64,000 nt of DNA from Limnovirga soli. Its GTDB lineage: Bacteria; Bacteroidota; Bacteroidia; Chitinophagales; Chitinophagaceae. The translations under genes and the position numbers were made by a program. This document shows, one piece after another, positions 1-64,000 of this stretch (the first letter of the stretch is position 1; each line of letters begins with the position of its first letter). The notes beneath the pieces were generated by a model, which ran no database searches, was not told where the DNA came from, and saw nothing but the letters and a program-made list of their open reading frames with translations. Location of the stretch: contig NZ_WHPF01000008.1 in assembly GCF_013106755.1 (NCBI RefSeq), forward strand, positions 186,001 through 250,000, given 5' to 3'.

Positions 1-1572
1 ATGTGTAATACTATCCAGCAACATTTTTTCTACTTCCTCATCGCTAATGCCGTATTGTGATTTTACTTCAATACTTTGTTCAATTCCACTTCTTAGCTCT
101 TTTGCTTTTACCAGCAAAATACCGTCCGCATTTATAAAGAAGTTTATCTCAATTTTCGGAAAACCAGCAGGCATGGCCGGTATACCACTTAAGTTAAATT
201 CGGCTAGTTTACGGTTATCCTTTACCAAATCTCTTTCCCCCTGATACACGGAAATGCGTAAACCGCTTTGTCCATCTTTTTGGGTAGTATATTGTCGCCC
301 TGCTTTTGTAGGTATTTTGGTATTTCGGGGTATTAGCACATCCATTAAGCCACCCATGGTTTCAATACCTAAACTAAGGGGTGTAATATCCAGTAGTAAA
401 AAATCTTTGTTATTACCAGCCAGTATATCAGCCTGTACAGCTGCGCCTAATGCCACCACTTCGTCCGGGTTAACTGTGTCATTTACTGGCTGTTTAAAAA
501 ATGCACTTACGGCTTCTTTAACCGCAGGTACACGGGTACTGCCACCCACCATTACCACAGTTTCAATTTCTGCTGCGGTAAGGCCTGCATCGCTTAATGC
601 ATTGGTACAGCATTGTATGGTTCGGGTAATTAATGGTGCAATCAATGTTTCAAAAACGATTCTGTCAAGCGTTAAGGTATCGCCGTTACTTTCAACACTA
701 AAATGGTCATGATTACTTAAATGCTTTTTTGCATCTTCGGCACGTAAACGCAGGGTTTGGGCCAATTCTTTATTCAGGTGCAGGTCTGCTTCGGTTATAC
801 CAAATTGCTGCATCCAGTATTGTACAATTACCCTGTCAAAATCATCTCCGCCCAAATAGGTATCACCATTGGTGCTAAGCACTTCAAAAATACCTGCTGT
901 TATGCGCAGAATAGATATATCAAATGTGCCACCACCCAAATCGTATACGGCAATAGTTTTTTCTTCCTCCTTATGTAAGCCAAGTCCATAAGCCAAACTT
1001 GCTGCTGTAGGTTCGTTTACAATGCGCAGCACATCCAGGCCGGCCAGTTTACCTGCATCACGGGTAGCCTGCCGTTGTGCATCATTAAAATATGCCGGTA
1101 CAGTAATTACAGCTTTTGTAACCGGTGTTTTTAAGATATGTTCAGCACGTTGTTTTAGTTCCTTTAATATAAACGACGATAAATCAATAGGCGAATAAAA
1201 CTTATTACCCACCTGTACTTTTACCAGGCTTTCTGTGTTATCGTCAATTACTTTATAGGTAAAAAAGTTGGCGTTATTTTTAATGTCATTATAGCTTTTG
1301 CCCATTAACCTTTTGGCGCTAAAAATGGTGTTGGCAGGGTCGGTTTCCAGGTATTGTTTGGCCGCTTCACCAACAATAACTTCGCCATGTTGGGTAAAGT
1401 GTATTACACTTGGTACCAGGCTGCTGCTGTCATGTTCCTTCAATGCAACCGGTTTTTTGGTCTCGGGGTGTATAATAGCCACCAAACTATTGGTAGTGCC
1501 CAAATCAATACCCACAATCATTTCTTCCTGTTGTAAACTGCCGGTAGCTATATTAATTGCAATTTTTGCCAT
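1..1572 (-). CDS. hscA: Hsp70-family chaperone, HscA-like (3' end outside window)
   Basis: ATP-dependent chaperone of the DnaK/HscA family, cytoplasmic. It probably helps iron-sulfur cluster transfer, if the HscA assignment is right. The reverse-strand frame is open from an ATG at 1572 to the window edge, giving 524 codons of an expected roughly 610-620. The leading residues are MAKIAINIATGS, a short extension before the phosphate-1 motif VGIDLGTTNSLVA. Further signatures are the connect-1 segment NEPTAASLAYGLG, the phosphate-2 motif VYDLGGGTFDIS and the adenosine motif VMVGGSTRVPAV. The substrate-binding domain has begun (DITPLSLGIETMGG) and the helical lid is cut off. The N-terminal extension before the ATPase domain is what suggests HscA rather than DnaK. 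No isc/suf genes are visible, so the sub-family is inferred. A -7-like box at 1699-1706 would place repeat copy F1 in the 5' leader. Confidence 0.85.
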   Translation of the reverse strand, partial: MAKIAINIATGSLQQEEMIVGIDLGTTNSLVAIIHPETKKPVALKEHDSSSLVPSVIHFTQHGEVIVGEAAKQYLETDPANTIFSAKRLMGKSYNDIKNNANFFTYKVIDDNTESLVKVQVGNKFYSPIDLSSFILKELKQRAEHILKTPVTKAVITVPAYFNDAQRQATRDAGKLAGLDVLRIVNEPTAASLAYGLGLHKEEEKTIAVYDLGGGTFDISILRITAGIFEVLSTNGDTYLGGDDFDRVIVQYWMQQFGITEADLHLNKELAQTLRLRAEDAKKHLSNHDHFSVESNGDTLTLDRIVFETLIAPLITRTIQCCTNALSDAGLTAAEIETVVMVGGSTRVPAVKEAVSAFFKQPVNDTVNPDEVVALGAAVQADILAGNNKDFLLLDITPLSLGIETMGGLMDVLIPRNTKIPTKAGRQYTTQKDGQSGLRISVYQGERDLVKDNRKLAEFNLSGIPAMPAGFPKIEINFFINADGILLVKAKELRSGIEQSIEVKSQYGISDEEVEKMLLDSITH

Positions 1573-1591
1573 ATTATTTTATCGTATTTGG

Positions 1592-1668
1592 AGCCCGGCG
1601 CAGGTACAGGCATTAAACGCCTCTTGCGTCGCACACTTGTGCGTTCGGGATTTTGCTCAGCATAAAAG
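1592..1668 (+). repeat. Dispersed repeat copy F1 (class A)
   Basis: Anchor GCCCGGC at 1593, core CTCTTGCGTCGCACACTTGT at 1621-1640, trailing block to about 1668. It has CTCTTGC where most copies have TTACTTGC. It lies upstream of hscA and, by the predicted promoter, inside that gene's leader. Confidence 0.8.
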
Positions 1669-1698
1669 CAAAGCAATTATGCTCCATTTTTTGAGGCG

Positions 1699-1706
1699 CA
1701 AAAATA
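1699..1706 (-). promoter_or_regulatory. Putative -7 box of hscA
   Basis: Minus-strand TATTTTTG fits the Bacteroidota -7 consensus TAnnTTTG. No TTG lies at the expected -33 position. The implied leader is about 120 nt and contains repeat F1. Confidence 0.4.
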
Positions 1707-1745
1707 TAACATTCATTCTTGCCTATAGTTGCGAATGTAGAAACT

Positions 1746-1783
1746 AATATTGGGCAGGTGCAAATTAGCGCCTGCCCAATATT
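1746..1783. terminator. Long hairpin downstream of the YHS lipoprotein gene
   Basis: A 16-bp stem (one G-T pair) pairs 1746-1761 with 1768-1783 around a six-base loop. It follows the minus-strand YHS gene and precedes the hscA promoter. The T-tract is poor, so termination is probable rather than certain. Confidence 0.5.
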
Positions 1784-1810
1784 GATTTAGGACTTAAAAC
1801 CGGCAATTAA

Positions 1811-2110
1811 TTATTTCTGAGCGAGGTAGCCATCGGGGTTTTTCAAAAATTCGTCTTTACATTCTTTGCTGCAAAAGCCATAAATGGCACCTTTATACAG
1901 GGAGGTATCACCCAAGCCCGCAGAAATAGGCATGCCGCAAACCTTATCCTTATCTGCTGCCAGCGTAAGCGAGCTAAGATTGTTGCTAACAGTTGTATCA
2001 ACTGTTGTCATAGCGGTTGTATCTTTTGTTGCTGCTGTTTTATCGGCACTTTGGTTGCAGGCAAATAAAACGATGGTGCATAGTGCTAATGTAATTACTG
2101 TTTTTTTCAT
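1811..2110 (-). CDS. YHS-domain lipoprotein
   Basis: A 99-residue exported lipoprotein. Residues 1-18 are a lipoprotein signal peptide ending in the lipobox LFAC (Cys18). A Thr/Ser/Ala-rich linker follows, then a YHS domain over about residues 55-99 with VCGMPI and FCSKECKDEFLKNPDGYL. The YHS family contains short Cys-bearing domains often linked to heavy-metal enzymes, and the three cysteines here suggest metal binding, probably copper or another soft metal. That is inference: no metal pump or sensor is next to it. It is transcribed alone, with a -7-like box at 2135-2142 and the hairpin at 1746-1783 behind it. Confidence 0.8.
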   Translation of the reverse strand: MKKTVITLALCTIVLFACNQSADKTAATKDTTAMTTVDTTVSNNLSSLTLAADKDKVCGMPISAGLGDTSLYKGAIYGFCSKECKDEFLKNPDGYLAQK

Positions 2111-2134
2111 ACTGCTAAATGGTTATTTATTTGC

Positions 2135-2142
2135 CAAAAGTA
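2135..2142 (-). promoter_or_regulatory. Putative -7 box of the YHS lipoprotein gene
   Basis: Minus-strand TACTTTTG matches TAnnTTTG, 24 bases before the ATG at 2110. No -33 TTG was found at the usual distance. Confidence 0.4.
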
Positions 2143-2170
2143 CAACAGGTTATTAAATTGCTGTTGTAAA

Positions 2171-2218
2171 AGCTGCATTGTTTTCTGTAGTACAAGTGTG
2201 CGACGCAACGGCTGCCTG
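2171..2218 (-). repeat. Dispersed repeat copy R2 (class A)
   Basis: Core TACAAGTGTGCGACGCAA at 2191-2208, reverse orientation, in the 414-bp gap between the divergent YHS and di-heme genes. The CCGGC anchor is not clear in this copy. The rest of the gap (2219-2524) is AT-rich and I see no gene in it. Confidence 0.75.
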
Positions 2219-2524
2219 ATGGAAAGTTCCTGTGCCTGGTACAAAAATTACCTTATTATTATTAATTGCCGTTTCAATTTTTGCAACATATATGAATTCG
2301 GCTTTTTTACTACCAAATAGCATTTCCATATTTAGCGATTTGGTGTATGTATAAAATCATAATTACAGGTTAAATCATGCATATCCTGCCTTAATGTACA
2401 GTACCTTTACGGCTCAATCTCCCTAAAATATTGCAGATATAAATACGTTTCTTTTCTTGAAGAAATGCATGTGCAATGAAATATTATTTTTTATAATGAT
2501 ATCCTTTAAATAAACCAATGCGTC

Positions 2525-2983
2525 ATGAAAAAGACAGTTGTATTAATTAGCCTGGTAGCAGCCATTATTGTATTCATCACCTCTTGTGAAAAAGAAGGTG
2601 GTAATAGCACAAAAATTAGCAGGTATAACGAAACAGAAAGCCATAATATTGGCCAGAATTGTATGAATTGTCATAAAAGCGGCGGCGAGGGTGAAGGCTG
2701 GTTTAATGTGGCAGGTACCGTATACGATGATACCCAAACCAACACGGTTAAAAATGCCACCATTAATCTTTATACCGGTATGGATGGAACGGGTACATTG
2801 AAATACACTATTCAGGTAGATGGGCTGGGTAATTTTTATACCACAGAACCTATTGATTTAACCACACCGCTCTACCCAAGCGTAACCGGAAGTACCAGCA
2901 CCAATTATATGTCAACCAGCATTACAACAGGTGCTTGTAACAGTTGCCATAATGTGAGTACCGGAAAAATATGGGCGCAATAA
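2525..2983 (+). CDS. Exported lipoprotein with two CxxCH heme motifs
   Basis: A 152-residue protein with a lipoprotein signal peptide (lipobox FITSC, Cys21). It has two c-type heme attachment motifs, CMNCH at 46-50 and CNSCH at 138-142. Between them, residues about 60-125 look like one beta-sandwich repeat (WFNVAGTVYDDTQTN, then ATINLYTG) resembling a carboxypeptidase-regulatory fold. It is probably a small membrane-anchored di-heme electron carrier or sensor. Distal axial ligands cannot be named with confidence; no conserved Met motif is obvious. It is monocistronic and closed by a perfect terminator hairpin. No cytochrome-maturation or oxidase genes are nearby, so its partner is unknown. 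Confidence 0.8.
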   Translation: MKKTVVLISLVAAIIVFITSCEKEGGNSTKISRYNETESHNIGQNCMNCHKSGGEGEGWFNVAGTVYDDTQTNTVKNATINLYTGMDGTGTLKYTIQVDGLGNFYTTEPIDLTTPLYPSVTGSTSTNYMSTSITTGACNSCHNVSTGKIWAQ

Positions 2984-3007
2984 AATACTTTAAATACAGT
3001 AAAATTG

Positions 3008-3043
3008 AATATCAAAGGGGCAGTGCATTGCCCCTTTGATATT
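3008..3043. terminator. Bidirectional terminator between di-heme lipoprotein and sulfatase
   Basis: A perfect 15-bp stem pairs 3008-3022 with 3029-3043 around a six-base loop (stem core CAAAGGGGCA). It lies in the convergent gap and can serve both genes. Confidence 0.85.
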
Positions 3044-3075
3044 ATTAACAGGCCCAGTAAAAAATACGAGCCATA

Positions 3076-4446
3076 CTAATTATGCATGGTATTTAAAACC
3101 GATTGTAATTGTTGTTTTATTTGTTTTTGTTCGGTAGTAAGATTTTTGGTTAAAATTGGGATTACTTCCAGTGTATCTACAGCAATATTTACAAATTTGC
3201 TTTTATTAATACTATCATATAATTTATAAGTATTTGTTTGTGCCCAGCGTATCAGTTTGCTGTTTGCGTATGGCTGCGAATGGCAAAAACTCCAGGTACG
3301 TAATGCATTGGTAGAATTATAAAAGGAACTATTAAAATCTACTCCATCATATATCTGTCCGTTAAATGGCATTTGTGTGCCGGCAATTGATGCCAGGGTT
3401 GGCATAAAATCGGGTAAGTTAATCAGGTTCTCATTTACTGTTCCCGGGTTAATATGATCGGGCCATTTAATAATAAAAGGCACATGTATGCCATATTCAA
3501 TGGGGGTACCTTTACCACCATCTACTAATTTTCCCCTGAATAATGAAGTAATGCCTTTTGGTGTTCCATTATCACTAATAAAAATAATAACTGTATTTTC
3601 TGCAATCCCTTTCGCTTGTACAAAACTTACCAGTTCACCTACTTTTTTATCCATATATTTTACCATGGAAGGGAAGTAGGTATTATTGGTTTTTGTGCCA
3701 TTTACCCATGTTGCATATTCCGGATCATCGGGTGTAGGCGAAAAGGGCAGGTGGCATAAGCTCATAGGGTAGTAAACAAAAAATGGCTTATTAACTGCGG
3801 ATGTACTATCAATAAAAGATTTTATAAAATCGGTAAACATATCATCGGCATATTTGCCATTGGTTACCGAATCGGGCAGAAATGCATTGTTTTGGTATAA
3901 ATGCGGGTTTTTATACCGGTAATTATTTTCTGCATTTTCTTCTGCAACTGTTGCCGGTGTAAATGGTAAAAACAAAAGATAGCTATCAAAGCCGGTTTTA
4001 TGTGCGGCAGCACCGCCACCATCCAGCTGCCATTTGCCTGCAACACAGGTTGCATAGCCCGCATCCTGTAAAAGATTGGCAATGGTATGCTGACTGGTGT
4101 CTATTAGGCCCCAGCCAATATAATTTCTAAAGTTATATTTACCGGTAAGGAGCATAACCCTGGAAGGTGAACAAAGTGGTGCTGTAAGGCAATGGGTAAA
4201 CTGCATGCCACTTTGTGCCAGTGCATCAATATTGGGTGTTGTATAAGACTGGCCGCCGGAATATGTGGGCACTTCGTATCCAATATCATCGGCCATTATT
4301 AAAATGATATTGGGTTTTTCATTTGTAAGAGACGCGGATTGTTGACTGCTTACAGGTTGCTTTTCAATTTGTTTGTTGCAGCTAGTACTTCCTATATAAA
4401 AAAGCAGGCAGCAAAACATTGTTTTGGTTGAAACAGAAGGGTACAT
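3076..4446 (-). CDS. Sulfatase (arylsulfatase-type), lipoprotein
   Basis: A 456-residue exported sulfatase that hydrolyses sulfate esters, probably on glycans. The N-terminus is a lipoprotein signal (CCLLFYIGSTSC); an internal Met10 could also start it. The alkaline-phosphatase-like fold begins with the metal-binding motif NIILIMADDIGYE. The sulfatase signature LCSPSRVMLLTGKY supplies Cys92, the C-x-P-S-R residue converted to formylglycine. A further metal motif, IFISDNGTPKG, follows. The Cys-type motif requires an anaerobic or FGE-type maturase, and none is in the window. It is divergent from the TonB receptor at 5058 across a 611-bp gap, so co-regulation is possible but unproven. The substrate cannot be read from sequence. 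Confidence 0.85.
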   Translation of the reverse strand: MYPSVSTKTMFCCLLFYIGSTSCNKQIEKQPVSSQQSASLTNEKPNIILIMADDIGYEVPTYSGGQSYTTPNIDALAQSGMQFTHCLTAPLCSPSRVMLLTGKYNFRNYIGWGLIDTSQHTIANLLQDAGYATCVAGKWQLDGGGAAAHKTGFDSYLLFLPFTPATVAEENAENNYRYKNPHLYQNNAFLPDSVTNGKYADDMFTDFIKSFIDSTSAVNKPFFVYYPMSLCHLPFSPTPDDPEYATWVNGTKTNNTYFPSMVKYMDKKVGELVSFVQAKGIAENTVIIFISDNGTPKGITSLFRGKLVDGGKGTPIEYGIHVPFIIKWPDHINPGTVNENLINLPDFMPTLASIAGTQMPFNGQIYDGVDFNSSFYNSTNALRTWSFCHSQPYANSKLIRWAQTNTYKLYDSINKSKFVNIAVDTLEVIPILTKNLTTEQKQIKQQLQSVLNTMHN

Positions 4447-4710
4447 TGTATTTTGTTTTGGTGTATAAAATCTTTGGTCGCAAAACTGTTAGGCAGGTTA
4501 ACAGAAAGTATTGGATTTTTTATACTCCAAAAGAGTTGAAATTATATACAGATATAAAATTAATTTAAATATGTATTTGCTGGACTTAAATTTTGCTAAA
4601 TACAGGCAGTTTAACCGGCATTTTTTATTGTTAACACTGAAGTATACTCGTAACAGCTTTTTACCAACAAATCATTTTGGGGCTACCATCTAATGTCATA
4701 TGGTAACTAA

Positions 4711-4780
4711 TGCCGGGCTTTCCGTTACAAGTCCTCACTCACTATGTTCGTTGCGGGCTTTTCACTGCAATCCCGCAGCC
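4711..4780. repeat. Possible repeat or structured element of a second family
   Basis: Two related blocks, CCGGGCTTTCCGTTACAAG and GCGGGCTTTTCACTGCAATC, flank a CACTCACTATGTTCGTTG centre. A small hairpin (GCGGG at 4753-4757, CCCGC at 4772-4776) is included. It resembles GGGCTTTCCGC-type intergenic elements I remember from other Bacteroidota. There is one copy in the window, so family status is from memory only. The rest of the gap (4447-4710) is AT-rich with nothing recognisable. Confidence 0.35.
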
Positions 4781-4813
4781 CTTCAGCTGTATTTATTAAT
4801 TGGGCTGTTGATA

Positions 4814-4886
4814 TTGTTGCATAGTAATACTGCTGTACAAGTGTGCGACGCAAGTAAAGTTGCCCATAGGATAATAGATGGGCTAA
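4814..4886 (-). repeat. Dispersed repeat copy R3 (class A)
   Basis: Core GTACAAGTGTGCGACGCAAG at 4835-4854 followed by TAAAGT; anchor-like GGGCTA at 4880-4885. It lies in the divergent gap between the sulfatase and TonB receptor genes. Confidence 0.8.
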
Positions 4887-5012
4887 TAGCTATTAACATT
4901 TTCTTGTAACCATTTACCTGTTGGTTTGTTAATAAGCCAGTAACAAATATTACCGCTTATATAAATGCATTTCCATCAACAGGGATTATAGGGTAAAAAA
5001 TATATTGGGCGG

Positions 5013-5020
5013 TATCTTTG
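5013..5020 (+). promoter_or_regulatory. Putative -7 box of the TonB receptor gene
   Basis: TATCTTTG fits TAnnTTTG, 37 bases before the ATG at 5058. No -33 TTG at the usual distance. Confidence 0.45.
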
Positions 5021-5057
5021 CGGCGTTGTAACAGCAATTGTATTTAAATAAAAAGGC

Positions 5058-7406
5058 ATGCAAACAAAACAGTATAAGGCAAGTATTTTAGTATTTCCGG
5101 TTTTAATTTTTATGCTATTGTTTCAGGTAGCAGCATATGCACAACAAAAATTTACCATTAGTGGTAATATAAAAGATAAAAAAACAGGTGAGTCACTAAT
5201 TGGCGCAGCTATTAAACTTCAGGAACTTAATGGGGGTACGGTTACCAATTCATATGGTTTTTTTTCGCTAACAGTACCTGCCGGAAATTATAGTTTATTG
5301 GCCAGTTATGTGGGTTATGAAACGGTGCAATTAAATATTACACTAAGTGCCAACCAGCGTTTAAATATTGAATTAGATAATCAGGCAAAATTGCAGGATG
5401 TGGTGGTAAGCAACAGAAGAAAGAATGACAATATTACCAAGCCTTTAATGGGTGTGGAGAAAATTAATATCAGCGAAATAAACCAGTTACCTGTTTTGTT
5501 AGGTGAGAGGGATTTGCTGAAAAGTATACAGTTATTACCGGGCATTAAAAGTGCCGGTGAAGGCAATAGCGGTTTTTATGTACGTGGTGGCGGTGCCGAT
5601 CAAAACCTGATATTGCTTGATGAAGCACCCGTATATAATGCAGCGCACCTGCTTGGCTTTTTCTCCACCTTTAACTCGGATGCCATTAAGGATGTTACCT
5701 TGTATAAAGGAGGCATGCCGGCGCAATATGGCGGCAGGTTATCAAGCGTGGTAGATATTAAAATGAAAGATGGTAATAATAAGGATTATGATGTTAGTGG
5801 CGGTTTAGGCCTTATTTCCTCCCGCCTGAATATTGAAGGACCAATTGTAAAAGACAAAGGTTCTTTTATAATTAGTGGCAGAAGATCTTATGCTGATATG
5901 TTTTTGAAATTATCTTCTGATTCATCATTAAAAAACAACCGTATTTATTTTTACGATCTTAACCTGAAAGCCAATTATACCCTGGGTAAAAAAGACAGGT
6001 TGTATCTCTCCGGTTACTTTGGCAGGGATGTATTGGGCTTTGGTGAAACCTTTAGTACCGACTGGGGTAATAAAACTGCCACATTGCGCTGGAACCATAT
6101 TGTAAGCAATAAAATATTCAGCAATACCTCTGTTATTTATAGTGACTATAGTTATAAAATAAAAATAAAATCTGGTACTGATAAGTTTATAATTACCTCG
6201 CAAATACAGGACGTTAATTTAAAGCAGGATTTTGATTACTTTATAAATAACAACAGTAAGATAAAATTTGGTGGTAATATCATTAGGCACAATGTGTCTC
6301 CGGGCCGTATTGAAGCAGAAGCCACATCCAATGTAAAAAGCAGCGTTATACAAAGCCGCTATTCCTGGGAAAGTGCATTGTACGGTTCGCATGAGCTTGC
6401 ACTTGGAGAAAAAACCAATATAGTGTATGGCCTTAGACTAAGTAACCTTACCGCTACAGGTCCCGGTAATTATTACCAGTACGATGCCAATGGCAATACC
6501 ATTGATACATTAACTTATGGCAGTGGTGAAAAAGTAGCCAGCTACTGGAATATTGAGCCCCGCTTTAGTGCCAGCTATCAGCTAACCACACAAAAATCCC
6601 TAAAGCTGTCTTACAACCGAAATGTACAAAACCTGCATTTATTAAGCAATGCCACCAGCTCTACCCCAACTGATTTATGGCTGCCCAGCACCAATAATGT
6701 ACAACCAGAAATTGCTGATCAGTTTGCATTGGGTTACTACCAAAACTCAGCTAATAATGTGTATGAGTACAGCGTAGAAACCTATTATAAAAGTTTACAA
6801 AACCAAATAGATTACCGCAATGGCGCCAGCTTGCAGGCAAACGATAATGTGGAAAGTGAATTATTATATGGCAAAGGCCGTGCATATGGCATTGAGTTTT
6901 TTGTAAAGAAAAAAACTGGTCGCTTAAATGGATGGATTGGTTATACGCTTTCTAAAACCGAACGCCAGTTTGATGAAATAAATAACGGCCAATATTTTAA
7001 TGCAAGACAGGATAGAACCCACGACCTAAGTGTGGTTGGCATTTATAAATTAACCCCAAGGTGGACCTTATCCAGCACATTTGTATATAGTACGGGTAAT
7101 GCCGTAACATTCCCCAGTGGAAAATACTTTGTAAACGAACAAACCATTTTTTTATATACCGAGCGTAACGGATATAGAATGCCTGCTTACCACCGACTGG
7201 ATATTGCCGCCACTGTAGAAAATAAAAAGAATACAAAACGTAAATACCAAAGCAGCTGGACATTTGGATTGTATAATGCCTATGGCCGTGAAAATGCCTA
7301 TACCATTACATTTAAAGATGATCCTAATGATAAAACAAAAACCATTGCTGAGCAAACAGCACTTTTCAGGTTTGTGCCCAGCATTACCTGGAACTTTAAA
7401 TTTTAA
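5058..7406 (+). CDS. TonB-dependent receptor with CarboxypepD_reg-like N-domain
   Basis: A 782-residue outer-membrane receptor that imports a ligand using TonB energy. A signal peptide (to about residue 28, AAYAQQ) is followed by a carboxypeptidase-regulatory-like domain (about 33-115: ISGNIKDKKTGESLIGAAI). The plug domain (about 130-240) contains GFYVRGGGADQNLILLDEAP and GGMPAQYGGRLSSVVDI. A 22-strand-type barrel runs to the aromatic C-terminus ITWNFKF. The next gene, 37 bp downstream, is a DUF4249 lipoprotein rather than SusD, a pairing common in Bacteroidota. The ligand is therefore probably not a classical SusCD starch-type glycan, although a sulfatase sits divergently upstream. Ligand unknown. 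Confidence 0.9.
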   Translation: MQTKQYKASILVFPVLIFMLLFQVAAYAQQKFTISGNIKDKKTGESLIGAAIKLQELNGGTVTNSYGFFSLTVPAGNYSLLASYVGYETVQLNITLSANQRLNIELDNQAKLQDVVVSNRRKNDNITKPLMGVEKINISEINQLPVLLGERDLLKSIQLLPGIKSAGEGNSGFYVRGGGADQNLILLDEAPVYNAAHLLGFFSTFNSDAIKDVTLYKGGMPAQYGGRLSSVVDIKMKDGNNKDYDVSGGLGLISSRLNIEGPIVKDKGSFIISGRRSYADMFLKLSSDSSLKNNRIYFYDLNLKANYTLGKKDRLYLSGYFGRDVLGFGETFSTDWGNKTATLRWNHIVSNKIFSNTSVIYSDYSYKIKIKSGTDKFIITSQIQDVNLKQDFDYFINNNSKIKFGGNIIRHNVSPGRIEAEATSNVKSSVIQSRYSWESALYGSHELALGEKTNIVYGLRLSNLTATGPGNYYQYDANGNTIDTLTYGSGEKVASYWNIEPRFSASYQLTTQKSLKLSYNRNVQNLHLLSNATSSTPTDLWLPSTNNVQPEIADQFALGYYQNSANNVYEYSVETYYKSLQNQIDYRNGASLQANDNVESELLYGKGRAYGIEFFVKKKTGRLNGWIGYTLSKTERQFDEINNGQYFNARQDRTHDLSVVGIYKLTPRWTLSSTFVYSTGNAVTFPSGKYFVNEQTIFLYTERNGYRMPAYHRLDIAATVENKKNTKRKYQSSWTFGLYNAYGRENAYTITFKDDPNDKTKTIAEQTALFRFVPSITWNFKF

Positions 7407-7443
7407 TAAACATCAACCCGCTTAACTGGATAATATAACAGTC

Positions 7444-8214
7444 ATGAAAAAAATATTTCTAATCGCTTTTATAACTGCAATAGCTGTTTCGTGTACCAAA
7501 CAAATAAATGTTGATCTTAAAAATGCTGATCCGCAATTGGTAATTGAAGGCAATGTTAGCAATAGTGCCGGCGCAGTGGTAAATATTTCCAAAAGTGTAC
7601 AATTTGGCAGCGGCAATAGTTTCCCGGCGGTTAGCGGGGCTGTTGTTTCTATTACAGATAATCTTGGTACCAGTTATACCTTAGCAGAGCAAAGCCCCGG
7701 CGAGTATACTAACGATGATTTAACGGGCGTACCTGGCCGCAGCTATACCCTCAATGTTGCTGTGAATGGAAATGCCTATACCGCAACTTCTGTTATGCCC
7801 AAACAAACCAATTTGGATACACTGCTATTTGAACAAATTATTTTTGGCAACGAAACCATCTGGATTGTAAAACCTCAATATACCGATCCCGCAGGCTTTG
7901 GTGATTATTATAAGTTTATTGAAAAAATAAATGGTGTTCGTTATCCCAATATTTGGGTGTGGGACGATAATTTTACCAACAACGGCATAAGTACCCGGCC
8001 GTTAATTCAAACGGATAGTACCATAGCCATTGGCGATACTATTGAAATAGAAATGCAATGTATTGATAAAAATATTTTCCGCTATTTTACTGCTTTAACC
8101 GAAGTACAATCAAACGCTACCACGCCGGCAAACCCCGATACTAATATTAGCGGTGGTGTGTTAGGCTATTTTAGTGCGCATACCAGCCAACGCAAAAAGG
8201 CAATAGTGCAATAA
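7444..8214 (+). CDS. DUF4249-family lipoprotein
   Basis: A 256-residue lipoprotein (signal MKKIFLIAFITAIAVSC, Cys17) with an N-terminal beta-sandwich (QLVIEGNVSNSAGAVVNI, then SYTLAEQSPGEYTNDDL) typical of DUF4249. DUF4249 proteins are usually encoded directly after a TonB receptor and are thought to act as surface-exposed partners; the biochemical role is not established. It is co-transcribed with the receptor (37-bp spacer) and ends just before the inverted repeat pair F4/R5. The C-terminal half contains a conserved EIEMQCIDKN stretch. Confidence 0.8.
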   Translation: MKKIFLIAFITAIAVSCTKQINVDLKNADPQLVIEGNVSNSAGAVVNISKSVQFGSGNSFPAVSGAVVSITDNLGTSYTLAEQSPGEYTNDDLTGVPGRSYTLNVAVNGNAYTATSVMPKQTNLDTLLFEQIIFGNETIWIVKPQYTDPAGFGDYYKFIEKINGVRYPNIWVWDDNFTNNGISTRPLIQTDSTIAIGDTIEIEMQCIDKNIFRYFTALTEVQSNATTPANPDTNISGGVLGYFSAHTSQRKKAIVQ

Positions 8215-8223
8215 AAATGTTTT

Positions 8224-8379
8224 AGCCAGGCTGAGGTACCATATGCGGCTTTACTTGCGTCGCACACTTGTGCTTTCTGTACCAATTTGGGCTTTTACAT
8301 ATTTGCAAAAGCCCATAATTATTCTAGAGTAAAAGTGTGCGACGCAAGTAAAGCTATATTACTATTCTGTTGCCGGGTC
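8224..8379. repeat. Head-to-head repeat pair F4/R5 (class A)
   Basis: Two copies face each other in the convergent gap between the DUF4249 and XRE genes. A perfect 22-bp inverted repeat pairs 8248-8269 with 8333-8354, and an inner hairpin (GGGCTTTT with AAAAGCCC, within 8288-8314) nests in the centre. F4 has the anchor AGCCAGGCT at 8224; R5 ends with TTGCCGGGTC at 8379. Transcribed, this would fold into a long cruciform-like structure. Confidence 0.85.
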
Positions 8380-8407
8380 AATACATATAATTAAACTGAT
8401 ACCGGTT

Positions 8408-8980
8408 TTACTTTTCGTCAAAGAAATAGATGACCAACATTTCGTAGGGCTCGGTGCTAAGGCATTGTGTAAGGTGCTGCTGGCGTGCATCGTAGTAAAA
8501 TGAGTCGCCTGTTTCCAGTATATATTCTTTGCCTTCGATGGTATATTTGGCAATACCTTTTAGCATATAATTAAACTCGTGGGCTTCTGTAGAAACATAA
8601 CCTTTTTCTGAGTCCTGAGATTGTTTGTACAAAACAATATCTACCAGCCTGTTATTAATTTTAAAAGAGGTAATGCGATAATACTGCGAGCCTTTGGTAA
8701 ACTCTTTTTCAAACAACTGATGTTCTGAGGCTTTTATTACAAGTGGTTCGTTGGAGGCTTCTGTTGCCAGGTTGTCAAAGAAATCGTTAAGGTCTACATG
8801 TAAAGATTTTATGATGCTTAATAAAACTGCCAGCGATGGTACAGTACGGCTATTTTCTATCTGCGAAATTAAACCTTTGGTAACACCAACATCTTTGGCA
8901 AGTGCTTCCAGTGTTATTTTCTGGTCTTTTCTTTTTTCCTTGATTCGGTTACTTATTTGCAGTATAATATCGTTACTCAT
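8408..8980 (-). CDS. XRE-family regulator with C-terminal cupin domain
   Basis: A 190-residue DNA-binding regulator. Residues about 10-65 form an HTH_XRE domain (KITLEALAKDVGVTKGLISQIENSRTVPSL). Residues about 110-185 form a cupin_2 sensor domain (AHEFNYMLKGIAKYTIEGKEYILETGDSFYYDARQ, split by beta strands). This MerR-like layout belongs to the XRE-cupin class that senses small metabolites. It lies 86 bp downstream of the GH2 gene on the same strand. A 13-bp perfect inverted repeat just upstream (9005-9047) is a candidate operator. It may regulate itself, the GH2 gene, or both; the ligand is unknown. Confidence 0.85.
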   Translation of the reverse strand: MSNDIILQISNRIKEKRKDQKITLEALAKDVGVTKGLISQIENSRTVPSLAVLLSIIKSLHVDLNDFFDNLATEASNEPLVIKASEHQLFEKEFTKGSQYYRITSFKINNRLVDIVLYKQSQDSEKGYVSTEAHEFNYMLKGIAKYTIEGKEYILETGDSFYYDARQQHLTQCLSTEPYEMLVIYFFDEK

Positions 8981-9004
8981 ATGGTGGTTTTAAGCATACA
9001 CTAA

Positions 9005-9047
9005 AAATGATTATTATACACATTTAGTAATGGCATAATAATCATTT
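9005..9047. promoter_or_regulatory. Candidate operator: 13-bp inverted repeat upstream of XRE-cupin gene
   Basis: AAATGATTATTAT at 9005-9017 is perfectly repeated in inverse at 9035-9047, separated by 17 bp. It starts 25 bp upstream of the regulator's ATG. It is too AT-rich for a good terminator, which favours a protein-binding site. Confidence 0.5.
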
Positions 9048-9066
9048 CAGGAAGGTAAGATATTTA

Positions 9067-12204
<3,138 letters not shown>

Positions 12205-12284
12205 TTACCCAAAGTAAAACAATGCTTTTTGTAATGGCAAAAAATGATATTAATAAGTAGGTATTTAAACAAAGGCAGGGGGTG

Positions 12285-12430
12285 ACCCGGCCAGGAATAA
12301 GGGGCGGCATTACTTGCGTCGCACTCTTGTACTGCAGTAATACTATGGTGCTTTTTACCTGCTGCCATATAATCCGAACCCCGAACCGAGCGTGGCAAGT
12401 AAAGCTTAATAGCGCGGTGTACCCTGGCCC
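12285..12430. repeat. Head-to-head repeat pair F6 (class B) / R7 (class D)
   Basis: F6 has anchor ACCCGGCC at 12285 and core TTACTTGCGTCGCACTCTTG at 12310-12329. R7 carries a different core, ACCGAGCGTGGCAAGTAAAG at 12385-12404. They share the flanking frame (GCTTTTTACC next to GCTGCCAT in the centre). The pair occupies the 324-bp gap between the fusA end and the GH2 start, which holds no gene. Confidence 0.8.
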
Positions 12431-12455
12431 CAAAAAAATAGCCGGGCACAAAAAA

Positions 12456-12481
12456 CCCCGCTTCATTTTACTGAAGCGGGG
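12456..12481 (-). terminator. fusA terminator
   Basis: A 10-bp GC-rich stem (CCCCGCTTCA with TGAAGCGGGG) around a six-base loop is followed on the minus strand by a run of T. It sits 35 bp past the fusA stop codon. Confidence 0.85.
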
Positions 12482-12516
12482 CTTTATTATAACGTAGAAA
12501 GAATTAGCAATTCGTA

Positions 12517-14667
12517 TTAGTCTTCTACTTTTACTTTACCTTTTTGTTTGGCAATTACTTCCTCTGCAATGTTATTTGGTGCAGGGCTATAATGGCTAAA
12601 CTCCATGGTAGAAGTTGCACGGCCACTTGATAATGAACGCAGTTGGGTAACATAACCAAACATTTCGCTCAAAGGCACTTTGGCTTTAATTACCTGTGCA
12701 TTACCACGTGTGTCCATACCTTCCAGCATACCACGACGACGGTTTAAGTCACCTGTAACATCACCCATGTATTGGTCTGGTGTTACCACCTCCACTTTCA
12801 TAATAGGCTCCAGCAAAACAGGTTTTGCTTTACGGGCTGCTTCTCTGTAACCGCCTCTTGCACAAAGCTCAAAGCTCATAGCATCAGAGTCAACCGCGTG
12901 GAAACTACCATCAAATACACGAATTTTCATGTTATCTACAGGGTAACTGGCCAACACACCTGTTGTCATAGCAAGTTTAAATCCTTTTTCGATCGCAGGA
13001 ACAAATTCACGTGGGATAGAACCACCAAACAGGTTATTTACAAACTGGTAATGTTCTTTTGGATTAGCTGCCAGCCATTCAGCATCAGCAGGGCCTAATT
13101 CAAACTGAATATCAGCAAACTTACCACGACCACCGGTTTGCTTTTTAAGCACTTCACGGTGTTCTACAGTTGCATTAAAGGCTTCTTTATAGGCAACCTG
13201 AGGATTACCCTGGTTAATTTCAACCTTAAACTCACGTTTCATACGGTCTACAATAATTTCCAGGTGCAACTCACCCATACCACTTAAAATGGTTTGGCCG
13301 GTTTCTTCATCAGTTCTTACACGTAATGTAGGATCTTCTTCTACCAGTTTGGCAATAGCCATACCCATTTTATCAACGTCGGCCTGTGTTTTTGGTTCCA
13401 CAGCTACAGAGATTACCGGTTCTGGAATAAACATGTTTTCCAAAACAATTGGATGGTTTTCATCGCAAAGGGTATCTCCGGTTTTAATTTCTTTAAAACC
13501 TACAGCTGCACCAATATCACCTGCTTCAATTTCAGGAATTGGGTTTTGCTTGTTGGCAAACATTTGCATAATACGGCTAATACGCTCGTTTTTGCCACTG
13601 CGCATGTTTTTAACATAAGAACCTGCATCTAAATGGCCAGAGTAAACCCTGAAGAATGCCAAACGACCAACGAATGGATCGGTCATGATTTTAAATGCCA
13701 ATGCTGCAAATGGTTCTTTAGCATCTGGCATGCGCTTAATTTCTTCACCGGTTTCTGGGTCTGTACCTGTAATAGCACCTACATCAATAGGGCTGGGCAG
13801 GTAACGAACTACATTATCCAGCAAGGTTTGAACACCTTTATTTTTAAATGCACTACCGCAAAGCATTGGTACAATGCTAAGGTCAATAGTTGCTTTACGT
13901 ACTGCTTCATGTACTTCATCCTCTGTGATGGTATTAGGATCATCAAAGAATTTTTCCATTAGTTTGTCATCATACTCGGCAACAGCTTCAATCAATTGTG
14001 TTCTCCAGTATTCAGCTTCCTCCTGCATATCGGCAGGAATTGGAATTTCTTTATAGGTTGCACCCTGGGTTTCGTTATCCCAAATAATGCCCTTCATTAA
14101 AATAAGATCTACAATACCTTTAAAATCATCCTCAGCACCAATTGGTAACTGTAATGGTACAGATTTGGCACCCAACATTTCACGCACCTGCTTAACAACG
14201 TTTAAGAAGTCAGCACCAGAGCGGTCCATTTTGTTAACAAAACCAATACGAGGTACATTATAACGGTTAGCCTGGCGCCATACAGTTTCGCTTTGTGGTT
14301 CAACACCATCAACCGCACTAAACAACGCTACCAGACCATCCAATACACGCATAGAGCGTTCTACCTCTACTGTAAAGTCAACGTGACCCGGAGTATCGAT
14401 AATATTGAATTTGTACTTTTTAGTATCTGGTAAAGGTTTGCCCTGTGTAGTAGGGAAGCTCCAGTAGCAGGTAACCGCAGCAGAAGTAATGGTAATACCT
14501 CTTTCTTTTTCCTGTTCCATCCAGTCGGTTGTTGCCGCACCGTCGTGTACTTCACCAATTTTATGGCTCATACCGGTATAGTACAGAATACGCTCTGTAC
14601 AGGTGGTTTTGCCCGCATCAATGTGCGCTGCAATACCAAAGTTTCTCTGTAATCTTAAGTCCGCCAT
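12517..14667 (-). CDS. fusA: Elongation factor G
   Basis: A 716-residue translational GTPase that catalyses ribosomal translocation and, with RRF, ribosome recycling. It has G1 [12 protein letters not shown] (residues 10-21), switch I with RGITI, G3 DTPGH and G4 NKMD, then domains II-V including the domain IV region with [10 protein letters not shown] and the C-terminal fold ending at KGKVKVED. The length is slightly above the usual 690-705. It stands alone here: neither rpsL/rpsG nor tuf is adjacent, unlike the str operon arrangement. It may be a second EF-G gene or a relocated single copy. A -7-like box at 14806-14813 would give a leader of about 130 nt containing repeat F8. It ends at a strong terminator. 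Confidence 0.95.
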
Positions 14668-14706
14668 GACTTTTTGTATTTGTATTTATTGTTTGTTTTG
14701 TATAAT

Positions 14707-14780
14707 TCCGGCTTTATAACCCTGTGGGATCGTCTCTTGCGTCGCAATCCGTTCATCGTTCCGAACTTTTATGGGCAAAA
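14707..14780 (+). repeat. Dispersed repeat copy F8 (class C)
   Basis: Core CTCTTGCGTCGCAATCCGTT at 14734-14753, with TTCCGGCT anchor at 14706-14713. It lies between the fusA start and its likely promoter, so it would be transcribed as part of the fusA leader. Confidence 0.75.
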
Positions 14781-14805
14781 TGCAATGGCCCATTTTTTCG
14801 AGCCG

Positions 14806-14813
14806 CAAAGGTA
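14806..14813 (-). promoter_or_regulatory. Putative -7 box of fusA
   Basis: Minus-strand TACCTTTG matches TAnnTTTG exactly; no TTG at the usual -33 distance. It sits 138 bp before the fusA ATG. Confidence 0.45.
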
Positions 14814-14890
14814 AAGGAATTTAGCATACAGAAAATAGTTAAGCCAAACTTAACCTAAACACAGCCTTGAAGCTGCTGATTTATGCTTGA

Positions 14891-14921
14891 AACGGGCCAT
14901 TATGGCCTAAAATGGTCCGTT
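14891..14921. other. Hairpin in the fusA/kinase divergent gap
   Basis: AACGGGCCAT (14891-14900) pairs with ATGGTCCGTT (14912-14921, one wobble). An alternative inner palindrome, GGCCATTATGGCC, overlaps it, and T residues follow on the plus strand. No plus-strand gene precedes it. The remaining gap to 15166 shows nothing else that I recognise. Confidence 0.4.
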
Positions 14922-15166
14922 GTTTTTACTCTATTTGGTGTTTAAGGTTCAAGCTTACTAGCTTGGGTATTATAATCCGGGATCAATTTTCCCAATTCAG
15001 GCTAAAAAAATATACTTCTTTGTAAAAGCTCCTGCCAATTTCTGCTTTGCAAAGACTCATTTTTTGTATTTTTAATAAATAACAATTGCATTAATTATTG
15101 TAATGTTAACTCTTTACGCCGTTTTCGCCTAAGTAAGTACTTAAAAAATTCTATGAAACAATTAGT

Positions 15167-18100
15167 ATGAGCAGTAAATCCAATATTGAAATAGAGTTAA
15201 ATAAGTCTTTGTATAATGGTATTCAAAGTAAAAAAGCATCCGGTTTTTTTTCCAATCCGAACGAGGTAATGATTTTCGTTATGGTTGTTGGGGCTATTTT
15301 TCTAAGCGAAATGATCATTATGCTTTTTTTAAAAGCACTGCCCGACCTATCCGAATGGGAGTCGGCTATTTTAGATGCTACTCTTTTATCTGTGCTGATT
15401 TTTCCTGTTATCTATATTTTTCTGTATAAACCGCTTAAGAAAAATATTGCCGCCCGTAGAAAAAGAGAAGCCAGTTATGCTTCCTTGATAGAAAGTATGG
15501 GGGAGGGTGTTGGTATTTGCAATAATGATGAACAATTCATATTTGCCAATATAGCAGCCGAAAAAATATTTGGAGTAGGCAGGGGCGAATTAAACGGTAA
15601 AAATTTAAAAGATTTTTTCACCAAAGAAAACTTCGATTTTATTACAAATCAAACGGCTCAGCGCCGCGAAGGGAAATTTAGCGTATACGAAACGGAAATT
15701 ATTTTATCCGACGGTACACAAAAAAGTATCTTGGTTACGGCCAGCCCCCAAATAGAAAATGGTTTATTTATCGGCACATTGGGCATTTTCCGCGATATTT
15801 CAGATTTGAAAAAAGCGCAGGAAACCATACAGTACGAAAGAATGCTGCTTAGGGCATTAATTGATAATCTGCCCGATTCGGTATATGTAAAAGATATTGA
15901 ATGCCGCAAGGTAATTGCCAATCCGGTAGACCTAAAATACATGGGTTTTGAGAAGGAGGAAGATGTATTGGGCAAAAACGATTACGACATTTATCCCAAA
16001 GAAATTGCCGACAGCTCATTTGCTGATGACCAGGCCGTATTTAAAACCGGTATGCCTCAGTTAAATAAAGAAGATTTTTTTATTGATAATAACGGGCAAA
16101 AGCGTTGGATGCTTAATTCCAAAGTACCCATTCGGGATGAAAAAGGAAAAATTATAGGGCTGGTTGGTATTGGAAGGGATATTTCGCACAAAAAAAATGA
16201 AGAAACCCGATTACAGTTAATGGAGTCGGTAATTACCAATACCACCGATGCTGTTACCATTACAGAAGTAGACCCCAATAACCACCGCAGGCATAAAATC
16301 ATTTTTGTAAATGATGCCTATTCCAAAATAACAGGTTATAGCAAAGAAGAAGTGATAGGCAAATCGCCTAAAATATTACAGGGCCCTAAAACGGATAAAA
16401 CTGAACTGCACCGGGTTGGTGAAAGTATCAAAAATTTTCAGCCCTGCCGGTTTGAAGTAATTAACTATAAAAAAAACAGAGAAGAATTTTGGTCCAGCAT
16501 TTCCTTGTCGCCTATTGCCGGTAACAATGGGCAATACACACATTGGATTGCCATAAAACGGGATATTACAGATAGTAAAGCGCTGGAACAGGAATTTATT
16601 AGCGCCAAAGAAAAAGCCGAAGCCGGTAGTAAGGCCAAATCTGAATTTCTTGCCAATATGAGCCACGAAATCCGTACCCCGTTAAATAGCGTTATCGGAT
16701 TTTCTGATTTGGTATTAAAAACACAATTAGACGAAACACAGGAACAATATATTTCTGCCGTATATAAATCTGCCAATTCTTTACTGGATATCATCAACGA
16801 AATCCTCGATTTTTCAAAAATAGAAGCGGGCAAACTGGAAATCGAAATTCATAAAACAGATATCCTGGAATTGGGTTACCAGATAGGCGATATTGTTAGT
16901 TTTCAGGCTTACGAGAAAAACCTTGAATTGCTCTTAAATATATCGCCATATGTACCACGGTTTATTTGGACAGATGCGGTAAGGATAAGACAAATACTTA
17001 TTAACCTGTTAGGCAATGCAGTTAAGTTTACAGCCAAAGGCGAAATAGAATTAAAAATTGAATTACTCAGTAAAGCAGAGAATGATATTGGTTGTTTCCG
17101 TTTTTCGGTTAGGGATACAGGCATAGGAATTGACCCCAAAAACCAACAAAAAATATTTGAAGCCTTTTCTCAGGAAGATGCTTCCACCACCCGCAAATTT
17201 GGAGGTACGGGCCTTGGACTGGCTATTTCCAAAAAACTGTTATCACTTATGGGTAGCGAATTGCAGCTGCAAAGCATACCAGACGAGGGGAGCACTTTCT
17301 TTTTTGAACTCTGTACCAAAACAATGGAAGGCGATCCCATAGAATGGAAGAATACACATCAGTATAAAAATATATTATTGGTGGATGATAATACCAATAA
17401 CCGCCTGCTCGTAAAAGATATGCTGGCCCTAAAACAAATAAATACTAGAGAAGCCGAAAATGGGTTACGGGCTATTGAGTTTTTAAAAGCGGGTATCGAA
17501 TGTGATGCAGTAATTATGGATTACCATATGCCCCAGATGGATGGCTTGGAAACCATAAAATATATCAGGCAAACCTTGCAAATTACTGCTGAAAAACTGC
17601 CCATCATTTTGTTGCACAGCTCAGCAGATGACAAGGAAATTAACGATACCTGTAAATCATTTGGGGTAATACAAAAATTGGTGAAGCCAATAAAAATGCA
17701 GCAACTGTTTGAGTCTCTTTCAAAAACTGATGCACATCAAAAGCAGCTTAATGCACAAACCGACTCGACAAGTGGTACAACCAATAAAAGTAGCTACAAA
17801 AACAGCTATGTTAAAGTGCTGGTGGTAGATGATAATGCCTTTAATATTATGCTTATTACAGCCATGCTGGGTGAACTTTTGCCCAATGCCACCCTTATAG
17901 AAGCCACCAATGGTAAAGAAGCGTTCGACCGCTTCAAAGAAGAGTATCCCGATATTGTTTTTATGGATGTGCAAATGCCCGAAATGAACGGCTATCAGGC
18001 AACTGCCGCTATAAGAAATATTGAAAAGGGTAGCCGTGTACCCATCATAGCATTAACTGCCGGTGTGTTAAAAGAAGACCGGGATAAAAGCCTGGAAGCT

Positions 18101-18211
18101 GGCATGAACGATTTTGTAGCAAAGCCCTTTGTAATAGAAACCATTGAGCAGGTTTTGGAAAAATGGTTAATTACCAAGCCTAAAAATTTTAATTTAAACT
18201 GGGATATTTAA
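15167..18211 (+). CDS. Membrane hybrid sensor histidine kinase with three PAS and two receiver domains
   Basis: A 1014-residue two-component phosphorelay protein. Two transmembrane helices lie at about residues 35-90, with a very short periplasmic part. Three PAS/PAC units follow (about 100-220, 225-345, 350-475), including the third-PAS signature GYSKEEVIGKSPKILQG seen in PAS domains that resemble LOV but lack the usual Cys motif here. A HisKA domain has His500 in NMSHEIRTPLNSVIG. The HATPase_c domain has the N box LGNAVKFT and a G box around GGTGLGLAISKK. Receiver 1 has phospho-acceptor Asp785 (VIMDYHMPQMDG) and receiver 2 has Asp934 (VFMDVQMPEMNG). There is no HPt domain, so a separate HPt protein or reverse transfer is needed. 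It is monocistronic; the signal is unknown. Confidence 0.92.
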   Translation: MSSKSNIEIELNKSLYNGIQSKKASGFFSNPNEVMIFVMVVGAIFLSEMIIMLFLKALPDLSEWESAILDATLLSVLIFPVIYIFLYKPLKKNIAARRKREASYASLIESMGEGVGICNNDEQFIFANIAAEKIFGVGRGELNGKNLKDFFTKENFDFITNQTAQRREGKFSVYETEIILSDGTQKSILVTASPQIENGLFIGTLGIFRDISDLKKAQETIQYERMLLRALIDNLPDSVYVKDIECRKVIANPVDLKYMGFEKEEDVLGKNDYDIYPKEIADSSFADDQAVFKTGMPQLNKEDFFIDNNGQKRWMLNSKVPIRDEKGKIIGLVGIGRDISHKKNEETRLQLMESVITNTTDAVTITEVDPNNHRRHKIIFVNDAYSKITGYSKEEVIGKSPKILQGPKTDKTELHRVGESIKNFQPCRFEVINYKKNREEFWSSISLSPIAGNNGQYTHWIAIKRDITDSKALEQEFISAKEKAEAGSKAKSEFLANMSHEIRTPLNSVIGFSDLVLKTQLDETQEQYISAVYKSANSLLDIINEILDFSKIEAGKLEIEIHKTDILELGYQIGDIVSFQAYEKNLELLLNISPYVPRFIWTDAVRIRQILINLLGNAVKFTAKGEIELKIELLSKAENDIGCFRFSVRDTGIGIDPKNQQKIFEAFSQEDASTTRKFGGTGLGLAISKKLLSLMGSELQLQSIPDEGSTFFFELCTKTMEGDPIEWKNTHQYKNILLVDDNTNNRLLVKDMLALKQINTREAENGLRAIEFLKAGIECDAVIMDYHMPQMDGLETIKYIRQTLQITAEKLPIILLHSSADDKEINDTCKSFGVIQKLVKPIKMQQLFESLSKTDAHQKQLNAQTDSTSGTTNKSSYKNSYVKVLVVDDNAFNIMLITAMLGELLPNATLIEATNGKEAFDRFKEEYPDIVFMDVQMPEMNGYQATAAIRNIEKGSRVPIIALTAGVLKEDRDKSLEAGMNDFVAKPFVIETIEQVLEKWLITKPKNFNLNWDI

Positions 18212-18241
18212 TCCGTCTCAATTGATTCAAAATAATTTATT

Positions 18242-18316
18242 GGCCCGGCTTATAGATTACATTTCAACTTTACTTGCGTCGCACACTTGTACGTTCTGTT
18301 TATAAATGTGCTTTTA
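18242..18316 (+). repeat. Dispersed repeat copy F9 (class A)
   Basis: Anchor GGCCCGGCT at 18242, core ACTTGCGTCGCACACTTGTA at 18272-18291, trailing block ending GTGCTTTTA. It lies in the convergent gap after the histidine kinase gene. Confidence 0.85.
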
Positions 18317-18374
18317 CCCTAGTGAAACGGCGAGGGCATTTTTTAAGCAAGATGCACATTGCGGCATAAAAAAA

Positions 18375-18394
18375 GGCAGTGTAAAACCACTGCC
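18375..18394. terminator. Terminator after the VOC gene (and kinase)
   Basis: GGCAGTG pairs with CACTGCC around a six-base loop. T-runs flank both sides, seven of them on the minus strand just after the VOC gene's stop. Confidence 0.75.
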
Positions 18395-18406
18395 ACTTTT
18401 TCCCGT

Positions 18407-18844
18407 TTATATTTGCCCCTTATAATTTGGATCAAAATCTATCATCCATTCAATGCCATATTTGTCTCTAAACATCCCAAAATAGGTACCCCAGGGACTG
18501 TCTGAAATAGGCATTTCAACCTGTCCGTCTACTGAAAGCCCATTGAATAATTTGTCAGCTTCTTCCTTGCTTTCTGCACTAATTACAATTTTGCTTCTGT
18601 TCTCATTTTCATTTGTTGTTCCCAGTATTTCAGGTACATCATTAGCCATTAAAACGCTGTTTCCAATGGGTAAAGCAATATGCATTATTTTGTTTGCCTC
18701 ATGCGGTGCTACCGGGAATTCATCACTTGCCAAATCTTTAAAACGGATAATTTTTGCAAACGCTCCGCCAAATACTGATTGGTAAAAATTGAATGCTTCC
18801 TCAGCATTGCCGTTGAAATTAATGTGTGGATTAATACTTGCCAT
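18407..18844 (-). CDS. VOC-superfamily protein (PhnB/glyoxalase-like)
   Basis: A 145-residue cytoplasmic protein with two beta-alpha-beta-beta-beta units of the vicinal-oxygen-chelate fold. It starts with INPHINFNGNAEEAFNFYQ, the usual opening of PhnB / 3-demethylubiquinone-methyltransferase-like VOC proteins, and ends with WGTYFGMFRDKYGIEWMIDF. It is the third gene of a likely ArsR-AHSA1-VOC operon (68-bp spacer to the AHSA1 gene), a gene grouping frequent in Bacteroidota. The substrate is unknown. Metal dependence is uncertain because the canonical ligand set is not clear. Confidence 0.85.
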   Translation of the reverse strand: MASINPHINFNGNAEEAFNFYQSVFGGAFAKIIRFKDLASDEFPVAPHEANKIMHIALPIGNSVLMANDVPEILGTTNENENRSKIVISAESKEEADKLFNGLSVDGQVEMPISDSPWGTYFGMFRDKYGIEWMIDFDPNYKGQI

Positions 18845-18912
18845 AATGGTTAATTGTTAGATGATTAAATTGTTTACTAATGTTTTAGATGTATGTAAAT
18901 CGAAAATTATTT

Positions 18913-19410
18913 TTATAGCCTGGCCAATAACTTTTCCAGGTTGCTCATGGTTAATGTAAATCCTTCTTTAAAGCCTTTTTCCACCATCATTTCCAATATG
19001 GCCAGCGATGTATATTGTATGGTGATGCTAACCATGGTAATACCATTGGCTTCACTAAAGTTCAGGTTATTTATTGAGCCATAAAATGCCGGGTTAACCT
19101 GTTCATCCTTATCGCTAAAGCCAGAAATATATTGCAGGTTGCTCATCGGTGTAATTACTGTATAGTCCTGAACCGAATAGTGCTCCAGCCCTTCCGGACT
19201 TACCATTTTATAAAATCTTCTTCCACCAACTATAAAGTTCATGTAAATGGTGTGTGCGGTAAATGGTGCCGGTGCCCCCCATTGATCAAGAATGTCAGGT
19301 TTGGTAAACGCATCCCAAACTAATGCAAGCGGGGCAGCAAATTCACGGTGTATAAAAATGGTATTCGCTGTTTTGTCAACAGTAAAATCAAATAGTAAAT
19401 TGCTGGTCAT
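18913..19410 (-). CDS. SRPBCC/AHSA1-family protein
   Basis: A 165-residue protein of the START/Bet v 1-like hydrophobic-pocket fold. It contains [30 protein letters not shown], split here into its strand-helix opening [15 protein letters not shown] and the pocket motif LDQWGAP, and closes with the long helix [17 protein letters not shown]. It overlaps the ArsR gene by 4 bp (ATGA), so the two are translationally coupled. ArsR-AHSA1 pairs are common and usually control a small-molecule or stress response. The ligand is unknown. Confidence 0.85.
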
Positions 19411-19727
19411 TTTTGTTGGTTTTGCAGGGTGGATAATACTTTATCAAGCTGGTTAAATTGCGATTCCCATATTTTCCTGAACTGTGCCAGCCAATTATCT
19501 AACTCCTGCATTTTTTTTGGGTTTAAATGGTAATAAATTTCCCTGCCAACAGGTGCTGGTTTAATCAGCTCGCATTCCTGTAATACCTTAATGTGCTTCG
19601 ATACTGCCTGCCGGCTCATATCAAATTTGTCTGCCATGGCATTGGGCGTTAAAGCCTGCAGGGCAATTAAGGTTAAAATAGCCCTTCGTGTGGGGTCGGC
19701 TATTGCCTGAAAAATGTCTTTTTTCAT
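19407..19727 (-). CDS. ArsR-family HTH regulator
   Basis: A 106-residue winged-helix repressor. I chose the ATG at 19727 ([18 protein letters not shown]) over an upstream ATG at 19775, because that start would lie inside the promoter/operator region and would put a non-homologous 16-residue tail on the protein. Helix-turn-helix: [21 protein letters not shown]; wing: [18 protein letters not shown]. No ArsR-type cysteine metal site is present, so it is unlikely to sense arsenic or cadmium. It heads the ArsR-AHSA1-VOC operon and probably represses itself through the twin palindromes upstream. Confidence 0.88.
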
Positions 19728-19744
19728 TACACTGTAATTAAATA

Positions 19745-19791
19745 TGCAACTTGCTGGTTGCAAATATATATGCAACTTTTTAGTTGCGCAA
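19745..19791 (-). promoter_or_regulatory. ArsR-operon promoter with two operator-like palindromes
   Basis: Minus strand: TTG at 19789-19791, 20-bp spacer, -7 box TATATTTG at 19761-19768. Palindrome 1 (TGCAAC-N6-GTTGCA, 19745-19762) covers the -7/+1 region. Palindrome 2 (GCAACT-N4-AGTTGC, 19772-19787) fills the spacer. Their centres are 26 bp apart, and both carry the GCAAC/GTTGC half-site. Confidence 0.75.
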
Positions 19792-19952
19792 ATTTATTTT
19801 CAATAATTTCTACTGGACTAAAATGTAAGTAAGGCCTTTATTGATAGCATAGGCCATACCTTGTAAAGCGTATGCGGTAACTATTATACTGCTCAACACC
19901 CATCCGCTACTCCAAATTTGGGGAAACGCCTTTGCAGTAAAACCAATATTTT

Positions 19953-20028
19953 GGGCCAGGCCGCAGATTCATTTGGCAGCATTACTTGCGTCGCACACTT
20001 GTACGGTTGGATTATATATTGAGCTCCT
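19953..20028 (+). repeat. Dispersed repeat copy F10 (class A)
   Basis: Anchor GGGCCAGGCC at 19953, core ACTTGCGTCGCACACTTGTA at 19983-20002, then CGGTTGGATT. It is in the 419-bp gap between two minus-strand units. The rest of that gap (19792-19952 and 20029-20146) shows no gene. Confidence 0.85.
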
Positions 20029-20146
20029 TTCTTTACCTAAATGGGGCAGTTAGCGGCGTATGACAAAAGCAGAAAAACATACTGGATATAATACAAGTTC
20101 AATGGTATTTATTAAAAAATATTTATTACCCGTATAACTGGTTATA

Positions 20147-20911
20147 TTATAAATATACAGTAGCGCCCAGCCTGTAAGTATACACTTTTGTAGTAAAGTT
20201 TGGCCCCCAAAATGCGTTCACTTTAAACTTATTCGGGGTAATAATTTTGTTCAGATTCAATTCTCCGCTCCAAAATGTTTTCCAGTTACCATTTGTACTT
20301 AAAAATGCAGGCGTTGGATTAATAAACAAAAAAGTTGATTTGTTGAATGCGTAGCTGGCATTGAACTGCAGGCCTGCACCATCACTGGCAAACTTCAATG
20401 CTTCGGGAATTAGGTCTGTACCTGGCTTGGTAACATGTACATAACTTATACCGGGGAAGATGGATAATTTTTTACTCAGTATAAATCCACCAACTACACC
20501 TGCTGCGAGTGACCAGCTACTGCTACCCAGCCCGTTTTTATAAGAGCCTGTAGGCAGGCTTATATCAGCAAAAGGGGCAATGGCAATAAAAGATTTTGAA
20601 ATATTTCTTTTAACGGCATTGTAGTAACGAATGCGCATATCTCCTGCACCAAATTTTGAAGAGAGGTCATTGTAAAGCAAAGGTAGTTCTACCAGAAAAA
20701 GGTTATCAGGATTTAATGCATATTGAACATTAACTCTTGCACCAATAAGGTTCTGCGTTTTACCACTTTGATATTCGAGGCCTGCATTTACCTGTGTATA
20801 AAGGTTGGTGGGTTTTGATGGATCAACGGTTTGTTTTACCACTGCTGAGTCTTGAGCAAACACTGCTGTTGCAGATAATACCAAAAGAAAAATAATGAAT
20901 TGTTTTTTCAT
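20147..20911 (-). CDS. Exported outer-membrane beta-barrel protein
   Basis: A 254-residue protein with a Sec signal peptide (cleavage after VFAQ, about residue 20). It has many alternating beta strands and an aromatic/hydrophobic C-terminus (YTYRLGATVYL) typical of outer-membrane barrels. Segments such as IAIAPFADISLPTGSYKNGLG resemble the MetA/phenol-degradation-like transporter barrels (from memory, not confirmed). It is the last gene of a three-gene run of exported proteins, 17 bp after the preceding stop. Function unknown; possibly a small-molecule channel. Confidence 0.65.
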   Translation of the reverse strand: MKKQFIIFLLVLSATAVFAQDSAVVKQTVDPSKPTNLYTQVNAGLEYQSGKTQNLIGARVNVQYALNPDNLFLVELPLLYNDLSSKFGAGDMRIRYYNAVKRNISKSFIAIAPFADISLPTGSYKNGLGSSSWSLAAGVVGGFILSKKLSIFPGISYVHVTKPGTDLIPEALKFASDGAGLQFNASYAFNKSTFLFINPTPAFLSTNGNWKTFWSGELNLNKIITPNKFKVNAFWGPNFTTKVYTYRLGATVYL

Positions 20912-20928
20912 GATTGTGTTTTATTTGA

Positions 20929-21540
20929 TCAATATGATATCTTTTGAGTAAAAATTTTGTCTTTTATCAATTGATTAACTGTAGATTTAGCAAAAGCATC
21001 GGCTAATTTATTTGACCCTTTTTTCAAGGAACCGGTAAGTGCCATACTCCATTGCATAGATGTGGTTGAGCGGTTATAAAAGGTAGCCGTTGCATGTAAT
21101 GTGCTTACCGTTTTTGTTCCACCTGCAATAGGAACATTGCCCCCAATAAACCCCCTGAATATTCCCAGTTTTACCGGTATCCCCAAAGAAGCATCAACCG
21201 AAGGTGTTTTTTTGTATTCAGTGCTGTTTCCTGTAATCGTATAAACAATTAATGCATCAGCCTCAAGTTTATCTGCTTTAGCAATTAATGCATCTTCTGA
21301 TACCAGGTCTGATTCAGAAATATTCGAATAAGCAGGTATTGCACTAAAGCCTTTGTCATTCAGCATTTTTACGGTACCGTCTTCTAACTGCCTTTTAATA
21401 AGATCATCTGAAACCTTTGCCAGAACAATTACTTTACGGTATAATTCAGGTTTATACTCAGGCGATTTCCACGATGATTGTGCTACCGAAATTGTTGAGA
21501 CAAGCATTATGCAGAAAAAAGAAATAATCAACTGCTTCAT
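20929..21540 (-). CDS. Exported protein of unknown function
   Basis: A 203-residue protein with a signal peptide (cleavage near ISVAQ, about residue 21). Alpha/beta content includes YRKVIVLAKVSDDLIKRQLED and ADALIVYTITGNSTEY, reminiscent of CsgG/DUF4136-like periplasmic domains, but I cannot assign it firmly. It sits between two predicted outer-membrane barrel genes (17 bp to the next, 37 bp from the previous), so the three may build one envelope complex. Confidence 0.6.
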   Translation of the reverse strand: MKQLIISFFCIMLVSTISVAQSSWKSPEYKPELYRKVIVLAKVSDDLIKRQLEDGTVKMLNDKGFSAIPAYSNISESDLVSEDALIAKADKLEADALIVYTITGNSTEYKKTPSVDASLGIPVKLGIFRGFIGGNVPIAGGTKTVSTLHATATFYNRSTTSMQWSMALTGSLKKGSNKLADAFAKSTVNQLIKDKIFTQKISY

Positions 21541-21577
21541 ATTTGTATCTTATATGGTTTAAAATTTAGTTTGCCAG

Positions 21578-22126
21578 CTAAAATATTTTTGTAATGCCCA
21601 AGCCAATTGCCCAGGAATTGTAGGCATTTACTTTATAATCGTTAGTTATAAGTGCATTTAACTCCCAATTTTTATTAATATGGTAACCATACTCAATCCC
21701 AGCCCTTAACAGAAATAAATTTCCTGTATGGGCAAACTCTTCTCCCGGACCCAGCATAAAACTAAAATGCTTACCAGGTTTGTATGATACCATTAAGGCT
21801 GAGGCAATTGGGTAACTTCTTTCCAGTGTTTTATTACTACTGCTTCTATGATCTTCTACTTCAAAATCTTCTACTACAATATCGTTATGTAATCCAATTG
21901 CCCATTTTTGGCTGAACTTATAATTATAATTCAGGCCCCAGGAAGCAAGTGATAACCATTTCTTATCACCATTTGCCTTGATACCTGTAGTAATTTGTGT
22001 GTGGCTTACCACAAGGCCCAATGAATGGTGTGCATGAAATGTTTCTTCAGCATGTTGTGCAGAAAGTTTTATTGATATTAAAAGGAATACAAACCCTACA
22101 AACAGTTTTTCTAACATACATAACAT
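21578..22126 (-). CDS. Putative outer-membrane beta-barrel protein
   Basis: A 182-residue protein with a hydrophobic signal (LFVGFVFLLISIKLSAQ) and short amphipathic strands, for example WGLNYNYKFSQKWAIGLHND and HFSFMLGPGEEF, consistent with a small eight-stranded barrel. A second in-frame Met (fourth codon, 22117) could start it. It is first in the three-gene exported set. His-rich residues (HAEETFHAHH) after the cleavage site are unusual and could bind metal, though that is speculative. Confidence 0.6.
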   Translation of the reverse strand: MLCMLEKLFVGFVFLLISIKLSAQHAEETFHAHHSLGLVVSHTQITTGIKANGDKKWLSLASWGLNYNYKFSQKWAIGLHNDIVVEDFEVEDHRSSSNKTLERSYPIASALMVSYKPGKHFSFMLGPGEEFAHTGNLFLLRAGIEYGYHINKNWELNALITNDYKVNAYNSWAIGLGITKIF

Positions 22127-22154
22127 ATTAAATTGAATAAGCGATTTTATGAAT

Positions 22155-22284
22155 CAGGCTGACATTAAAATGGCACCTGTTGCTGTGTCGCACACTTATA
22201 TGCTTTGTTCTTTGTTCAGCAGTGATAAGAAAGTATAATTGTGCGACGCAACAGATGCCCCATTTTTTAATCAAATGCCGGGTA
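22155..22284. repeat. Head-to-head repeat pair F11/R11 (class A, degenerate)
   Basis: The forward arm GGCACCTGTTGCTGTGTCGC (starting 22172) faces the reverse arm GTGCGACGCAACAGATGCC (ending 22259). R11 ends with ATGCCGGGTA near 22284. The forward arm has a 3-base insertion relative to the core. The pair lies between two minus-strand genes. Confidence 0.7.
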
Positions 22285-22355
22285 AATAAAAGAAATTATT
22301 TACTACATTAATGACCAACTATATTTTGAAAATTAAAATATAGCCATTGAATCTT

Positions 22356-24071
22356 TTATTTTTTATATATCGTTTTACCTTCTTTGATTGTTTCCAGCAC
22401 AACAATATCCTTTAAATTCATTGGATTAATTTTCAATGGATTTTGATCCAGTACCACCATATCGGCCAGTTTACCGGTTGATATGGTACCTTTTTGATTT
22501 TCTTCAAAAAACTGTTCTGCACCCCATATTGTGATAGATTTCAATGCTTCATAGGGTGTTAATCTTTCATCTGGGCCCATCACGGTGCCACTGCGGCTTA
22601 CACGGTTTACGGTTGTCCACATAATCATCATCAGGTTAGGTAAAGCAACAGGTGCATCGGTATGGCTGGTAACCCGTATACCTTTATTCAATGCCGACTT
22701 TATGGGGCTGATTTGTTGCGCTTTATCTGGCCCGATAATTTGTTTGTACCAATCGCCCCAATAAAAAGTATGCATGGGAAAGAAAGATGCCACCAGATCA
22801 TATTTTTTAATACTGTCCAGTTGATCCATTCTTATCAATTGGCCGTGTATTAAAATATTCCTTCTGTCCTTGTTTCCGTATTTGGCAGTAGCTTTATCCA
22901 GCGCCCTGAACAATTGGTCAGCTGCCGCATCCCCATTACAATGCACTTTTAATTGCCAGTTATTGGCAAATGCGGTATCAACAATTTTTTGCACATCTTC
23001 ATCTTTAGGAATGGCCGGATAACCTTTATAACCTAATTTTTGCCCATCCGGTGGCACTAAATAAGGTAGGGTACGCCAAGCTGTTCTTCCCTGAGGAGAT
23101 CCATCAAGCGTAAGTTTTAAGCCTTCAATTCTATAATGATTTGTATACTCTTTACTATACCATTCACTCCGCATATATTCAGGAACGGAATAGTCAATCC
23201 AGGAGTTAATATCAATATACATTTTACCTCTGCTGGCATAGTCGGCCATAAGTAAGTGATTGCCGGTAGCACGGCCTTCGGTGCAGGTAGTATAACCATA
23301 GCTTGCCGCCAATTTTTGTCCAGCATCCATAAACATATCACTCATTTCTTTTTGAGGAGGCGCAATTAGTTTCATCATATGCGGAATAGCAGCCAATTCT
23401 TCCAATACTCCATTTGGAGCCTTACTTCCTTTTACTCGCCTTATAACGCCACCGGCCGGATCTTTTGTGGCGGCGGTTATACCCAACACCTCCAACGCTT
23501 TTGTATTTACACTACAAAAGTGGCCAGAGATATGTGTTATCATTACAGGGATATCTTTAGAAACTTTGTCCAAATCTTCTTTTGTAGGAAAACGATTTTC
23601 TTTTAGCACTGCATCATCAAAACCAGTACCCATAATCCATCCCTGCGATTTGTCGGTACCGTTTTTCTGATGCCATGTTTTCAGTTCATTTATTAAATCA
23701 TCAATTGAATTGCAATTGCCATCGGGAGATGCCAGTAAATTAGCATAAATAGCCTGCGCACCTAAGGCAAAAAAATGGCAATGACCATCAATAAAACCTG
23801 GTACCAGGGTTTTGCCCTGCAAATCATTCATTGCGGTGCTGTCACCTTTCATTTTTTCAGCTTCGTTTTTGCTACCCACAAAAACAATTTTACCGGCCTT
23901 TACAGCAATAGCTTCGGCATATATAGCACTATCGCCTTCCATGGTTACAATATCGCCATTATAATAAATGGCATCTGCTGCATTTTCTTGTGCAGCATTT
24001 TTTGCAGGCTCATTACATGCTGCAAATGCAAGTAAGGTGGCAGCAGAAATGATGGTTAGAAATTGTTTCAT
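22356..24071 (-). CDS. Exported amidohydrolase (YtcJ-like, amidohydrolase family 3)
   Basis: A 571-residue lipoprotein (lipobox LAFAAC, Cys19) of the metal-dependent amidohydrolase superfamily. It has the metal-binding GFIDGHCHFFALG motif, a lysine-free barrel centre with DGSPQGRTAWRTLPYL, further histidines in KVHCNGDAAADQL and ILIHGQL, and the late Asp motif VTSHTDAPVALPNLM. The C-terminal composite beta-sandwich ends GTISTGKLADMVVLDQNPL. YtcJ-like enzymes hydrolyse amide or imide bonds in heterocycles or N-acyl compounds; the substrate here is unknown. It appears monocistronic, with no clear promoter box or terminator. Confidence 0.88.
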   Translation of the reverse strand: MKQFLTIISAATLLAFAACNEPAKNAAQENAADAIYYNGDIVTMEGDSAIYAEAIAVKAGKIVFVGSKNEAEKMKGDSTAMNDLQGKTLVPGFIDGHCHFFALGAQAIYANLLASPDGNCNSIDDLINELKTWHQKNGTDKSQGWIMGTGFDDAVLKENRFPTKEDLDKVSKDIPVMITHISGHFCSVNTKALEVLGITAATKDPAGGVIRRVKGSKAPNGVLEELAAIPHMMKLIAPPQKEMSDMFMDAGQKLAASYGYTTCTEGRATGNHLLMADYASRGKMYIDINSWIDYSVPEYMRSEWYSKEYTNHYRIEGLKLTLDGSPQGRTAWRTLPYLVPPDGQKLGYKGYPAIPKDEDVQKIVDTAFANNWQLKVHCNGDAAADQLFRALDKATAKYGNKDRRNILIHGQLIRMDQLDSIKKYDLVASFFPMHTFYWGDWYKQIIGPDKAQQISPIKSALNKGIRVTSHTDAPVALPNLMMIMWTTVNRVSRSGTVMGPDERLTPYEALKSITIWGAEQFFEENQKGTISTGKLADMVVLDQNPLKINPMNLKDIVVLETIKEGKTIYKK

Positions 24072-24118
24072 TAAAATATATGTTTTATTAAAAATACTAA
24101 AACCATATTATCTTTTTA

Positions 24119-24193
24119 AGCCAGGCGATATATATTTTTTCATGGTTCCTTGCGTCGCACACTTGTACGGTTGGATTATTAATGGGGCTTTTA
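24119..24193 (+). repeat. Dispersed repeat copy F12 (class A)
   Basis: Anchor AGCCAGGCG at 24119, core CTTGCGTCGCACACTTGTAC at 24149-24168, trailer GGTTGGATTATTAATGGGGC. Copies F12 and R13 bracket the transposase region and share the GGTTGGATT trailer. Confidence 0.85.
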
Positions 24194-24254
24194 TAAAGGC
24201 TGACAATTATGTAAGCCAATTGTGGGAGGATTATTAATTATGGGTAAAAAATTG

Positions 24255-24278
24255 GGGGCAGTGGAGAACCATTGCCCC
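24255..24278 (+). terminator. Terminator-like hairpin without an obvious upstream gene
   Basis: GGGGCAGTGG pairs with CCATTGCCCC (one G-T) around AGAA, followed by five T on the plus strand. No plus-strand gene precedes it within the window's 24072-24254 gap. The remainder of the gap to 24485 holds no recognisable gene. Confidence 0.5.
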
Positions 24279-24485
24279 TTTTTCTTCCTAAAAACTTAAA
24301 ATTTAAATGCCAGTATAAATTTATTAATTTTTGTTTTTCAATGGTATAATCTTAGTGATTTTATCCTATAAGTTTTTCAATAGTGCTGGTGCTGCATATT
24401 AATGTAGTGTATGGTTTATAATGGCTTTTGCTAAAGCACTAATGAGCTAGGCTGTAACGGCTTTACTGTATACTTTCGCCAGAAT

Positions 24486-24839
24486 GGGGGTAATACAAGT
24501 GAACTTCCTTTTCAACTGCTTTCTGCTCCGTAGGAGCAACCTGTTTATAGCACCAAAAATAATTGGTGAATTCAATGGCTCCGTAGGTGCCTCCTCCCTT
24601 CTCCTTAATCAAAAAAATCAAACAGATACATTTGTGAAAATGTATTTGACATATATAATATTTAATTACGAGGCACCTACGGAGCCTTAAAAAATCCATC
24701 ATATATTTTCTATAAACAGGATGCTCCTACGGAGCCAAAGCCTATTTCTTTTTTTCTCCTTTACAAATAGGCCTGTTGTGTATTTACCGTATCATTCGAA
24801 TAAAAACTCCATTCGTTTGGTTTCGTTTATAAATGGTTA
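24486..24839. mobile_element. Internally deleted, non-autonomous copy of the RAYT/IS200-like element
   Basis: It has the same ends as the full copy at 24840-25603. On the left are GCTCCGTAGGAGC (24525-24537) and GGCTCCGTAGGTGCC (24577-24591). On the right are the inverse GGCACCTACGGAGCC (24672-24686) and GCTCCTACGGAGC (24723-24735). Only the last about 20 bp (24607-24628) and first about 20 bp (near 24632-24655, start codon included) of the transposase gene remain. About 420 bp are missing. Confidence 0.8.
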
Positions 24840-25603
24840 GGGGTGCTAATACAAGTGAACTTCCTTTTCAACTGCTTTCTGCTCCGTAGGAGCAACCTGT
24901 TTATAGCACCAAAAAAAATTGGTTAATTCAATGGCTCCGTAGGTGCCTCCTTTCTCCTTCTCAATCAAAAAAATCAAACAGATAATTCTCTTCAAAAGAG
25001 ATTTTAAACTTTTCAAGCATTTCAAGATATTCTTGCCTGAAAGTTCTTTTTTGATGATGGCTCTCCTGATTGATAATATAATTAATTACCCTGTCAATAT
25101 GGGAATACGAATACGAAAAAACACCATAACCTTCCTGCCAGCTAAATCTTCCTTTAATCCATTGCTTATCATTAATAAACTCGTTACTCTCAACCTTTAT
25201 TTCTTTGATAAAATCTGATATTAAAACAGATGGTTTATACCCTACAAATAAATGCGTATGATCTGGCATACAATGTATACCAAGCATTTTGGCTTTTCGG
25301 TTTTGGACAAGACTTGTGATATATTTATGTAATTCTTCTTTATGTGCCTTAGGTATAAGGGATTCCCTGTGTTTAACAGAGAATACGAATTGAAGATAAA
25401 TCTGTGAAAATGTATTTGCCATAAATTATATTTATTAGGAGGCACCTACTGAGCCTTAAAAAATTCCTCCTATTTTTTCTATAAACAGGATGCTCCTACA
25501 GAGCCAAAGGCTATTTCTTTTCCTTTGTAAATAAGGTTGCTGTGTATCTATCATACAATTTAAATAAAAATTCCATTCTTTTGGTTTCGTTTATAAATGG
25601 TTA
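24840..25603. mobile_element. Full RAYT/IS200-like element with flanking palindromes
   Basis: The boundaries are taken from a direct repeat, GGGGTGCTAATACAAGTGAA, that begins at 24840 and again at about 25604; a shorter version starts the deleted copy near 24486. Nested palindromes bracket the gene: GCTCCGTAGGAGC at 24881-24893, GGCTCCGTAGGTGCC at 24933-24947, GGCACCTACTGAGCC at 25441-25455, GCTCCTACAGAGC at 25492-25504. This fits single-strand HUH transposition with subterminal hairpins, or REP doublets around a RAYT. Confidence 0.75.
24961..25422 (-). CDS. IS200/RAYT-like Y1 transposase
   Basis: A 153-residue HUH single-strand transposase (Y1_Tnp family). The HUH pair is in GIHCMPDHTHLFVGY, and the catalytic tyrosine is in the helix RVINYIINQESHHQK. 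It starts MANTFSQIYLQFVFSVKHRE, the usual Bacteroidota opening, and has normal full length. It nicks and rejoins single-stranded DNA at hairpins next to the element. It is bracketed by inverted pairs of GCTCC-type palindromes and sits in tandem with a deleted copy, so it is probably active or recently active. It has no TnpB partner. Confidence 0.88.
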   Translation of the reverse strand: MANTFSQIYLQFVFSVKHRESLIPKAHKEELHKYITSLVQNRKAKMLGIHCMPDHTHLFVGYKPSVLISDFIKEIKVESNEFINDKQWIKGRFSWQEGYGVFSYSYSHIDRVINYIINQESHHQKRTFRQEYLEMLEKFKISFEENYLFDFFD

Positions 25604-25658
25604 GGGGTGCTAATACAAGTGAACTGCCTTTTTCGCTACTGTTGGCGTCCCCGCCAAC
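25604..25658. repeat. Third copy of the element's left end, followed by a palindrome
   Basis: The sequence GGGGTGCTAATACAAGTGAA recurs, then diverges after CTGCC. A different perfect palindrome follows: GTTGGCG-TCCC-CGCCAAC at 25641-25658. It may be a remnant of another REP type or the insertion target flank. Confidence 0.6.
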
Positions 25659-25682
25659 TGCCTTTGCTTCAATCAAATCACC

Positions 25683-25762
25683 GCTAAAAGCTCAATAAAC
25701 AATCCAACCGTACAAGAGTGCGACGCAAGTAAGGCCCAATAGATAATTAAAAGTCTGGCTAA
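25683..25762 (-). repeat. Dispersed repeat copy R13 (class B)
   Basis: Core GTACAAGAGTGCGACGCAAG at 25710-25729, trailer in reverse AATCCAACC, anchor-like GTCTGGCTAA near 25753-25762. It lies between the transposon block and the C25 peptidase gene. Confidence 0.8.
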
Positions 25763-25906
25763 TAAGCACATAATTTATTGTGCAATCGCTTCGTTTTATG
25801 AAAGGTATTATATGGTAATATGCTTTGAGCCGGGTAATTAATTAAAATCTAATACCAGCTTAACGCATTAGGGCTAACTTTAATAAACAATCCAATAGGT
25901 AATATT

Positions 25907-25914
25907 TATATTTG
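25907..25914 (+). promoter_or_regulatory. Putative -7 box of the C25 peptidase gene
   Basis: TATATTTG fits TAnnTTTG, 36 bases before the ATG at 25951. No -33 TTG at the usual spacing. Confidence 0.4.
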
Positions 25915-25950
25915 TGCTATAAATCCTAAAAGAAAAACTACGTGGTGCGC

Positions 25951-28900
25951 ATGAAACAACTATTTTTTGTTTTACTACTTACTATTACGGCCTTTACAAC
26001 CCGGGCACAGCATTTTAATAACGAATGGATAGATTACGGTAAAACTTACTACAAGTTTAAAGTGGGGCCTTTTGGTTTGGATATAACTGCATCGCCCATA
26101 AAAAAGGGCGTAGTGCGTATTACCCAACCTACTCTGGCTGCCAGCGGATTGGGGAATATTGATGCCGAAAATTTTCAGTTATTAAGGGAGGGTAAAGAAG
26201 TGCCCCTGTATATTTCTAAACCTTCGGGCATATTAACATCAGCCGACTATATAGAATTTTGGGGCGAAATTGCAAATGGTAAAGTTGATAAAGCCTTATA
26301 CCGGGATAGCGCCTTACAATTAAGTGATTATTGGAACCTGGAAACAGACTCGGCAACCTATTTTTTAACGGTAAATGCCGGTATTGCCAATAAGCGGTTT
26401 GTAAATACCATCAATAATATTGCCGGTGTATCCATTGCCCCTGATAAAAATTTTACCTATACCATTGGCCGTTATTTTAAAGGCAGCCTTAACGAAGGTT
26501 ATGGCATTTTTGTAGAACAAAGATTGTATTCATCCTCTTACGATAAGGGCGAAGGTTATATGAGCCGGCCTATACGTCGCAACGGATCTCCATTGGGTAA
26601 TGTACAATTGCCACAAACATTTTTTCCCTTACAACTGGATACCACAGGGCCACTAATGACGGCCCGTTTTACATTAATGGGTAACAGCCCCTACGACAGG
26701 GAAGTAAAAATATTAATGAACGGCGATTCGCTTACACAGTTTCCGATGGGGTATTTTAACTCGGCCAAATTAACCATTGACACCCTATCGCCTAAAAGGT
26801 TAAAAAGAGACTCAGTTACATTTATGATTCAAAACATAACTGATGTAAATGAGGACGAAATGAAGATTGTGGTGCTGGAACTGCAATACTCCCGCCTGTT
26901 TAATTTTGGCAATGCCAGTTCTTTTGAATTTACGCTTCCGGCATCAGATACAGGCCGGTATATTAAAATAACCAAGTTTAACCGCGGTAGCAGTGATGCC
27001 GCATTATACGATATTACCAATGGCAAAAGATATATTGCCAATACCGCCATTACAGATACGCTGCAGTTTTTTCTGGAGCCTTCGGCAAGCGATTACCAGC
27101 TTGTTTTGGTAAAGGCAGATGGCTCAACCGCAAAAACGATTAGCAGCTTGCAGCCAAGGCAAATGGTTAATTATGCGGATGCCGCCAATCAGGGTAATTA
27201 TTTGATTATTTCCAATCCCTTGTTGTATGGTAGTGGTAATAGCAATTATTTACAACAATACAGTGATTACAGAAGCTCGGATAGTGGCGGGCATTTTAAT
27301 ACAAGAATAATTGATATTGAGCAACTGGAAGACCAGTTTGCATATGGTATTATCAAACATCCACTGTCGGTAAAAAACTTTTTACAATATGCCCGAACCA
27401 ATTTTGCTGTACCTCCGGCCTATGTTTTTTTGGTAGGTAAGGGTATTAGCTATACAGCTTACAGGGCAGCAGGTACAGTAGCATCTGTTGTAACACAAAC
27501 CAATCTGGTACCTGTATTTGGCAGTCCGGGTTCTGATAATTTGCTTAGCTCAGCAAATTACGATCCAACGCCGGCCACACCTATTGGGCGTTTATCAGTA
27601 ATTAATCCAGATGAAATTGGGGCATACCTGGCAAAAATAAAAACCTACGAAGCGGCACAAAGAGATACCACCCAAACCCTGGCCAATAAGGCCTGGATGA
27701 AAAAGGTAATTCAGTTGGCAGGTGCCAACGATCCTTTGATTGGCGTAACCATTGATAATGCTATGCGTAATTATGGTAAAACTATTACCGATACACTTTT
27801 TGGCGCCAACCTGATTAACTATAGTAAAACTGCAGACCCAACTGGCTACCCAAAAGCCGTTATTGATTTTACCAATGAGTACAATGATGGCAGTGGATTG
27901 GTAGAGTATTTTGGTCACTCCTCAGCGAGTAATATTGATTTCAGCCTTGATAATCCCGCCAATTACACCAATACTGGTAAATATCCCTTGTTTATTGTAA
28001 ATGGATGTTTGGCCGGTAATATTTTTGGGTATGAAAGTAACAGGCAAACCTTACGTTCTACCTTGTCAGAGAAATTTGTGTTAGAGCCGGGCAAGGGTGC
28101 TATTGGCTATCTTTCATCCAGTAGTTATGGGGTAGTAGATTACCTGGATATTTTTACACAGCAGTTTTACAATTCCATCGCCACCACGCAATATGGTAAA
28201 GCTTTTGGTCAGGTAACAAAGGAAGCCATTGCAAAGAGCTTGCAGGTAACCACCCTGGATGATTTTTATGGCCGTATGCATGCTGAGCAATATACTTTTA
28301 ACGGAGACCCTGCCTTGGTGTTAAACTCTTTTGCAAAACCTGATTATATTATTGATGCAGCCAGGATAAGTAGTACCCCGGGTTATTTAACTACGGCCAA
28401 TGATTCGTTTACTGTACATATACCTGTTTATAATTTGGGTATTGCCAAAAATGATTCAGTACATTTTTCTTTAGAACGGAAATTCCCCAATGGGGTAAGT
28501 GTTACTGCCTATAGCAAAATGCTGCCAGCTATTAAACAGGCTGATACACTGGTGATTACTTTGCCCATCGTAGGAAACAGGGATAAAGGCACTACCACCT
28601 TAACTGCTTTGATTGACGATACTAAAACCTTTGCAGAATTAAGCGAAAACAATAATACGGCCAGCATATCCGTAAAAATATCTGCTGCAGACTTGTTGCC
28701 GGTGAGTCCTTATAATTTTTCAATTGTAAATACCGATGTGGTAAATCTGGCAGCTTCCACTGCTTATGCATTTGATTCGCTTACACAATATGTAATGGAA
28801 CTGGATACTACAGTGCTATTTAATTCTCCGGTAAAACAAACGGCACAAACAGTTTCCACTGGTGGACTAATTGGGTTTAATAATATTGCGCTGGGCTTAA

Positions 28901-30846
28901 ATAACACGGTGTACTTCTGGCGGGTATCAGAAGACAGTGCCGATAAACATTGGAATACTTTTTCATTTACACATAGTAATCCGGGGAATAGCGGGTTTCA
29001 GCAATCACACTTTTATCAGCATACTGAATCTGCTTTTAATGGGCTGGCTGCTGATACGGCTACACGCAGTTTTACATTTTCGCCCTCATTTTCCAACCTT
29101 TTTGTCTTGCATTCCATATTCCCCACAAGCGGATTAGAAAATGGACAGTTTAGTATTGCTGTAAATGGTTCTATTATTACATGGAGTGCCTGTGTAGGCA
29201 GTTCAATCATCTTTAATGTGTTTGATCCGCTAACGTTTAAACCTATCCTAAATACTACCTCGCCGTATAATGCCGGTGCCATTTGTGATAGTATGCGCCG
29301 CTATAATTTTGAGTATAGTACACAAACAGCTGCTACCCGAAAAAATGCTATGGACTTTATGGATAACTATGTAAAAAATGGTTATTACGTAGTAGTAAGA
29401 AAGATTTACGATCAGGGTAACAGCGATTGGGCACCTACCGTTTGGGCAAAAGATACTGCCTTGTATGGCAGTAGAAATTCCCTCTACCACAGGTTAAAAG
29501 ATCAGGGCACCCAAATAGATTCATTTACCTATGCACGTACTTTTATTTTTGTATATAAGAAAAATGATGCAGCCGGTTTTAAAACATTATCTGTGTTGTC
29601 AAAGGGCTTATACGATAGAATCAGCCTGTCTAATAATATGGCCATTCACGATACAGTGGGTACCATCACATCGCCAAAATTTGGGCCGAGCAAAAAATGG
29701 AATAAGGTAACCTGGAATGGAAGTGCATCCAATGCCAATGCTATCAGCAGGCTAGATATAATTACGATAGATACTGCAGGTAAAGATTCGCTTTGGTATA
29801 CCATCGATACAGCTACGCATAGCTTTGATATTACGGCTATTGATGCTGCACAATACCCTTATGTACAGTTAAAAATGCATACACAGGATTCTGTTACCTT
29901 ATTACCTTATCAGCTACAACAATGGAGTGTAGAATTTGAACCGGTACCTGAAGGTGCCATTGCCACCAACCTGGGTAGCATTTTGCCAGATACTCTTTCG
30001 TTTAACCATGGCACCAATATTACCTATGATAGTTTAAAAGGCGATGTGGTGTTTAAAAATATCAGCAGCAGCAATTTTGACTCGCTTTCGGTTAAACTAA
30101 TTTTGTACAACCAAAATAACCAGGCTTTGCCTTTTATTATTCCTAAAGTAAAACCTTTACCCGCAGGCGATACCGTGCACATTGCTTTTAATATAAACGT
30201 TACTGCTTTGCCGGCTGGGGTGTATAATCTTTATCTGGAAGTAAACCCCAATAACGACCAGCCTGAACAATACCACTATAATAACTTTCTGTATCATTAT
30301 GTAGCTATAGACAGGTTGGGCGCATTACCTGTACAGTTAATTAATTTTACGGCAAAACCTGTAGGTAAAACAGTGCAACTGCAATGGCTGGTTACGCAGG
30401 AGCAGGGTGTAGCAAATTATACGGTTGAAAACAGCACTAACGGCACCAGTTTTACGCCTATCGCAGTAATAAAAGCTTCAACCTTAAACAGCAACCAAAA
30501 GCAATATGGATATACCCATACCCAACCGGTAAATGGTAACAATTTTTACAGAATAAAAATCACAGATGTAGATGGCAAAATAGCATATTCCCCCATCAAA
30601 AATATTCCGTTTAGTTTTGCGGGTATACAGCTATATCCCAATCCTGTAAAGGATTTGCTCCACATGGTTGCTGCTGGCAATACTACAATTTCATGGCAGT
30701 TGTTCGATGTGGCAGGCAGGTTATTATTACACCAGTCGTTTAACGGAAGTACAACTGTTAATGTAAATAAACTGGGGCCCGGTATTTATGTGTTGCAAAT
30801 AAATAATGGCACGCAAAAAACTACGTATAAAATAGTTAAGCAATAA
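25951..30846 (+). CDS. C25 (gingipain-like) peptidase-family protein with T9SS sorting domain
   Basis: A 1631-residue exported protein. I chose the ATG at 25951 over an in-frame GTG at 25942. The signal peptide ends at TRAQ. The N-terminal region (EWIDYGKTYYKFKVG) parallels the PorU2-like protein at 53527. The C25 domain keeps the catalytic His656 (VEYFGHSSASN) and Cys686 (FIVNGCLAGN). Ig/CARDB-like domains follow, then a Secretion type-A tail (LYPNPVKDLLHM to YKIVKQ) for export by type IX secretion. It is likely secreted or surface-anchored cargo, protease or adhesin-like; substrate unknown. Compared with the PorU2-like paralogue it has an extra N-terminal segment (LDITASPIKKG) and a true T9SS tail. 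It is monocistronic with a terminator. Confidence 0.82.
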   Translation: MKQLFFVLLLTITAFTTRAQHFNNEWIDYGKTYYKFKVGPFGLDITASPIKKGVVRITQPTLAASGLGNIDAENFQLLREGKEVPLYISKPSGILTSADYIEFWGEIANGKVDKALYRDSALQLSDYWNLETDSATYFLTVNAGIANKRFVNTINNIAGVSIAPDKNFTYTIGRYFKGSLNEGYGIFVEQRLYSSSYDKGEGYMSRPIRRNGSPLGNVQLPQTFFPLQLDTTGPLMTARFTLMGNSPYDREVKILMNGDSLTQFPMGYFNSAKLTIDTLSPKRLKRDSVTFMIQNITDVNEDEMKIVVLELQYSRLFNFGNASSFEFTLPASDTGRYIKITKFNRGSSDAALYDITNGKRYIANTAITDTLQFFLEPSASDYQLVLVKADGSTAKTISSLQPRQMVNYADAANQGNYLIISNPLLYGSGNSNYLQQYSDYRSSDSGGHFNTRIIDIEQLEDQFAYGIIKHPLSVKNFLQYARTNFAVPPAYVFLVGKGISYTAYRAAGTVASVVTQTNLVPVFGSPGSDNLLSSANYDPTPATPIGRLSVINPDEIGAYLAKIKTYEAAQRDTTQTLANKAWMKKVIQLAGANDPLIGVTIDNAMRNYGKTITDTLFGANLINYSKTADPTGYPKAVIDFTNEYNDGSGLVEYFGHSSASNIDFSLDNPANYTNTGKYPLFIVNGCLAGNIFGYESNRQTLRSTLSEKFVLEPGKGAIGYLSSSSYGVVDYLDIFTQQFYNSIATTQYGKAFGQVTKEAIAKSLQVTTLDDFYGRMHAEQYTFNGDPALVLNSFAKPDYIIDAARISSTPGYLTTANDSFTVHIPVYNLGIAKNDSVHFSLERKFPNGVSVTAYSKMLPAIKQADTLVITLPIVGNRDKGTTTLTALIDDTKTFAELSENNNTASISVKISAADLLPVSPYNFSIVNTDVVNLAASTAYAFDSLTQYVMELDTTVLFNSPVKQTAQTVSTGGLIGFNNIALGLNNTVYFWRVSEDSADKHWNTFSFTHSNPGNSGFQQSHFYQHTESAFNGLAADTATRSFTFSPSFSNLFVLHSIFPTSGLENGQFSIAVNGSIITWSACVGSSIIFNVFDPLTFKPILNTTSPYNAGAICDSMRRYNFEYSTQTAATRKNAMDFMDNYVKNGYYVVVRKIYDQGNSDWAPTVWAKDTALYGSRNSLYHRLKDQGTQIDSFTYARTFIFVYKKNDAAGFKTLSVLSKGLYDRISLSNNMAIHDTVGTITSPKFGPSKKWNKVTWNGSASNANAISRLDIITIDTAGKDSLWYTIDTATHSFDITAIDAAQYPYVQLKMHTQDSVTLLPYQLQQWSVEFEPVPEGAIATNLGSILPDTLSFNHGTNITYDSLKGDVVFKNISSSNFDSLSVKLILYNQNNQALPFIIPKVKPLPAGDTVHIAFNINVTALPAGVYNLYLEVNPNNDQPEQYHYNNFLYHYVAIDRLGALPVQLINFTAKPVGKTVQLQWLVTQEQGVANYTVENSTNGTSFTPIAVIKASTLNSNQKQYGYTHTQPVNGNNFYRIKITDVDGKIAYSPIKNIPFSFAGIQLYPNPVKDLLHMVAAGNTTISWQLFDVAGRLLLHQSFNGSTTVNVNKLGPGIYVLQINNGTQKTTYKIVKQ

Positions 30847-30871
30847 TTGCACGCACATGAGTTGTATAGCG

Positions 30872-30898
30872 CAGGCAACAGCAAATAACTGTTGCCTG
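30872..30898 (+). terminator. Terminator of the C25 peptidase gene
   Basis: CAGGCAACAG pairs perfectly with CTGTTGCCTG around a 7-base loop, then TATTTTTT. It lies 26 bp past the stop codon. Confidence 0.88.
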
Positions 30899-30922
30899 TA
30901 TTTTTTGGTGCAATATTTTATG

Positions 30923-30991
30923 GTCCCGGCTTTTACCTATAGCCGGTCTTTACTTGCGTCGCACACTTGTGCTGTAGCAAAAAAATGGGCA
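30923..30991 (+). repeat. Dispersed repeat copy F14 (class A)
   Basis: Anchor TCCCGGCTT at 30924-30932, core ACTTGCGTCGCACACTTGTG at 30952-30971, trailer AAAAATGGGC. It faces copy R15 about 160 bp downstream. Confidence 0.8.
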
Positions 30992-31065
30992 AACAATACA
31001 ATTTACCTGTATTACCATGTATAATTATTTATCTTTCCCTTTTGAAATATTAGAACCAGAAAACG

Positions 31066-33390
31066 ATGCATATGAACAATATAATCTCAGGCCTTAGACA
31101 AAAAGCATGTTTTGTAATTAAAAAAAGTTCCGCAGTATTGTTGCCGTACAGGAGTGCGACGCAAGAGTTGACCAATAAGCATTCCACAGCCGGGCTAAAA
31201 AAATGGCTGTTTATATTTTTAGCCAGCTGTCTGTGGCTGCAAAATTTTGCCCAACAGGTAACCATACCCATTGAAACAGCAGGAAATGCACTGATACTGC
31301 AAACGGATAAGTTAAACAGGCTGGGCATTGTTTATTTTGGCAAAAAACTATCTGATGCAACTGAGTATGCGGCCATTACCAAACAATACAATACACAGGA
31401 CGATAATGCCGGCATTTACAACAATGCCTACACCCCGTCTGGCACCTGGAACCTGGTTGAACCCGCTATTCAAATTACCCATGCCGATGGCAATGCATCG
31501 CTGGAGTTAAAATATATTAGTCACAACACCAATCGCATTGATGATAATACTACACTTACCAGTATTGTTTTAAGAGACCCTGTGTATGCTGTAGATGTGA
31601 CTCTTTTTTATAAAACCTGGGCCAAAGAAAATGTAGTAGAGCAATGGACAACCATTAAAAACAATGAAAAGAAAGCCATTCAGTTACAGAAATACGCATC
31701 AGCCAATCTGTATTTCATGAAAAATAATTATTACCTAACGCATTACAATGGTGGCTGGGGCCACGAAATGAACCCGGAAACTGATGTGTTATCGCATGGT
31801 ATAAAATCTATTGATACAAAGTTGGGTACAAGGGCCAATTTATTTGAGCCGCCAACATTTATGGTATCTTTTAATAAACCTGCCACCGAAGACGAAGGCA
31901 ATGTATTGCTGGGGCAGCTGGCCTGGTCAGGGAACTTTAAAATAGATTTTGAAGTAGACTCACACAATGGCTTACGCCTTATTGCCGGTATTAACCCTTA
32001 TGCATCTGCCTATAGTTTAGCTGCGGCCAAAGATTTTCAAACACCTTCTTTTATTTATACATTCTCCTCTAACGGTTTGGGCGAAGCCAGCCGTAACCTG
32101 CACCACTGGGCAATTAATTACCGGTTGCTGGATGGCAAAGGCCAGCGCCTTACCTTATTAAATAACTGGGAAGCTACTTATTTTGGTTTTGATGAAAACA
32201 AACTGGCAAGCCTGTTTAAAGGCGCCAAAGATATTGGAGTAGATATGTTTTTACTGGATGATGGCTGGTTTGGCAATAAACACCCAAGAAATGCAGATAC
32301 TGCTGGTCTTGGCGACTGGCAGGAAAATGTAAGTAAACTGCCCCATGGGTTAGGTTATTTGGTAAAAGAAGCCAAAGCCGCCGGCGTTAAATTTGGTATT
32401 TGGGTAGAACCAGAAATGGTAAACCCCAAAAGTGAACTATACGAAAAGCATATTGATTGGGTACTTAGGCAGCCCGAAAGACCAGAAACCTATTTTAGAA
32501 ACCAGCTGGTATTAGACCTTGCCAACCCCGAAGTACAAAATTTTGTGTATGGCATTCTTGACACCATTTTTACCAAAAATCCTGAACTGGCCTTTGTAAA
32601 ATGGGATTGTAATGCAGTGATATACAACGCCTATTCGGCTTATTTGCAAAAGCAAAACCTGCCTCAATCGCAGTTGTATGTAGATTATGTAAAAGGTTTG
32701 TATAAAGTGCTGGAAAGGTTAAGGGCCAAGTACCCCACCATTCCCATGATGTTGTGCAGCGGTGGTGGTGGAAGGGTAGATTACGGTGCCCTGCAATATT
32801 TTACTGAGTTCTGGCCCAGCGATAATACCGACCCAATGGAACGCATTTTTATGCAATGGGAATATTCTTATTTCTACCCCGCCATTGCAACCTGTAACCA
32901 TATTACAGACTGGAGTAAGCGCCCCCTGAAATTTAGAACAGATGTTGCCATGATGGGCAAAATGGGCTATGATATTGTAGTAAATAATTTAGATGCCAAA
33001 GATCTTCAGTTTAGCAAGCAGGCGGTGGCCACCTATAATTCAATAAAGGAGATAATTTGGCATGGCGATTTATACAGGCTGGTAAACCCCAAAGAAAACC
33101 CATTGGCATCGCTGATGTTTAGCAGTGCAGATAAAAGCCATGCAGTTATTTTTAATTATCTGGTAAATGACAGATATATGATGACGGCCACGCCAACACC
33201 CATTGCATTAAAAGGGTTGGACGCCAATAAAAAATACACGGTAAAAGAAATCAATGTATACCCCGGTACTTTTCCGGGTGTAAACCCTACCAAAGTATAT
33301 TCCGGCGATTTTCTTATGACGGTAGGCATTAACCCCAATGTAAACCTGGGCAGAACAAGCGTAATCCTCGAAGTAAATGAGGTAAAATAA
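31066..33390 (+). CDS. Alpha-galactosidase, GH36
   Basis: A 774-residue enzyme hydrolysing terminal alpha-galactosides. The fold has an N-terminal beta-supersandwich, a TIM barrel and a C-terminal sheet. The nucleophile is Asp514 in FVKWDCN; the acid/base Asp lies in FWPSDNTDP (Asp586). Other GH36 signatures are DDGWFGNKHPRNADTAGLGD and FGIWVEPEMVNP. The hydrophobic signal core is at residues 47-60 (WLFIFLASCLWLQNF), about 45 residues after the ATG. Residues about 23-43 are the translation of repeat R15 (PYRSATQEL). No in-frame ATG lies between the repeat and the signal core; a TTG at 31168 is the only alternative. So either the long N-region is real or initiation is unusual. It is monocistronic. 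Confidence 0.9.
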   Translation: MHMNNIISGLRQKACFVIKKSSAVLLPYRSATQELTNKHSTAGLKKWLFIFLASCLWLQNFAQQVTIPIETAGNALILQTDKLNRLGIVYFGKKLSDATEYAAITKQYNTQDDNAGIYNNAYTPSGTWNLVEPAIQITHADGNASLELKYISHNTNRIDDNTTLTSIVLRDPVYAVDVTLFYKTWAKENVVEQWTTIKNNEKKAIQLQKYASANLYFMKNNYYLTHYNGGWGHEMNPETDVLSHGIKSIDTKLGTRANLFEPPTFMVSFNKPATEDEGNVLLGQLAWSGNFKIDFEVDSHNGLRLIAGINPYASAYSLAAAKDFQTPSFIYTFSSNGLGEASRNLHHWAINYRLLDGKGQRLTLLNNWEATYFGFDENKLASLFKGAKDIGVDMFLLDDGWFGNKHPRNADTAGLGDWQENVSKLPHGLGYLVKEAKAAGVKFGIWVEPEMVNPKSELYEKHIDWVLRQPERPETYFRNQLVLDLANPEVQNFVYGILDTIFTKNPELAFVKWDCNAVIYNAYSAYLQKQNLPQSQLYVDYVKGLYKVLERLRAKYPTIPMMLCSGGGGRVDYGALQYFTEFWPSDNTDPMERIFMQWEYSYFYPAIATCNHITDWSKRPLKFRTDVAMMGKMGYDIVVNNLDAKDLQFSKQAVATYNSIKEIIWHGDLYRLVNPKENPLASLMFSSADKSHAVIFNYLVNDRYMMTATPTPIALKGLDANKKYTVKEINVYPGTFPGVNPTKVYSGDFLMTVGINPNVNLGRTSVILEVNEVK
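31131..31197 (-). repeat. Dispersed repeat copy R15 (class B), inside the GH36 reading frame
   Basis: Core GTACAGGAGTGCGACGCAAG at 31146-31165 and anchor AGCCGGGCTA ending at 31197. It is the only copy that overlaps a predicted coding sequence. It forms an inverted pair with F14. Confidence 0.8.
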
Positions 33391-33404
33391 AAGCCAATGC
33401 AATA

Positions 33405-33469
33405 CAGCTAGTGGCAGCTTTACTTGCGTCGCAATCCGTTCATCGGTTGGTTATTAATCGGGCTTTAAC
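33405..33469 (+). repeat. Dispersed repeat copy F16 (class C)
   Basis: Core ACTTGCGTCGCAATCCGTTC at 33422-33441, trailer GGTTGGTTATTAATCGGGCT. It lies in the convergent gap between the GH36 and ACBP genes. Confidence 0.8.
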
Positions 33470-33478
33470 ACAAATAAT

Positions 33479-33512
33479 AAAAAAGGTATGAATTGCGATT
33501 CATACCTTTTTT
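33479..33512. terminator. Bidirectional terminator between GH36 and ACBP genes
   Basis: A perfect 15-bp stem pairs 33479-33493 with 33498-33512 (loop TGCG), flanked by A and T tracts, so it works in both directions. Confidence 0.9.
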
Positions 33513-33531
33513 ATTAGCTTATTCTCAGTAA

Positions 33532-33792
33532 TTAACTCTTTAGTTTATTCACCAGATCAACATATTCCTGCATAGCAGCTTCTTTTGTTTTACCGGCCAA
33601 CGCCCTCCAGGCATCGTATTTGGCTTTGCCAACAAAATCAAAAGGATTGTCTGGTACATTTTCGGCACCGGCATCTCCATTGGTGGCCTGTTTAAATAGC
33701 GAGTACAGTTGCAACAAAGTTTCGTTAGAAGGTTTTGACGACAATAGTTTGCTAGCGGCCTGGGCTTGTACAAAAAGTTCATTCAGTTCCAT
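33532..33792 (-). CDS. Acyl-CoA-binding protein
   Basis: An 86-residue cytoplasmic four-helix acyl-CoA-binding protein of normal family length. Signature segments are LYSLFKQATNGD, KAKYDAWRALAGKTKEAAM and the closing helix EYVDLVNKLKS. It binds long-chain acyl-CoA esters and shields or delivers them in lipid metabolism. It sits 40 bp after the TPR-protein gene on the same strand and is probably co-transcribed with it. The Tyr/Lys residues that contact the acyl-CoA head group are in place (YSLFKQ and KAKYDAW). Confidence 0.92.
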   Translation of the reverse strand: MELNELFVQAQAASKLLSSKPSNETLLQLYSLFKQATNGDAGAENVPDNPFDFVGKAKYDAWRALAGKTKEAAMQEYVDLVNKLKS

Positions 33793-33832
33793 AAATCGGG
33801 TATTAATTTATTTACAAGGTATAAAAACTTAT

Positions 33833-34600
33833 TTACTTCAATTCATCCAGCATTTTTTTGCCCTCTTCTTTTCGTGCTGCATCATCAAAAGTTCTGTTAG
33901 GCAATTTAATTAGTTTGTTTAGCATTTCTATGGCTTTAGTGGGCTGGTGGTTGTATTGGTATACTTTAGCAAGGTCTAACATATTAGCAACAAAATACTG
34001 GTCAAGGGCCCGGCATTTTTCCATATAAAAAATGGCGCTGTCAATTTCAGATTTTGGCAACCCGCCATACAATGTTTTTACCGCTGCTTTTTTAACCCAG
34101 TTAAGGTTAACCATTTCAAAATGCCATTTACCCAGTGTATAATTGGCTTTTGCATGGCCGGCATTTATGGTTAATGCTTTATCGGCATATAATTTAGATT
34201 GCCGTACATATTCAACAAGTTTTTTATTATCCTCTTCTACCTCGGTTAGTTTGCCTGCTGCAACTGCCATGGCATAATTGGCATCTGCATTATCGGGGTT
34301 AGCGGCAATGGCTTGTTGCGCGTAAGTTTGGGCTGCGGTATAATAAGTAAGTTTGGCATTCTTATCTTTTTGGCGGGCACCAATGGCAGCATTTAATTCG
34401 GTGCATCTTAATAAGGCATTTATATTTGATGCATCTGCAGCCAGCACCTGTTTATATTTATCCAGTGCTTCGGGTTCTTTAAGTTGCTTATCCAAACTTA
34501 TGGCCTCTCTTAACAGGGCACTTGCATCCTGCGCAAATAATCCGTGGCTTTGTGTGCACAATGCCAGTAATATACAGGTAAGTATTTTATAAAATTGCAT
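33833..34600 (-). CDS. Exported TPR-repeat protein
   Basis: A 255-residue protein with a signal peptide (cleavage after LFAQ, about residue 24) and four to five tetratricopeptide-like helical pairs across residues 30-245 (for example NADANYAMAVAAGKL and HAKANYTLGKWHFEM). TPR repeats mediate protein-protein contacts; the partner is unknown. It is encoded upstream of, and probably with, the acyl-CoA-binding protein, a link I cannot explain from sequence. No clear -7 box was found. Confidence 0.8.
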   Translation of the reverse strand: MQFYKILTCILLALCTQSHGLFAQDASALLREAISLDKQLKEPEALDKYKQVLAADASNINALLRCTELNAAIGARQKDKNAKLTYYTAAQTYAQQAIAANPDNADANYAMAVAAGKLTEVEEDNKKLVEYVRQSKLYADKALTINAGHAKANYTLGKWHFEMVNLNWVKKAAVKTLYGGLPKSEIDSAIFYMEKCRALDQYFVANMLDLAKVYQYNHQPTKAIEMLNKLIKLPNRTFDDAARKEEGKKMLDELK

Positions 34601-34689
34601 AGTAAATTATTGAAATTTATTTTGCTAAAATAGGTTTTTGCAAAAAGCCAATAATAGGCCTGCCTGTTTCTAACAAACAATTATAAAAA

Positions 34690-34758
34690 CTGTTGCCATA
34701 TAGCCGGAACCCTGAACCGAGCGTGGCAAGTAAAGCTCAATTTTTACTTTAATGCTGG
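34690..34758 (-). repeat. Dispersed repeat copy R17 (class D)
   Basis: Core ACCGAGCGTGGCAAGTAAAG preceded by GGAACCCTGA (34706-34735), GTTGCCAT trailer in reverse at 34692, anchor-like ATGCTGG near 34752-34758. It lies between the rimO end and the TPR gene start. Confidence 0.75.
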
Positions 34759-34794
34759 TAAACAAATAATACAATGCAACGCAACCGGTAATGT

Positions 34795-36105
34795 TTACAG
34801 CACCACTTCGCCTTCCAGGTCGTAATCGTAGGCTTTGGTAATTTTTACATATACAAAATCGCCAATGGTGAGTTTCTTTTTGGAGTGGATTACCACTTCA
34901 TTATCCACTTCTACGCTGTCAAACTCGGTGCGCCCAAGATAGCGGCCGGCCTCTTTTTTATCAATGATAACTTTAAAAGTTTGCCCCACTTTTTCCTCGT
35001 TTTTTTCCAGGCTAATTTCCTGCTGTACTTCCATGATTTCCTGTGCACGGCGTTGCTTTTCATCAGCCGGAACATCGTCTACCAACTCATAACCGCTGGT
35101 ACCTTCCTCGTGGCTATAGGTAAATATGCCTACACGGTCAAACCGCATACGTGTTAAAAAATCTTTTAGTTCTTCCACATCTTCCAGCGTTTCGCCGGGA
35201 AAACCGGCAATAAGCGTGGTACGCAAACAAATGCCCGGGTTTTTGGCCCTTATATCAGCAATTAATGCCTCAATTTCAGCCCTTGTGCTTTGGCGTTTCA
35301 TGGCTTTAAGCATATTATCACTGGCATGTTGCAGGGGCATATCAAGGTAATTGCAAATATTTGCACGTTCCCGCATTACATCCAACACTTCCAAAGGAAA
35401 TTTATTGGGGTAAGCATAGTGCAGGCGAATCCATTCGAGCCCCTTTACATCAGAAAGCTGCCTTAGCAGTTCATCCAGCATGCGCTTTTTATACAGGTCA
35501 AGTCCATAATAGGTAAGTTCCTGTGCAATCAGCATTATTTCTTTTACACCTTTTTTCACCAGGCTTTCTGCTTCTTCCACCAGACTTTCCATGGTTCGGC
35601 TAACATGTTGCCCCCGCATTAACGGAATAGCACAGAACGAGCAGGTACGGTTGCAGCCTTCGCTTATTTTTAAGTAAGCATAATGTTTTGGGGTGCTAAG
35701 CATACGCTCACCCAATAATTCGGTCTTATAATCCGCGTCGAACTGTTTTAAAATAAGCGGTAACTCCAGTGTGCCAAACCAGGCATCTACTTCAGGTATT
35801 TCGGCTTCCAGGTCGCCTCGGTAACGTTCGCTAAGACAGCCGGTTACATATATTTTATCCAGTTTACCTTTCTTTTTAAGGTTTACCTGGTCTAGAATGG
35901 TATTAATGCTTTCTTCTTTGGCTTTATCAATAAAGCCGCAGGTGTTAACCACCACAATATTATGATCCAGTTTAGCATTCTCATGTACCACATCAATCTC
36001 GTTGGCACGCAGCTGGCCGCTAAGCACCTCACTATCCACTAGGTTTTTACTGCAGCCCAGTGTAATAATATTTACCTTATCTTTTTGTAATGTTCTTGCT
36101 TTCAT
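34795..36105 (-). CDS. rimO: Ribosomal protein S12 methylthiotransferase
   Basis: A 436-residue radical-SAM enzyme that adds a methylthio group to the conserved Asp of ribosomal protein S12. The N-terminal UPF0004 domain carries the auxiliary-cluster cysteines (LGCSKNLVDSEV, VVNTCGFID, TGCLSERY). The radical-SAM motif is CNRTCSFCAIP. A TRAM domain closes the protein (FDSVEVDNEVVIHSKKKL). The length and the LGCSKNLVDSE opening distinguish RimO from MiaB. A -7 box at 36116-36123 leaves a leader of only a few bases. The gene is monocistronic. Confidence 0.95.
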   Translation of the reverse strand: MKARTLQKDKVNIITLGCSKNLVDSEVLSGQLRANEIDVVHENAKLDHNIVVVNTCGFIDKAKEESINTILDQVNLKKKGKLDKIYVTGCLSERYRGDLEAEIPEVDAWFGTLELPLILKQFDADYKTELLGERMLSTPKHYAYLKISEGCNRTCSFCAIPLMRGQHVSRTMESLVEEAESLVKKGVKEIMLIAQELTYYGLDLYKKRMLDELLRQLSDVKGLEWIRLHYAYPNKFPLEVLDVMRERANICNYLDMPLQHASDNMLKAMKRQSTRAEIEALIADIRAKNPGICLRTTLIAGFPGETLEDVEELKDFLTRMRFDRVGIFTYSHEEGTSGYELVDDVPADEKQRRAQEIMEVQQEISLEKNEEKVGQTFKVIIDKKEAGRYLGRTEFDSVEVDNEVVIHSKKKLTIGDFVYVKITKAYDYDLEGEVVL

Positions 36106-36115
36106 AATAAGTGCG

Positions 36116-36123
36116 CAAAGGTA
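36116..36123 (-). promoter_or_regulatory. Putative -7 box of rimO
   Basis: Minus-strand TACCTTTG matches TAnnTTTG, 10 bases before the ATG at 36105; the implied leader is very short. Confidence 0.45.
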
Positions 36124-36216
36124 GGGAAATGCAGGTTTCTAATAATGAGTGTGGGTTGTAGGCTGGCTAACCCTGCAGTTTCCAAAGGCATGGAGTGTGG
36201 GTGGTAATTTTTTGTA

Positions 36217-36288
36217 ACCGGGCAAAAGTGCATATGGGGGGCTTTACTTGCGTCGCACTCTTGTACTGCACCAAATATAGCAGCAAAG
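36217..36288 (+). repeat. Dispersed repeat copy F18 (class B)
   Basis: Anchor ACCGGGC at 36217-36223, core ACTTGCGTCGCACTCTTGTA at 36246-36265, trailer ATAGCAGCAAAGG. It lies in the divergent gap between rimO and the S4 gene. Confidence 0.8.
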
Positions 36289-36365
36289 GCATTTAATGAG
36301 GAAGTAGGTATAGTTCTTACCCAATTGTAAAATGCAGCAATCTGTTATTCAATAATTAGTTTACC

Positions 36366-36373
36366 TAATTTTG
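36366..36373 (+). promoter_or_regulatory. Putative -7 box of the S4-domain gene (leaderless)
   Basis: TAATTTTG fits TAnnTTTG and ends four bases before the ATG at 36378, implying a leaderless mRNA. No -33 TTG at the usual spacing. Confidence 0.4.
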
Positions 36374-36377
36374 GCCT

Positions 36378-36779
36378 ATGGCAGATGTAAAAGAAAAATT
36401 AAGGATTGATAAATATTTATGGTCAATTCGCCTCTTTAAAACACGCAGTCAGGCAGCTGATGCCTGCGATAATGGTAAAGTAAAGTTTTTGGGTAATAAT
36501 ATTAAGGCTTCCAGAACGGTGAATATTGGTGATGTGTACGATGTTAAAACAGAGGCCCGCAGGTGGATGATTAAAATAACAGGTTTGTTATATACCAGGG
36601 TGCCATACCCCGAGGCAATCAAAAACTACGAAGACGTTACTCCGCCGGAGGAATTAGATAAAGTGCATTTCCAGGCAAGTTCGTTTAATACCGGCAAACG
36701 ACTTAGTAAGGTTGGGCGCCCCACCAAAAAGCAATTACGGGATATTCGCGGTTTTATGGGTGAATCAGCAGAAGAATAA
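36378..36779 (+). CDS. S4-domain RNA-binding protein (Hsp15-like)
   Basis: A 133-residue RNA-binding protein whose S4 domain occupies residues about 8-65 (LRIDKYLWSIRLFKTRSQAADACDNGKV, the usual opening of Hsp15/RlbA-type proteins). A basic C-terminal tail follows (KVGRPTKKQLRDIRGFM). Hsp15 in Escherichia coli binds stalled 50S subunits carrying tRNA; the same role is likely but inferred. It precedes trmD by 67 bp on the same strand, so the two RNA-related genes may form an operon. The symbol hslR is used for the E. coli protein; I leave it blank because orthology is not certain. Confidence 0.85.
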   Translation: MADVKEKLRIDKYLWSIRLFKTRSQAADACDNGKVKFLGNNIKASRTVNIGDVYDVKTEARRWMIKITGLLYTRVPYPEAIKNYEDVTPPEELDKVHFQASSFNTGKRLSKVGRPTKKQLRDIRGFMGESAEE

Positions 36780-36846
36780 TTGCTTCACCGGTATTTATAC
36801 ATCCTATAAGCTGTCTTTTATTACCTGATGTTTACAAGCGTTAATT

Positions 36847-37524
36847 ATGAAAATTGATATAATAACTGTTGTGCCTGAATTATTGGAAAGCCCTTTTAGC
36901 CATAGTATTATGAAAAGGGCGCAGGATAAAGGACTGTTACAGGTAAAAACACATAACCTTAGGCAATGGGCTATTAACCAGCATGGGCAGGTAGATGATT
37001 ACCAGTATGGCGGCGGTGCCGGCATGGTTATGCTTTGTGAACCTTTAGCCAATGCCATTGAAACCCTGCAAAAAGATACGGTTTACGATGAAATAATTTA
37101 TGTTACGCCTGATGGCCCACAGTTTAACCAGCAGATGGCCAACCAACTGTCTATGAAAGAAAACATCATTATCATTTGCGGTCATTATAAGGGGATAGAT
37201 CAGCGAATCAGGGACCATTTTGTAACAAGAGAAATTTCTATAGGCGATTATGTGTTAAGTGGAGGGGAATTGGCTGCCGCCGTAATTGTTGATGCAGTTG
37301 GCCGTTTATTGCCGGGTGTATTAAACGATGAAACTTCAGCACTTTTTGATTCATTTCAGGATAATTTACTGGCACCACCTGTTTATACAAGACCGGCCAG
37401 TTTTAGGGGCTGGGAAGTGCCTACGCCTTTGCTAAGTGGCAATCCTAAAATAGTTGATGAATGGAGGTATGAGGCTTCTTTAAGATTAACTGAATTAAAA
37501 AGACCAGATTTGATGAAAGAATAA
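36847..37524 (+). CDS. trmD: tRNA (guanine-N1)-methyltransferase
   Basis: A 225-residue SPOUT-fold methyltransferase that makes m1G37 next to the anticodon and so prevents +1 frameshifting. Signature segments are [43 protein letters not shown] and the knot loop [13 protein letters not shown]. The length matches the family (225-255). It follows the S4 gene by 67 bp. The usual rimM/rplS neighbours are absent. Confidence 0.96.
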
Positions 37525-37744
37525 CACCGCTTAAACTGACAATCAAATAATTTTATAAAAATTTATGCCCGAACAGGCTTTTTGGTGTCTGATTTGGATA
37601 TTGTTTAAACCAATTTATTTTTAAGAAGTAATTTAATTTTAAATACTTTTACTGTAGTTAATAGTTAATCCATTGTACGTTTTAAAATCCAATATTGTTA
37701 AAAATCAATGGATGCGTGTCTACCCCTGAGTAAGAAAAATTTAG

Positions 37745-37770
37745 AAAAATCCTGCATATGCAGGATTTTT
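37745..37770. terminator. Bidirectional terminator between trmD and GH31 gene
   Basis: A perfect 13-bp palindrome, AAAAATCCTGCAT with ATGCAGGATTTTT, in a 359-bp convergent gap. The rest of the gap (37525-37744) is AT-rich with nothing else visible. Confidence 0.75.
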
Positions 37771-37792
37771 GCTTTTTATTACTAAAAGGTTG

Positions 37793-37866
37793 TTTTGCCG
37801 CCATAAAAGAGGAACCTTGAACCGAGCGTGGCAAGTAAAGTTTCATTTATTATCTGCAGCTGGCTT
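37793..37866 (-). repeat. Dispersed repeat copy R19 (class D)
   Basis: Core ACCGAGCGTGGCAAGTAAAG at 37821-37840 preceded by GAACCTTGA; GCCGCCATAA trailer in reverse at 37798; anchor-like AGCTGGCTT near 37859-37866. Confidence 0.75.
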
Positions 37867-37883
37867 CATAAAAGGTTTTCTGC

Positions 37884-40277
37884 TTATTCTGCTTTTAGAA
37901 CCACATTGGCCTTATTACCTGTAAATGTCAGGTTAAAGGTTAGGTTGCCATCACTATCTTTTGTTACCATAATTTTTTGCCCCAAATGATTATAGGCATT
38001 GTATTTACCGGTAAGCCCATGTAGTACCATTTTAAAATGGCGTATGGCCGGTTTGCCATTAAAATTGCCGCCAGTACTTGTAAAATTAAATTGCACTGAC
38101 TTTGCCTGTGGTATTGCTTTTACCGAAATGATTTCGTATTTACCTGTTTTGATGGCATTTTTACTACTGCCGTCATCATCGTACATATAACCTTCGCTTG
38201 CTTCAGAGGAGGCATAATAATGCCAGTAAATATTTTTTGTAGTATAGTTATTGGTATTGCTGATAAACAAACTATCTGGCAATTGGGGAATGATGCTACC
38301 CGCTTTTACAAATACCGGCATTTGTTGCAAGCCAACTGGTTGTTGTATCCATTGTTGGCCCTGTATAATTGAATTATTATTTAGGGCATACCAGGCCCCT
38401 TTAGGTAAATACACTTGTTTGTTGGTAGCAGCTTTTTCAAGTACAGGTGCTATTAGCAGGTTTTTGCCAAACATAAATTCATCACCAATATTGGTGGCGG
38501 TAGTATCTGTGCCGTAATAATAATACAAAGGGCTAACCAAAGGCTCGGCTTTTGCCGCCTGATTATAGGTTAATGTATAATTATAAGGCAGCATTTTATA
38601 GCGCTGAACAGCAACTTCACGGGCCAGTTTACGGTAGGGTGTATCAATTAATGCAATTTCGCTGGGGAAACTAAAGGCATTGGGGTCGGCTTCAAATAAG
38701 GCCGTACCATGAGGCCGGAATATGGGAGTGTATTGTGCAAATTGCAACCAGCGAACATAGAGTTCTTTATCACCTTCGCCACCTGCAAAACCTCCGGCAT
38801 CTGCATGTATATAGGGCACGCCGCTCATACTCATGCCTAACATAATGGGTAATTGTGCCCTAAATCCACTCCAGCTGCGGCTTACATCACCACTCCACGG
38901 AAAAATGCTATAACGTTGTGTGCCGGCAAAACCACTGCGGTTTAAACTAAAAAGTCTTTTATTAGGATAGTCTTTTGCAAATTGCTGGTATAGCATTTTG
39001 GTCCAGTTATGACCATAAATATTATGCACTTCATCTGCATTAAAAAGGCGTTTATAGCCAAGGTCCTGCAGGTTATGGTAAATAGTTGAAGGGTGTTTTT
39101 CGGGTTCTCCCAAATCGCCCCACCAGCCTTCTACGCCAATATCCATTTGTTTTTTGTAATAGGTCCAAAACTTGTTTTTGGCATCCGTTCTAAATATGTC
39201 TATCAATCCGCCCTGGCCAAAATAAAAATCGGTGAGGGTAAAGGTCTTGCCCATGCTGTCAACTGCCAGAAAAGGTTTAAAAGAGTTATAGCTTTTAGTG
39301 CCTTCCAAAATAAATGGTTCTGTAACCAGAATAGTTTTTACGCCATCTTTTTGCAAATCAGCAATCATCTGTTGCGGGTTGGGCCATTTGGTTTTGTTCA
39401 CCCAATCCAGATTACCCAATGTATGTTTAATACTATCTCCAAACCAAAACAGATCAAAAATTACTGCATCAAATGGCACTTTTTCAGCTTGCATTTGGGT
39501 GTAAATATCTTTGGCCTGTTGTTGAGATGTATAACCAAAGCGGCTCATAAAATTGCCCATCGCCCATCGGGGAGGTAAAGGCTGGGTGCTGGTAAGGCGA
39601 AAATAGGATTGCAAAATTTCGGGATAATCATTACCCGTAATGATATAGAAATTCAGTTCGCCTGAACAAATCCCGTATTCCAGCAGGTTTGGATTTGTTT
39701 TACCAATATCCAGATAGCCTTTGGCGGGGTTATCAAAAAACAAAGCATACTTATTAGATGAAGTAATAAAGGGTACCGAATAATTTAAATTATCAGCTCC
39801 TTCGCTATACCCATACCAGGGATTATTATATAAATTAAACCTGTATCCCCTGCGGTTTAATGGTATGGCTCTTTCGCCACCGCCAAATATTTTTTCATTA
39901 TTATGTAATGCAAACCTAAAACCGCTGAATTCCATATTACTAAAGCTGCCTGCAAGTATGCACTGTTTATCCTTGCCAAGGTAAATGGTATCATTTTGCA
40001 GTGTAATAATGCAATTGCCCAGAGCAATAGTTTGATGGTCTATTTTTTTGGGTGTTTGCTGTAGCGGTTGTACAATAACGGCATCGCTTAATAATTCGTT
40101 ATGCAAATATGCTGTAGGGCTATAAACAACTTTTACAATATTTGTTGCATATGCCGTAAAATGCCAGCTACCATTGACATCTTTTATACAGGCCGTGTTT
40201 TTTTCAATACTAAACTGACTAAAAGCGAAACTGTAAACAAACAATAACAGCAATGGCAGAATTATTCGGCGAAACAT
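37884..40277 (-). CDS. Glycoside hydrolase family 31 (alpha-glucosidase/alpha-xylosidase type)
   Basis: A 797-residue exported enzyme (signal to about residue 20, YSFAFSQ) releasing alpha-linked glucose or xylose. It has an N-terminal galactose-mutarotase-like sandwich, a TIM barrel (about 230-600) and two C-terminal beta domains. The nucleophile is Asp388 in GWWGDLGEPEKH and the acid/base is Asp464 in WSGDVSRSW. Supporting signatures are PPRWAMGNFMSRFGY and GVPYIHADAGGFAG. The oligosaccharide specificity cannot be set by eye. It is monocistronic, with no carbohydrate-transport genes beside it. Confidence 0.9.
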   Translation of the reverse strand: MFRRIILPLLLLFVYSFAFSQFSIEKNTACIKDVNGSWHFTAYATNIVKVVYSPTAYLHNELLSDAVIVQPLQQTPKKIDHQTIALGNCIITLQNDTIYLGKDKQCILAGSFSNMEFSGFRFALHNNEKIFGGGERAIPLNRRGYRFNLYNNPWYGYSEGADNLNYSVPFITSSNKYALFFDNPAKGYLDIGKTNPNLLEYGICSGELNFYIITGNDYPEILQSYFRLTSTQPLPPRWAMGNFMSRFGYTSQQQAKDIYTQMQAEKVPFDAVIFDLFWFGDSIKHTLGNLDWVNKTKWPNPQQMIADLQKDGVKTILVTEPFILEGTKSYNSFKPFLAVDSMGKTFTLTDFYFGQGGLIDIFRTDAKNKFWTYYKKQMDIGVEGWWGDLGEPEKHPSTIYHNLQDLGYKRLFNADEVHNIYGHNWTKMLYQQFAKDYPNKRLFSLNRSGFAGTQRYSIFPWSGDVSRSWSGFRAQLPIMLGMSMSGVPYIHADAGGFAGGEGDKELYVRWLQFAQYTPIFRPHGTALFEADPNAFSFPSEIALIDTPYRKLAREVAVQRYKMLPYNYTLTYNQAAKAEPLVSPLYYYYGTDTTATNIGDEFMFGKNLLIAPVLEKAATNKQVYLPKGAWYALNNNSIIQGQQWIQQPVGLQQMPVFVKAGSIIPQLPDSLFISNTNNYTTKNIYWHYYASSEASEGYMYDDDGSSKNAIKTGKYEIISVKAIPQAKSVQFNFTSTGGNFNGKPAIRHFKMVLHGLTGKYNAYNHLGQKIMVTKDSDGNLTFNLTFTGNKANVVLKAE

Positions 40278-40451
40278 ATGGAAGCATTTAAACGGAAAGC
40301 TACAGAATTTATTTAATGTGTAAAAATAACACGTTGATTTGTGCGTTAACTTTTTTGTGAAACTGCTCAGTGCTTAAATAATTTAGGTTAAAAATGGTCC
40401 ATTGATTATAACAGCCAGTATATTACAGTAAAAACATAAACCAAACGCCAT

Positions 40452-40892
40452 ATGCAGTACACGCAGCTTGCACCGTTTATAGAAAAGCTATTTCTTGAAA
40501 TAGAAAAATTATTACCCTACTATCTTCAAAATAAAGAAGATGAGCAAATATCGCATGGCAACTGCGCTGCCTGTATTATAGACGAACATGGAAATATTTA
40601 TGGCAGAATGTTTGGCACCAATAAAATTCGTTCCAGAGAAATTTATAGAATTGCATGGACCAAGGCCAGTCAGGTTTGGATAACGGGCCTAAAAACCGGC
40701 GAGTACGAAAAGCTGTTTTTTAATAACCAAATAGGCGAGTGTGGCATAGAAGTGCCCGACTTAATTGGGTGGGAAGGAGGTCAGCCACTTACTTTAAAAA
40801 ATGGCCAGCAATTATTTGCCGGTTTTAGCGGCATACGCGGTATTTACGATCTTGAAATAATGGTAAAAGCACTCGCTGCTATTGATATTTAA
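40452..40892 (+). CDS. Hypothetical protein, possibly GlcG/HbpS-like
   Basis: A 146-residue cytoplasmic protein without signal or membrane segments. The middle portion (HGNCAACIIDEHGNIYGRM, then REIYRIAWTKASQVW) resembles the heme-degrading/heme-binding GlcG/HbpS fold: a beta hairpin followed by a helix with a KA motif. The C-terminus (QQLFAGFSGIRG) matches the family's GIxGS-like turn in a weak form. I rate the assignment as plausible only. It is monocistronic, divergent from the GH31 gene across a 174-bp gap. Confidence 0.55.
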   Translation: MQYTQLAPFIEKLFLEIEKLLPYYLQNKEDEQISHGNCAACIIDEHGNIYGRMFGTNKIRSREIYRIAWTKASQVWITGLKTGEYEKLFFNNQIGECGIEVPDLIGWEGGQPLTLKNGQQLFAGFSGIRGIYDLEIMVKALAAIDI

Positions 40893-40945
40893 CCCAGTTA
40901 CTTTAAAAAAGCCGGTTTTCAAAAACAGTGGAAATTTTTTTGTGA

Positions 40946-41017
40946 AGCCAGCTTTTTCAAAGCTATTCAGCTTTCGTTGTGTCACTCACTTGTACTGCAC
41001 AACAATTGGCAGCAAAA
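40946..41017 (+). repeat. Dispersed repeat copy F20 (class E)
   Basis: Variant core GTTGTGTCACTCACTTGTAC at 40975-40994, anchor-like AGCCAGCTTT at 40946, standard trailer TTGGCAGCAAAA. It lies in the convergent gap before the LLM oxidoreductase gene. Confidence 0.75.
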
Positions 41018-41060
41018 CAGCCCGAAATGATTTTTTACATTAAAGTTTTATGGGGTAAAC

Positions 41061-42095
41061 TTAGGCTTGCAAGGCTTTGCGTACGGCAGGAGCTACTACA
41101 GTACCATATAATTCTATAGCCCGCATCATTTGCTTATGTGGTAAAGTACCCACACTAAACTGAATCATAAAACGGGTATTGGCAAACAATTCATGCTCGT
41201 ACAATATTTTGTCGATTACCTGTTGCGGGCTGCCAACCAATAAAGCACCTGTAGGGCTGCGCATAAAATCAAACTGCTCTCTGCTGGTAGGTGGCCATCC
41301 ACGTTCACCGCCTATTTTTGTCATAACCTGCGCATAGGGTGGAAAAAATTCATCTGCTGCCTGTTGCGCATCTGCAGCAATATAACCATGGGAATTTATG
41401 CATACCTGCATATTGGCATTATCATTACCGGCTTTAATAAATTCATCCCGGTAAAATTTTGTGTAGGGCGCAAACTGGCTGGGGGCGCCGCCAATAATGG
41501 CAATGGTTAATGGTAAACCCATTTTTGCTGCCCGTAAAACAGAAGCAGGTGTACCTCCAATCGCTACCCAAATTGGTAGTTTTTTTTGATATGGTCTGGG
41601 ATAAATACCCAGGTTTTCTATAGCTGGGCGATGCATACCCGTCCAGCTAATTTTTTCCTGATCATTTATAGCAACAAGTAGTTTTAATTTTTCATCAAAA
41701 AGGGTATCGTAATCTTTAAGATCGTATCCAAATAAAGGAAAAGATTCAATAAAGGAACCACGGCCGGCCATAATTTCGGCTCTTCCGCCAGAAAGTAAAT
41801 CGATGGTGGCAAATTGTTGAAATACCCGTACAGGATCGTCGGAACTTAATACACTTACTGCACTGGATAATTTTATTTGTTTTGTTTTTACCGCCGCTGC
41901 GGCCAAAACGGTTGCCGGAGAAGATACCAGATAATCTGCCCGGTGATGTTCACCAATGGCAAATACATCCAGCCCTAATTCATCGGCCAGCACTATTTCT
42001 TCCATTAAATTTTGAATGCGCTGATAAGCACTGATGGTGTTGCCTGTATGCGGATCGGGTGTTAATTCTACAAATGTGCTGATGCCTAGTTCCAT
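41061..42095 (-). CDS. LLM-class flavin-dependent oxidoreductase
   Basis: A 344-residue bacterial-luciferase-like monooxygenase/reductase. It has a TIM-barrel fold with [20 protein letters not shown] near the N-terminus, [20 protein letters not shown], and the flavin-binding [20 protein letters not shown]. The EHH-type motif and length fit the subfamily of putative oxidoreductases often annotated Atu2307/SP_0267-like. It uses FMN or FMNH2; the substrate is unknown. A -7 box at 42103-42110 leaves almost no leader. Confidence 0.9.
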
Positions 42096-42102
42096 AATGC
42101 TA

Positions 42103-42110
42103 CAAAGTTA
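42103..42110 (-). promoter_or_regulatory. Putative -7 box of the LLM oxidoreductase gene
   Basis: Minus-strand TAACTTTG fits TAnnTTTG, seven bases before the ATG at 42095, implying a leader of one to three bases. Confidence 0.4.
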
Positions 42111-42207
42111 AGTACTGGGCTTATGTTTTTATGGCAAATACTTTACATCAAGGTTTGCCATTTAAGGCAATAAGCCTAGGAGGATGTGTAAACAATTTGC
42201 TACGATA

Positions 42208-42282
42208 TTTTGCTGCCATGAAAGCAGAACCCTGAACCGAGCGTGGCAAGTAAAGCTTAATAGCTGTACTATAGCCGGCTAC
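42208..42282 (-). repeat. Dispersed repeat copy R21 (class D)
   Basis: Trailer in reverse TTTTGCTGCCATGAAAG at 42208, core ACCGAGCGTGGCAAGTAAAG at 42237-42256 preceded by GAACCCTGA, anchor TAGCCGGCTA at 42272-42281. It is one of the best-preserved full-length copies. Confidence 0.85.
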
Positions 42283-42317
42283 ATCATCTATTCTTCACTG
42301 CAATTTATAAACCTAAA

Positions 42318-44936
42318 TTATCTTATTAAGGTTACAGTACCTTTTTCAAAATAAGGTTTACCGGTATAATCGGTGGCTTTTACCAGCCATACATAGGTGC
42401 CGGAGTTTTGTGGTGTACCGTTAAAAGTACCATCCCAACCTTTACCGCTTTCTGAAGCGGAAAAAATCATTTGCCCAAGTCGATTATAAACAGCAAATAA
42501 AGAGATAGACTGCATGCCGGCAGCTATTGGTTTTAGTACATCGTTGCGGCCATCATTATTAGGGGTAAAACCGGTAGGTACAAATACAGAAGGCAGCACT
42601 TTATACACTTTTACGGTTACAAAAGCAGAATCGCTACAACCGGCGGCATTGCTGGTGATGACCCTGTATCTTATGCCTTCGGTGGGAGCAGTATAAATAC
42701 CAACAGGTGTGGCTATATTGAACGCGGATAAACCCGTGGCCGGCGACCATGCATAACTATCACCGCCACTGGCATTGAATTGTAATGGTTGATTAATTAC
42801 AACTGCAGTATCATTGCCTGCAAAGGCCTTAATCTCGGGTAGTACGGTAACAATTACCGAATCTAATCCCGGCTTTGGACAACCTTTTGTATCGTATGCA
42901 GCTAAAATATAAGTGGTGGTAGTTTTGGCAATTGCCAGCGGATTTAATGTATTGGCAAATTGTAAACTGGAAGCAGGTGACCAAATAAATGAACTGCCAT
43001 TGATGCTGCCATGTAATTGTGCAGTAGTTTCAAAACAAATCATTGTATCTGCGCCAATAGTAGCAACCGGATAAGGAATTGGTGTAACTACAATGGTATC
43101 GCTTACACTGCAATGCCCAATAAATGCCGTTACTGTATAGTTGGTAATGGCATTGGTAATGGCAACAGGCCTATTTGATTGGGCATTATCTAATTGGGCT
43201 GCCGGTTGCCAGCTATATTGCAAACCATCGGAAACCAGGTGCAGTTGAATAGGATCTCCAAGACAAATGGTAGTATCATTCATGGCTTGAAGATTAACAT
43301 GGTCGGTAACGTGTACAATCACCGAGTCGTGGTTAACACAACCATTTTGATCCATATCAACATAATAGGTAGTAGTAACTGTTGGGTCTACCACAGGTGT
43401 TGCCGTATTGGCACCGGTAATATGAATATTGGGCGACCAATTAAAAATGCCATTGCCAGTTGCAAGCAACTGCACCGAATCGGGCTGGCAAATAAGGGTA
43501 TCAGTAAATGCCAGTTGCACGGGGGGCTTTGAAAAAATGGAAATATTACCAGATACGGTATCTATACAACCTTTAGTATTTGATACGATGAGTTGCACAT
43601 TTTTTACTCCTTCTCTTAAATAAGTATACATGGGATTTTGCAGGGAGGATGCATCCAGAAAACTGGTTTCATCCCCAAAATCCCAATCCCAATTGTTTAT
43701 AGTGCCGTATACGGTGGTACTGGTATCAAAGAAAGATGTGGGTTTACTTAAGCAAATACCATCATAGCTAAAGCCTGGCTTAAAACCGGGGTATACCAGT
43801 ACTTTGGTGCTGGAAGAATCTGCACAACTTTCACTGGCTGTAACCATAAGTTTTACGGTATAAATGCCTGTATCAGTAAATGTATAATTGGCTGTTGGGT
43901 TAGTAGTGGTGTAGATAGTGGCTCCGGAGGCATTGGTAAATTTCCAGCTATAATTGCTGATTAAATTACTTTGATTGGTATTTGAAATGCTGATTGTTTT
44001 GGTATCTCCGCATAACATAAACGGGTTAGGCAATTTAGCCCCAACAATTGAACAGGATGCAACATTTATTTGCAGGTCTTTACGTTGTGTGGCAATAATA
44101 ATCCCATTTCTAATTTCATCCACACAAACAGATATTACATAAATGCCTGGCTCTGGTGCCACCCCCGAAATAATCCCGGTACCTTCATTAATCCCAATAT
44201 TTCTGCCTAATGGGGCAGAACCACTATAGCCCGGTCCATAGGGTACCAGGGAATAGGGTGGAGGATTGGGTGGCTGGATATCATTACCAAATCCAGGATT
44301 TTCTACGCCATTCATGGCAGCACATAAAGAATATCTTAGTTCATCGCCATCGCTGTCAGTAGCAGAAAAGCTGTAGGTAAAATCATTATCGGCACAAATA
44401 ATTACTTCATCATTTCCCGTAAAAGTGGCACTATTATTTTTGGGCGAATTTGCACCGGTATTGGTGCCCGGTATAACCCCAATGTAGGTAGCGCCAAGCC
44501 TGTCGTAACCACTTACCAGATTATTCATTCCATCCACCCTAAAAATTACCTGACTGGTAATAATATATCCTTCATCGTAGGCCGGTAGTGTAACAGAAAA
44601 ATTATAAAAGCCTACAATGCTGCAAACATTGGGTGGATTAATAATACAGGGATTGTTATTCTGTAATTGTCTTAACTCTGTTTTACCCAACGGTACCAAA
44701 ACATCTGTAACCCGGGCATTGGTGCCTCTTTTAAAAAAAGATACATAGGTAGGGTTATTAAACTCTCTGCCGCTATTGCATACCATGTATAGTTTTACGG
44801 TAATATTATAAGTATATCCTGCCCCCGATGAACCGGTGCAGGTATAAAATATTTCACCACCTTTAATATGGTCGGCCATTGCATGTAACGCAAAGCAAAA
44901 CAGCAGTGTAGTTAATACAAAAAATTTTCTCCCCAT
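42318..44936 (-). CDS. PKD-domain surface protein with gliding-type (type B) T9SS C-terminus
   Basis: An 872-residue exported protein. The signal peptide ends near residue 21 (ALHAMAD). A Bacteroidota-specific beta domain follows (HIKGGEIFYTC to ATDSDGDELRYSLCAAM), then several PKD/Ig-like repeats (SYSWKFTNASG, WDWDFGDETSF). Roughly the last 85 residues are a CHU_C-type gliding-motility-associated domain (VFVPTGFTPNNDGRNDVLKP, then YNRLGQMIF and GTYVWLVKA). This tail directs export by the type IX system. It is likely a surface adhesin or matrix protein; ligand unknown. It is monocistronic. Confidence 0.88.
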   Translation of the reverse strand: MGRKFFVLTTLLFCFALHAMADHIKGGEIFYTCTGSSGAGYTYNITVKLYMVCNSGREFNNPTYVSFFKRGTNARVTDVLVPLGKTELRQLQNNNPCIINPPNVCSIVGFYNFSVTLPAYDEGYIITSQVIFRVDGMNNLVSGYDRLGATYIGVIPGTNTGANSPKNNSATFTGNDEVIICADNDFTYSFSATDSDGDELRYSLCAAMNGVENPGFGNDIQPPNPPPYSLVPYGPGYSGSAPLGRNIGINEGTGIISGVAPEPGIYVISVCVDEIRNGIIIATQRKDLQINVASCSIVGAKLPNPFMLCGDTKTISISNTNQSNLISNYSWKFTNASGATIYTTTNPTANYTFTDTGIYTVKLMVTASESCADSSSTKVLVYPGFKPGFSYDGICLSKPTSFFDTSTTVYGTINNWDWDFGDETSFLDASSLQNPMYTYLREGVKNVQLIVSNTKGCIDTVSGNISIFSKPPVQLAFTDTLICQPDSVQLLATGNGIFNWSPNIHITGANTATPVVDPTVTTTYYVDMDQNGCVNHDSVIVHVTDHVNLQAMNDTTICLGDPIQLHLVSDGLQYSWQPAAQLDNAQSNRPVAITNAITNYTVTAFIGHCSVSDTIVVTPIPYPVATIGADTMICFETTAQLHGSINGSSFIWSPASSLQFANTLNPLAIAKTTTTYILAAYDTKGCPKPGLDSVIVTVLPEIKAFAGNDTAVVINQPLQFNASGGDSYAWSPATGLSAFNIATPVGIYTAPTEGIRYRVITSNAAGCSDSAFVTVKVYKVLPSVFVPTGFTPNNDGRNDVLKPIAAGMQSISLFAVYNRLGQMIFSASESGKGWDGTFNGTPQNSGTYVWLVKATDYTGKPYFEKGTVTLIR

Positions 44937-45009
44937 ATGTTTGCTTATCAGGTATTATGGTAATACCAATTCTTATTTAATTTTTTTTGATACCAGCATT
45001 TGTTTTCAT

Positions 45010-45056
45010 GGCATCGCCTCTTGCGTCGCAATCACTTCATCTCCATATCAATGGTC
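45010..45056 (+). repeat. Dispersed repeat copy F22 (class C, degenerate)
   Basis: Core CTCTTGCGTCGCAATCACTT at 45018-45037. Anchor and trailer are poorly kept. It sits in the 362-bp divergent gap upstream of the PKD gene and shares the CTCTTGC variant with F1 and F8. The rest of the gap (45057-45298) has no recognisable gene. Confidence 0.65.
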
Positions 45057-45298
45057 ATCGCTTGTATTAGGTGGTTTTTACCTAACTAATAGCTATCATC
45101 AGGTAATCCGAAATATACGAAATTCCCATCACCGCTACTGTCTGTAAAAGATTAAACGTAAAATTTAGAAAGCCGGTCAAAGAAAATTGATTTTTTTTTG
45201 CCTTTTATTTCCAGCCCTAATTGGCAGCTAAGAAAAAGTTGTACTAATGTGTTTCTAAAATTTTGGTCAACAATAAAATCATATCTTGGTAAAAAAAT

Positions 45299-45691
45299 AT
45301 GCAGCAAAAACTAAAATTGGTAAGCCGTTATTTAATGGTTGTTTTTTATTTGTTTGGCGGTATAAATCATTTTGCCAATCCGGCAAATTACTTATCTATT
45401 ATCCCACCCTATTTACCCCAACCTGAATTAATAAATTATATAGCAGGCGTTGCAGAAATTGGTGGTGCGGTATTATTGCTGTTTTCAGCAACACGCAATT
45501 TTGCTGCATGGGGTATTATTGCCATGTTGTTGGCATTTATGCCGGCTCATATTTATATGATACAGGAAGCGCCTTTGCAAATGGGTGAGCAAACAATTAC
45601 GCCGATGGTAGCCTGGGTACGTATTCCCTTGCAGGCTTTGCTTATTTGGTGGGCATATAGTTTTACCAATAAAAATAAAAACCTGCAGTAA
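45299..45691 (+). CDS. DoxX-like four-helix membrane protein
   Basis: A 130-residue inner-membrane protein with about four transmembrane helices (for example YLMVVFYLFGGINHFANP, LINYIAGVAEIGGAVLLLFS, WGIIAMLLAFMPAHIYM and the last helix near AWVRIPLQALLIWWAYSF). The GGINHFANP start and layout fit the DoxX/MauE-like superfamily, whose members act in redox or oxidative-stress contexts; the exact role is unknown. It is upstream of the Pr6Pr-like gene (62 bp), possibly one unit. Confidence 0.75.
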   Translation: MQQKLKLVSRYLMVVFYLFGGINHFANPANYLSIIPPYLPQPELINYIAGVAEIGGAVLLLFSATRNFAAWGIIAMLLAFMPAHIYMIQEAPLQMGEQTITPMVAWVRIPLQALLIWWAYSFTNKNKNLQ

Positions 45692-45722
45692 ACCAGCAGT
45701 GAAATGGTATAACCTCAGTAAT

Positions 45723-45730
45723 TATATTTG
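45723..45730 (+). promoter_or_regulatory. Putative -7 box of the Pr6Pr-like gene
   Basis: TATATTTG fits TAnnTTTG, 23 bases before the TTG start at 45754. It suggests an independent start of transcription despite the short spacer. Confidence 0.4.
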
Positions 45731-45753
45731 CAGAAATATCAATACTATATACA

Positions 45754-46419
45754 TTGGAAACAAAGAAAAAGGGCACACTATTACTGGTAATAATAGCATT
45801 GGCAGGTTGGTTAGCATTGGGTACGCAGTTATACATTATTATCAATCGTAATATCATTAACGACACTTCATTAATTGAAGGCATTATAAAGTTTTTTAGT
45901 TTTTTTACGGTGCTTACCAATTTAATGGTAGCCCTTTGCGCCACAACTAATCTGTTAAACAGTACTTCCAGAACGGGTAAATTTTTTGCCAGAACTTCTG
46001 TAAAATCAGCAATTACGGTATATATCATTATTGTTTGTGTGGTGTATAACCTCATGTTGCGTAATCTTTGGAATCCACAGGGGTTGCAGCTAATTGCTGA
46101 TATAATTTTGCACCAGGTAATACCAGCACTCTATTTTATTTACTGGTTATTTTTTGTAACCAAGGGAAAATTGAAATGGTATTTTTCATTGTCATGGTTG
46201 GTGTTGCCTTTTTTCTATTTGGTGTATACATTAATTCGAGGTGCTGCAACCGGGCATTATCCTTATCCTTTTATGGATATTTCTCAAATTGGCATTAGCC
46301 AAATGTTCCTGAATACCTTTATTGTAATGTGCGGGTTTATTGGCATTGCCTTAATTATTATTGCTATTGACCAGGCTATGAAACCCAATAAAGAAAAGCG
46401 TTTGCCTGCGCATTTATAG
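45754..46419 (+). CDS. Pr6Pr-family six-helix membrane protein
   Basis: A 221-residue integral membrane protein with six predicted helices (including LLVIIALAGWLALGTQLYII and SFFTVLTNLMVALCATTNL). The FFTVLTNLMVAL segment and HYPYPFMD loop are typical of the Pr6Pr family (FAR-17a/AIG1-related); its biochemical function is not established. I take the TTG at 45754 as start because no in-frame ATG or GTG lies upstream before the putative -7 box and the first helix begins soon after. Confidence 0.7.
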   Translation: METKKKGTLLLVIIALAGWLALGTQLYIIINRNIINDTSLIEGIIKFFSFFTVLTNLMVALCATTNLLNSTSRTGKFFARTSVKSAITVYIIIVCVVYNLMLRNLWNPQGLQLIADIILHQVIPALYFIYWLFFVTKGKLKWYFSLSWLVLPFFYLVYTLIRGAATGHYPYPFMDISQIGISQMFLNTFIVMCGFIGIALIIIAIDQAMKPNKEKRLPAHL

Positions 46420-46528
46420 CAGTAAATTATAAAGCCAGTTTTGTTGAAATGCTTTTCTTTTAAAGCTTTTACCTGTATTGGTAGTTGTTAAATCTGTAAA
46501 TAAAACCCCCGGGCCGGGTTTTAAAGAC

Positions 46529-46536
46529 TACCTTTG
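46529..46536 (+). promoter_or_regulatory. Putative -7 box of the 90-residue protein gene (leaderless)
   Basis: TACCTTTG matches TAnnTTTG and ends four bases before the ATG at 46541; a leaderless transcript is implied. No -33 TTG at the expected distance. Confidence 0.45.
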
Positions 46537-46540
46537 CCGC

Positions 46541-46813
46541 ATGACTACAGAATCTATTGAAAAGTTTTTTGAATCGCAAACCATTCCTGCCAATAAATCA
46601 ATTAGAATTGATTTTAAGAAAAGAAATGCCATTTTAGGAGTTATTGTTCGTGGAAATGACTACGAAGATCTTAAGTCGAAAAATTTTTGGCGCGTTGTAA
46701 TGCAATCTAATTTTGAAACCTGGGAGAGAAGCAGAAGTGTTGATGTAGCTAAAATCTACAGCGGATCAGAGTTTACCAGATTGTCTATAGTTGCCAATAC
46801 CGAAATGGTATAA
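46541..46813 (+). CDS. Small protein of unknown function
   Basis: A 90-residue soluble protein. I chose the ATG at 46541 (MTTESIEKFFESQTIP) because an upstream TTG would lie in front of the -7 box. The middle holds a basic stretch (SIRIDFKKRNAILGVIVRG) followed by KNFWRVVMQSNFETWERS and an acidic-to-hydrophobic end. I do not recognise the family. A strong plus-strand terminator follows, which supports a real gene. Confidence 0.6.
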   Translation: MTTESIEKFFESQTIPANKSIRIDFKKRNAILGVIVRGNDYEDLKSKNFWRVVMQSNFETWERSRSVDVAKIYSGSEFTRLSIVANTEMV

Positions 46814-46890
46814 AGCATTAAGTATCTTTTACTTTATTTCTATTGGCGTTTACCATGTTTTGGTGGTGTTATGCCTGTAAATAATTAAAC

Positions 46891-46919
46891 AGCCCCGCAT
46901 ATTTACTGTATGCGGGGCT
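46891..46919 (+). terminator. Terminator after the 90-residue protein gene
   Basis: AGCCCCGCATA pairs with TATGCGGGGCT around a 7-base loop, then nine T. It is a classic intrinsic terminator. Confidence 0.92.
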
Positions 46920-46943
46920 TTTTTTTTATGTTTTTGTATTCTG

Positions 46944-47010
46944 CTTGCCGCCATTTTTGTTGCTGTACAAGTGAGTGACACAACGATGCTGCCCAATGCT
47001 GTTATGGCTG
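46944..47010 (-). repeat. Dispersed repeat copy R23 (class E)
   Basis: Core GTACAAGTGAGTGACACAAC at 46965-46984 with trailer in reverse CTTGCCGCCAT at 46944. The sequence shown is the reverse complement of the class E core in F20. Confidence 0.75.
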
Positions 47011-47025
47011 AAAAACAAAAATCTA

Positions 47026-48075
47026 TTACCACCTTAGCAAAGCGCTGGCCCATGTAAAACCACTACCAAAAGCAGCCAAACAAACAATATCGCCATCTTT
47101 TATTTTACCCTGCTCCCAGGCTTCGCATAAGGCAATAGGTACGCTGGCCGCAGTGGTATTACCATATCGCTGAATATTGTTAAACACCTGCTCATCAGTT
47201 AATTTTAATTTTTGCTGTATAAACTGGCTTATACGTAAATTAGCCTGATGTGGAATTAAAATGCTGATATCGTTGGTTTGTAACTGATTGGCATTCAGCG
47301 CTTCCATAATTACCTCGGGAAATTTCTCCACTGCTTTTTTAAATACCACTTGTCCGTCCATAAAAGCATCAAAGTCATGTTCCTCTTTTTGTTCGCCGGT
47401 AATAAAAGGACGGTTGAAAGCAGATATTTCTTCGCTATTATTTTGCCCGTTTTTATAATACCCGCCATGAAAGCCAGGATTAATCATACTTAGTAACTCA
47501 GCGCCTTTACCATCGCTATGCAGGTGAGTACTTAAAATGCCTGAATTGGGTTGGTTAGTTGGTTGTAATACTACAGCACCGGCACCATCGCCAAAAATAA
47601 CGCTTACATTTCTGCCGGTATTACTAAAGTTTAGCGCAAAACTTTGCGTTTCTGCAGCCACCACCAGAATGTTTTTATACATGCCGGTTTTAATAAACTG
47701 GTCGGCTATACTAAGTCCATAAACAAAGCCGCTACATTGGTTTCTAATATCCAGCGCGGCTACTTCTTTCATTTCCATGCTGCGTTGTAGTAAAACACTA
47801 CATCCAGGGAAAAAATAATCAGGGCTTAAGGTGGCAAAAATGATAAAATCAATATCTGCAGCGGTAATACCAGCCCTTTTGATGGCTTGTTCAGCCGCTT
47901 TTACCCCCATGGTGGTGCTGGTTTCTTTGCCATAGCTGGCATAATGTCTTTCTTGAATACCAGTTCTTTCGCGTATCCAGCTGTCACTGGTATCCATCAC
48001 CGCAGATAAGTCTTGATTGCTAATAATTTGTTCAGGTACGTACATGCCAATTCCGGCGATCTTGGTTTGTTTCAT
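47026..48075 (-). CDS. fabH: 3-oxoacyl-ACP synthase III-type ketosynthase
   Basis: A 349-residue thiolase-fold enzyme that condenses an acyl-CoA with malonyl-ACP to start fatty-acid synthesis. The catalytic triad is complete: Cys114 (NQCSGFVYG), His276 (ILIPHQANLRI) and Asn306 (RYGNTTAAS). The GFTWASALLRW end and length are typical of FabH. Because it is separate from any fab cluster, it could be a paralogue with another starter specificity. It follows tRNA-Gln and its terminator on the same strand. Confidence 0.88.
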   Translation of the reverse strand: MKQTKIAGIGMYVPEQIISNQDLSAVMDTSDSWIRERTGIQERHYASYGKETSTTMGVKAAEQAIKRAGITAADIDFIIFATLSPDYFFPGCSVLLQRSMEMKEVAALDIRNQCSGFVYGLSIADQFIKTGMYKNILVVAAETQSFALNFSNTGRNVSVIFGDGAGAVVLQPTNQPNSGILSTHLHSDGKGAELLSMINPGFHGGYYKNGQNNSEEISAFNRPFITGEQKEEHDFDAFMDGQVVFKKAVEKFPEVIMEALNANQLQTNDISILIPHQANLRISQFIQQKLKLTDEQVFNNIQRYGNTTAASVPIALCEAWEQGKIKDGDIVCLAAFGSGFTWASALLRW

Positions 48076-48150
48076 TTTTTTTAGCAGGTAGGTTGGTTAA
48101 AATTGAAATGCTAAAATAAAAATTAAATAGGCGGCTGAGATTAAAAAATG

Positions 48151-48179
48151 CAAAAAGCCGGTTAAAAACCGGCTTTTTG
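48151..48179 (-). terminator. Terminator after tRNA-Gln
   Basis: CAAAAAGCCGGTT pairs perfectly with AACCGGCTTTTTG around AAA, directly behind the tRNA on the minus strand. Confidence 0.88.
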
Positions 48180-48250
48180 TTGGCCTACCTGGACTCGAAC
48201 CAAGAATAACAGAACCAAAATCTGCTGTGTTACCATTACACCATAGGCCA
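48180..48250 (-). tRNA. tRNA-Gln (anticodon TTG)
   Basis: A 71-nt minus-strand tRNA. The acceptor stem TGGCCTA pairs with TAGGCCA, discriminator A at 48180. Anticodon loop TTTTGGT has anticodon TTG, decoding CAA and by wobble CAG. The T-arm loop TTCGAGT is present (GGTTCGAGTCC). No CCA is encoded. Confidence 0.95.
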
Positions 48251-48391
48251 TTCCTGTATTACGGGCTGCAAAAATAGTCTTGCAGACAAAATGTTCCAAA
48301 AGTTTTTCTAAATAAAGCAAAAAACATTTTTCTTTTTATTCTACCAAGCTTAATGTTTTACTTTGGCACCACACAAATTCACGCTATTTTA

Positions 48392-49192
48392 ATGTATTCA
48401 CCGGTTAAGCTAGGGCTAAAATATATCCGATATTGGTTTACAGCCGCCAATGGCAAGGGCCATGGCGTTCATCCCCCATTTGTTTATGCATTTATTAGCC
48501 AGGTGTTAAACGATAAAAGAAGTTTTTATTGTTTTAATCCCATCGAGCAATTGAGGGCAAAGCTAAAACTTAATAAAACCATGCTGCAATTGCAGGATTT
48601 TGGAGCAGGTTCCCGGGTACATGCATCCTACCAGCGTAGTGTAAGCGCTATCGCATATAGCTCATTAAAGCCCCGGAAATTTGCCCGGTTACTATTCAGA
48701 ATGGTGCATTATTACCAGCCCGACAATATTATTGAGCTGGGAACATCTCTAGGTATAACCACCTGCTACCTGGCATCGGCCAATACACAGGTGCCGGTTA
48801 TTACTTTCGAGGGGGCAGAGGCAGTGGCAAATATTGCCCGACAACATTTTAGTGCATTGGGTTTAAACAATATTCAACTGGTGCCGGGCAATTTCGACGA
48901 TACTTTGCCCCAAACATTACAACAAATTAATAAACCCATTGCATTTGCGTTTGTAGATGGTAACCATCGCAAAATACCTACCATCGCTTATTTTAATCAG
49001 TTGTTAGAACACTGTACAGATCAATCCATCTTTATTTTTGACGATATTCACTGGAGTGAGGAAATGGAAGAAGCCTGGGCCTATATTCAGGCACATGAAG
49101 CTGTAACCCTTACCATCGATTTGTTTTACATCGGTATTGTGTTTTTTAGAAAAGAACAATTGGTAAAACAACATTTCACCATCCGGTTTTAA
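48392..49192 (+). CDS. Class I SAM-dependent methyltransferase-like protein
   Basis: A 266-residue cytoplasmic protein with a Rossmann-like methyltransferase fold. Motif I is IIELGTSLGITTCYLAS, motif II VITFEGAEAVANIAR, and the catalytic or metal-binding stretch FAFVDGNHRKIPTIAYF then IFIFDDIHWSEEM resembles O-methyltransferase type 3. The start at 48392 (MYSPVKLGLKYIRYWFTA) is preferred to an ATG at 48353, since TTACTTTGG just downstream of the latter looks like part of a promoter. The acceptor is unknown. It is monocistronic. Confidence 0.78.
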   Translation: MYSPVKLGLKYIRYWFTAANGKGHGVHPPFVYAFISQVLNDKRSFYCFNPIEQLRAKLKLNKTMLQLQDFGAGSRVHASYQRSVSAIAYSSLKPRKFARLLFRMVHYYQPDNIIELGTSLGITTCYLASANTQVPVITFEGAEAVANIARQHFSALGLNNIQLVPGNFDDTLPQTLQQINKPIAFAFVDGNHRKIPTIAYFNQLLEHCTDQSIFIFDDIHWSEEMEEAWAYIQAHEAVTLTIDLFYIGIVFFRKEQLVKQHFTIRF

Positions 49193-49208
49193 TGGGTAAA
49201 GGCAGTTA

Positions 49209-49285
49209 TTGGCCCGGCAAACCAATGTATGGCAACATACTTGCGTCGCACACTTGTACGTTCTGCAAAATGGCAGCAGTAAAAG
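49209..49285 (+). repeat. Dispersed repeat copy F24 (class A)
   Basis: Anchor TGGCCCGGCA at 49209, core ACTTGCGTCGCACACTTGTA at 49239-49258, trailer TTCTGCAAAATGGCAGCA. It is a nearly consensus copy between two plus-strand genes. Confidence 0.88.
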
Positions 49286-49398
49286 CGTAAAGCCTGGAAT
49301 AAGCACCATGTTAAGGGTAAAACAGCGCCATTGTTTAACTGTTTTGCCCCGGCCAAACCTTAAAAATGAAAGCAGCAGTTTTAAATCAGGCGTAATGT

Positions 49399-49406
49399 TA
49401 CCTTTG
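49399..49406 (+). promoter_or_regulatory. Putative -7 box of the mutS2-like gene
   Basis: TACCTTTG matches TAnnTTTG, 29 bases before the ATG at 49436. No -33 TTG at the expected spacing. Confidence 0.45.
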
Positions 49407-49435
49407 CAAACAACATAAATGGAAGGGTCAGAATC

Positions 49436-51544
49436 ATGAAGCTTTATCCGGAATCGGCGGCGGTACAATTAGAATTTGATAAAATAAAAGCATTGCTTAC
49501 GGCACATTGCAATGGAGAATATGCCAAACACAAGGCCGAGCAACTGCGTATACATACCAAAAAAGAATATATAGAACTGGAATTGCAACAAACCAACGAA
49601 TACAAATTGTTATTGCAAAACGCCCAGTATTTCCCAAACGACTTTACAATAAACATTTCCCGTCAAATAAAATTGTTGGGTATACCCGGCAGCACAATTT
49701 CAGGGGAAGAATTTATGCTCATCAGGCGACTGGCCGATAGTATGGAAAAGGTTTTTCGCTGGTTTGATAATGAACGGCGTATTGCCTACCCGGCCCTGCA
49801 AAAAGTTATTGAACAATCTTATTACGAAAAGACCATTATCCTGCTAATTGATGAAGTACTGGATGAAACCGGCTATGTAAAAGATACTGCCAGTCCTGAT
49901 TTACAGCGCATTCGCATGAGTTTATTCCGCAAAAGAAACGAATTACGTAAGGTATTTGAAAAAGTGGTTGCCCGTTTAAACAAAGCAGGTTATGCCGCCG
50001 ATATTGATGAAAGCTTTAGTAATGGCAGAAGGGTAGTGGCCGTATTTTCTGAACATAAACGCCAGGTAAAAGGCATTTTACATGGCGAAAGCGATAGTCG
50101 TAAAACGGCTTTTATAGAACCCGAAGAAACCATAGAATTAAACAATGAATTATATACCCTGGAAAATGATGAGCGCCGGGAAGTACAGCGCGTTCTAAAA
50201 GCACTCACCAGCTCACTAAGTGTTTACAGTAGTTTATTACAAACTTATTATTCGTTTGCCGGTGAATATGATTTTATCAGGGCCAAGGCAAAACTGGCTA
50301 TTGATGTAAATGGTAATTACCCCAATGTACTGGATAAAGCAATTATAGATATTAAAGATGCTTATCATCCCTTGCTCTACCTGTATAACAAGCGCAGTGG
50401 GAGAAGCACCATCCCCGTTACACTTACACTGGATGATAAAAAGCGGATATTGGTAATAAGTGGCCCCAATGCCGGTGGAAAAACCGTAACCATGAAAACC
50501 ATTGGCCTAAACCAAATGATGTTGCAAAGCGGCTTATTGGTGCCGGTACATCCTGCATCTCAAATGGGTATTTTTAAACAGTTATATATACATATTGGCG
50601 ATACACAGAGTATTGAGTTTGAATTAAGTACCTACTCATCGCATCTGTTGCACATGAAGCATTTTATTGAAAATGCCAACGGCCGCACCCTGTTTTTTAT
50701 AGATGAGCTAGGTAGTGGCAGCGACCCCAATTTGGGTGGCTCTTTTGCTGAAGTTATTATGGAGGAGCTTTCAAAAAAACATGCCATGGGTATTGTAACC
50801 ACCCATTACCTTAACCTTAAAGTAATGGCCAATCATACGGTTGGTATTGTAAATGGCGCCATGTCTTTTGATGAAGTGCACCTGCAACCTTTGTATAAAT
50901 TAATTGTTGGAAAACCGGGTAGTTCCTATACTTTTTCTATTGCCGAACGTATTGGTTTATCAAAACAATTAATTAACCGGGCACGCACCCTGGTAGAAGA
51001 AGATCATTTTAGGCTGGATAAATTATTAAACCGTACAGAGCAGGATCAGCAGCGACTGGAAAAGGAGAAAAAAGAACTTAATAAGCTACTGCAGGAAAAT
51101 GAAAAGCTGCGCAAGGAAATGGAAAAGGTGATGGATAAAGAAAGGCATCGCCAGCAGGTGGAAATATTGCACCATCAAAATAAAATAACCGAAGCAAAAA
51201 TTGCTGATTTAAAAGAAACTGAACGCCGCCTGAAACAAATAATGCTGGAATGGCGCAAAACTGATAAGAAGGAAGAGGTAATAAAACAAATTCAAAACCT
51301 GTTATTTAAGAAAAACGAGCAGGCGGTTACTAATAAAATGGCCAAAAAGCTGGATGCCAAATACCAGGAAATAAAAGCCGATATTGCAGTGGGTGTAAAA
51401 GTAAAAATGAAAAAAAACCATCAAATTGGGGTTGTAAAAGAAATAAAAGGCAAAAGAGCCGTTGTTCAAATAGGTTTATTACCAATGAGTGTAGAAATTA
51501 CCGACCTTGTGGTAGTAGAGGAAAAGCAACAGGCCGAAGCTTGA
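49436..51544 (+). CDS. MutS2-like ATPase lacking a Smr domain
   Basis: A 702-residue DNA-binding ATPase of the MutS2 family. Walker A is SGPNAGGKT (residues 342-350), Walker B LFFIDELGSGSDP, and a coiled-coil clamp (LNKLLQENEKLRKEMEKVMD) follows. In MutS2 proteins a C-terminal Smr nuclease domain normally brings the total to about 780-800 residues. Here the protein ends soon after a small beta domain (VGVKVKMKKNHQIGVVKEIK) with no LDLHG- or LRG-type Smr motif. I see no frameshift or downstream Smr remnant. MutS2 is linked to recombination control and rescue of collided ribosomes. It is followed 38 bp later by a response regulator. Confidence 0.82.
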   Translation: MKLYPESAAVQLEFDKIKALLTAHCNGEYAKHKAEQLRIHTKKEYIELELQQTNEYKLLLQNAQYFPNDFTINISRQIKLLGIPGSTISGEEFMLIRRLADSMEKVFRWFDNERRIAYPALQKVIEQSYYEKTIILLIDEVLDETGYVKDTASPDLQRIRMSLFRKRNELRKVFEKVVARLNKAGYAADIDESFSNGRRVVAVFSEHKRQVKGILHGESDSRKTAFIEPEETIELNNELYTLENDERREVQRVLKALTSSLSVYSSLLQTYYSFAGEYDFIRAKAKLAIDVNGNYPNVLDKAIIDIKDAYHPLLYLYNKRSGRSTIPVTLTLDDKKRILVISGPNAGGKTVTMKTIGLNQMMLQSGLLVPVHPASQMGIFKQLYIHIGDTQSIEFELSTYSSHLLHMKHFIENANGRTLFFIDELGSGSDPNLGGSFAEVIMEELSKKHAMGIVTTHYLNLKVMANHTVGIVNGAMSFDEVHLQPLYKLIVGKPGSSYTFSIAERIGLSKQLINRARTLVEEDHFRLDKLLNRTEQDQQRLEKEKKELNKLLQENEKLRKEMEKVMDKERHRQQVEILHHQNKITEAKIADLKETERRLKQIMLEWRKTDKKEEVIKQIQNLLFKKNEQAVTNKMAKKLDAKYQEIKADIAVGVKVKMKKNHQIGVVKEIKGKRAVVQIGLLPMSVEITDLVVVEEKQQAEA

Positions 51545-51582
51545 TAAAAAATCTAATAACCAATTTTCTATTTTAAAACCTT

Positions 51583-51975
51583 ATGGCAAAATATGCAGAA
51601 GTAATGTCTATTGATGATGATTCAATAACCGCATTAATTACCCGTAAACTAATAGCAGCAACCCAATTTGCTGATCACTTTTTAACCTATTCCGGTTGTA
51701 AAGAGGCATTGGATTATATAGCGCAAAGCATAGAAAAACCGCAGGAATTTGCCATGCCGCAAATTATTATGTTAGACCTTAACCTTCCGGTTTATAATGG
51801 CTGGTATTTTATGGAGCACCTGGCTAAAATGCCATTGCCGCCTGAAAAAATGCCGCAATTGTACATATTGTCCTCTACCAAAAACAGCGAAGATTATTAT
51901 AAAGCCATGCAATACCCCTTTGTAAAAAACTTTTTTATAAAGCCGCTAATGAAAGAGCATTTGGAAAATATGTAG
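51583..51975 (+). CDS. Single-domain response regulator
   Basis: A 130-residue CheY-like receiver without output domain. The acidic cluster is SIDDDSITAL, the phospho-acceptor Asp lies in IMLDLNLPVYNGWYF, the Thr/Ser position in YILSSTKNSED, and the conserved Lys in FFIKPL. It probably relays phosphate to other proteins, possibly from hybrid kinases such as the one at 15167, but no cognate kinase is adjacent. It lies 38 bp after the MutS2-like gene, likely in one transcript. Confidence 0.88.
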   Translation: MAKYAEVMSIDDDSITALITRKLIAATQFADHFLTYSGCKEALDYIAQSIEKPQEFAMPQIIMLDLNLPVYNGWYFMEHLAKMPLPPEKMPQLYILSSTKNSEDYYKAMQYPFVKNFFIKPLMKEHLENM

Positions 51976-51992
51976 CTTTTTTAAATGCATTT

Positions 51993-52214
51993 TTGGCCCA
52001 TCTGTATCACATGCATGAGGCTTTACTTGCCACGCTCGGTTCAGGGTTCGGGTTTCATGGCATCAAAAATTAGAGGGTATATTGGTATTTCCACCTAAAA
52101 ATTAAATCCGGATAAGCATCAACAAACAACTAAAACATGGTTGCTCAGGCTAAATTCTGCCGTACAAGTGTGCGACGCAAGTAAAGCTGCATTATTTATC
52201 AAAAGACGGGCTAC
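51993..52214. repeat. Repeat copies F25 (class D) and R26 (class A), head-to-head
   Basis: F25 occupies 51993-52069 with core ACTTGCCACGCTCGGTTCAG at 52025-52044 and trailer TTCATGGCATCAAAA. R26 occupies 52140-52214 with core GTACAAGTGTGCGACGCAAG at 52162-52181 and anchor AGACGGGCTA ending at 52213. The two lie in the 364-bp gap before porV2; no gene is visible there. Confidence 0.82.
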
Positions 52215-52339
52215 AAGATTAAAAAAACAAGCCTTATAAATTGTTTAAAATGGCCTTTTTTAATACTAAAACAGGTAATAAAACGTATATAGAGCAAGCA
52301 AAACTAAATTCTGCCTTACTTTCGTTGTAACAGGAAATT

Positions 52340-53530
52340 ATGAATTACTGCCGAAAGCTGTTTTTGTTGGTATGGTGTGGGCTATTGGCCCTTGTGCAGG
52401 TAAAAGCGCAGTTTAGAAAATATTCTAATGAATTTTTGAATATTGGCGCCGGTGCAAGGGGCCTTGCCATGGGTGGCGCACAGGTAGCCAGTACTGAAGA
52501 TGGCAATGCGGGTTACTGGAACCCGGCAGGTTTGGTATATGTGTACGAACATCCCGCCATATCGCTGATGCACGCCGAGTATTTTGCCGGAATTGGAAAA
52601 TACGATTACCTGAATGGTGCTTTTCCGCTAAATGATAAATTTAAGACACTCGGCATTTCCCTGCTTAGGTTTGGGGTAGATGATATTCCCAATACTTTGT
52701 ACCTGGTAGAACCCGATGGTTCATTAAACTATAATAATATCCAAAGTTTTTCATCGGCAGATTATGCTTTTATCATGTCTTATTCCCAATTATTTAAGGA
52801 TGAGGATAAAAAGCAATTAAGCTGGGGCGCCAATACAAAAATTATTCATAGAAAAGTGGGAAGTTTTGCCCAATCCTGGGGTTTTGGATTTGATATAGGG
52901 TTTATGTATAAAACGCCTACCTGGCGTTTGGGAATTGCCGCCCGGGATATTACCACCACCTTTAATGCGTGGAGTTTTTCATTTGATGAGCGGGCAAAAG
53001 AAATATTGTATTTAACCAATAATGATATACCCGTAAAATCTACTGAATTAACTGCGCCGCAGCTGGTTATTGCCGGTGCCTATAATTTTGCATTTGGAGA
53101 AAGTTTTCATTTGCTGGCCGAAACCAATTTTAATCTGAGTTTTGATGGTAAACGTAATACGGTAATAAGCGCCGACCCCATTAGTATTGATCCTAAATTT
53201 GGACTGGAAGCCAATATAAATGAGGTGTTGTTTTTGCGGGCGGGTGTTTCCAACTTTCAAAAGGCATTGGCAGATGGGGATACCGTCAATCAAAAAAAAG
53301 TTTGGATTTACCAGCCTAGTATTGGCGCCGGTTTTAAAGTGGGCAATGTGGCCATTGATTATGCCTATAGTAATTTGGCCAATCAGGGTAATCCATTGTA
53401 TACACATGTGTTTTCGCTGCGTTTAAATTTGGCACCCAAGGATATGGATTCAAAGAAAAGAGGAAGTTTTCCTATTATTCAAAGACCTGGAAAATCCAGT
53501 AAAGAAAAAGGCTATTATCCTGCACCATGA
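52340..53530 (+). CDS. PorV2-like outer-membrane protein
   Basis: A 396-residue outer-membrane beta-barrel of the PorV/PorQ superfamily (signal peptide ending VKAQ, about residue 23). The family signature near the start of the mature protein is FLNIGAGARGLAMGGAQVA followed by GNAGYWNPAGL. PorV proteins shuttle type IX cargo from the translocon to the PorU sortase; this copy fits the family named PorV2 in public annotations (from memory). It overlaps the following gene by 4 bp (ATGA), so the two products are made together. Only the C-terminal tail (KRGSFPIIQRPGKSSKEKGY) extends past the barrel. Confidence 0.85.
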   Translation: MNYCRKLFLLVWCGLLALVQVKAQFRKYSNEFLNIGAGARGLAMGGAQVASTEDGNAGYWNPAGLVYVYEHPAISLMHAEYFAGIGKYDYLNGAFPLNDKFKTLGISLLRFGVDDIPNTLYLVEPDGSLNYNNIQSFSSADYAFIMSYSQLFKDEDKKQLSWGANTKIIHRKVGSFAQSWGFGFDIGFMYKTPTWRLGIAARDITTTFNAWSFSFDERAKEILYLTNNDIPVKSTELTAPQLVIAGAYNFAFGESFHLLAETNFNLSFDGKRNTVISADPISIDPKFGLEANINEVLFLRAGVSNFQKALADGDTVNQKKVWIYQPSIGAGFKVGNVAIDYAYSNLANQGNPLYTHVFSLRLNLAPKDMDSKKRGSFPIIQRPGKSSKEKGYYPAP

Positions 53531-56500
53531 GGAAATTTATCATCATATTACTCATCTTTTTTTGTGGATTGCACGCTCATGGGCAGGTGTATAATAATGA
53601 GTGGATTGATTACAATAAAACCTATTATAAATTTAAAGTAGGCAGAACGGGCTTGTTTAGAATTTTTCAAAGTACGCTGGCTGCTGCAGGGTTGGGAAAT
53701 ACGCCTGCCGAGCAGTTTCAATTATGGCGTAATGGAGAGCAGGTACCCATTTTTACCAGTGTGGCCAATGGCCAAATACCGGCCAATGGTTATATAGAAT
53801 TTTGGGGTATAAGAAACGATGGTAAACCCGATAAGGCTTTGTATAAGGATGCAGGTAATCAGTTATCTGATGCATTGAGTTTAGAGACAGATACAGCTGC
53901 TTTTTATTTAACTGCAAATACAAATATTGCCGCCAATTTTCGCTTGCAGGAAGTTGTAAATGATATTGCTGGCAATACATTATTGCCAGACCCTTATTTT
54001 ATCCATCATTACAGATATAATCTACAATTCAGTCTTAACCCAGGAAAGCCTGTTTATTTTGGGGAATATGTATATTCCTCTACCTACGATGTTGGCGAAT
54101 GGTGGGCAAGTAATGATATTAATCCATCAGACCCGTTGCAAATAAATACAGGTAATTTGTATGTAGCATTATCGGGTCCTGCTGCAAAATTGCAGGTAAG
54201 TTTTGTTGGGAATTCGTTTTTAGGTGTAAATCGCAGCGTTGCGGCGGCAATTAATGGTACTACAATTATTAATCAGCCGCTTACAACCATTAATGCGGCA
54301 ATTTTATCTAATTCAGTTGACTTATCACTTATTAATACGCCTGCAGTAAACTTTAGTTTTTCAAATATTAGTAACGATGCCAATGACCGCATAGCGGTTG
54401 GCTTTGTAGATTTGGAATACCCACGTTTATTTGATTTTGATTTTGCCGCCAATTTTGAATTTAGCTTGCCGGCAAATAATGCAGGGAATTACCTGCAAAT
54501 AAGCAATTTTAACAAGGGCATTGGTGCTGCGCCGGTATTGTATGATATAACGAATCAAAAGCGGTACGTTGCCGACACCGCACAGACTGGGGTACTACGT
54601 TTTGCTTTGGGGCCGTCTTCAGTTGACAGAAATCTAGTTTTGGTAAGCGAGGATAATCCCAATATTAATCCGGTGTCAACACTTGTAAAAAGAAATTTTG
54701 TTGATTTTACCAACACAGCTGTGCAGGGCGATTACCTGATAATTACCAATAAGATTTTAACCAGTGGGTCAACGGTTATCAATGATTATAAAGCATACCG
54801 TTCAAGTGTTGCAGGGGGAGGCTATAATGCAAAAATATTTGATATAGATGAGCTGGTAGATCAATTTGCATTTGGCATAAAGGAACATCCCTTAAGTGTG
54901 AAAAATTTTCTGCGATATGCAAGGACCCATTTTTCGGCAGCACCCAAATTTGTTTTTTTAATTGGTAAAGCAGTTGCTTATAATGAATTCAGGTATAACG
55001 AAGCATCGCCCTATGATGAAAAACTAAATCTTATACCCACTTTTGGCTGGCCAGCATCAGATAATATGCTGGCTTCGGATGGATTTGATCCTGTTCCGGC
55101 AACGCCTATTGGCCGGCTTGCTGTAATTAGTTCGCAGGAAGTACAGGTGTATTTAGATAAATTAAAACAATACGAACAGGCACAACAAAGTACCAATCAA
55201 ACCATTGAGGAAAAAATATGGATGAAAACCATGGTGCATGTGGTGGGCGCCAACGATCCATCGCTTGATTACCTTGGTACTTATTTAAATACGTATAAAG
55301 ATATAATTCAGGGGCCCTCATATGGTGCTAATGTTACCACTTTTAGCAGGCTTACTACCGGGCCGGAAACACCGGTAACCAATGCTTTAATGACACAGCT
55401 GTTTAATGGTGGCGTTAGTATGCTAAATTATTTTGGGCATTCGGCGGCTACCTCGCTTGATTATAATTTATACTCTCCAGATCAGTTTAGCAATTTTGGT
55501 AAGTACCCGGTATTTCTGGTAAACGGTTGCAATGCAGGTAATATTTATTCCTACGATACATCACGATTATCGTTGATATCTTCATTGTCAGAGAAATTTG
55601 TGCTGGCAAAAGATAAGGGAGCAATTGCTTTTATAGCCAGTTCGCATTTTGGGGTAGCGAATTATCTGGATACCTATAACCAGAGTTTTTATAATTCGAT
55701 GGGCGGGGCAGGGTACGATAAGGCGATTGCTATAAACATTAAGAATGCGATTACTACATTGGTTGCTAATACCACACTTGACTCTACCACCCGATATTTA
55801 CATGCAGAAGAAAATATATTACATGGTGATCCGGCTATAAAAATTAATCCGCATGCAAAACCAGATTATGTAGTAGAAGATCCTTCTGTTATTATAAACC
55901 CATCCTTTATTTCAGTTGCGGATAATGCATTCACTATAAAGGCTATTTTTTATAATATCGGCAGTTTTGCAGGAGACTCAGTTTCTGTGCTTGTAAGGAG
56001 GCAATATCCTGACGGGTCTACGATAGATATGGTAAATAAAAAAGTAAAGGCCTTTGGTTATGCAGATTCATTGATGTTGAATGTGCCTATTAATACAACA
56101 AAAGATATTGGCACCAATAAACTTATTGTAACAATTGATAACGCAGGCGAGTATGATGAGCTAAGTGAACTAAACAATACTGTTACAAAAACTTTTGAAA
56201 TTTATGAAGATGCGTTAAAGCCAGTTTACCCTTATAATTTTAGTATTGTAAACCGGCAGAATATAAAACTGGTTGCGTCTACTGCCAATCCAATAATGCC
56301 TACTAAGGCCTATATTATGCAGATTGATACAACAGAATTATTTAATTCTCCTTTGAGGTATAGCGAAACAATTAATTCAGTTGGCGGTGTGTTGGAATTT
56401 AATCCCGGCCTTACTTTTACTGATAGTACCGTGTACTACTGGAGGGTAGCAGCAGTAACATCGGATGGGAATAATATCTGGAATAAAAGCAGTTTTATTT

Positions 56501-58620
56501 ATTTACCTGGTAGTAGTTTTGGCTACAATCAATCACATGTATACCAACATTTAAAATCTCAGGATACCCGTATTTATTTGGATAGTTTTAGCAGGAAATG
56601 GATGTTTACACCAAGTTTATCAGCATTTAAAATTGTACATTCCATTTTTCCTACTAGTGGCCTTCAACCATCAGATTTTATGATACAGATAAATGGTGGA
56701 ACGGTTACTAAAAGTGCTTGTTTGGGCCATTCGGTAATATTTAATGTGTTTGATCCAGCTAATCTCCAATTGTTATATAACCAGGCGGTACCTTCTACCA
56801 CCGCCTCAGGTATTTATGGTGGGTTTATGGGTAGTGCAGGTACCTGTAATGTGGGTGGGCCAGCAGGTACGGAACATAATTTTGAGTTTTCTTATCTAGA
56901 TACCACCGGAAGAAGAAAAATGCGTGACTTTATGGATTGGATACCTGATGGGTATATTGTATCTGCACGCCAGATTTTTGATCAGCCTTTTGATCAGCAA
57001 CCATTTGTGGATGTATGGAAAAACGACGAACAAATTTATGGAGCAGGTAATTCGGCTTATAACAGGTTGTTGAATGCCGGCTTTGCTGGCATTGATCAAT
57101 ATACATATCCAAGAACCTGGGCCTTTTTATACGCAAAAAATACACCTTTATTTTCGCCGCAATGGGTATTAACCGCTGGTCTGGACGATCAGGTTGCATT
57201 AACAAGGGATATACCTACACCTGATACATTGGGATATATCAGTTCTCCTTTGTTTGGTCCGGCCGCAGCGTGGAAACAGGTTAAATGGAGAGGATCTTCT
57301 TTGGATGCAACTGCAGGAGATTTGCCATCCGTGGATGTTATTGGAGTTGATGCCAACGGTATAGAAACAGTTTTATATACTTTAACGGATGCGCAGCAGG
57401 ATATTGATATCAGCAGTGTAAGCCCGGTACAATTCCCTTATATCCGGTTACAAATGCGTAATGCGGATAGCATTCATTTTACCCCATACCAACTAAGGTA
57501 TTGGCGCATTTTATACGATCCTGTTCCCGAAGGAGCCCTTGCACCAAATATCAATTACAGTTTTAAAGATACGCTTAGCCTGGGCCAGCAATCCATGTTT
57601 ACTATTGCCTTTAAAAATGTTAGTGATGTAGCTTTTACTGACAGTATAAAAGTGAATTTTACCATTAATGATGCAGCCAATGTGGCTACAAATATTCCTA
57701 TTCCAAAACTTAGAAAACTAAACCCCGGCGATACGGCCACAATTAATTACCAGATTGATACAAAAAATTATAGTGGTAATAACAATATTTACCTTGATAT
57801 AAATCCGGAAAACGACCAGCCAGAACAAACGCATTTTAATAACTTTTTGTATAAAAATTTCCTGGTAAAGCCAGATGATTATAAGCCGGTATTAGATGTA
57901 ACATTTGATGGTATTCATATTCTTAATAACGATGTGGTGTCTGCCGCACCGCAGATTATTATTAAATTAAAAGATGAATCAAAATATCTTTTGTTGGATG
58001 ATACGGCATTGTTAAATGTGCAATTGCAATACCCCGATGGTACTTTGCGCAGGTTCTATTTTAATAATGATACATTGCGGTTTACGCCAGCAACAAGCGG
58101 ATCTGCCGATAATACAGCTACCGTAAATTTCTCCCCTTATTTTTTACAGGATGGTACTTACCAGCTTATTGTACATGGTAAGGATAAAACCAATAATACA
58201 GCCGGCTCGGTAGATTATGTGGTTTCGTTTCAGGTGTACAATAAGCCCATGATAAGTAATATGTTTAATTACCCTAATCCATTTACCAGTTCAACGGCAT
58301 TTGTATTTACTATCACCGGCAGCGTAGTACCACAGAATATTCGTATACAGGTGTTAACCATTACAGGTAAAATTGTAAAAGAAATCACCAAAGAAGAATT
58401 AGGCAATTTGCATATTGGCCGCAATATAACCGACTATAAATGGGATGGTACCGATATGTATGGCCAAAAACTGGCAAATGGGGTTTATCTTTACCGCGTT
58501 ATCACTAACCAAAATGGAAACCGCTTAGATAAGTTTCCTACTTATGGTACAGATGGCTTTGAAGTAAATACCGATAAGTATTTCAACAAAGGGTACGGAA
58601 AAATGTATTTAATGAGATAA
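53527..58620 (+). CDS. PorU2-like type IX sortase-family protein (C25)
   Basis: A 1697-residue exported C25-fold protein (signal ending HAHGQ). The catalytic pair is retained: His638 (LNYFGHSAATS) and Cys668 (FLVNGCNAGN). CARDB/Ig-like domains follow, then an FlgD-like Ig domain and the tail FNKGYGKMYLMR, which lacks the type A T9SS tail found in the paralogue at 25951. It fits a cell-surface sortase or attachment complex with PorV2, as in PorU-PorV; PorU2 naming is from memory. Translation is coupled to PorV2 (4-bp overlap), and a RDD protein follows 3 bp later. It is far longer than classical PorU (about 1100-1300). Confidence 0.82.
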   Translation: MRKFIIILLIFFCGLHAHGQVYNNEWIDYNKTYYKFKVGRTGLFRIFQSTLAAAGLGNTPAEQFQLWRNGEQVPIFTSVANGQIPANGYIEFWGIRNDGKPDKALYKDAGNQLSDALSLETDTAAFYLTANTNIAANFRLQEVVNDIAGNTLLPDPYFIHHYRYNLQFSLNPGKPVYFGEYVYSSTYDVGEWWASNDINPSDPLQINTGNLYVALSGPAAKLQVSFVGNSFLGVNRSVAAAINGTTIINQPLTTINAAILSNSVDLSLINTPAVNFSFSNISNDANDRIAVGFVDLEYPRLFDFDFAANFEFSLPANNAGNYLQISNFNKGIGAAPVLYDITNQKRYVADTAQTGVLRFALGPSSVDRNLVLVSEDNPNINPVSTLVKRNFVDFTNTAVQGDYLIITNKILTSGSTVINDYKAYRSSVAGGGYNAKIFDIDELVDQFAFGIKEHPLSVKNFLRYARTHFSAAPKFVFLIGKAVAYNEFRYNEASPYDEKLNLIPTFGWPASDNMLASDGFDPVPATPIGRLAVISSQEVQVYLDKLKQYEQAQQSTNQTIEEKIWMKTMVHVVGANDPSLDYLGTYLNTYKDIIQGPSYGANVTTFSRLTTGPETPVTNALMTQLFNGGVSMLNYFGHSAATSLDYNLYSPDQFSNFGKYPVFLVNGCNAGNIYSYDTSRLSLISSLSEKFVLAKDKGAIAFIASSHFGVANYLDTYNQSFYNSMGGAGYDKAIAINIKNAITTLVANTTLDSTTRYLHAEENILHGDPAIKINPHAKPDYVVEDPSVIINPSFISVADNAFTIKAIFYNIGSFAGDSVSVLVRRQYPDGSTIDMVNKKVKAFGYADSLMLNVPINTTKDIGTNKLIVTIDNAGEYDELSELNNTVTKTFEIYEDALKPVYPYNFSIVNRQNIKLVASTANPIMPTKAYIMQIDTTELFNSPLRYSETINSVGGVLEFNPGLTFTDSTVYYWRVAAVTSDGNNIWNKSSFIYLPGSSFGYNQSHVYQHLKSQDTRIYLDSFSRKWMFTPSLSAFKIVHSIFPTSGLQPSDFMIQINGGTVTKSACLGHSVIFNVFDPANLQLLYNQAVPSTTASGIYGGFMGSAGTCNVGGPAGTEHNFEFSYLDTTGRRKMRDFMDWIPDGYIVSARQIFDQPFDQQPFVDVWKNDEQIYGAGNSAYNRLLNAGFAGIDQYTYPRTWAFLYAKNTPLFSPQWVLTAGLDDQVALTRDIPTPDTLGYISSPLFGPAAAWKQVKWRGSSLDATAGDLPSVDVIGVDANGIETVLYTLTDAQQDIDISSVSPVQFPYIRLQMRNADSIHFTPYQLRYWRILYDPVPEGALAPNINYSFKDTLSLGQQSMFTIAFKNVSDVAFTDSIKVNFTINDAANVATNIPIPKLRKLNPGDTATINYQIDTKNYSGNNNIYLDINPENDQPEQTHFNNFLYKNFLVKPDDYKPVLDVTFDGIHILNNDVVSAAPQIIIKLKDESKYLLLDDTALLNVQLQYPDGTLRRFYFNNDTLRFTPATSGSADNTATVNFSPYFLQDGTYQLIVHGKDKTNNTAGSVDYVVSFQVYNKPMISNMFNYPNPFTSSTAFVFTITGSVVPQNIRIQVLTITGKIVKEITKEELGNLHIGRNITDYKWDGTDMYGQKLANGVYLYRVITNQNGNRLDKFPTYGTDGFEVNTDKYFNKGYGKMYLMR

Positions 58621-58623
58621 ACA

Positions 58624-59004
58624 ATGATGCAAAACGTAGGTATAGGTACACGGGTAATTAACTTTCTTATTGATACGGCTATTATTTTTCTAATAAGCTA
58701 TATAGCTGCTCAAACCTGGAAATTTTATGTGTTTTATTATCACATCATTTATTTTCCTTTCTATTATTTTTTCTTTGCCATCACGGTAATGTATTATGTG
58801 TTTTTCGAGTTTTTATTTGCACGCACCCCAGGTAAATGGTTAAGCTTTAGCAAAGTGGTAAATGCCAATGGTGCAAAGCCTTCTTTTATACAAATACTCA
58901 TTCGCAGTGTGATTAGGTTAACCATTATAGATTGTTTTTTTATTCCCTTTCTTGATAAATCCCTGCACGATTACGTTAGCAAAACAAATGTGGTTGAAGT
59001 CTGA
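58624..59004 (+). CDS. RDD-family membrane protein
   Basis: A 126-residue inner-membrane protein with three helices (INFLIDTAIIFLISYIAAQ; HIIYFPFYYFFFAITVMYY; IRLTIIDCFF region). RDD-family residues are visible as RVINFLIDTA near the start and the GKWLSFSKVV segment. Function is not established; some RDD proteins act as antiporters or assembly factors. It starts three bases after the porU2 stop codon, so it is the third cistron of the porV2-porU2 operon. A second ATG directly follows the first. Confidence 0.82.
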   Translation: MMQNVGIGTRVINFLIDTAIIFLISYIAAQTWKFYVFYYHIIYFPFYYFFFAITVMYYVFFEFLFARTPGKWLSFSKVVNANGAKPSFIQILIRSVIRLTIIDCFFIPFLDKSLHDYVSKTNVVEV

Positions 59005-59018
59005 GAATTTGTAAGCTA

Positions 59019-59220
59019 TTAGCCCGGCAAAATTTCATTGTGCATCTTTACTTGCGTCGCACTCTTGTACTGTAGAATATGCATGCACACTACTGCCAAA
59101 TACAATGGCTGTAACTACTTAATGCCGAAATTAATAAGTTGAAGTAAATTTTGCTGCCATGAAAACAGAACGTACAAGTGAGTGACACAAGTGCAGCCTC
59201 ATATATCAAACAGGAGCTGG
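59019..59220. repeat. Repeat copies F27 (class B) and R28 (class E), head-to-head
   Basis: F27 spans about 59019-59100 with anchor TAGCCCGGCA and core ACTTGCGTCGCACTCTTGTA at 59050-59069. R28 spans 59149-59220 with trailer in reverse TTTTGCTGCCATGAAAACAG and core CGTACAAGTGAGTGACACAA at 59171-59190. They face each other in the convergent gap after the RDD gene. Confidence 0.82.
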
Positions 59221-59234
59221 TTAACCACCAACAA

Positions 59235-59259
59235 AAAACCGTGCTTTAGGCACGGTTTT
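59235..59259. terminator. Bidirectional terminator between RDD and hpf genes
   Basis: AAAACCGTGC pairs with GCACGGTTTT around a five-base loop. On the minus strand a T-run of six follows, 9 bp past the hpf stop. Confidence 0.85.
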
Positions 59260-59268
59260 GATATTACA

Positions 59269-59568
59269 CTAGGCGGTTAATTTTTCTTTTTTTCTTTTGA
59301 TTTGATTTATGATGGAATCAAGGGAGTGATCAAAAGATTCTTCAAAGGATTTTGTAGAGGTTTTTACAAAGAAATTATGGTGGGGTACCTGCACCCTGAT
59401 TTCCGTTATTTTGTCTTTAATGTTGTGAACCACATTATCCAACTTCAAAAACACGTCAACTTTAATAATGCCATCGTGAAAAGTATTTAATTTTTCCAGT
59501 TTCCTCTTAACATAATCAATCAGGGTTACATCGGCATCAAAGTGCACAGTCTGGATGTTAACATTCAT
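59269..59568 (-). CDS. hpf: Ribosome hibernation-promoting factor (short form)
   Basis: A 99-residue cytoplasmic protein of the HPF/YfiA family that binds the 30S decoding site to store ribosomes. I chose the ATG at 59568 (MNVNIQTVHFDADVTLIDYV), which gives the family's normal start; an upstream ATG at 59682 would add 38 non-homologous residues. The conserved HFDADVTLIDYVKRKLEKL and VDVFLKLD segments are present. The C-terminal dimerisation domain of long HPF is absent. It lies downstream of xerC on the same strand, probably co-transcribed. Confidence 0.9.
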   Translation of the reverse strand: MNVNIQTVHFDADVTLIDYVKRKLEKLNTFHDGIIKVDVFLKLDNVVHNIKDKITEIRVQVPHHNFFVKTSTKSFEESFDHSLDSIINQIKRKKEKLTA

Positions 59569-59745
59569 AGCAAATTGCTTTTTGGGTGAACAATAAAAAT
59601 TATTAAAAATATGGCGTAAATAAACCTTGTTTGGGCTTGGATTTACAATATGTAATTTACTGCAATAAATACATAAAATCAAATATTAAGTAGCATAGTT
59701 TTGTAAAGCTTTATCATAAAATTTTGTAGAATAAACAGCTGTGTA

Positions 59746-60642
59746 CTAAGCTTTTGGGTGCGCTTTTTTATAAACGTCTTTTAGTTTTTCTATGGTATTG
59801 TGGGTGTAAACCTGTGTAGCGGCAAGGCTGGCATGGCCCAGTAGTTCTTTAACAGCATTAATGTCGGCGCCATGGTTCATTAAATGGGTGGCAAATGTGT
59901 GCCTTAACACGTGTGGGCTTTTCTTATCAATAGTAGTTACTGCGCCCAGGTAATGCTTTACGGTGGTATATACATATTTAGGGTAAAGGGGTTTTCCTTT
60001 AGCATTTACCAGTAGCACGGTTACCTGCGGCAGGCGTACTGGTTTTTCTGCCATATAGTGCCTTATATTGGTTAATAATTCCTGGCTTACGGGAATTATT
60101 CTTTCTTTATTGCCTTTACCCAACACTTTTACCTGTTTGTAGTCAAAATCTATATGTTGTTCTTTCAGGCCTATAAGTTCGCTAAGCCGCATGCCGGTAT
60201 GGTATAACAGTTGTAATATTAGTTTATCAGTTTTTCCTTTCCAGTCGTTCCCAAATTCAACATAACTAAACAGGGTATCCATATTTTTTTCTTCCACAAA
60301 GGCAGGCAAACGCTTGCTCGTTTTAGGGGATACAATGGTAGTTAAGGGCGATTGTATGATGGTGCCTTGTTTTATCTGGTATTTAAAAAAAGACTTTAAG
60401 GAGGATAATTTTCTGTTTATACTTCGGGATTGCAGGGTATCATTTTTTAATTCGGCCATCCAGGTACGGATGATACTGCTGGAGATTTTAGGCAGGTCTA
60501 TTTCTCCATACTGGCTTTGAACAAATGTAAAAAACTGTTCCAGATCGAGTGTGTATGAGGTAATGGTATGCCTGGAATACCTTTTTTCAAAAGTAAGGTA
60601 GTTAATAAACTCTTTTATAGCGGTATGCTGGGGTATATGCAT
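59746..60642 (-). CDS. xerC: Tyrosine recombinase XerC/XerD
   Basis: A 298-residue site-specific recombinase that resolves chromosome dimers at dif. The SAM-like N-domain starts at TAIKEFINYLTFEKRYS. The catalytic set is visible: Arg in TGMRLSELIGL, Lys in VKVLGKGNKERIIPV, HVLRHTFATHL, then HASLAATQVYTH with the nucleophile Tyr. I chose the ATG at 60642 because in-frame ATGs at 60654 and 60666 lie inside the rpsU terminator hairpin. Gene order rpsU-xerC-hpf is common in Bacteroidota. The pair could equally be named xerD; the orthology is not settled by eye. Confidence 0.9.
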   Translation of the reverse strand: MHIPQHTAIKEFINYLTFEKRYSRHTITSYTLDLEQFFTFVQSQYGEIDLPKISSSIIRTWMAELKNDTLQSRSINRKLSSLKSFFKYQIKQGTIIQSPLTTIVSPKTSKRLPAFVEEKNMDTLFSYVEFGNDWKGKTDKLILQLLYHTGMRLSELIGLKEQHIDFDYKQVKVLGKGNKERIIPVSQELLTNIRHYMAEKPVRLPQVTVLLVNAKGKPLYPKYVYTTVKHYLGAVTTIDKKSPHVLRHTFATHLMNHGADINAVKELLGHASLAATQVYTHNTIEKLKDVYKKAHPKA

Positions 60643-60646
60643 AAAA

Positions 60647-60677
60647 ACAGCCATAAAGTTATACACCTTATGGCTGT
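60647..60677 (-). terminator. rpsU terminator/attenuator abutting the xerC start
   Basis: ACAGCCATAA (60647-60656) pairs with TTATGGCTGT (60668-60677). On the minus strand TTTTT follows and runs directly into the xerC ATG at 60642. It can terminate rpsU transcripts or attenuate xerC. Confidence 0.75.
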
Positions 60678-60702
60678 AAATTATGTATTGATAAAAATTA
60701 TC

Positions 60703-60900
60703 TTATTTTTCTATCTTACCGCTGGCTATCTGCTGTTTGTAAGCAGCTTTTAACACTTCCTGACGACGTTTAATAGAAGGCTTGGTAAAGCTTTGACGCT
60801 CTCTCAGCTGCAACAGTACTTTACTTTTTTCAAACTTCTTCTTGTACTTTTTCAGCGCCTTGTCAATGTTTTCGCAATCTTTTGAATCGATGATAAGCAT
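60703..60900 (-). CDS. rpsU: 30S ribosomal protein bS21
   Basis: A 65-residue basic protein of the small ribosomal subunit. It has the characteristic MLIIDSKDCENIDKALKKYK opening, RERQSFTKPSIKRRQE and a lysine-rich end. In Bacteroidota bS21 is part of the pocket that hides the anti-Shine-Dalgarno end of 16S rRNA. Its gene here has a strong AAGGAGGT site (60910-60917), unlike most genes in the window, which fits autogenous control. A promoter with both -33 and -7 boxes lies just upstream. Confidence 0.96.
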   Translation of the reverse strand: MLIIDSKDCENIDKALKKYKKKFEKSKVLLQLRERQSFTKPSIKRRQEVLKAAYKQQIASGKIEK

Positions 60901-60909
60901 ATATTTTAT

Positions 60910-60917
60910 ACCTCCTT
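60910..60917 (-). promoter_or_regulatory. Strong Shine-Dalgarno of rpsU
   Basis: Minus-strand AAGGAGGT, nine bases before the rpsU ATG. Most other genes here have none. It would be readable by ribosomes lacking bS21, whose anti-SD is free (inference from published Bacteroidota ribosome work). Confidence 0.85.
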
Positions 60918-60935
60918 ACGGGATTTTTTGGATTG

Positions 60936-60965
60936 CAAAGATATAAATTCAAATTTTATTACCAA
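60936..60965 (-). promoter_or_regulatory. rpsU promoter
   Basis: Minus strand: TTG at 60963-60965, 19-bp spacer, TATCTTTG at 60936-60943. It fits the Bacteroidota consensus well. Upstream, 60966-61196 contains no gene I accept (see rejected ORF). Confidence 0.75.
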
Positions 60966-61196
60966 ATTGATTTTAAAAAACTTTTTTATGGCTGATTATC
61001 AGGTACTTAATATGTATTACGCCTCGTTTTCGTTTGTTTTGCAGCAATTTAACGCCGGTAAAGAAAAGCTCAAATCGTTACTGACAGTGTATTAGCTCAA
61101 AAAATCATTTGGTTAAAATAGCACATACTATTAACTTCGCACCTCAAATTTTTTAATAGTACGGCAAAATCCGTGCTGCCTAAAATCATAAATAAT

Positions 61197-61445
61197 ATGA
61201 GAAAAGGGATCCATCCGGAAAGTTACAGGTTTGTAATTTTCAAAGACATGAGTAACGGCGTTACCTTCTTGGGCCGTTCTACCGCACATACCAAAGAAAC
61301 AATTGTTTGGGAAGATGGTAATGAGTATCCGGTAATTAAACTGGAGATTTCTAATACCTCGCATCCATTCTATACTGGTAAAAATGTATTGGTAGATACT
61401 GCAGGTCGTATCGATAAGTTCAAGAAGCGTTACGCAAAAAAATAA
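61197..61445 (+). CDS. rpmE2: 50S ribosomal protein bL31 type B
   Basis: An 82-residue ribosomal protein of the zinc-free (C-minus) type B form. Start at 61197 ([20 protein letters not shown]), the conserved opening; an upstream in-frame ATG at 61173 is not. The CxxC zinc motifs of type A are absent, as expected of type B. The middle [19 protein letters not shown] and the C-terminal FKKRYAKK are typical. It is monocistronic with a terminator 16 bp after the stop. Confidence 0.95.
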
Positions 61446-61461
61446 CCTTCTTTACCATCTT

Positions 61462-61499
61462 AAAATCCCTCCGCAGTCTAAAAACATCGGGGGGATTTT
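61462..61499 (+). terminator. Terminator of rpmE2
   Basis: AAAATCCCTCCG pairs with CGGGGGGATTTT (one T-G pair) around a 14-base loop, with T-rich sequence after it. Confidence 0.75.
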
Positions 61500-61544
61500 C
61501 ATTTTACCCATTATTTTACTTCCATATAATTGCCACCTAAATAT

Positions 61545-62777
61545 ATGAGCGATTTAACAAGTTACCCCAAAGAAAAAATCAATATACTTTTCCTTGAAAA
61601 TATTAGCGATAAAGCGGTTCAGATTTTTAAGCAAAACGGCTACACCAATGTTAAAAAAATTGCCGGTGCACTAAGTGAAGAAGAATTGATAAAGGAAATT
61701 AAAAATGTGCACCTGCTGGGCATCAGATCTAAAACCCAAATAACTGAAAATGTATTGCAGGCAGCTACCAAGCTGCAGGCTATTGGCTGTTTTTGTATAG
61801 GGGTTAATCAGGTAAACCTTAAAGCAGCACGTAAAAAAGGGGTAGTAGTATTTAATGCCCCCTATAGCAATACACGTAGTGTGGCAGAATTAGTACTCGG
61901 GTTATCTATTATGCTTATTCGCCGTATACCAGATAAAAATAAAGCAGCACACGAAGGCATTTGGCAAAAAGAGGCCAAAGGCAGTTTTGAAATGCGCGGT
62001 AAAACCCTTGGTATTATTGGATATGGTAATATTGGCTCTCAATTAAGTGTAATGGCCGAAAGCCTTGGTATGAAAGTTATTTTCTATGATACCGAAACCA
62101 AATTACCCTTGGGCAATGCCACCGCCTGCAAGTCGTTAAAAGAAGTTATGAGTAATGCAGATATTATTTCCCTGCATGTGCCCGAAACTGCTCAAACCAA
62201 AAATCTCATCAATAAAAGCAATCTTAAATATTGCAAAAAAGGCGCAATACTTATTAACTATGCAAGGGGCGAAGTGGTAGATTTAAATGCATTGGCCAAA
62301 TCCTTAAAAGATCAGGATTTAAGTGGTGCTGCCATCGATGTTTTCCCATGGGAGCCTGAAAAAAACGGCGATCGTTTCGAGTCTCCTTTACAGGGACTGA
62401 GTAATGTAATTCTTACCCCGCATATTGGTGGTTCAACCGAAGAAGCCCAGCAAAATATAGGAGAAGATGTAAGCCTTAAACTGTTTAATTACCTGGAGAA
62501 AGGCATTACCAATGGTTCACATACCGTGCCGGCTATTGTATTACCTCCGGTAGAGGGTGCGCATCGCATATTGCACATTCACAATAATGTTCCGGGGGTT
62601 TTGGGTGCCATTAATACCTTATTATCCAAACACAATATCAATATTGTGGGGCAATACCTTAAAACTAACGAAGATATTGGCTATGTAGTGCTGGATGTAG
62701 ATAAAAAATTATCCAAAAAAGCCATCGATTTATTGCGTGAAGAAAAGGAAACCATTAAGGTAAGATTGTTATATTAA
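61545..62777 (+). CDS. serA: D-3-phosphoglycerate dehydrogenase
   Basis: A 410-residue NAD-dependent dehydrogenase, first step of the phosphorylated serine pathway. Start at 61545 (MSDLTSYPKEKINILFLENI) is preferred to an in-frame TTG at 61530. The catalytic and NAD-binding parts include LGIRSKTQITENVL, the glycine motif LGIIGYGNIGSQLSVM, NYARGEVVDLNAL with the active-site Arg and the terminal catalytic HIGGSTEEAQQNIG. A C-terminal ACT domain (VLGAINTLLSKHNINIVGQY) suggests feedback by serine. Its length and ACT domain match the short E. coli-like form. Confidence 0.92.
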   Translation: MSDLTSYPKEKINILFLENISDKAVQIFKQNGYTNVKKIAGALSEEELIKEIKNVHLLGIRSKTQITENVLQAATKLQAIGCFCIGVNQVNLKAARKKGVVVFNAPYSNTRSVAELVLGLSIMLIRRIPDKNKAAHEGIWQKEAKGSFEMRGKTLGIIGYGNIGSQLSVMAESLGMKVIFYDTETKLPLGNATACKSLKEVMSNADIISLHVPETAQTKNLINKSNLKYCKKGAILINYARGEVVDLNALAKSLKDQDLSGAAIDVFPWEPEKNGDRFESPLQGLSNVILTPHIGGSTEEAQQNIGEDVSLKLFNYLEKGITNGSHTVPAIVLPPVEGAHRILHIHNNVPGVLGAINTLLSKHNINIVGQYLKTNEDIGYVVLDVDKKLSKKAIDLLREEKETIKVRLLY

Positions 62778-62786
62778 TACCTTTTG

Positions 62787-62860
62787 TAGCCCGGCTTTAG
62801 AAAGTGCTATTTAGCTTTTCTTGCGTCGCACACTTGTACGGCATAACATTTTGCAGCTTC
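62787..62860 (+). repeat. Dispersed repeat copy F29 (class A)
   Basis: Anchor TAGCCCGGCT at 62787-62796, core TTGCGTCGCACACTTGTACG at 62821-62840, trailer near TTTTGCAGCTTC. It lies between serA and groES; with R30 it brackets groES. Confidence 0.82.
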
Positions 62861-63075
62861 TAATTAAAAGCCGCTAATATCAGAAAGCAGAAATTTTGTC
62901 ACTAAAGCCCGGTTTTTAAATTGGGTAACAAAATTTAACTGCCAACAATGCCAATGGCGGTAAATGCTTTAGCCCTTAAATATGAAATTTTGACTTTTTT
63001 ACAGGCATGGCATAGTAATGGCTATGCTGATTTCGACAATTTAAATGTTCACAAATTCTAAAAATCAATACAATT

Positions 63076-63357
63076 ATGGCTAAAAAACTCAATGTTACCC
63101 CTCTGCACGACAGGGTAATTGTAAAACCAGCCGCTGCTGAAGAAAAAACTGCCGGTGGAATTATCATTCCTGATACTGCAAAAGAAAAACCTCAGCGTGG
63201 TACCGTTGTAGCTGCCGGTCCTGGCAAAAAAGATGAACCGGTTGTTGTAAAAGTTGGAGACAACGTATTGTATGGTAAATATGCCGGTACTGAAATTCAG
63301 ATAGAAGGTAACGACTTTCTTATTATGAGAGAGAGCGATATTCTTGCAATTGTGTAA
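63076..63357 (+). CDS. groES: Co-chaperonin GroES
   Basis: A 93-residue co-chaperonin that caps GroEL. The conserved features are [10 protein letters not shown] at the start, the mobile loop [19 protein letters not shown] and [11 protein letters not shown]. No CIRCE (TTAGCACTC type) inverted repeat is present upstream; a small GCATAG-N6-CTATGC hairpin at 63010-63027 is the only structure I see. It is separated from groEL by a 183-bp gap that contains repeat R30, longer than the usual short spacer. Confidence 0.96.
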
Positions 63358-63390
63358 CTTAATTTAAAACAAAACCGTACACTTGCGGGT

Positions 63391-63471
63391 GTTGCATTGC
63401 TTGTTGAAATATATTCTACCGTACAAGTGTGCGACGCAAGAAAAGCCGCTGTTTAATGTGCAGCCGGCTAC
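63391..63471 (-). repeat. Dispersed repeat copy R30 (class A), between groES and groEL
   Basis: Core GTACAAGTGTGCGACGCAAG at 63421-63440, then AAAAGCCGC, anchor AGCCGGCTA at 63462-63470. It occupies much of the groES-groEL spacer. Confidence 0.85.
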
Positions 63472-63540
63472 AAAAAATAAAAGAGAATAATATAAAAAAT
63501 TGTAGCATTCTCATTTATAACATTCAAAAAAAAAATAATC

Positions 63541-64000
63541 ATGGCAAAACAACTTTTCTTCGACATTGAAGCAAGGAATAGAATGAAGCGTGGCGTTGAT
63601 ATTTTGGCCAACGCGGTAAAAGTTACTTTAGGCCCAAAGGGTCGTAACGTAGTTATTGAGAAAAAATTTGGCGCACCTTCAGTTACCAAAGATGGTGTTA
63701 CTGTAGCCAAAGAAATTGAACTGGAAGACCCAATTGAAAACATGGGTGCACAAATGGTAAAAGAAGTAGCTTCTAAAACTGCTGATATTGCAGGTGATGG
63801 TACTACAACTGCTACTGTTTTAGCACAATCTATAATAAGCGAAGGCCTTAAAATGGTTGCTGCCGGTGCAAATCCAATGGATTTGAAACGTGGTATTGAC
63901 AAAGCTGTTGCTTTGGTAATAGAGAATTTAAAAAGCCAGTCTCAAACTGTAGGTAACGATAGTAAGAAAATACAACAGGTTGCTACTATTTCTGCCAATA
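63541..64000 (+). CDS. groEL: Chaperonin GroEL (5' part only)
   Basis: The first 153 codons of the 60-kDa chaperonin; the frame runs open to the window end. It begins [20 protein letters not shown] and shows the ATP-binding [25 protein letters not shown] and the nucleotide-site signature [15 protein letters not shown]. No Shine-Dalgarno sequence is visible. Confidence 0.97.

Follow-up and report, generated by a model that had tools for sequence, protein, structure and literature searches.

The window studied here, a stretch of 64,000 nucleotides from Limnovirga soli, carries a gene for ribosomal protein bS21 (rpsU) with a strong Shine-Dalgarno (SD) site, raising the question of whether its translation responds to the state of the 30S subunit. 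In Flavobacterium johnsoniae, bS21, bS18 and bS6 are reported to form a pocket that holds the 3' tail of 16S rRNA (PMC9976891). Loss of bS21 or its Y54A substitution raises translation of rpsU and of strong-SD reporters there, and the SD-less reporters tested were not raised by either change (PMC9976891). The same report takes an rpsU SD below -13 kcal/mol as the signature of autoregulation and states that about half of Chitinophagales carry it, with the loop predicted for them (McNutt 2023, PMC9976891). The mechanism itself is already known, and L. soli falls in the predicted group. We infer that the host family is Chitinophagaceae, in the order Chitinophagales.

The rpsU leader and its match to the 16S tail

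The 65-aa reading frame at 60703-60900 (minus strand) matches Ribosomal_S21 (PF01165) with an E value of 8.5e-15. Its best PDB match is 7jil_z, aligned over residues 1-58, with Tyr54 aligned with a tyrosine; we take 7jil to be the F. johnsoniae structure. For the bS18 and bS6 of L. soli, the best PDB matches are 9i5v, presumably also of Bacteroidota origin, and then 7jil. The plus strand reads ACCTCCTT at 60910-60917 and CAT at 60898-60900, and therefore rpsU lies on the minus strand, where exactly nine bases separate AAGGAGGT from the ATG. This confirms the strong SD claimed in the initial annotation. The range given there was right, but the strand was left unstated and the complementarity is two bases longer, extending over AAGGAGGTAT at 60908-60917 (minus strand), a perfect 10-bp complement of AUACCUCCUU in the organism's own 16S tail. 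A local hairpin of the SD with the start region is possible and weak (-5.3 kcal/mol).

The initial annotation also called for a look at the 16S 3' end, where a mutated anti-SD would speak against its reading. The tail of L. soli is GGAAUACCUCCUUUUUAGAG and the locus ends in GGCTGGAATACCTCCTTTTTAGAG, in the only 16S locus of an assembly in which further copies may be collapsed. The CCUCC core of the anti-SD is intact, so that this objection falls away, while the flank is altered (GGAAUACCUCCUUUUU) and reads AAUACC. At the equivalent flank, the E. coli tail reads AUCACC. A usable anti-SD, as bS21 autoregulation requires, is kept at this one locus. The rpsU leader follows the altered flank, with AAGGAGGUAU and AUACCUCCUU forming a perfect 10-bp helix of -18.9 kcal/mol. 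This value is stronger than the threshold of -13 kcal/mol set for nucleotides 1532-1544, although it was obtained with Vienna duplexfold minus 4.1 for initiation and the published one with free_scan (PMC9976891), so that the energy scales may differ. Against two reference tails with C at 1533, the same leader reaches -16.6, and against the best other tail type among relatives -19.1, compared with -18.9 for its own.

The gene is preceded by a promoter-like sequence of the Bacteroidota type; the initial annotation had called the promoter canonical. The consensus of such promoters is TTTG / TAnnTTTG, and here a -33 element TTTG (60963-60966, minus strand) lies 19 nt from the -7 box TATCTTTG (60936-60943, minus strand), which ends 35 nt before the ATG. 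The window holds seven pairs of the form TTTG-N18..21-TAnnTTTG, whereas 30 mononucleotide shuffles of it average 1.5. From the position of the -7 box, the leader would be about 27-31 nt long. On the 3' side of rpsU, the region 60640-60690 folds at -21.7 kcal/mol (z -6.8) and contains an intrinsic terminator with a 13-bp stem and a T run (60647-60677, minus strand). This terminator-like hairpin makes it probable that rpsU is transcribed alone, as is stated for the F. johnsoniae gene (PMC9976891). The divergent neighbor on the other strand is rpmE. Downstream of rpsU, at 59269-60666 (minus strand), lie a gene of the phage-integrase/tyrosine-recombinase family and an S30AE (ribosome hibernation-type) gene, with the terminator-like hairpin between rpsU and these two.

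By analogy with F. johnsoniae, we consider it very probable that translation of rpsU is governed by a feedback that responds to the state of the 30S subunit. In a ribosome with its full protein set, the 16S 3' tail would be held by bS21, bS18 and bS6, which would keep the anti-SD unavailable, and most mRNAs would be translated without an SD. On 30S subunits without bS21, the tail would be exposed and could form a 10-bp helix (AUACCUCCUU with AAGGAGGUAU) on the short leader of rpsU, driving bS21 synthesis until bS21 is restored. Both the occlusion and the preferential translation by bS21-free ribosomes are thereby presumed to hold in L. soli.

Strong Shine-Dalgarno sites across the genome

The pattern AAGGAGG-N4-12-ATG occurs at 43 places genome-wide (47 hits less four repeats), compared with 57 for the reversed pattern. 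All 43 places were inspected. At 36 of them the ATG opens a frame under 60 aa, and five were rejected as gene starts and judged internal, solely because the frame is open 47-369 codons further upstream. We judge that only rpsU and one other place are gene starts. Pairing stronger than that of rpsU is found at four of the rejected places (L002, L009 and one each in L007 and L008), and at a fifth, L022, the energy equals that of rpsU; the frames at these five are 1-23 aa long or lie inside a longer frame. Since rejected places match or exceed rpsU, the rare thing is such pairing at a real gene start.

Pairing energies with the own tail were surveyed in 864 kb of the 5.48 Mb genome (the window and 40 other stretches), covering 630 genes taken as ORFs of 100 aa or more from their first ATG. 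Energies of -7 or below are reached in 108 SD windows versus 180 mock windows. Not one of the 630 sampled genes lies at or below -16 kcal/mol, the best being -15.6 against -18.9 for rpsU. With the best in-frame ATG chosen for each gene, a single gene reaches -16 or below (-16.1) and none reaches rpsU. Strong SDs are thus no commoner than chance genome-wide, and in the sample mock sites outnumber them. The claimed contrast of rpsU with most genes holds, and the proposed survey of SD strength places rpsU above every sampled gene, with one gene outside the sample still stronger. Equally strong SDs on most genes, which the initial annotation had named as damaging to its reading, are not what the 43 places and the 57 of the reversed pattern display. 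Among four named ribosomal protein genes compared, the energies are -18.9 for rpsU, -13.4 for rpsR, -8.1 for rpsF and -3.0 for rpmE.

These numbers bear on the possibility that the leader contains an ordinary strong ribosome-binding site, used constitutively by all ribosomes to make much bS21 without any feedback. The rpsU site does have the form of a textbook SD, with a GGAGG-to-ATG distance of 10 nt that is common in relatives (22 of 65 measured). However, the lack of enrichment of strong SDs genome-wide, and their deficit relative to mock sites in the sample, are expected if normal ribosomes cannot use SDs, and the neighboring ribosomal gene rpmE has no strong SD. Moreover, the output of strong-SD reporters in F. 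johnsoniae went up when bS21 was lost or mutated (PMC9976891). Constitutive use therefore appears unlikely, and we retain feedback through the 30S subunit as the preferred reading.

Covariation and conservation of the rpsU site

Covariation of the SD with the tail was followed in 111 genomes across the class for which both tail and leader were available (71 at first), 50 of them with strong pairing. The table omits genomes whose leader was not among the matches listed or was not found, as well as G007, and its counts represent related genomes rather than independent events. Within the 50 strong-SD genomes, U1533 lies opposite A in 34/34 and C1533 opposite G in 13/16, for which Fisher's test gives 7e-12, though the genomes are related. 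Counted by family, there are five cases of U-A versus four of C-G, the exceptions being f37, a family with C-A, and two genomes of f50 with C-T. At position 1543, C lies opposite G in 15/17 genomes, and U opposite A in 10/33 and opposite G in 2/33. Position 1532 is paired in 37/50 and position 1531 in 5/50, which marks the helix end. In one family (f3), the 16S tail UUACC is accompanied by GGUAA in rpsU.

Changes of the core are followed too. The core UCUCA (two genomes, f21) is matched by UGAGAUGU in rpsU, and the core CCUCU (the two Membranihabitans genomes, G399 and G546) by AAAGAGGUA. The latter match is the weaker evidence, because G opposite U1539 would pair too. NCBI assigns Membranihabitans to Saprospiraceae, a family that GTDB places in Chitinophagales. 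All four strong-SD genomes with a changed core are thus matched by rpsU, and a core position is unpaired in one genome each of f37 and f67. Altogether, the SD covaries with the tail at positions 1533, 1535, 1539 and 1543 in the 50 strong-SD genomes. When each leader was also scored against the tail types of other genomes, its own tail came out best or tied in 39/50, with many ties, and another tail did slightly better in 11/50, the L. soli genome among them; the position-by-position table supersedes this swap test.

A prediction was set in advance, namely that genomes with a CCUCU core should carry AAAGAGGTGT or AAAGAGGTAT before rpsU. The already-seen Membranihabitans genomes fit it within AAAGAGGTA (2/2), and three new genomes (G552, G553 and G554) gave no support. 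In G552 (Flavobacteriales, CCUCU core), the 25 nt of sequence available before rpsU contain no SD, and in G553 (CCUCU core) rpsU was not found. G554 was rejected as a fair test, its bS21 being unlike that of Bacteroidota and its 16S about 80% identical to that of L. soli. A wide contig scan for 16S tails returned mostly noise, with 5 of 118 among the matches listed being 16S tails.

The position-by-position table also speaks to whether the rpsU sequence might be conserved as an operator or as the target of an RNA-binding protein or another factor, with the 16S match incidental. The site does lie at a suitable place for an operator, ~20 nt on the downstream side of the -7 box, but across families it covaries with the 16S tail at four positions, for which 16S pairing is the simple explanation. 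We regard conservation for another factor as very unlikely. The rpsU site tracks lineage changes of the tail outside the CCUCC core, and this tracking of the flank is evidence that selection acts on pairing rather than on particular letters. Changed anti-SD cores are found in 11 of the 61 genomes without a strong rpsU SD versus 4 of the 50 with one, the 11 comprising UCUCC in eight (five from one genus), UCUCU in two and CCUCU in one. Their higher frequency where the strong SD is missing hints that rpsU may be one of the chief causes for the retention of an anti-SD in many Bacteroidota.

Several lineages display patterns of their own. In f26 (G364, G379, G327) and f50 (G283), a genome with a C1533U tail is also without an rpsU SD, as if SD loss had freed the tail to change; G327 of f26, which has no SD yet an unchanged tail, is a counter-case. 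In f9/g112, the core is UCUCC in 8/8 genomes with a tail, and the five leaders compared are without a strong rpsU SD, holding AAAAGGA-like stretches at most (-6.2 to -11.5). In f84/g273, the leaders read AAAAGAGGTAT in five of six genomes (G448, G483, G489, G500 and G505) and AAAAGAGCTAT in G495. Leaders with AAAAGAGGTAT would fit a 16S tail AUACCUCUUUU; the tail was looked for in the f84/g273 genomes and not found. The same leader AAAAGAGGTAT is carried by G025, which belongs to the family of L. soli.

Within this family, rpsU leaders were read in 74 genomes, L. soli included, with energies calculated against the family's tail. Pairing of -13 or below is present in 67/74, the exceptions being G007 (-12.0), G065, G045, G088, G005, G082 and G075. 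In 71/74, a -7 motif TAnnTT[T/C]G is found no more than about 50-60 nt from the start, and across the 65 measurable leaders the SD core and the ATG are 6-11 nt apart. Tyr54 of bS21, which in the F. johnsoniae model contacts the tail, is present in L. soli and kept in all 50 same-family proteins checked. Pairing of -13 or below is missing from seven of the 74 family genomes, and a strong rpsU SD from 61 of the 111 in the class-wide comparison, so that the putative feedback loop is dispensable over evolution. A chance match of leader and tail has a negligible probability: although there are 13 GGAGG-containing 10-nt complements per 864 kb (both strands), so that by our estimate ~0.3 would precede some gene start genome-wide, rpsU was the gene predicted beforehand, an energy as strong as its own came up in 8 of 20000 Markov-generated leaders, and the conservation in 67 of 74 family genomes already refutes chance.

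Relation to known systems and a second gene

The statement that the sequence fits the published bS21 model appears sound, given that the anti-SD core is intact, strong SDs are scarce and rpsU follows the flank. L. soli and F. johnsoniae share an extended rpsU SD matched to the own 16S 3' tail, an SD-scarce genome, Tyr54 of bS21, and a short-leader rpsU that appears to be transcribed on its own. In contrast, L. soli would belong to another order (Chitinophagales), its loop is proposed from sequence alone, and it differs in its flank AUACC, its 10-bp helix and its leader of about 27-31 nt (25 in F. johnsoniae). The specialized-ribosome loop of F. johnsoniae would thereby extend to one more organism of the predicted group.

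The Chryseobacterium-type anti-SD UCUCA with its matched rpsU is likewise described as an SD that covaries naturally with the 16S tail (Jha et al. 2021, quoted in PMC9976891). There the core is altered; in L. soli it is canonical, with the covariation at flank positions 1532 and 1533, and Membranihabitans with its CCUCU core is a case apart from the Chryseobacterium type. The prfB frameshift motif of F. johnsoniae, which is reported to work at low efficiency, is another event that normally depends on SD-anti-SD pairing and is kept in a bacterium rarely using SDs (PMC12421855); it acts in elongation, however, and the rpsU site in initiation.

New here are the flank covariation, the CCUCU core with a matched rpsU in Membranihabitans, and the second gene with a 13-nt SD. 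The text of PMC9976891 drawn on here mentions covariation for the UCUCA core only, and neither flank covariation nor the CCUCU case was found in the literature searched, which comprised titles and the starts of abstracts. The data on flank covariation may be implicit in the 2023 survey, because that survey used each organism's own tail.

The strongest complement before a likely gene start is not that of rpsU. It is AAAAAGGAGGTAT, a perfect 13-nt match of -21.3 at G000:C1:364347-364359 (= L005:1498-1510, L289:8347-8359), with GGAGG 6 nt before the ATG (364363) of a 145-aa gene. This gene has no Pfam match, and no relatives of it were found in viral contigs. It is paralogous to the N-terminal part of a downstream AAA+ ATPase, which supports the start at 364363, though an earlier ATG lies 66 codons upstream in the same open frame. 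From the four 12-nt complements of the tail in 864 kb, we estimate that chance alone would place ~0.1 such sites before gene starts in the whole genome, so this one may still be fortuitous. At a distance of 3.5-6 kb are genes for RtcB and two RlaP proteins. We see only a slim chance that bS21-free ribosomes with an exposed or damaged tail would switch on bS21 together with this protein, which might then be linked to RNA repair. An AAGGAGG at L289:14297 was rejected as the SD of rtcB, because the frame behind it, about 190 nt ahead of that gene, is just 9 aa long.

A further site precedes rpsR (L066:1741-1760, G000:C2), the gene for bS18, another of the pocket proteins. Its GGAGG, 8 nt before the ATG (-13.4 kcal/mol), sits inside the last codons of rpsF.
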